A DNA stretch of 21,139 bases from a virus: the IMG/VR virus record IMGVR_UViG_3300042691_003919, positions 1 to 21,139 of that record. One strand, given 5' to 3'. This document shows, piece after piece, positions 1-21,139 of this stretch (positions are counted from its first letter, which is position 1; each line of letters begins with the position of its first letter). Below the pieces are notes generated by a model that worked only from the letters and a program-made list of their open reading frames with translations, was not told where the DNA came from and searched no databases. The translations under genes were made by a program, and so were the position numbers.

Positions 1-2
1 AG

Positions 3-224
3 AATCCCGCTGGTGGTTTGAATGCCAAAGGACGCGCCAGCTACAACGCAGCCAATCCGGGCAAGCCGGGTCTCAAGCCGCCTGCTCCCAATCCTAAGAC
101 TGAGAAGGATGCCAAGCGGCGCAAATCATTTTGCGCCCGCATGAGTGGTATGCCTGGGCCAATGAAGGACGAAAAAGGGCGTCCAACGCGTAAAGCTTTG
201 TCGTTGAAAGCATGGAACTGCTGA
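3..224 (+). CDS. Small basic phage protein, DUF6321-like (5' end outside window)
   Basis: The frame is open to the left edge (NPAGGLNAKGRASYNAA...), so the TTG at 18 is probably internal and the true start lies upstream. What is visible is a 73-residue, Lys/Arg/Pro-rich sequence with the segments GGLNAKGRASYN, LKPPAPNPKT, RRKSFCARMSGM and PMKDEKGRPTRKAL, ending in WNC. I recognise this as a small family common in tailed-phage genomes, remembered as DUF6321; its function is unknown. The basic charge would suit nucleic-acid contact, but that is inference. The stop is one base from the next ATG, so the two genes are probably co-translated. Confidence 0.85.
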   Translation, partial: NPAGGLNAKGRASYNAANPGKPGLKPPAPNPKTEKDAKRRKSFCARMSGMPGPMKDEKGRPTRKALSLKAWNC

Positions 225-225
225 C

Positions 226-471
226 ATGGAAATGATGGTTTGGAACATCGTTCTTACTGCATTGGTGGGGCTCATGGCCTTCTTAATCAAAAGCCGCTTT
301 GATGAGCTGCATCGAATCAGTATACTGCTCAACAAGACCCGTGAAGAGATGGCCAAGGAGCATGTCACGCGGCGCGAGATTGATGACAGATTGGATCGAA
401 TGGTGACCCACTTCGATCAACGGTTTAACCGACTTGAAGCCAAACTGGATGAAATCCGAAAGGCAGGATAA
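226..471 (+). CDS. Small membrane-anchored coiled-coil protein
   Basis: 81 residues. Residues 3-22 (MMVWNIVLTALVGLMAFLIK) form one N-terminal membrane segment. The remainder is charged and helical with heptad-like spacing (LHRISILLNKTREE, VTRREIDDRLDRM, FNRLEAKLDEIRK), as expected for a short coiled coil. The shape (one TM plus coiled coil) resembles small phage membrane proteins next to structural genes. An inner-membrane spanin-like or holin-accessory role is possible, but no lysis gene is visible here and I would not assign one. It starts one base after the preceding stop. Confidence 0.8.
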   Translation: MEMMVWNIVLTALVGLMAFLIKSRFDELHRISILLNKTREEMAKEHVTRREIDDRLDRMVTHFDQRFNRLEAKLDEIRKAG

Positions 472-475
472 GCAG

Positions 476-721
476 ATGATGGACAAGACTGGCAAGATGA
501 AGATGGTCAAAAAGGGCGGCAAAATGGTGCCCGCCTTTGCGGCCGATGGAGTGGGCAAAATGATGGGCGGTGGCATGGCCACCAAGTACAAAAAGGGCGG
601 CATGGCGGGCATGCACAAGATGCCTGACGGCAGCATGATGAAAAATTCGGACATGGCTGGTCGGGCCATGAAGCGCAAGACTGCGGACACCCGTGGTCGT
701 GCAATGAAAAAGGGGAAGTGA
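476..721 (+). CDS. Lys/Gly/Met-rich small 'KGG' protein
   Basis: 81 residues from the ATG at 476, chosen because GGCAGGA (462-468) sits 7 bases upstream; an in-frame TTG at 434 would overlap the previous gene heavily. By hand count it has 16 Met, 17 Lys and 15 Gly, about 60% of the protein. Short motifs recur: VKKGGKM, YKKGGMAGM, GRAMKRK, GRAMKKGK. I know similar low-complexity KGG-type proteins from uncultured phage genomes, but no function. The lack of a hydrophobic core suggests a disordered basic protein, perhaps DNA-associated or virion-associated (inference). Confidence 0.8.
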   Translation: MMDKTGKMKMVKKGGKMVPAFAADGVGKMMGGGMATKYKKGGMAGMHKMPDGSMMKNSDMAGRAMKRKTADTRGRAMKKGK

Positions 722-723
722 TC

Positions 724-921
724 ATGGCACGTGGAATGGGATGCGCGACGCGCGGCGGTGGCGCTGTGATGAGCGGTGGTGGCAGTGGTAAGACGATCTC
801 TGCGACTAGCACCAAGACCGGTCCGGTGATGATGGCTAAGGGCGGTGCTGTGAACCAGCACAAGCGGATGGCTATGGGACAGAAGGTCAAGGGTTACCGC
901 AAAGGCGGGATGTGTGACTGA
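724..921 (+). CDS. Gly/Lys/Met-rich small protein with terminal Cys
   Basis: 65 residues. The ATG at 724 is preferred over the in-frame GTG at 718 because AGGGGAAG (711-718) lies just upstream. It begins MARGMGCATRGGG and ends KVKGYRKGGMCD, with an AKGG motif in the middle. The two cysteines (C7 and C64) lie near the ends. Composition matches the gene just before it (K, G, M), suggesting related disordered basic proteins. Its TGA overlaps the next ATG by one base (TGATG), so the adaptor-like gene downstream is probably translationally coupled. Function unknown. Confidence 0.75.
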   Translation: MARGMGCATRGGGAVMSGGGSGKTISATSTKTGPVMMAKGGAVNQHKRMAMGQKVKGYRKGGMCD

Positions 922-1586
922 TGGCCACCTCAGGCACAACGACCTTTGACCTGTCGATTGACGACCTGGTTGAGGAGGCGTTTGAGCGCTGTGGGATGAG
1001 GCCGCAAAGCGGCTATCAGCTTAACACCGCACGACGCTCCCTCAATTTGTTGTTTTTGGACTGGGCTAATCGTGGGCTCAATCTATGGACGATTGAGCAG
1101 GCAACGTATGCATTGACTCAGGGAGTCAATGAGATCACGTTGGCAAGCGACACGGTGAATGTGCTTGAGGCGATCATTCGACAGAGCTCACAGGGCGTGA
1201 ATACGGATGTCTACATCGAGCGGATTAGCCGGGAAGACTGGTTGAACGTGCCTGATAAGACATCGCAGGCACGCCCTGCGCAGTTTTACGTTCAACGCAC
1301 CAACACCCCCAAGGTGTTTTTCTATCCAGCAGCGGATCAAAACTACACCTTTGTGTATTACCGCATTCGTCGAATCCAGGATGCTGGAAACTATACCAAC
1401 ACGGCCGATGTCAATTTTCGTTTCTTGCCGTGCCTTGTGTCGGGGCTTGCGTATTATCTGGCGTTGAAGTTTGCTCCGGACCGTGTGCAGGCGCTCAAGG
1501 CCATGTACGAAGAAGACTTTCAGCGTGCGGCATTGGAAGACCGGGACACGGCCAGTGTCCAGTTTGTGCCTGATGTAGGGTACTAA
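921..1586 (+). CDS. Head-tail connector / adaptor-like protein
   Basis: 221 residues. The N-terminal part (FDLSIDDLVEEAFERCGM, LNTARRSLNLLFLDWANRG, LNLWTIEQ) and the later YYRIRRIQDAGNYTN and FRFLPCLVSGLAYYLALK segments match a conserved phage family that I associate with T7 gp11/P22 gp4-type adaptors joining portal to tail. Helical N- and C-terminal arms around a central beta part fit that fold. Position next to another adaptor-like gene and upstream of the nozzle supports a connector role. The exact family assignment is from memory, so 'completion/adaptor-like structural protein' is the safe reading. Confidence 0.8.
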   Translation: MATSGTTTFDLSIDDLVEEAFERCGMRPQSGYQLNTARRSLNLLFLDWANRGLNLWTIEQATYALTQGVNEITLASDTVNVLEAIIRQSSQGVNTDVYIERISREDWLNVPDKTSQARPAQFYVQRTNTPKVFFYPAADQNYTFVYYRIRRIQDAGNYTNTADVNFRFLPCLVSGLAYYLALKFAPDRVQALKAMYEEDFQRAALEDRDTASVQFVPDVGY

Positions 1587-1588
1587 AA

Positions 1589-1939
1589 ATGTCTTTCGCC
1601 ACAGGAAAGTACTCGCTTGCCTTGTGCGACTACTGTGGGCAGCGTTATCCATACAATACGCTGCGCAAGAACTGGGAAGGCTACATGGTCTGCCCAGACG
1701 ACTACGAGCCGAAGGAGCCGCAGCTTGAGCCGTTGCGCTACCGTGGAGATGCGATTGCACTGAGGGATCCGCGTCCCGATCGCATCGAGCCGGTATCCGT
1801 GTTTGTCGGGGCACCTGGTTTTACAGCATTTCAAAGTTTTGGCTCCGCGCGCGGGACCAATGACATGCGTCCTTATATCGTTGGGCAAGCGTTGATCGCA
1901 CAGGGTGTGGTGGGATCTGTTACTGTGAGCACATCATGA
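1589..1939 (+). CDS. Small Cys-knuckle virion-associated protein
   Basis: 116 residues, preceded by TAGGG at 1576-1580. The N-terminal third has C13-x2-C16, then C35 in VCPDDYEPK, followed by EPQLEP and DPRPDR, a layout I know from small phage proteins between connector genes. Relatives often carry a fuller CxxC...CxxC pattern; here the fourth position falls on Asp (C35-P-D-D), so metal binding by four cysteines cannot be assumed. The C-terminal half (about 68-116) is Gly/Ser/Val-rich and could be beta structure. Its stop overlaps the next start by four bases (ATGA), implying coupled translation with the adaptor downstream. Confidence 0.75.
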   Translation: MSFATGKYSLALCDYCGQRYPYNTLRKNWEGYMVCPDDYEPKEPQLEPLRYRGDAIALRDPRPDRIEPVSVFVGAPGFTAFQSFGSARGTNDMRPYIVGQALIAQGVVGSVTVSTS

Positions 1940-2592
1940 CTTACGACGAACTGGTCACCAACATCCGCAATTACACTGAGGTGGGAAGCAATGTCTTTAC
2001 CAACTCAGTTATCAATACCTTTATCACCATGGCGGAAAACCAGATCCTACGCGAAATTGATCTGGATGAATTTAAGCTTGAGGTCAGTGGAAACCTGACA
2101 TCCGGCAACAAGTTCCTGTCGGCTCCTACAGACATTCTGACTCATCGATACATGATGATCACGTCGGGATCGGATCAGATTTTTCTCGATTTCCGCGACA
2201 CGTCTTTTATGAAGGAATACTGGCCTAATGGGGCCACGACCGGCGTTCCAAAATATTATTCGGTCTGGGATCAAAACACGTTTTATGTTGCTCCAACCCC
2301 CAACACGGGGTTTGCTGTTGAACTAGGCTATATTTACCGTCCTCCGCAGTTGTCATCGACCAACACCACCACTTGGATCAGTAACAATGCTCCGGAGGCA
2401 CTGCTGTATGCTTGCCTTATTCAAGCGTATAGTTATACCAAGGGGCCGACCGACATGCTGAATTATTTCCGTGGCGCTTACAAAGAAGCGCTACAGGGTC
2501 TCGGCATGGAGCAGCAAGGCCGTCGCCGTCGTGACGAGTACCGTGACGGCATGGTTCGTATTCCAATTAAATCGGAGTCCCCAGGGCCATGA
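1936..2592 (+). CDS. Phage adaptor protein (SU10-type/gp11-like)
   Basis: 218 residues. It opens MTYDELVTNIRNYTE, continues with a helical segment (FITMAENQILREIDL), then FLSAPTDILTHRYMMI, VPKYYSVWDQNTFYVAPTP, YIYRPPQLSS, a C-terminal helix (PEALLYACLIQAYSYTKGP..MLNYFRGAYKEAL) and a basic tail ending VRIPIKSESPGP. This order is characteristic of the tailed-phage adaptor family that I remember as SU10_adaptor, which forms the ring between portal and nozzle. It overlaps the genes on both sides by ATGA. With the 921-1586 product this makes two adaptor-like proteins in one block; which one contacts the portal cannot be told from sequence. Confidence 0.85.
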   Translation: MTYDELVTNIRNYTEVGSNVFTNSVINTFITMAENQILREIDLDEFKLEVSGNLTSGNKFLSAPTDILTHRYMMITSGSDQIFLDFRDTSFMKEYWPNGATTGVPKYYSVWDQNTFYVAPTPNTGFAVELGYIYRPPQLSSTNTTTWISNNAPEALLYACLIQAYSYTKGPTDMLNYFRGAYKEALQGLGMEQQGRRRRDEYRDGMVRIPIKSESPGP

Positions 2593-2876
2593 GTTCTGCT
2601 CAATCAGCGGTGTTGCTTGGAGGAATCCAGGTTGCAACCACGGCCAACCGTGGTTGGACGCCTGAAGAGCTTGCACAGCGTGCGGCTGACAAGATTATTC
2701 ATGTGGGAGATCAGTCGCATCCTGCTGTCCAGGCTCAGGCAAGAGCTTTTAAGGAGCAGGTACGGCGCGTGGTTTTGTTTTACTTGCAAGAAGCAATTGA
2801 GCAAGACCGCGTTACGGTGGCAAATCGTATCAGACAGTCAGGGCACCCTGAGTTAATCCACCTTTTGGAGAAATAA
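2589..2876 (+). CDS. Conserved small helical phage protein
   Basis: 95 residues, overlapping the adaptor stop by ATGA. Recognisable segments are TTANRGWTPEELAQRAADKI, a helix around VQAQARAFKEQVRRVV, FYLQEAIEQDRVTVANRI and the end GHPELIHLLEK. I have seen this small all-helical family beside adaptor genes in many phages, without a known function. It has no membrane segment or metal motif. Its conserved position between adaptor and fibres suggests a tail-assembly or minor structural role (inference). Confidence 0.8.
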   Translation: MSSAQSAVLLGGIQVATTANRGWTPEELAQRAADKIIHVGDQSHPAVQAQARAFKEQVRRVVLFYLQEAIEQDRVTVANRIRQSGHPELIHLLEK

Positions 2877-2877
2877 A

Positions 2878-3324
2878 ATGGCATTTACTGGCAATTTTAT
2901 GTGCACAAGTTTCAAGCAGCAACTTCTTGAGGCAGTGCATGATTTTCGTGCAACCGGCGGAGACACGTTCAAGCTTGCGTTGTACGACAATAGTGCTTCC
3001 TTCACTGCCGCAACGACGGCTTATACGGCCACAAACGAAGTAGCGGCTTCTGGATCCTATTCAGCAGGCGGCGGAACATTGACCAACGTCAATCCGACGA
3101 CTTCTGGCACCACGGCATTCACCGATTTTGCTGACTTGTCGTTTACCAGCGCTACGATCACGGCGTTTGGGGCACTGATTTACAACACGACTCCCACGCA
3201 CACTTATACCAATCCAACGGTGTGTGTATTGGACTTTGGTGGTGCTAAAACGTCTACGGCGGGAACGTTCACCATTATTTTTCCAACGGCTGACGCAACC
3301 AACGCGATCATTAGGATTGCTTAA
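2878..3324 (+). CDS. Beta-rich small virion/tail protein
   Basis: 148 residues, with GGAG (2867-2870) seven bases upstream. It starts MAFTGNFMCTSFKQQLLEAVHDF, then is almost entirely Thr/Ser/Ala/Gly beta sequence (FKLALYDNSASFTAATTAY, TATNEVAASGSYSAGGGTL, FADLSFTSATITAFGALIYN) and ends VLDFGGAKTSTAGTFTIIF ... NAIIRIA. I recognise this as a structural family frequent in marine and freshwater phages, near fibre genes. A tail-decoration or fibre-base role is likely but not proven. It is the first gene of the fibre island. Confidence 0.8.
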   Translation: MAFTGNFMCTSFKQQLLEAVHDFRATGGDTFKLALYDNSASFTAATTAYTATNEVAASGSYSAGGGTLTNVNPTTSGTTAFTDFADLSFTSATITAFGALIYNTTPTHTYTNPTVCVLDFGGAKTSTAGTFTIIFPTADATNAIIRIA

Positions 3325-3336
3325 TAGGATGCCGTC

Positions 3337-4488
3337 ATGGCGCTCGTCTTAAAAGACCGTGTAAAAGAGACTACGACCACCACCAGTACGGGCACATACA
3401 CGCTTGCTGGTGCTGTTACGGGGTATCAATCGTTTTCCGTTGTTGGCGACGGAAACACGACCTACTACACGGTCACGGACGGCACGAATTGGGAAGTTGG
3501 TATCGGGACGTATACGTTGTCTGGTACGACTCTCAGTCGAGATACGATTCTAGAGTCCAGCAATGCAGGATCGGCTGTCAGTTGGGGTGCTGGCAGTAAG
3601 GATGTGTTCCTGACTTACCCAGCAGAAAAAGCGGTTACTGTTGACGGTGTGAATCCGTTCACCAGTCCAGTTCTGGTGGATGTAAACAGCGCATCAACTG
3701 CTTTTGAAATCAGGCAGATTGGCACAGGCAATGCGTTGCTGGTGGAAGACTCCGCAAATCCTGATTCTTCACCTTCTGTGATTGATGCGCGAGGAAATTT
3801 AATTCTTGGAAAGACTGCCCGTACATCAGTCATTGATAATAAGTTTGAGGTACATAGCACAGGTTCGGAATCACTTGGAGGTGCCCCATCTGCCGGGTTT
3901 TACAACTGGAGCGCCACCGCTTCACATTCATCGTATTTGTCGTTTTTCCATTACCCGTCAGGAGTTGTTGGCACAACAACTACTGCAAATGCTTCCGGCG
4001 ATGCGCTTGGCAGGATCAGATGGTACACACAGAATGGTGCTGGGAGTCTTTTTGCAGCAACTATTGCCGGGACAACTGCCAGCGATCTGGTCAGCGTCAA
4101 CTTAACCTACACGGCAAACTCACATTCGTTTAGTGGGGCAATCACAGCACGGATTACACAACGCTGCAACGCTCAAACCACCACAGCATCCCCGTTTGCT
4201 TGGAACAGCGACAGCTATGACCAGCAGAGCTTTTCGGCCTTAGCCAATGCGTTAACGATCAACGCAGACGCTGGAACGCCGACCGATGGTCAGAGAGCGG
4301 TATTTCGGATCAAGGATAACGGTACTGCGAGGGCGTTGACTTGGACGACCGGTGTTAGCAAAGGATTTCGCGCGGTTGGGGTAACGTTACCTACAACGAC
4401 GGTGATCAACAAGACGGTCTATGTAGGTTGTATTTATAACATTGCAGATTCCCGTTGGGATGTTGTCGCAGTAGCTCAAGAGGCATAA
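3337..4488 (+). CDS. Tail fibre-like protein
   Basis: 383 residues, preceded by TAGGA at 3325-3329. Residues 1-98 (ALVLKDRVKETTTTTSTGTY ... GYQSFSVVGDG, WEVGIGTYTLSGTTLSRDTI, DVFLTYPAEKAV) form an N-terminal module that I know at the front of many phage fibre proteins, probably the virion-binding part. The middle (about 100-270) is variable beta sequence. The C-terminal ~110 residues (SYDQQSFSALANALTI, VFRIKDNGTARALTW, TVYVGCIYNIADSRWDVVAV) form a recurrent fibre-tip module. Likely a receptor-contacting fibre. It is followed after two bases by a small gene that may be its accessory. Confidence 0.85.
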   Translation: MALVLKDRVKETTTTTSTGTYTLAGAVTGYQSFSVVGDGNTTYYTVTDGTNWEVGIGTYTLSGTTLSRDTILESSNAGSAVSWGAGSKDVFLTYPAEKAVTVDGVNPFTSPVLVDVNSASTAFEIRQIGTGNALLVEDSANPDSSPSVIDARGNLILGKTARTSVIDNKFEVHSTGSESLGGAPSAGFYNWSATASHSSYLSFFHYPSGVVGTTTTANASGDALGRIRWYTQNGAGSLFAATIAGTTASDLVSVNLTYTANSHSFSGAITARITQRCNAQTTTASPFAWNSDSYDQQSFSALANALTINADAGTPTDGQRAVFRIKDNGTARALTWTTGVSKGFRAVGVTLPTTTVINKTVYVGCIYNIADSRWDVVAVAQEA

Positions 4489-4490
4489 CC

Positions 4491-4760
4491 ATGATCAAAA
4501 TCGACTTCCAGTTTGAAACACCACATGGCAAGTTCGCTGATGCTCTTCACCTGCCGGATGATCACGGTCTGAGTGATGCTGAGATCCAGGCGATGAAAGA
4601 ACAACGTCGGGACAACTGGATTGCTATTGTTACTGCACCGCCGGTTGAGCAAGAGACGACTAAAGAGATCGCCGGGGAAACGTACCAAAAGCTAGAAGGA
4701 GTGCCGCCCTCTGGAGCTAAGCTCATTGAGATCGATGGCGTCTGGTACTACAAGGTGTAA
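4491..4760 (+). CDS. Small fibre-associated protein, possible assembly factor
   Basis: 89 residues from the ATG at 4491, two bases after the fibre stop; the upstream in-frame ATG at 4455 would lie inside the fibre gene. The N-terminus MIKIDFQFETPHGKFADALH is followed by an acidic helix (SDAEIQAMKEQRRDNWIAIV), a Pro/Glu/Thr-rich linker, and a short end LIEIDGVWYYKV. I recognise the IQAMKEQRRDNWIAIVTAPP pattern from small genes beside phage fibres. Lying between two fibre genes it may help assemble or cap one of them; that is inference from position. Confidence 0.75.
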   Translation: MIKIDFQFETPHGKFADALHLPDDHGLSDAEIQAMKEQRRDNWIAIVTAPPVEQETTKEIAGETYQKLEGVPPSGAKLIEIDGVWYYKV

Positions 4761-4762
4761 GC

Positions 4763-7700
4763 ATGGCAGATCGCTATTGGGTTGGGGGTACGGCGAACTG
4801 GGATGCTACTGCCGGTACTAAGTGGTCTTTGACCTCTGGTGGTGCGGGTGGTCAAGCCGTGCCTACGGCTGCGGATGATGTGTTTTTTGATGCTGCAAGT
4901 GGTGCTGTGACGGTTACTCTTCCAACAGCGCAGGCGTTTTGCCGGAATTTAGACTTCACAGGCTTTACTGGGACTTTTGCTGGCGGTGCCACCGCAAACT
5001 TAGCAGGCTCTTTGCTAATTACTTCCGGGGTCACGTTCACATATTCTGGGCAGATTAGCTTTACCGCCACTAGCGGCGCGTACACCATTACAACTTCTGG
5101 CAAGACCATCTTTACGATACGCATCGGAAGTTCAGGAACGTCTACCGCAAGCTGGACGCTGCAAGATGCACTGACATCATCAGGTTCGATAACAGTTGAC
5201 AGCGGAACCTTCACCACCAATAACTTCAACGTCACTGCCACAGCCCTGTCGTCCAGCAACAGCAACACACGGACGATCAATCTGGGTAGCAGTACGGTTA
5301 CTGTTAGCGCAACATCTCCGTGGAATTTTGGTGGAAACACCAATTTAACTTTTAACGCTGGCACATCAACTATTGTCTGTTCATCTGCAACAACCGTTTC
5401 ATTTGTTGGCGGCGCATCAGGGGGTACTGGCGTTACGTTTTATAACCTGTCGTTCACCGGAACATCTGCGGGGACAAAAACCTTTCAAGGTGTTAATACA
5501 TTTAACAACATTACGGTATCTGGACCAGCTTCTGCCGGTGTTGTTCAAGTTGCGTTTGGTGACAATCAAACCATCAACGGCACTTTGTCCACCACCGGTA
5601 CAGCAGGAAACCGCCGAGTATGGTTTCGTGGAGTCACATACGGCATTGCCCAAACCCTCACCATCAACAGCGCACCGAGTCTGACCGACGCAGACTTTCG
5701 GGACATCTACGTCATTGGCACTGCTGCGCCGATTTCTGGTACGCGGATCGGGGATCTCCGGGGATGCCGAGGGATCACGTTCGACACACCAAAGACGGTG
5801 TATTGGAACCTTGCTGGCGCACAGAACTGGTCTGCAAACGGATGGTCGGATACATCTACCGGAACGCCCAACACAAACTTCTTCCCGCTTGCCCAAGACA
5901 CAGCAACGTTTACGAACGCTGGTTCAGTGACGGGCACGATAACGATGGACTCTGCTGTGCCTTATACAGGCACGGTGGATATGTCCGGTCGCACAAGTGC
6001 GATGACGTTGAGTATTGGTGCTGCGCAAACCATATACGGCAACTGGAAAAACGGTTCTGGTACCACGTTAACCACTGTAAACACCTTGACGTTCTCAGGC
6101 CGTAACACCCAGACCATTACTAGCGCAGGAAAGACATTTAGCGGCGGCATCACCATCGACTCCTACGGCGGCTCCGTCGAGCTTGCTGATGCGCTGAACA
6201 TTGGGTTCCCTCTCAGCTGTCTGGCGGCCAACGGCACGTTCGACACCAAGAACTTCAACGTCACGGCTGGCTCTTTGTCTTCCAGCAACTCCAACGTCAG
6301 GACGATTACGTTGGGGTCTAGTACAGTGACCTTGAGCGGATCGTCGGCGTTCACATTTGCAGATTCTACAAATCTAACATTTAATGCCGGAACATCTACA
6401 ATATCTTGTTCTAGTAATGGTACAAACGCTGACGGTGGTGGAATAACATTTTACAACGTGTCTTTTACTAGCACGGGTACAAATACAAGAACAATCCAAG
6501 GCGCAAACACATTCAATGATCTAAGCGTTACGGCTCCTGCATCTGCGGGTCTGGCTACTCTTGCATTTTCAGCAAACCAAACCATCACAGGCACACTGAC
6601 CTGCGCTGGAGCCACAGCAGTACGCCGCATCTTCGTCCGCTCTAGCACCCTCGGCACCACCAGCACTCTCACTGTAGGCACCCTATCCGCAACGGACTGC
6701 GACTTCCGCGACATCACCATCGCAGGTACAGCAGCAGGATCATCTCCCACCCGTGCGGGTGACTGTGGTGGCAACACAGGCATCACGTTCCCTGCGGCCA
6801 AGACTGTTTATTGGAACTTGGCTGGCAATCAGGACTGGAATGCTACCGCTTGGGCACCGGGGTCTGGTGGAACGCCTGACATCAACAACTTCCCGTTGGC
6901 ACAAGATACTGCAGTGTTTGATAACACGGGCGCTGCCGGTACTATTACAATCCGTAACGATTGGAACATCGGTACAGTTAATGCGTCTGCCAGAACAACG
7001 GCAATGAGTTTAGTTTCTAATTTAACCACTTTTCCGTCTATACACGGCAATTGGCTATCGGGAACTGGGCTTGCGATATCCACTACGGGTAATAGTTCCT
7101 TAGTTTTTAGCGGTAGTGGGACGCAAACAATTACGTCCAATGGCGTAGCGTTCGGTCTTAACATATCAATTAACGCACCTAGAGGTATAGTAGAGTTAGC
7201 AGACGCCTTGTCATTTGGAGTTTTTGATTATCAACTTTCCGTTGAAAGAGGTACGTTTGATGCTGTTTCGTATTCTGTAAGTATTAGCACTTTTAATACA
7301 AATTTTACTACCTCAAGAACCTTAAAAATGGGTTCTGGTACATGGACCTGTTCTGGCACCGGTAGTATTTGGAGTGCTACAACCACAACAAACTTAGCCT
7401 TCTACAAAGGCACGGCCAACATCGTTCTATCAAATACCAGCGCACTCGCTCGTACCTTTGCCGGTGGCGGTCTTTCCTACAACAAACTCACCATCGGCGG
7501 TGCAGCGGGCACCTCCACTCTCACCATCACCGGGAACAACCAATTTAGTGAACTTGCCAGCACTAAGGTCGTAGCCCACACCATCGCTCTAGGCTCAACT
7601 TCTACTTGGTTTGGCAAGTGGACCGTCACCGGCACTGTGGGCAACGTTGTTACGCTGACGGGTAGTTCAACAAGTCATCAAATTGTTGGTGCATGTACTT

Positions 7701-9958
7701 CGGGTATCGATTACCTTGCTATGGGCGGTGTCGGTTTCGCTTCTTTTTCCCCCGGTGAGTTCTATGCCGGAGCCAACTCGACCGGAACCGCTGGAGCGCC
7801 CGTCTACCGTACTGCTAAACCCGCAGACTCCACCCGCTACTGGGTTGGCGGTACGGGCAACTGGTCAGACACCGCGAGATGGTCTACATCTTCAGGTGGT
7901 GCCTCTGGCGCATCGGTTCCTCGCAGCCATGATGACGTAGTGTTCGATTCCGCTTCTAATGCCACAGCCTATACCGCCACGGTAGACGCCGTGACCGGCG
8001 GAATTCGCATGAAGTCGCTCACCATTGCTGGCCCAGCATCGGGTAACGTGACGCTTGCCGGATCGACTTCGATGACCGGGATACATGGCAACGTGACGCT
8101 GCCAGCTACGGGGCTGACAAGGACGTATACCGGAGTTCTGGGCCTATCAAGCAACTCGACTGGACTGACGTTCACGACGAACGGAGTCACGCTTGCAAGT
8201 GGTATAACGATGAACGGGGTGGATTGCGGCTGGGCGCTAGGTAGTGCGTTGAATATGGGGTCGTCTCAATTAACGGTTACAAATGGATCGTTTGACTTAG
8301 CAACGTACAATTTAACTGCTGGGTCTATATTTTCTGCCTATAGTTCGCCAAGAACGATTGATTTTGATACGGGGATCACTGCACTTTCTGGTGCTACTCC
8401 TATAAATTTTGGAACGAATGAAACTGAGCGTGCAAACCTAACCATCACCGCAAGCACCTCACAAATAAACATCTCTAACACTTCTCCAACACTCATCGGC
8501 AACAATCAGACTTTCTACAACGTTGCATTCACCACTACTTCCACTGGGTCGACTGTAATCAATGGCGCAAACAGCTTCAATAATTTATCTTTTTCTGGTT
8601 TAACTGCTCAAGGTTTGAATCAAACAGCTCTTACCGCCAATCAAACCGTAACGGGCACTTTGACCTTCTCCGCTGGCACGGACGCTACCTTTCGACGATT
8701 TATCAGGTCTGATGTTATTGGCACAACCAGAACCCTAACCGTCGCAGCGTTCTCCGGGACTGATGTAGACTTCCGAGACATTTCCATAGTCGGTGCTGCT
8801 GCCCCAATCTCCGGTACTCGGCTGGGGGATGTAAAAGGCAACAGCGGAATTACATTTCCATCACCAAAAACCGTTTACGTTCGTTCAACTGGATCTGCCG
8901 CTTGGGACTCTTCTACTGGCTGGTCTGCTACAGAAGGTGGCGCAGCAGACATTACGCAGTTTCCTCTCGCTCAAGATACGGTGATTTTTCCTGCGGCAAC
9001 GTATCCATCATCCGGCAGCACAATCACCATTAGTCGAGCATACAATATTGGCACTATTGATATGTCGCTGAGAACGAGCAATACGGTGACGCTTGCAATG
9101 ACATCAACCTTTACAAATCCAGTTTGTGGAAACTTTATTAATGGAACTGGTACAACGCTAACGGGTACAGCTACGCTGACATTTGCAGGACGGGGCAGTC
9201 AGACGATTACGAGTGCGGGTAATACGTTTACGCAAAGGTTTACCGTTGATACGCCAAGCGGATCAGTGACGTTGCAAGATGCTTTTACTTCCTCCAATGC
9301 GAACACATTTACTGTTACATCGGGCACATTGAACGCTAATAGCTATAACATCACTTTAAGTGGAAGCGGTGGCGGTATAGTTTCCTCAAATACTAACGTA
9401 AGAACGATTGCTGTCGGATCGGGCACATGGGCATTGGCGGGGAACTCTACAAATGCGTGGAACGTAGGAACATCCACCAATCTCACCGTAACAGGCACAG
9501 GCACGATCAGCTTAACATCTGCATCTGACAAAACCTTCGTAGGCGGCGGTGTTGCTTACACCGACATCACGCTGAACCAAGGCGGCAACGGTGCGCTGAC
9601 GATCAGCGGCAACAACACTTTCAAGACCATCAGCAGCACGGCGGCGGGTGCCAACACCATCAACATCGGCACGACAACCCAGCGGATCACGACCTCGTGG
9701 ACGGCGACGGGTACTGTGGGTAACATCCTGACGGTCCAAGGTACGTCCGCCAGTTCGCCGGGGACGCTGGTGTTCACCGGGTCTGGAACGGCAGCGAACG
9801 TTGACTACCTAGCGATCACGGGTGTCCGGGCGTACAACCTCACTGATACTTGGTACGCCGGTGCGAACTCTACAAACAACGGTAGCTTGGGATGGGACTT
9901 CAACGTCGCCCCTGCGCCGCCCAGTGCAGGTAACTTCAACTTCTTCCTAATCTTCTAA
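4763..9958 (+). CDS. Giant five-module beta-repeat tail protein / adhesin
   Basis: 1731 residues, with AAGGTG (4752-4757) upstream. It is Thr/Ser/Gly/Asn-rich, with no membrane segment and very few Cys. Five modules of ~340 residues begin at a Trp-rich motif: RYWVGGTANWD (Y5), KTVYWNLAGAQNW (Y347), KTVYWNLAGNQDW (Y683), RYWVGGTGNWS (Y1026), KTVYVRSTGSAAW (Y1372). Modules 1, 2 and 4 end with DFRDI (311, 647, 1336) and an ITF signature. Modules 3 and 5 end with YAGANST (1001, 1698). Inside each are beta segments such as LTFNAGTSTI and FYNVSFT. The protein ends NFNFFLIF, and its stop overlaps the next ATG by one base (TAATG). An elongated beta-solenoid or beta-sandwich fibre is the likely shape. 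The fibre-island position suggests an adhesin; no enzyme motif is seen. I know RYWVGGT-type proteins only as uncharacterised phage or bacterial beta proteins. Confidence 0.85.
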   Translation: MADRYWVGGTANWDATAGTKWSLTSGGAGGQAVPTAADDVFFDAASGAVTVTLPTAQAFCRNLDFTGFTGTFAGGATANLAGSLLITSGVTFTYSGQISFTATSGAYTITTSGKTIFTIRIGSSGTSTASWTLQDALTSSGSITVDSGTFTTNNFNVTATALSSSNSNTRTINLGSSTVTVSATSPWNFGGNTNLTFNAGTSTIVCSSATTVSFVGGASGGTGVTFYNLSFTGTSAGTKTFQGVNTFNNITVSGPASAGVVQVAFGDNQTINGTLSTTGTAGNRRVWFRGVTYGIAQTLTINSAPSLTDADFRDIYVIGTAAPISGTRIGDLRGCRGITFDTPKTVYWNLAGAQNWSANGWSDTSTGTPNTNFFPLAQDTATFTNAGSVTGTITMDSAVPYTGTVDMSGRTSAMTLSIGAAQTIYGNWKNGSGTTLTTVNTLTFSGRNTQTITSAGKTFSGGITIDSYGGSVELADALNIGFPLSCLAANGTFDTKNFNVTAGSLSSSNSNVRTITLGSSTVTLSGSSAFTFADSTNLTFNAGTSTISCSSNGTNADGGGITFYNVSFTSTGTNTRTIQGANTFNDLSVTAPASAGLATLAFSANQTITGTLTCAGATAVRRIFVRSSTLGTTSTLTVGTLSATDCDFRDITIAGTAAGSSPTRAGDCGGNTGITFPAAKTVYWNLAGNQDWNATAWAPGSGGTPDINNFPLAQDTAVFDNTGAAGTITIRNDWNIGTVNASARTTAMSLVSNLTTFPSIHGNWLSGTGLAISTTGNSSLVFSGSGTQTITSNGVAFGLNISINAPRGIVELADALSFGVFDYQLSVERGTFDAVSYSVSISTFNTNFTTSRTLKMGSGTWTCSGTGSIWSATTTTNLAFYKGTANIVLSNTSALARTFAGGGLSYNKLTIGGAAGTSTLTITGNNQFSELASTKVVAHTIALGSTSTWFGKWTVTGTVGNVVTLTGSSTSHQIVGACTSGIDYLAMGGVGFASFSPGEFYAGANSTGTAGAPVYRTAKPADSTRYWVGGTGNWSDTARWSTSSGGASGASVPRSHDDVVFDSASNATAYTATVDAVTGGIRMKSLTIAGPASGNVTLAGSTSMTGIHGNVTLPATGLTRTYTGVLGLSSNSTGLTFTTNGVTLASGITMNGVDCGWALGSALNMGSSQLTVTNGSFDLATYNLTAGSIFSAYSSPRTIDFDTGITALSGATPINFGTNETERANLTITASTSQINISNTSPTLIGNNQTFYNVAFTTTSTGSTVINGANSFNNLSFSGLTAQGLNQTALTANQTVTGTLTFSAGTDATFRRFIRSDVIGTTRTLTVAAFSGTDVDFRDISIVGAAAPISGTRLGDVKGNSGITFPSPKTVYVRSTGSAAWDSSTGWSATEGGAADITQFPLAQDTVIFPAATYPSSGSTITISRAYNIGTIDMSLRTSNTVTLAMTSTFTNPVCGNFINGTGTTLTGTATLTFAGRGSQTITSAGNTFTQRFTVDTPSGSVTLQDAFTSSNANTFTVTSGTLNANSYNITLSGSGGGIVSSNTNVRTIAVGSGTWALAGNSTNAWNVGTSTNLTVTGTGTISLTSASDKTFVGGGVAYTDITLNQGGNGALTISGNNTFKTISSTAAGANTINIGTTTQRITTSWTATGTVGNILTVQGTSASSPGTLVFTGSGTAANVDYLAITGVRAYNLTDTWYAGANSTNNGSLGWDFNVAPAPPSAGNFNFFLIF
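4763..9958 (+). repeat. Five tandem ~1.03-kb protein modules, order A-B-B'-A-B'
   Basis: Module starts fall near 4763, 5792, 6800, 7835 and 8867, spaced 336-346 codons apart. Type A starts RYWVGGT and type B starts KTVY. A prime marks the alternative end YAGANST in place of DFRDI...ITF. The copies are clearly related in protein but well diverged in DNA, so the duplications are old. The pattern suggests two arrays, A-B-B' and A-B', each closed by the YAGANST end. Confidence 0.8.
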
Positions 9959-11805
9959 TGTTCGGCTTCGCACCATTTGCAGAGTTTCCCTTCTCCGACG
10001 TATCGGAAGGGGAACTTGTTGCGGTTACTGGCGTTTCTGCGACTGGACAAGTTGGGACCGCGCAAGCCACCGGCACTGCCAATGTCACGCTGACCGGGGT
10101 TTTTGCTACAGGCCAAGTCGGCTCGGTCACTATAACCGGCGACGCAAACGTCAGTCTTACTGGCGTACAAGCGACCGGGCAGGTAGGCTCAGTCACTGTA
10201 GATTTTGTCACGCCGGTGCCTGTGACAGGAGTGTCCGCCACTGGTCAGGTTGGTTCAGTCGCTGTTACCGGTGATGCCAACGTCAGTCTTACTGGCGTAC
10301 AAGCGACCGGGCAGGTAGGGTCAGTTACGGTCGATGAAGGTGTTGGGGTATCGGTTACTGGCGTACAAGCGACCGGGCAGGTAGGGTCTGTAACAGTTCA
10401 GGCCAACGCAGATGTCTCGGTAACGGGCGTCTCAGCCACCGGACAAGTAGGCTCTGTAGCGATTACCGGGACTGCAAACACCTTAGTTACGGGCGTCTCA
10501 GCCACCGGACAAGTAGGCTCTGTAGCGATTACCGGGACTGCAAACACCTTAGTTACGGGCGTCTCAGCCACGGGCCAAGTTGGTTCTGTTGCGGTTACGG
10601 GCAACGCAAATGTGTCGGTCACTGGGCTACAGGCGACAGGTAGCGTTGGGTCAGTTACGGTAGAACTAAGCATCCAGGTTCCGGTGACAGGTGTTTCTGG
10701 CACTGGGCAGGTTGGATCGGTTTCTGTAACCGGGAATGCTTCGTTTGTTGTCACAGGGGTATCCGCGCAGGGGCTGGTCGGTGGGGTATTGATCTGGGGC
10801 CTAATCGATGACAGCCAGCCATACACTTGGACCCCTGTTGGACAACTGCAACTGTGCTTTATTCTTCCGCCAACTGGGAACCCAGGGCAGCCTGTTACAG
10901 GCACTTGGACCGTTCCCGCAAATGTTTACGCCATTCGGGTTGAGGCAATCGGCAGCGGAGGAGTAGGAGGTTCTAGTGGGTTTTTCGGAGGAGGTGGCGG
11001 AGCCTACGCGCGTACCAACTACCTTGCCGTTACCCCAGGTCAAACCGTCTACTATCGAACAATTGCTGGTAATGACATTTTTGGATCTGATGATTCGTGG
11101 CTCAACGTACAGGCAAATACTGCTCCCACTAACAAGGACCATGGGGTCCTGGCAAAGGCAGGCGGTAGTGGTGTGTCGGCCGGTGGTATTGGTGGGCAGG
11201 CCTCTGCATGCATCGGTGATGTGGCCTTTTCTGGGGGTAACGGTGGCGCGTCAGCGGCTGGGGCCAACAATGGTGGCGGGGGCGGCGGTGGTGCGGCTGG
11301 TCCCAACGGCCCTGGGGCAAATGGGGGCAGCGGCTTTGGTGCCACCATTGATGGTTCGGGCGGGGGTGGTGGCGCGAACAAAGGATTTAATGGAGAATCT
11401 GCTTCAATTGCCCTTGGAACCGGGGGCAACGGTGGAAACAACCGGTTTGGGACAGGTGGCGGGGCGGCGGGTACGCAAACCGTTCTTGCCCAAGCAGGCA
11501 CCAACGGCGGAGGCGGCGGTGGCAGTTACGCCGGTTCTACAGGTGGCGACTTTAGAAGAGGCGCAAATGGAAGTGCGGACATCATTTGGACCGACACCTC
11601 CACTGCTGCCACAGCGGGTCCGGGAGCCGGGGGCGGCGGTTCGCGAGGCTTGCAGACTGGAGGCGCTGGGGCGAACTATGGAGGTGGTGCAGGCGCATCC
11701 TTTGGCCTCACGGGCTCTGGTCTAATTGTAATAACGGCACGGTATGGTGGATGGATTGTGGTAAATGACGCGCAGTCTGCCAACTGGCAAGAAGTTGTGA
11801 CGTAA
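9958..11805 (+). CDS. Tail fibre/adhesin with 22-residue repeats and glycine-rich tip
   Basis: 615 residues, coupled to the giant gene by TAATG. Residues 1-20 (MFGFAPFAEFPFSDVSEGEL) form a hydrophobic start of a kind seen in other phage tail proteins. Residues 21-281 hold twelve repeats of 22 residues with consensus VTGVSATGQVGSVTVTGxAN. After a linker (YTWTPVGQLQLCFILPP), residues ~315-597 form a glycine-rich domain. It opens TGTWTVPANVYAIRVEAIGSGG, continues GGGGGAYARTNYLAVTPGQ, then runs of up to seven Gly, and ends GLIVITARYGG. This matches the Gly-rich adhesin domains (Gly_rich_2-like, polyglycine-type) at phage fibre tips. The likely role is receptor binding at the end of a repeat-built shaft. 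Confidence 0.85.
   Translation: MFGFAPFAEFPFSDVSEGELVAVTGVSATGQVGTAQATGTANVTLTGVFATGQVGSVTITGDANVSLTGVQATGQVGSVTVDFVTPVPVTGVSATGQVGSVAVTGDANVSLTGVQATGQVGSVTVDEGVGVSVTGVQATGQVGSVTVQANADVSVTGVSATGQVGSVAITGTANTLVTGVSATGQVGSVAITGTANTLVTGVSATGQVGSVAVTGNANVSVTGLQATGSVGSVTVELSIQVPVTGVSGTGQVGSVSVTGNASFVVTGVSAQGLVGGVLIWGLIDDSQPYTWTPVGQLQLCFILPPTGNPGQPVTGTWTVPANVYAIRVEAIGSGGVGGSSGFFGGGGGAYARTNYLAVTPGQTVYYRTIAGNDIFGSDDSWLNVQANTAPTNKDHGVLAKAGGSGVSAGGIGGQASACIGDVAFSGGNGGASAAGANNGGGGGGGAAGPNGPGANGGSGFGATIDGSGGGGGANKGFNGESASIALGTGGNGGNNRFGTGGGAAGTQTVLAQAGTNGGGGGGSYAGSTGGDFRRGANGSADIIWTDTSTAATAGPGAGGGGSRGLQTGGAGANYGGGAGASFGLTGSGLIVITARYGGWIVVNDAQSANWQEVVT
10018..10800 (+). repeat. Twelve in-frame 66-bp repeats (22 residues each)
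   Basis: Eleven full 66-bp units starting at 10018, plus a shorter twelfth from 10744. The core TGVxATGQVGSV is nearly invariant. The last ~8 residues vary (TGDAN, DFVTP, DEGVG, QANAD, ELSIQ). Constant spacing with no indel suggests a regular beta-solenoid or beta-arcade shaft. Confidence 0.9.
10423..10571 (+). repeat. Perfect 66-bp tandem duplication
   Basis: 10423-10488 and 10489-10554 are identical base for base, and identity runs 17 bases into the next unit (to 10571). Neighbouring units differ at many silent sites, so this copy arose recently, by slippage or unequal recombination. Confidence 0.9.
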
Positions 11806-11814
11806 GGAACAAGC

Positions 11815-13389
11815 ATGCCATATTCAACGAACCTCAAGATCGATTTGATGGATAACGGGACAAACTCCAATTCTTGGGGAACCGTTACAAACGCCAATCT
11901 CGGCACTGCGCTTGAGCAAGCGATTGTGGGCAGGGCGGACATTTCGATGTCCAGCACCACGGTCACTTTGAGTTATACGGATACGAACGCGGCGCAGGAC
12001 GCCCGTGCGATCTACCTGAACTTGAGCGGTTCGCCGGGTGGCGCGGCCACATTGGTGGTCCCTGCGATCCAAAAGCCTTACATCGTCAAAAACGGCTCGG
12101 ATGCCCAGGTCACGATCAAAGTCTCCGGCCAGACCGGTGTGATCGTCCCGGTCGGTAAGACGGTGTTAGTTTATAACAATGGCACGGATGTCGTAACCTC
12201 GGTGGATCACATCCCGTCCTTGACGCTTGCGTCGGCGTTGCCGGTGGCGAGCGGAGGCACGGGGATCACGGCGTTTGGCACTGGTGTGGCCACGGCGCTT
12301 GGCGTCAACGTCGGCTCTGCAGGCGCGGTGGTGGTCAACGGCGGAGCGCTTGGAACGCCCTCGTCCGGTACGCTGACCAGTTGCACAGGGCTGCCTGTCA
12401 GTACAGGAATCGCAGGACTTGGCACGGATGTGGCCACCGCTCTTGCTGTCAACGTCGGCTCTGCAGGCGCGGTGGTGGTCAACGGCGGTGCTCTTGGAAC
12501 ACCGAGTTCAGGAACACTGACTAGCTGTACTGGTCTGCCGGTTAGCACTGGCATAAGCGGTCTTGGCACTGGTGTGGCTACTTTCCTAGCCACACCAACA
12601 TCGGCTAACTTGGCAGCAGCGGTGACTGGTGAAACAGGTACTGGTGCGTTGGTGTTTGCAACCAGCCCGACTCTTGTCACGCCTACACTCGGTGCAGCGA
12701 TTGCTACGTCAATTAACGGATTGGTGCTGAATCGCGGGACTGGATCTGGCGTTTCCCAAAGCGTGGCAATCGGTGGGACGGCGTTGAGTAGTGCTACTTC
12801 GGGGACGGAGAACACCGCTGCCGGTTATGGCGCGCTCAGATCGGTAACCAGCGGACAGCAAAATGTGGCTGTTGGGCAAGAAGCTGGGAAAGATTTAACA
12901 ACTGGCAGTAAAAACATATACATTGGACGGGCTGCAAATGCAAGCAGTGGCTCTGTTGAAAAAGAATATGTGTTCTGCTATGACAAAATTGGTAAGGGCG
13001 GAGACACTGCGTTTATCGGCGGCAGCAACGGCGTATACAACGAAGGCAATACTACCGCATGGCAGACTACATCCGACCAGCGTTTGAAGAAAAACATTGT
13101 TGATAACGCCGATGGTCTAGCTAAGATCGAGGCTATCCGGGTCAGGAACTTTGAGTACCGCAAATCTGAAGAAGTTGTAGGACTGCCAGCTAACGCTGCG
13201 ATAGACAAAACGGGTGTGCAGCTCGGCGTAATCGCGCAGGAAATGCTGCCCGAGTGTGTTTCGGAAACTTCGCTTGGGGTCTTGTCTGTCAATACGGACC
13301 CGCTTGTGTGGTACTTGGTAAATGCGGTAAAAGAACTATCGGCACAGGTTAAAAATCTTCAAGAAAAATTGAATCAACAAAACTTTTGA
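11815..13389 (+). CDS. Tail fibre with C-terminal Peptidase_S74 intramolecular chaperone
   Basis: 524 residues; AAGGA at 11804-11808 is six bases upstream. The N-terminus (about 1-110; DNGTNSNSWGTVTNANLGTA, AIYLNLSG) is a recurrent fibre attachment module. Residues 155-250 hold two copies of a 48-residue repeat (VNVGSAGAVVVNGGALGTPS, TLTSCTGLPVSTGI), typical of prophage fibres. Residues ~330-400 include AAGYGALRSVTSGQQNVAVG. The S74 domain begins at S420 in TTSDQRLKKNI: S420 and K425 have the Ser/Lys spacing of the known self-cleaving dyad in endosialidase chaperones. It continues FEYRKSEE and VIAQEMLPECV, then a C-terminal coiled coil (LVNAVKELSAQVKNLQEKL). By family knowledge the ~105-residue domain trimerises the fibre and is cut off before S420. 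The protein probably binds the host surface. Confidence 0.92.
   Translation: MPYSTNLKIDLMDNGTNSNSWGTVTNANLGTALEQAIVGRADISMSSTTVTLSYTDTNAAQDARAIYLNLSGSPGGAATLVVPAIQKPYIVKNGSDAQVTIKVSGQTGVIVPVGKTVLVYNNGTDVVTSVDHIPSLTLASALPVASGGTGITAFGTGVATALGVNVGSAGAVVVNGGALGTPSSGTLTSCTGLPVSTGIAGLGTDVATALAVNVGSAGAVVVNGGALGTPSSGTLTSCTGLPVSTGISGLGTGVATFLATPTSANLAAAVTGETGTGALVFATSPTLVTPTLGAAIATSINGLVLNRGTGSGVSQSVAIGGTALSSATSGTENTAAGYGALRSVTSGQQNVAVGQEAGKDLTTGSKNIYIGRAANASSGSVEKEYVFCYDKIGKGGDTAFIGGSNGVYNEGNTTAWQTTSDQRLKKNIVDNADGLAKIEAIRVRNFEYRKSEEVVGLPANAAIDKTGVQLGVIAQEMLPECVSETSLGVLSVNTDPLVWYLVNAVKELSAQVKNLQEKLNQQNF
12277..12564 (+). repeat. Two 144-bp in-frame repeats in the S74 fibre
   Basis: Units 12277-12420 and 12421-12564 encode 48-residue copies differing at only a few residues (GTGVATALGV versus GTDVATALAV, IAGL versus ISGL). 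A partial third start (GTGVATFLA) follows at 12565. The DNA differs mainly at silent sites in the second half. Confidence 0.85.
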
Positions 13390-13401
13390 AGGATGCTTTG
13401 T

Positions 13402-13536
13402 ATGATTACTCATATTGAAGCAAGTTGTGGGGTTAGCTACTCATCTCTTATAACTCCCCTGCTTAAAGCGGTTCAGCAGCTAAAGGAAGAGCTAGTAGAA
13501 GCAAAGGCCCGTATCGCAGCACTTGAACAAAAGTAA
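13402..13536 (+). CDS. 44-residue ORF resembling an S74 C-terminal helix
   Basis: ATG at 13402 with GAAGGA (13388-13393) eight bases upstream; stop TAA at 13534-13536. The product begins MITHIEASCGVSYSSLITPL and continues as a charged coiled coil ending ARIAALEQK. Its SLITPLLKAVQQLKEELVEA lines up with PLVWYLVNAVKELSAQVKNL at the end of the fibre just upstream, so it looks like a second copy of the last S74 helix. It is also in the same frame as the fibre, separated only by TGA at 13387-13389 and four codons. It may be a remnant of a replaced fibre end, a separate small subunit, or a read-through extension. The Shine-Dalgarno site favours independent translation. Confidence 0.65.
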   Translation: MITHIEASCGVSYSSLITPLLKAVQQLKEELVEAKARIAALEQK

Positions 13537-13538
13537 CC

Positions 13539-13724
13539 ATGAAAAAACAAGCCAAATCCAAGGTCAATGCCGCAGGCAACTACACAAAGCCAAGCATGCG
13601 TAAGGCATTGTTCTCCAAAATCAAAGCGGGCACCAAGGGCGGTGATCCGGGGGAATGGTCCGCGAGAAAAGCACAGCTTTTGGCGTCTGAGTACAAGAAA
13701 AAGGGTGGGGGCTATACTTCATGA
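13539..13724 (+). CDS. Small basic phage protein (KVNAAGNYTKP family)
   Basis: 61 residues, very basic. KVNAAGNYTKPSMRKALF, KIKAGTKGG and GEWSARKAQLLASEYKKKGG are a pattern I recognise from many phage and marine-virus genomes, always as a short protein of unknown function. It starts two bases after the preceding stop, has only a weak ribosome site, and overlaps the next gene by ATGA. The KGG end echoes the small proteins at 476-921. Confidence 0.85.
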   Translation: MKKQAKSKVNAAGNYTKPSMRKALFSKIKAGTKGGDPGEWSARKAQLLASEYKKKGGGYTS

Positions 13725-13951
13725 AAGCCCCTCAGCAGTCGCTCAAAGACTGGACGTCGCAAAAGTGGCGCACGTCAGACGGGAAACCCAGTAAGGGCAA
13801 AAAGCGATATCTGCCTGATGCTGCGTGGGGCGCTCTTTCACCGGGGGAAAAAGCAGCTACTAACCGCGCCAAGGCCAAAGGCAATGCCCAAGGGAAACAG
13901 TTTGTGAAGCAGCCTAAATCAGTCGCAAAAAAAACCGCAAGCTACAGGTGA
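13721..13951 (+). CDS. Small basic phage protein, DUF5872-like
   Basis: 76 residues, strongly Lys-rich. SLKDWTSQKWRTSDGKPS, KRYLPDAAWGALSPGEKAAT and RAKAKGNAQGKQFV are the conserved pieces of a short family that I remember as DUF5872. It is found in phages and giant viruses; its function is unknown. The end QPKSVAKKTASYR is basic. It could bind nucleic acid (inference from charge only). It overlaps the upstream small gene by ATGA and ends three bases before the nozzle start. Confidence 0.8.
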   Translation: MKAPQQSLKDWTSQKWRTSDGKPSKGKKRYLPDAAWGALSPGEKAATNRAKAKGNAQGKQFVKQPKSVAKKTASYR

Positions 13952-13954
13952 TCC

Positions 13955-15814
13955 ATGCCGCTTCTTCGTCTATTTCTCAAGCCTGGGATTGACAAGCAAA
14001 ACACCGAATACGGTGCTGAAGGCGGCTGGACGAATGGGGACTATGTTCGGTTTCGTTACGGGCTGCCAGAAAAGATTGGTGGGTGGACGGACTTTGGCGC
14101 AATCCCGGTGAACCTTCTGGGAATGGCTACACAGGTATTTACTTGGACGAATTTGGACGGAGCTCCTTTTGCTGCGGTTGGAACCAACAAAAAAGTTTAT
14201 GCCTTTTATGGTGGAACATGGGCGGATATCACTCCAATCCGGCGCACAGTAACGGGCGGGGCAATTACTTTTGATACGACAAGTGGCATCACCACGGTTG
14301 TTGTCAACGACACCTCCCATGGCGCGCTGTTAGGGGACTTCGTCACCTTTTCCAGTGTGACCGGTAATCCTGGTGGGATCACCAATGCGTCGTTGAACAA
14401 TCAGTTTGAGATCACAGAGATTGTGAACTCAAACGAATACAAGATCACTGCTCCGATGCAGGCCAGTAGCACGGCCACTGCCGCAGGCACCGCAAATGCT
14501 GAGTATCAGATCAACACCGGCTCGCCGATCGCCTACTTTGACTTTGGTTGGGGTGTTGGCACATGGGGGACTGGTACGTGGGGCACGCCCCGGACTGGTG
14601 TAGCGGGCGCTCAATTGTCTGCTCAAGTCTGGCAGTTTGATACCTATGGTGAGAATCTCATCCTGCAGTACGTCAATGGCGGCATTTATGAATGGGCCCC
14701 TGTGACAGCCCTGAACACCCGGGCTACAGTGATTGCAGGCGCGCCGACCAAGAGCCGTTTTGCGTTGGTCTCGACCCCTGATCGACATCTGGTGTGTTTT
14801 GGCACTGAGACCACTCTTGCCTCTCCCTCAACACAGGATCCGATGTTCGTGCGGTTTTCCAGTCAGGAAAACATCAATGACTTTACTCCGACTGCAACCA
14901 ACACGGCCGGTGGACAACGGCTCACGGACGGCAATGAGATCCTCAGTGCCATCCGGTCTCGTGGTCAGATCCTGATTTTCACGGACCTGTCCTTGCACGG
15001 CCAGCAGTACCTTGGGCCGCCATTTACTTTTGGCTTTCAGCAGTTGGGGGCCAACTGCGGCATCATGGGCCCGCATGCAGCGGCCGACGTCAATGGTGTG
15101 GCGTATTGGATGGGTAAGGAAGCGTTCTTTGTCTTTGACGGAACGGTGAAAAAGCTCCCAAGCACGGTCCAAGATTATGTGTTCAAGGACATCAATCTTG
15201 TCCAGGCGCAACAGGTCCATGTTGGCGTCAACACCCAGTTCAATGAAGTGACATGGTGGTACTGTTCTGCGGACAGTGACTACATCAACCGCAATGTGAC
15301 GTACAACTATCTGGAAAACGTCTGGTCGATCGGTACTATGGCCCGTACTTCTTGGCGGGATGTCGGGTCCTTCAACAAGCCCTTGGCTGCCGAGTACGAT
15401 GAGGACAGCACGGCCAGCACGATCAGTACGATTTATGGCCTGACATCCGGCCGTACTGTGGTCTATAACCAAGAAGACGGCAAGAATGCAAATGGCGCGG
15501 CGATCGATTCGTTCATCACCTCTGGCTATTTTGACATTGGCGATGGCGACGAGATGTTGTTCATGTCTCGGTTTATCCCGGACTTCAAGAACCAAGTCGG
15601 CAACCTGACGATTCACCTGCTGCTGCGTGCTTTCCCGCAGGCGGCCGCTACGCCCAGTTCCTTGGACCCTTATACGATCGCCCCGAACACGGAAAAGGTG
15701 GACACCCGGGCGCGAGGCAGGCAGATTCAGTTACGGATCCAAAGCAACGAGGTGGACGGAAACTGGCGCTTTGGCACGATGCGCGTGAACATCCAGCCTG
15801 ATGGCCTCAGATGA
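13955..15814 (+). CDS. Tail nozzle / DNA-stabilisation protein (P22 gp10-like)
   Basis: 619 residues with AGGTG (13946-13950) upstream. The start LKPGIDKQNTEYGAEGGW, then YVRFRYGLPEKIGGW (to ~44), is the signature of the P22 gp10-type phage stabilisation/nozzle family. An inserted beta domain lies at ~100-185 (VTGGAITFDTTSGITTVVV, FEITEIVNSNEYKI). The remainder has propeller-like repeats, including FALVSTPDRHLVCFG, VRFSSQENINDFTPT, ILIFTDLSLHGQQYLGPPF and VYNQEDGKNANG, and it ends RQIQLRIQSNEVDGNWRFGT. The length is normal for a nozzle. It would form the distal short tail tube that plugs DNA after packaging. Its stop overlaps the next gene by ATGA. Confidence 0.88.
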   Translation: MPLLRLFLKPGIDKQNTEYGAEGGWTNGDYVRFRYGLPEKIGGWTDFGAIPVNLLGMATQVFTWTNLDGAPFAAVGTNKKVYAFYGGTWADITPIRRTVTGGAITFDTTSGITTVVVNDTSHGALLGDFVTFSSVTGNPGGITNASLNNQFEITEIVNSNEYKITAPMQASSTATAAGTANAEYQINTGSPIAYFDFGWGVGTWGTGTWGTPRTGVAGAQLSAQVWQFDTYGENLILQYVNGGIYEWAPVTALNTRATVIAGAPTKSRFALVSTPDRHLVCFGTETTLASPSTQDPMFVRFSSQENINDFTPTATNTAGGQRLTDGNEILSAIRSRGQILIFTDLSLHGQQYLGPPFTFGFQQLGANCGIMGPHAAADVNGVAYWMGKEAFFVFDGTVKKLPSTVQDYVFKDINLVQAQQVHVGVNTQFNEVTWWYCSADSDYINRNVTYNYLENVWSIGTMARTSWRDVGSFNKPLAAEYDEDSTASTISTIYGLTSGRTVVYNQEDGKNANGAAIDSFITSGYFDIGDGDEMLFMSRFIPDFKNQVGNLTIHLLLRAFPQAAATPSSLDPYTIAPNTEKVDTRARGRQIQLRIQSNEVDGNWRFGTMRVNIQPDGLR

Positions 15815-16524
15815 GTAAGATCAACAATGTCCGTTTGCCTAATGCGGCAACGCAGGGCTACAGCGCCGAGCAATTTGACCAGCTCGTGCGTTCGCTGGAA
15901 CAGGTGATCTTTCAGCTCAACAACAGCTATTCATCCAATGTTGATGTCAACACCGCAGCCGCTTCGGGCTGGGCGTCGGCCGGATCCGGGGCCGGGGGCG
16001 GATTTGCCGGTGGGATTCGAGGGTTTCAGCTTTCAAACGGCATCATATTGCCTCACGCAATGCTGATGTCAGACGTAGACCAGGATCTCACCAGCATCAC
16101 GACGGAAGAACTTATCACTTACAACCTTACTCCCATTGTCAATGGGATACGGGTGGTGGATAACAGCAAGATTTACGTTCCATGTTCTGGGAACTATTTG
16201 GTTACGATCAGGATCCAGGTTTCAAACCGCAGTAATGCGACCCAAGAGTTTGAGATCTGGGCAAAGGACACGGGCGTAAATTACGCAGCTAGTCGGACGC
16301 GGTTTGATATAGCCGCCCGTAAAGACGCCACAACATGGTCTCATGTTGTGCCTACCATCACTGGTATTTTCACCGTAAGCGACCCCTCTGTTAATTACCT
16401 AGAGCTTGCATGGTGGGCCAGTAGTACGGACGTGTTTCTTGAGCACTATGGCACGGATGCGACCCCAACACGGCCCGCTATTTCGTCGGTAATTCTGACC
16501 ATCAATTTCGTATCGGCGATGTGA
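15811..16524 (+). CDS. TNF/C1q-like jelly-roll tail protein
   Basis: 237 residues. The N-terminal ~45 residues (VRLPNAATQGYSAEQFDQLV, LEQVIFQLNNSYSS) form a helix and probable attachment segment. A Gly/Ala/Ser linker (SAGSGAGGGFAGG, ~54-66) follows. Residues ~95-237 (YNLTPIVNGIRVVDNSKIYV, SGNYLVTIRIQVSNRS, VNYLELAWWASSTDVFLE, ISSVILTINFV) have the strand pattern of the TNF/C1q-like jelly roll common in phage receptor-binding or decoration proteins. Position just after the nozzle suggests it sits on the tail tip. Trimerisation is expected for the fold but not shown. Confidence 0.8.
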   Translation: MSKINNVRLPNAATQGYSAEQFDQLVRSLEQVIFQLNNSYSSNVDVNTAAASGWASAGSGAGGGFAGGIRGFQLSNGIILPHAMLMSDVDQDLTSITTEELITYNLTPIVNGIRVVDNSKIYVPCSGNYLVTIRIQVSNRSNATQEFEIWAKDTGVNYAASRTRFDIAARKDATTWSHVVPTITGIFTVSDPSVNYLELAWWASSTDVFLEHYGTDATPTRPAISSVILTINFVSAM

Positions 16525-16525
16525 C

Positions 16526-16858
16526 ATGGCAAACAAGTATCTTCGCAAGTATCTGACGCCGTCGGCGGCAACGGAAACCGCGATCTACACCGTGCCTGCG
16601 GCCAACACTGCAGTGGTGTCGTCGTTGCGTGTGACCAATGAAAACGCCAGTCAAGCTACTCTGACGGCGGCGGTCTACCCTTTAGGCGGGGCCACTCCGT
16701 ACTACATCTTGCGAAGCTATGCACTGCCCACGAACCAGACCATGGATGTGTTTAGTGGGGTGCCGTTGATTTTGGAGGCCACTGACGTGCTCAAGGTCAC
16801 TTCGTCCGTGGCCAGTGTGGACTTTTACTTGTCGTACTTAGAAATGGACAGGAACTAA
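16526..16858 (+). CDS. Small beta-sandwich virion protein
   Basis: 110 residues: MANKYLRKYLTPSAATETAI, TVPAANTAVVSSLRVTNENA, YYILRSYALPTNQTMDVF, LILEATDVLKVTSSVASVDF and YLSYLEMDRN. Alternating hydrophobic strands with the TVPAANTAVVSSL motif are familiar from short phage structural proteins placed after fibre or nozzle genes. No enzyme motif is present. It starts one base after the jelly-roll stop without a strong ribosome site, so coupling is likely. Its TAA overlaps a short downstream ATG (TAATG). Confidence 0.78.
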   Translation: MANKYLRKYLTPSAATETAIYTVPAANTAVVSSLRVTNENASQATLTAAVYPLGGATPYYILRSYALPTNQTMDVFSGVPLILEATDVLKVTSSVASVDFYLSYLEMDRN

Positions 16859-16917
16859 TGAAATCGTCCATAATTTGGGCCATGTTCGCGTCCTTTCCTG
16901 ACGCGCAGCCCCACTGA
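16858..16917 (+). CDS. Possible 19-codon leader ORF
   Basis: MKSSIIWAMFASFPDAQPH, starting at the TAATG overlap with the upstream gene and preceded by AGGA (16850-16853). It is too short to judge by composition. It fills most of the only sizeable gap (16859-16947) in this part of the operon. Its codons run through the 5' arm of the stem at 16891-16942, so its main role could be regulatory. Confidence 0.4.
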   Translation: MKSSIIWAMFASFPDAQPH

Positions 16918-16942
16918 GGGCTTTGGCCAACCAAGGAAAGGA
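16891..16942 (+). promoter_or_regulatory. Potential ribosome-binding-site sequestering RNA stem
   Basis: TCCTTTCCT (16891-16899) is a perfect reverse complement of AGGAAAGGA (16934-16942), which is the Shine-Dalgarno region of the gene starting at 16948. The 34-base loop contains a 5-bp hairpin, AGCCC/GGGCT (16907-16911 with 16918-16922), and the palindrome TTGGCCAA (16923-16930). Pairing would mask the ribosome site; a ribosome on the short ORF at 16858 would melt the 5' arm. Confidence 0.5.
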
Positions 16943-16947
16943 TTGCT

Positions 16948-18909
16948 ATGGAAAATGAAGGAATCATGGCGCTTCCGATGGAAGCTCCCATGTCGCAGCA
17001 AGAGCCGATGGCCGTGTCTAGTGCTGACGCATACGACGCCGCCAAGACCGCGCTCGGGATGACGGATCCGGCCGCGTTGGAGATGATGAAAGAGTCACTC
17101 CGCGAGGATCTTGCTGATGTCGATCTGACGCCCCGTGAAATCGATCAGCTGATCGATGTCATGGAGTATTTGACCAGGAACCCTGGCGATTACGAACGCG
17201 TCATCCAAGACCTGATCAGTCGCGACATGATGGACCCGGGGGACTTCCCGGACCAGTACGATCCCACCTTCATTGGTGCGGCGCTGGCCGTGCTGAATGA
17301 ACTCAAGATGGGCCGTGTCGAGGGGGCCATGGCCCCTATGCAGGCAGGCCCGGGTATGGCTCCGATGGCCATGGCGCAAGGTGGCTTGGCCGACATGGCG
17401 CAGTATCTTGCCTCGCGGGGCAGGAACGGCGACACGATGCTCGCGCACATCACGCCGGACGAAGCGCGGATGCTGCAGGCGCAGGGCGGCTCGGGGACCA
17501 TCAACCCTGAAACGGGCTTGCCGGAGTACTTCAAGAAGTTCTTCAAGAAGGTCGGCAAAGCCGTCAAAAAGGCTTTGCAGTCGCCGATTGGTAGGATCAT
17601 TGGCACGATTGCGCTGGCCACGGTCCTCGGTCCGGCAGGCATTGGCCTTGTGGCGAGCACCGCGAGCGCGGCCGCATTGGCAGGGGGCGCGACAGCGCTT
17701 GCAGCCGGAGGTAATCTCAAACAGGCGCTTGTGTCGGCCGCGCTGGGTTATGTTGGTGGCGGTGGCACGATTGGCGGCGTGAGCCCATTGCAGTCGGTCG
17801 GAAGTGTGCTGCCTGGGGCAGCAGGAACGGCGCTCAACACTGGCCTGACGACAGCTGCTTTGGGCACTGGAGCCGGTCTGGTGATGGGCATGAAGCCCTC
17901 AGAAGCGCTGAAGATGGGTGCGACTTCGGGACTGATTTCAGGTGGTCTTCAGGCCATGGGACCGCCCGCGCCTGGAGCGCAGGCACCTACGCCGGGAGCA
18001 GACGCCGCGGCTTCTGGAGCAGGACAAGGAATTGGTCAGCTCGGTACGGCAGCCAATATGGCTGGAGAGATGGGCGCTGGTGCCTACTCTACGACGGGCG
18101 AATTGATGGCAGGACCTGCGCCGTCTCCTTCGGTTGCTGGGGAGATGGGCACGACGGCTTCAACGCCTTATTCGTCCAGTGGCCAACTGCTTCCCCCTGG
18201 GTCGAACCCGGCGCAACCAGGCTTCTTCGGCCGCATGGCCCAAGGCGCGGGAGACTTGTACAACCAGTACCTGTCCCCGAGCCGTCCGGGACTGGCGGCG
18301 GATGCGGGCATTTTGCAGAAGTACGGTCCGTTGGCCTTGGCCGGTACTGCGGTAGCGGCTGCGGGCGGGGCGTTCAAGTCTCAGCCTGGGGACAGCAGTC
18401 CGCTGTACGATGCCGAGGACTACATTCGACAGTCGCAAAAGCGGGCGGAAGACGTCAACAAGTTCTTTGAGAACCGTGGGTTCTATCCAAACCCGTCGAC
18501 CTATCAGCCACGGCTTCAGCCGACGCCAGCCGTGCCCAATTTCCCCGTTAACCCGATCTACATGGCACCGACCGTGCCGACGCCGGGGATCACAAACAGT
18601 CCAGGTGGCGTGTTGCAGCCGTATAACGTGGCGGGGTTGTATCAAGTGCCGCAGATCTATCCGCCCATGCCCGTGTATCGAGCCAAGGGCGGTCCGATGC
18701 AAACGACTCAGTTTCCAAGGAAAACGGGCCCGATCAACGGACCGGGGACCGGGACTTCGGATTCGATCCCCGCCATGCTCTCGGACGGCGAGTTTGTGTT
18801 CACCGCCAAGGCGGTGCGCAATGCTGGCAATGGTAGCCGCCGCAAGGGTGCGGCGCGCATGTACAAAATGATGAAGATGCTCGAAGGCGGGCCGGTTAGG
18901 AGCGCTTAA
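16948..18909 (+). CDS. Internal virion / DNA-ejection-like protein
   Basis: 653 residues with the strong site AAGGAAAGGA (16933-16942). Residues 30-125 form acidic helices (LREDLADVDLTPREIDQLID). Residues 145-193 contain GLADMAQYLASRGRNGDTML, AHITPDEARMLQAQGG and GTINPETGLPEY. Residues 195-210 are a cationic amphipathic helix (FKKFFKKVGKAVKKAL). This is followed by a Gly/Ala hydrophobic stretch (~212-330; IGRIIGTIALATVLGP, ASAAALAGGATALAAGG). The middle is Pro/Gly/Ala-rich. Near the end, RAKGGPM is followed by GTSDSIPAMLSDGEFVFTAK and GSRRKGAARMYKMMK, a C-terminal block that I know from virion proteins of pelagiphage/cyanophage-type podoviruses. The role in membrane penetration during DNA ejection is inferred from the hydrophobic segment and position. 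Confidence 0.75.
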   Translation: MENEGIMALPMEAPMSQQEPMAVSSADAYDAAKTALGMTDPAALEMMKESLREDLADVDLTPREIDQLIDVMEYLTRNPGDYERVIQDLISRDMMDPGDFPDQYDPTFIGAALAVLNELKMGRVEGAMAPMQAGPGMAPMAMAQGGLADMAQYLASRGRNGDTMLAHITPDEARMLQAQGGSGTINPETGLPEYFKKFFKKVGKAVKKALQSPIGRIIGTIALATVLGPAGIGLVASTASAAALAGGATALAAGGNLKQALVSAALGYVGGGGTIGGVSPLQSVGSVLPGAAGTALNTGLTTAALGTGAGLVMGMKPSEALKMGATSGLISGGLQAMGPPAPGAQAPTPGADAAASGAGQGIGQLGTAANMAGEMGAGAYSTTGELMAGPAPSPSVAGEMGTTASTPYSSSGQLLPPGSNPAQPGFFGRMAQGAGDLYNQYLSPSRPGLAADAGILQKYGPLALAGTAVAAAGGAFKSQPGDSSPLYDAEDYIRQSQKRAEDVNKFFENRGFYPNPSTYQPRLQPTPAVPNFPVNPIYMAPTVPTPGITNSPGGVLQPYNVAGLYQVPQIYPPMPVYRAKGGPMQTTQFPRKTGPINGPGTGTSDSIPAMLSDGEFVFTAKAVRNAGNGSRRKGAARMYKMMKMLEGGPVRSA

Positions 18910-20136
18910 ATGGCAGAGACAATCACCACCCAGCGGATGCTTTCGGAAAGCCCGGAAGTTGAGGCGTACAAGCTAAACCTGCTCAAAAGGGCCTCTGAAC
19001 TAGCGACTTCGCCTGCGGAAGGCCCCAGCTTTGCCGAGCAGCTTCCTGGTTATCAGGTTGCGGGCTTTACAGACCCGCAGATGAGAGCGATTGAGGCTGC
19101 GCGGACCACGGGCATTGGTTCGTATATGCCTTACGTCGAAGGCGCGAATGTCGCCTTGGGCGGTGCATATCGAACTGCGGGCGAAGCGGCTGACATCCTG
19201 CGTGGCGCGGACACCAGGGGACAGTTCACTGACGCGCAGGCCGCGCTGCAACAGGCGGGTGGCGCTGCCAGAGGCATGACAGGAGGCATTGGCCAGCTAC
19301 AGCAAGCGATCACTCAGCTTGGTGGCGCGGCACAGGGCTACGACCCGAGCCGCGCGCAAGCCTTCATGAACCCCTATCAGCAGCAAGTGATCGATGTTGC
19401 AATGCAGCAGATCCAGCGGCAGGGGGACATTGCAAAGCAAGGAGCGGCTGCGCAGGCGGTTCGATCCGGGGCCTTTGGCAGCACTCGGGAAGGGGTGCAG
19501 CGGGCCGAGATGGAACGGGGAATTCTGGAGCAGAAGGCCAATACGATGGCCAATCTGATGGCGCAGGGTTACAGCCAAGCGCAGGCCAATTCGATGGCTT
19601 CTTTTGAACAGCAGCAACAGCGTCAGTTGGCGGGTGGGCAGGCGCAAGTTGCAGCAGGTCAAACCTTGGCCAACATCTACGGCCAGCAGGCCGGGCAGAT
19701 GCAGAATATCGGCATGGGCATTGGCCAGTTGGCAGGGCAGCAGTTTGGGATTGGTCAGCAGCAGGCCATGGGCCTCGGCTCGTTGGCCGCGCAACTGGGC
19801 CAACTGGGCATCCAACAGGGTGCGATGGGCCAGACGGCGCAGGCGATGGGACAAAGCGACATCAATTTCCTGTACAACATTGGCCAAACGCAGCAGGCGC
19901 TCAACCAGCAGCAGTTGGACGCGCAGCGTGCGACGGAGACCCAACGACTGTATGCCCCGTATCAGCAGGCGGCATTCTTGTCTGACATCTACAGGGGTGC
20001 GCCGTCCACGTCGATGGCAACCACTGCGGCAAGTCAGCCAAGCGCAAGTCCGTTCCAACAAGCGGCGGGAATCGGGATCGGTGCATTGACTGCGGCCGCC
20101 GGAGCCAAGAGAGTTGGTGGACTGTTTGGTGGTTGA
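18910..20136 (+). CDS. Gln/Ala-rich helical internal virion protein
   Basis: 408 residues, with TAGGAG at 18897-18902 seven bases upstream; the start directly follows the previous stop. After residue ~90 it is Gln/Ala/Gly-rich and almost entirely helical. Conserved pieces include YDPSRAQAFMNPYQQQVIDV, IQRQGDIAKQGAAAQAVRSG, AFGSTREGVQRAEMERGI and AQGYSQAQANSMASFEQQQQ, known to me from uncharacterised podovirus virion proteins. The C-terminus ends with a Gly/Ala hydrophobic patch (GIGIGALTAAAGAKRVGGLF). Probably part of the same ejection complex as its neighbours. No enzymatic domain (for example transglycosylase) is visible. Confidence 0.75.
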   Translation: MAETITTQRMLSESPEVEAYKLNLLKRASELATSPAEGPSFAEQLPGYQVAGFTDPQMRAIEAARTTGIGSYMPYVEGANVALGGAYRTAGEAADILRGADTRGQFTDAQAALQQAGGAARGMTGGIGQLQQAITQLGGAAQGYDPSRAQAFMNPYQQQVIDVAMQQIQRQGDIAKQGAAAQAVRSGAFGSTREGVQRAEMERGILEQKANTMANLMAQGYSQAQANSMASFEQQQQRQLAGGQAQVAAGQTLANIYGQQAGQMQNIGMGIGQLAGQQFGIGQQQAMGLGSLAAQLGQLGIQQGAMGQTAQAMGQSDINFLYNIGQTQQALNQQQLDAQRATETQRLYAPYQQAAFLSDIYRGAPSTSMATTAASQPSASPFQQAAGIGIGALTAAAGAKRVGGLFGG

Positions 20137-20141
20137 CAGAT

Positions 20142-20146
20142 AAGGA
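20142..20146 (+). promoter_or_regulatory. Ribosome binding site deciding the start at 20153
   Basis: AAGGA lies three bases before the ATG at 20150 and six before the in-frame ATG at 20153. The second spacing is the normal one, so 20153 is preferred. Confidence 0.6.
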
Positions 20147-20152
20147 TCAATG

Positions 20153-21139
20153 ATGAGCATTTTCAGCAGAGCCCGTAGCGCCCGTTCAACACTGAATCAA
20201 CTGAATCAGGCGCAGCCTCCTCAGCCGGGTGTGGCCCAAAGGTTATTTACCAAGGTGCAGCAAGCGCAGCAGCAGCTCGGGCAACAAAATCCGCAGCCCG
20301 CGCCGATGGTTCCGCCCCCGGGAATGCCCCAAGTATCGCCGTCTCAAACGAGCGCATTGACTCAACTTTTGTCACAGGCACGAATGCAGTCCCCTGATAT
20401 TGGGGCATTGCCTCAAGGGATGTCAGGTCGTGATCCAAGAGCCATTGCTGCCAATCCACAAGGCTTTAAGCAGTACATGGCTGAGGCGCGTCAGCAAGAA
20501 GCTCAGATGCCGGGTTCCCCGATGTTGGGCAACACGTCAAGCGGCACCTTTGGTCCGCAAATGTCGCCCCTTGCGCAATATCAGCTTGATGCGCAACGGG
20601 GCATGTCTTCTGGTGGACTTGGGATGCAGCAACAAATCAGTCCTTTTGCGCAGGCCGGATATGAGGCGCAAATGGCCGGTCCGAACCCATACGCCCAGGG
20701 CCTTGGTTCGTCGTCCAGTCCTTTTGCGCAATATCAGCTTGATGCGCAACGGGGCATGTCTTCTGGCGGACTGGGGATGCAGCAACAAAACATACCTTCT
20801 GGCATGCTTGGCGGAGGGCTCGGTGCGTTGCCGCTGGATATGATGTATCGAGGAGGTCCTTCGGATCCCGCACAGCAGGCAGCAGTACAGCAGTTCAATA
20901 TGAACCGTGAAAACCAGATGTCGCAACTGGCGGCAACGGCGCTGCAGAACATGCCCGGTAGGGGTTTGCAGGGAGCCTTCGGCAGTCCGCAGCAAAGCTC
21001 CTTCGGCACTCCGCAGCAAAGCTCCTTCGGCGGACAACAAAGCACTCCCGGAATGGGATTGCAGGGAGTCTTCGGCAGTCCGCAGCAAAGTTCCTTCGGC
21101 AGTCCGCAGCAAAGTTCCTTCGGCAGTCCGCAGCAAAGT
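20153..21139 (+). CDS. Gln/Pro/Met-rich low-complexity virion protein (3' end outside window)
   Basis: 329 codons open to the right edge, without a stop in the window. It begins MSIFSRARSARSTLNQLNQA, then is Gln/Pro/Gly/Met/Ser-rich (VQQAQQQLGQQNPQPAPMVP). An internal duplication (LAQYQLDAQRGMSSGGLGMQ and FAQYQLDAQRGMSSGGLGMQ) and terminal FGSPQQSS repeats follow. It reads as a disordered or helical protein and resembles the Gln-rich gene before it, so it is probably a third internal or ejected virion component. No domain that I can name. Long minus-strand ORFs here are by-products of the repeats. Confidence 0.75.
   Translation, partial: MSIFSRARSARSTLNQLNQAQPPQPGVAQRLFTKVQQAQQQLGQQNPQPAPMVPPPGMPQVSPSQTSALTQLLSQARMQSPDIGALPQGMSGRDPRAIAANPQGFKQYMAEARQQEAQMPGSPMLGNTSSGTFGPQMSPLAQYQLDAQRGMSSGGLGMQQQISPFAQAGYEAQMAGPNPYAQGLGSSSSPFAQYQLDAQRGMSSGGLGMQQQNIPSGMLGGGLGALPLDMMYRGGPSDPAQQAAVQQFNMNRENQMSQLAATALQNMPGRGLQGAFGSPQQSSFGTPQQSSFGGQQSTPGMGLQGVFGSPQQSSFGSPQQSSFGSPQQS
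20571..20789 (+). repeat. Direct repeat, 66 bp, 153 bp apart
   Basis: 20571-20636 and 20724-20789 differ at only two bases by eye. Each encodes AQYQLDAQRGMSSGGLGMQQQ. The 153-bp offset keeps the reading frame. Confidence 0.85.
20978..21139 (+). repeat. 24-bp tandem repeats encoding FGSPQQSS, running off the window
   Basis: Units start at 20978, 21002 and 21026 (the last degenerate, FGGQQSTP). After a 21-base spacer (21050-21070), units follow at 21071, 21095 and 21119. The last three are identical as far as seen, and the third is cut after 21 bases by the window end. A larger ~93-bp unit (GLQGxFGSPQQSSFG...) is also visible, starting at 20966 and 21059. Confidence 0.9.

Follow-up and report, generated by a model that had tools for sequence, protein, structure and literature searches.

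A conserved RNA leader with its own promoter may limit translation of a tape-measure-like gene in environmental phages

The window, by which we mean the whole stretch of DNA that was analysed, comes from IMG/VR, where it is a virus record 21139 bases long. All of the features described here lie on its plus strand. The gene p110 (16526..16858) encodes a 110-aa protein with weak matches to PHROGs of unknown function, and is followed by a gene for a 653-aa tape-measure-like or ejection protein (16948..18909), the start of which, at 16948, agrees with its placement in an earlier note made from the sequence. The 653-aa protein has no Pfam match, its likeness to tape-measure proteins is found mainly at the C-terminal end, and its homologue in the named genome DSL-LC04 (OR003939.1) carries the annotation 'tail tape measure protein'. 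According to passages of PMC10611076, DSL-LC04 is a metagenome assembly for which the family Dishuiviridae has been proposed. At the DNA level, megablast against named phages gave no match, and the sole real match among them, a distant one, was OR003939.1 (five more rows at an E of 4 were disregarded). Two features that the earlier note had reported between these genes were located as claimed. One is a 19-codon leader ORF (16858..16917), which reads MKSSIIWAMFASFPDAQPH* and overlaps the p110 stop as TAATG. The other is an exact 9-base complementarity between TCCTTTCCT (16891-16899) and the Shine-Dalgarno (SD) region AGGAAAGGA (16934-16942) of the 653-aa gene. A wobble pair, G16890-U16943, lengthens this complement, and we refer to the resulting helix as P3, formed by a 5' strand or anti-SD, GTCCTTTCCT (16890..16899), and a 3' strand, AGGAAAGGAT (16934..16943).

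Within the window, this complementarity is exceptional. Nine complementary bases were reached by only 1 of 2000 base shuffles, while the other 18 of the 19 window start sites examined have no more than five such bases in the corresponding zone, and the SD region of the 653-aa gene has the lowest accessibility (0.16) of all 19. When 16850-16970 was folded, close to a check proposed in the earlier note, the stem appeared in the MFE structure and again in the centroid. The fold energy of the same fragment is ordinary (-35.7 kcal/mol, z of -1.13, with 30 of 200 shuffles as good); whole-fragment energy was accordingly dropped as evidence for the stem.

Comparison with relatives places P3 in a larger element, which reads 5' to 3' as TRGACA, 18 bp, nATAAT, the 5' strand of a helix P0, the hairpins P1 and P2, the 3' strand of P0, the SD and AUG. 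Of 101 loci fetched by protein only, 100 cover the region and all 100 contain the element; by pattern, the -10, core and SD were all matched in 99 of the 101, whereas the contig of L024 includes the core and SD but begins past the promoter, and that of L023 begins inside the gene. A divergent p110 query yielded 30 loci, three of which end too early, and the element was present in 26 of the 27 covering loci, 22 times as a variant (four with the strict core, 19 of the L307 type, in which P3 is imperfect, three of the L327 type and one, L330, with none). A third protein query yielded 28 loci, with the element in 26 of the 27 that cover the region (L342 lacks coverage and L346 the element). The element, which is shared by a large group of uncultured aquatic phages, occurs in more than 200 environmental loci at one fixed place and as one copy per record in 9/9 long records; in the loci examined it precedes this one virion gene only. 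Of 79 loci from other phage groups, reached through the neighbouring 'stabilization' protein that they share, none had the element, among them three (L226, L231 and L238) with a GIMALP-type gene, and the SD/anti-SD pair was found in none of five other named records (L220-L224). Twenty-six core-pattern matches in bacterial genomes, with model scores of at most 25.2 bits and mostly comprising P1 only, were treated as chance. Positions 16820-16990 had no match to any of the 4227 families of Rfam release 15 at E up to 10, the window and six loci had no match at the gathering threshold, and the literature searched gave no recognised description of this RNA. For the counts below we used 139 distinct elements, 63 of them from a core-pattern scan (among the matches listed), with loci lacking a p110 stop or a downstream start in range left out. 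It should be noted that all 139 matched one of three core patterns, which were written after the variants had been viewed; core invariance in this set is therefore biased, and it is the sets fetched by protein that give a fair picture. The 139 elements also share ancestry, such that their counts are not independent.

The element begins with a sigma-70-like promoter, consisting of a -35 hexamer TGGACA (16845..16850) inside the end of p110 and a -10 hexamer CATAAT (16869..16874). Taking +1 as the seventh base after the -10 puts the expected start near 16881. This is the best sigma-70-like match (10 of 12) within 12000-21139, and the pattern occurs once per record in 9/9 long phage records. Of the 139 distinct elements, 133 have TRGACA and the -10 separated by exactly 18 bp, and 136 have GATAAT or CATAAT as the -10. 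Among the elements listed, the distance from the p110 stop to the core varies, being mainly 30-31 or 48-49 bases; since the 18-bp spacing is fixed regardless, the -35 is not kept for coding alone.

Three helices follow. P0 pairs GGCCA (16878..16882), which lies across the expected transcription start, with TGGCC (16924..16928). P1 has 6 bp and a 7-nt loop, with arms CGCGTC (16887..16892; 99.8% of cells paired) and GACGCG (16900..16905) around the loop CTTTCCT (16893..16899), which together with 16890-16892 makes the anti-SD. P2 pairs AGCCC (16907..16911) with GGGCT (16918..16922). In a MAFFT alignment of the 54 distinct protein-fetched elements, with L023 and L024 dropped, 91.0% of cells were paired in P0/P1/P2, versus 85.7 +- 0.5 when shuffled and at most 47.1% in slid versions of the structure, and two-sided changes numbered 47 versus 16.1 when shuffled. 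In a second alignment of 97 elements, two-sided changes were seen in 12 of 15 pairs, although this count leans to the structure, as the elements were fitted to the model and the loci chosen by hand. Both-sided changes affect all four modelled pairs of P2 and, by the tool's count, 3/6 pairs of P1. Of the three helices, P0 is the weakest, with pairing in 76.7% of cells in the 54 elements; its strands pair better with their own partners (4.42) than with swapped ones (3.91 +- 0.08; best of 300 swaps, 4.15), in a comparison uncorrected for relatedness that left out L024 and L211. Judged by this comparative evidence, the fold is well supported, with compensatory changes backing P0, P1 and P2. Among elements with at least four P0 pairs, 108 of 128 local transcripts would retain three or fewer of them, and P0 thus belongs mainly to the read-through RNA.

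The masking helix behaves differently. GGAAAGG of the SD is present in 138 of the 139 distinct elements, and P3 is nearly invariant across relatives, its own changes being only C-G to U-G; hence its pairs yield no real covariation. The earlier note had proposed to look for covariation of the two arms; the compensatory changes that were found lie in the surrounding element. Because the 9-base complement is kept in relatives, it is not a product of chance, and comparison indicates that the SD/anti-SD stem is real and conserved. Alignment of relatives thus shows the complementarity along with the promoter, P0, P1 and P2. In a divergent group (L327, L328 and L329), P1 has a 5-nt loop, the SD reads GGGACAGG and both P3 arms are altered together; here P3 is absent and P1 is kept, and the SD is predicted to be masked by another pairing.

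P1 and P3 share 16890-16892 and the loop, and as full helices they are mutually exclusive, although a shorter pseudoknot between the loop and the SD could form alongside P1. We compared the two states by nested folding, with energies that do not include pseudoknots, ribosomes or RNA polymerase speed. P3 was not computable in 4 of the 139 elements; in the other 135, the P3 state was stabler than P1 with a free SD in 134 of the local transcripts and in 126 of the read-through ones. The mean P3 probability over the 139 local transcripts was 0.87, and the mean unpaired SD was 0.05 in local versus 0.13 in read-through transcripts. In folds of the growing window transcript, P1 and P2 are present until ~60 nt and P3 appears from 66 nt, and the median barrier of the P1-to-P3 path is 11.3 kcal/mol (130 elements with at least seven P3 pairs). 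P3 is thus predicted to prevail over P1, with a barrier between them, and it is from the growing-transcript switch and the barriers together that we infer a folding delay.

From these results, we give about an even chance to the proposal that the element is a cis-acting RNA that, with its own sigma-70-like promoter, limits translation of the tape-measure-like gene. At its 5' end, the mRNA would first fold into the hairpins P1 and P2, leaving the SD free. As the SD emerges, the P1 loop (CUUUCC) would begin to pair with it, P1 would be displaced, and a 9-10 bp helix, P3, would mask the SD. Translation would occur mainly from young transcripts, or be low throughout, and a low output would suit a low-copy virion protein. 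The P1-to-P3 delay would set this output. Promoter choice would also matter, because the P0 5' strand is only partly present in promoter-proximal RNA. How tailed phages keep their tape-measure and ejection proteins at a low copy number is a testable question.

Autogenous control is known for T4 RegA and gp32 and for RNA-phage coat protein, and the element might likewise be an operator, with P1/P2 bound by a protein of the phage or the host that changes the balance between P1 and P3. The P1 stem letters CGCG/CGCG are near-invariant even though P2 pairs swap freely, which hints, at the level of sequence, at a protein or ligand holding P1 more constant than pairing requires; the single copy of the element in each of nine long records fits as well. 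However, P1 is close to invariant only in the close set, and in divergent clades its letters do change with compensation, CGCGUC/GACGCG becoming CGCCUC/GAGGUG, CGCCUU/AAGGUG or CGUGCC/GGCACG with pairing kept. We regard such an operator as doubtful.

Somewhat less probable again is the earlier note's model of the gate, in which ribosomes leaving p110 would restart at the overlapping leader start, traverse P1 and open P3 on the read-through mRNA. Its predicted SD mask is kept across relatives, as described above, whereas the leader ORF did not hold up as a conserved part of the device. Of the 139 distinct elements, 73 have an overlap start and a frame that stays open across P1, an enrichment of frame 0 over the other two frames (7 and 3). 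In 56 of these 73, the ORF stops within -5 to +8 of the downstream AUG. In 45 (e.g. L035 and L056), the frame runs on past the SD as far as the downstream start, and 34 of the 73 stop 8 bases after the A of that AUG. Since the elements share ancestry, however, these counts are not independent, and the intact ORF is absent from 66 elements, among them the close relatives L002, L011, L017 and L019, which keep everything else. A coding signature was also rejected, as codon-position variability in the leader has no third-position excess. With the ORF absent in close relatives and no codon signature, it is not required by the element. Moreover, the leader AUG (16858) would be missing from the local transcript, which is expected to start downstream of it, near 16881. 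Leader coupling on the read-through mRNA is possible in part of the family.

An RNA thermometer, or a simple fixed attenuator of translation without switching, would account for the stable predicted SD mask but leaves the compensated upkeep of the P1 3' arm unexplained, and we consider it improbable. Least probable is a ligand riboswitch built on a P0/P1/P2 three-way junction and a pseudoknot between the P1 loop and the SD, for although there are three covarying helices, a conserved core and a P1 loop of 7 nt that complements the SD, there is no corresponding Rfam family, the element precedes this virion gene alone in the loci examined, and promoter-proximal RNA holds only part of the P0 5' strand.

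The proposed delayed masking of the SD has parallels among known leaders. The MS2 A gene encodes a low-copy virion protein, and its SD is masked by an upstream complement. In its leader, a transient structure permits translation of this maturation gene before the final fold is reached, according to a passage in PMC6733600, citing van Meerten 2001. The present element is alike both in the SD mask by an upstream complement and in the transient structure before the final fold, since by calculation it has a metastable hairpin that contains the anti-SD and is excluded by the final fold. It differs from MS2 in belonging to a double-stranded DNA phage, in having its own promoter and in its sequence and helices, and the timing here is a putative one. 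As far as that passage describes the MS2 A-gene leader, the element would work most like it, without passing as a member. In the leaders of T4 gene e, soc, 49 and I-TevI, the SD lies in a helix and a promoter lies close upstream, as summarised in part of PMC3014915. They resemble the element, to the extent of that summary, in that a helix strand (here P0) lies across the promoter start and makes the long and short transcripts differ. However, the late transcript of gene e is described there as lacking the masking strand, whereas here the anti-SD is downstream of the expected start, and the local transcript would keep it and lose only part of P0. As in other SD-sequestering 5' leaders, the SD pairs with its complement in the predicted fold and helices backed by compensatory changes (P0, P1 and P2) are present. 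In kind, the element resembles the cis-regulatory leader RNA families of Rfam release 15, with no covariance-model match among them, and we regard it as a new family within a known kind of RNA. A fuller reading is tentative and, in our estimation, unlikely as a whole: that this new family is a two-state leader, widespread in aquatic phages, in which promoter choice (with P0 across the start) and the P1-to-P3 delay together time and limit synthesis of the tape-measure or ejection protein. A defined RNA of ~80 nt that is absent from Rfam and lends itself to clear mutants offers a handle on whether delayed folding controls a virion gene in a DNA phage.

The marine Pelagibacter phage HTVC103P shares the C-terminal motif of the 653-aa protein and lacks the RNA element. 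In its record (L220, 4930-5060), a TTGACG/TATAAT-like site, read by eye, precedes its gene. Going by HTVC103P, a private promoter here may predate the RNA element. In another named record, MW202825.1 (L224), a relative of residues 147-194 of the 653-aa protein is encoded in an unannotated gap (4948-5944). Lastly, L004, L005, L039, L040, L075 and related loci have the P1 loop CUUUUCC, all seven bases of which can pair with GGAAAGG, with one G-U.
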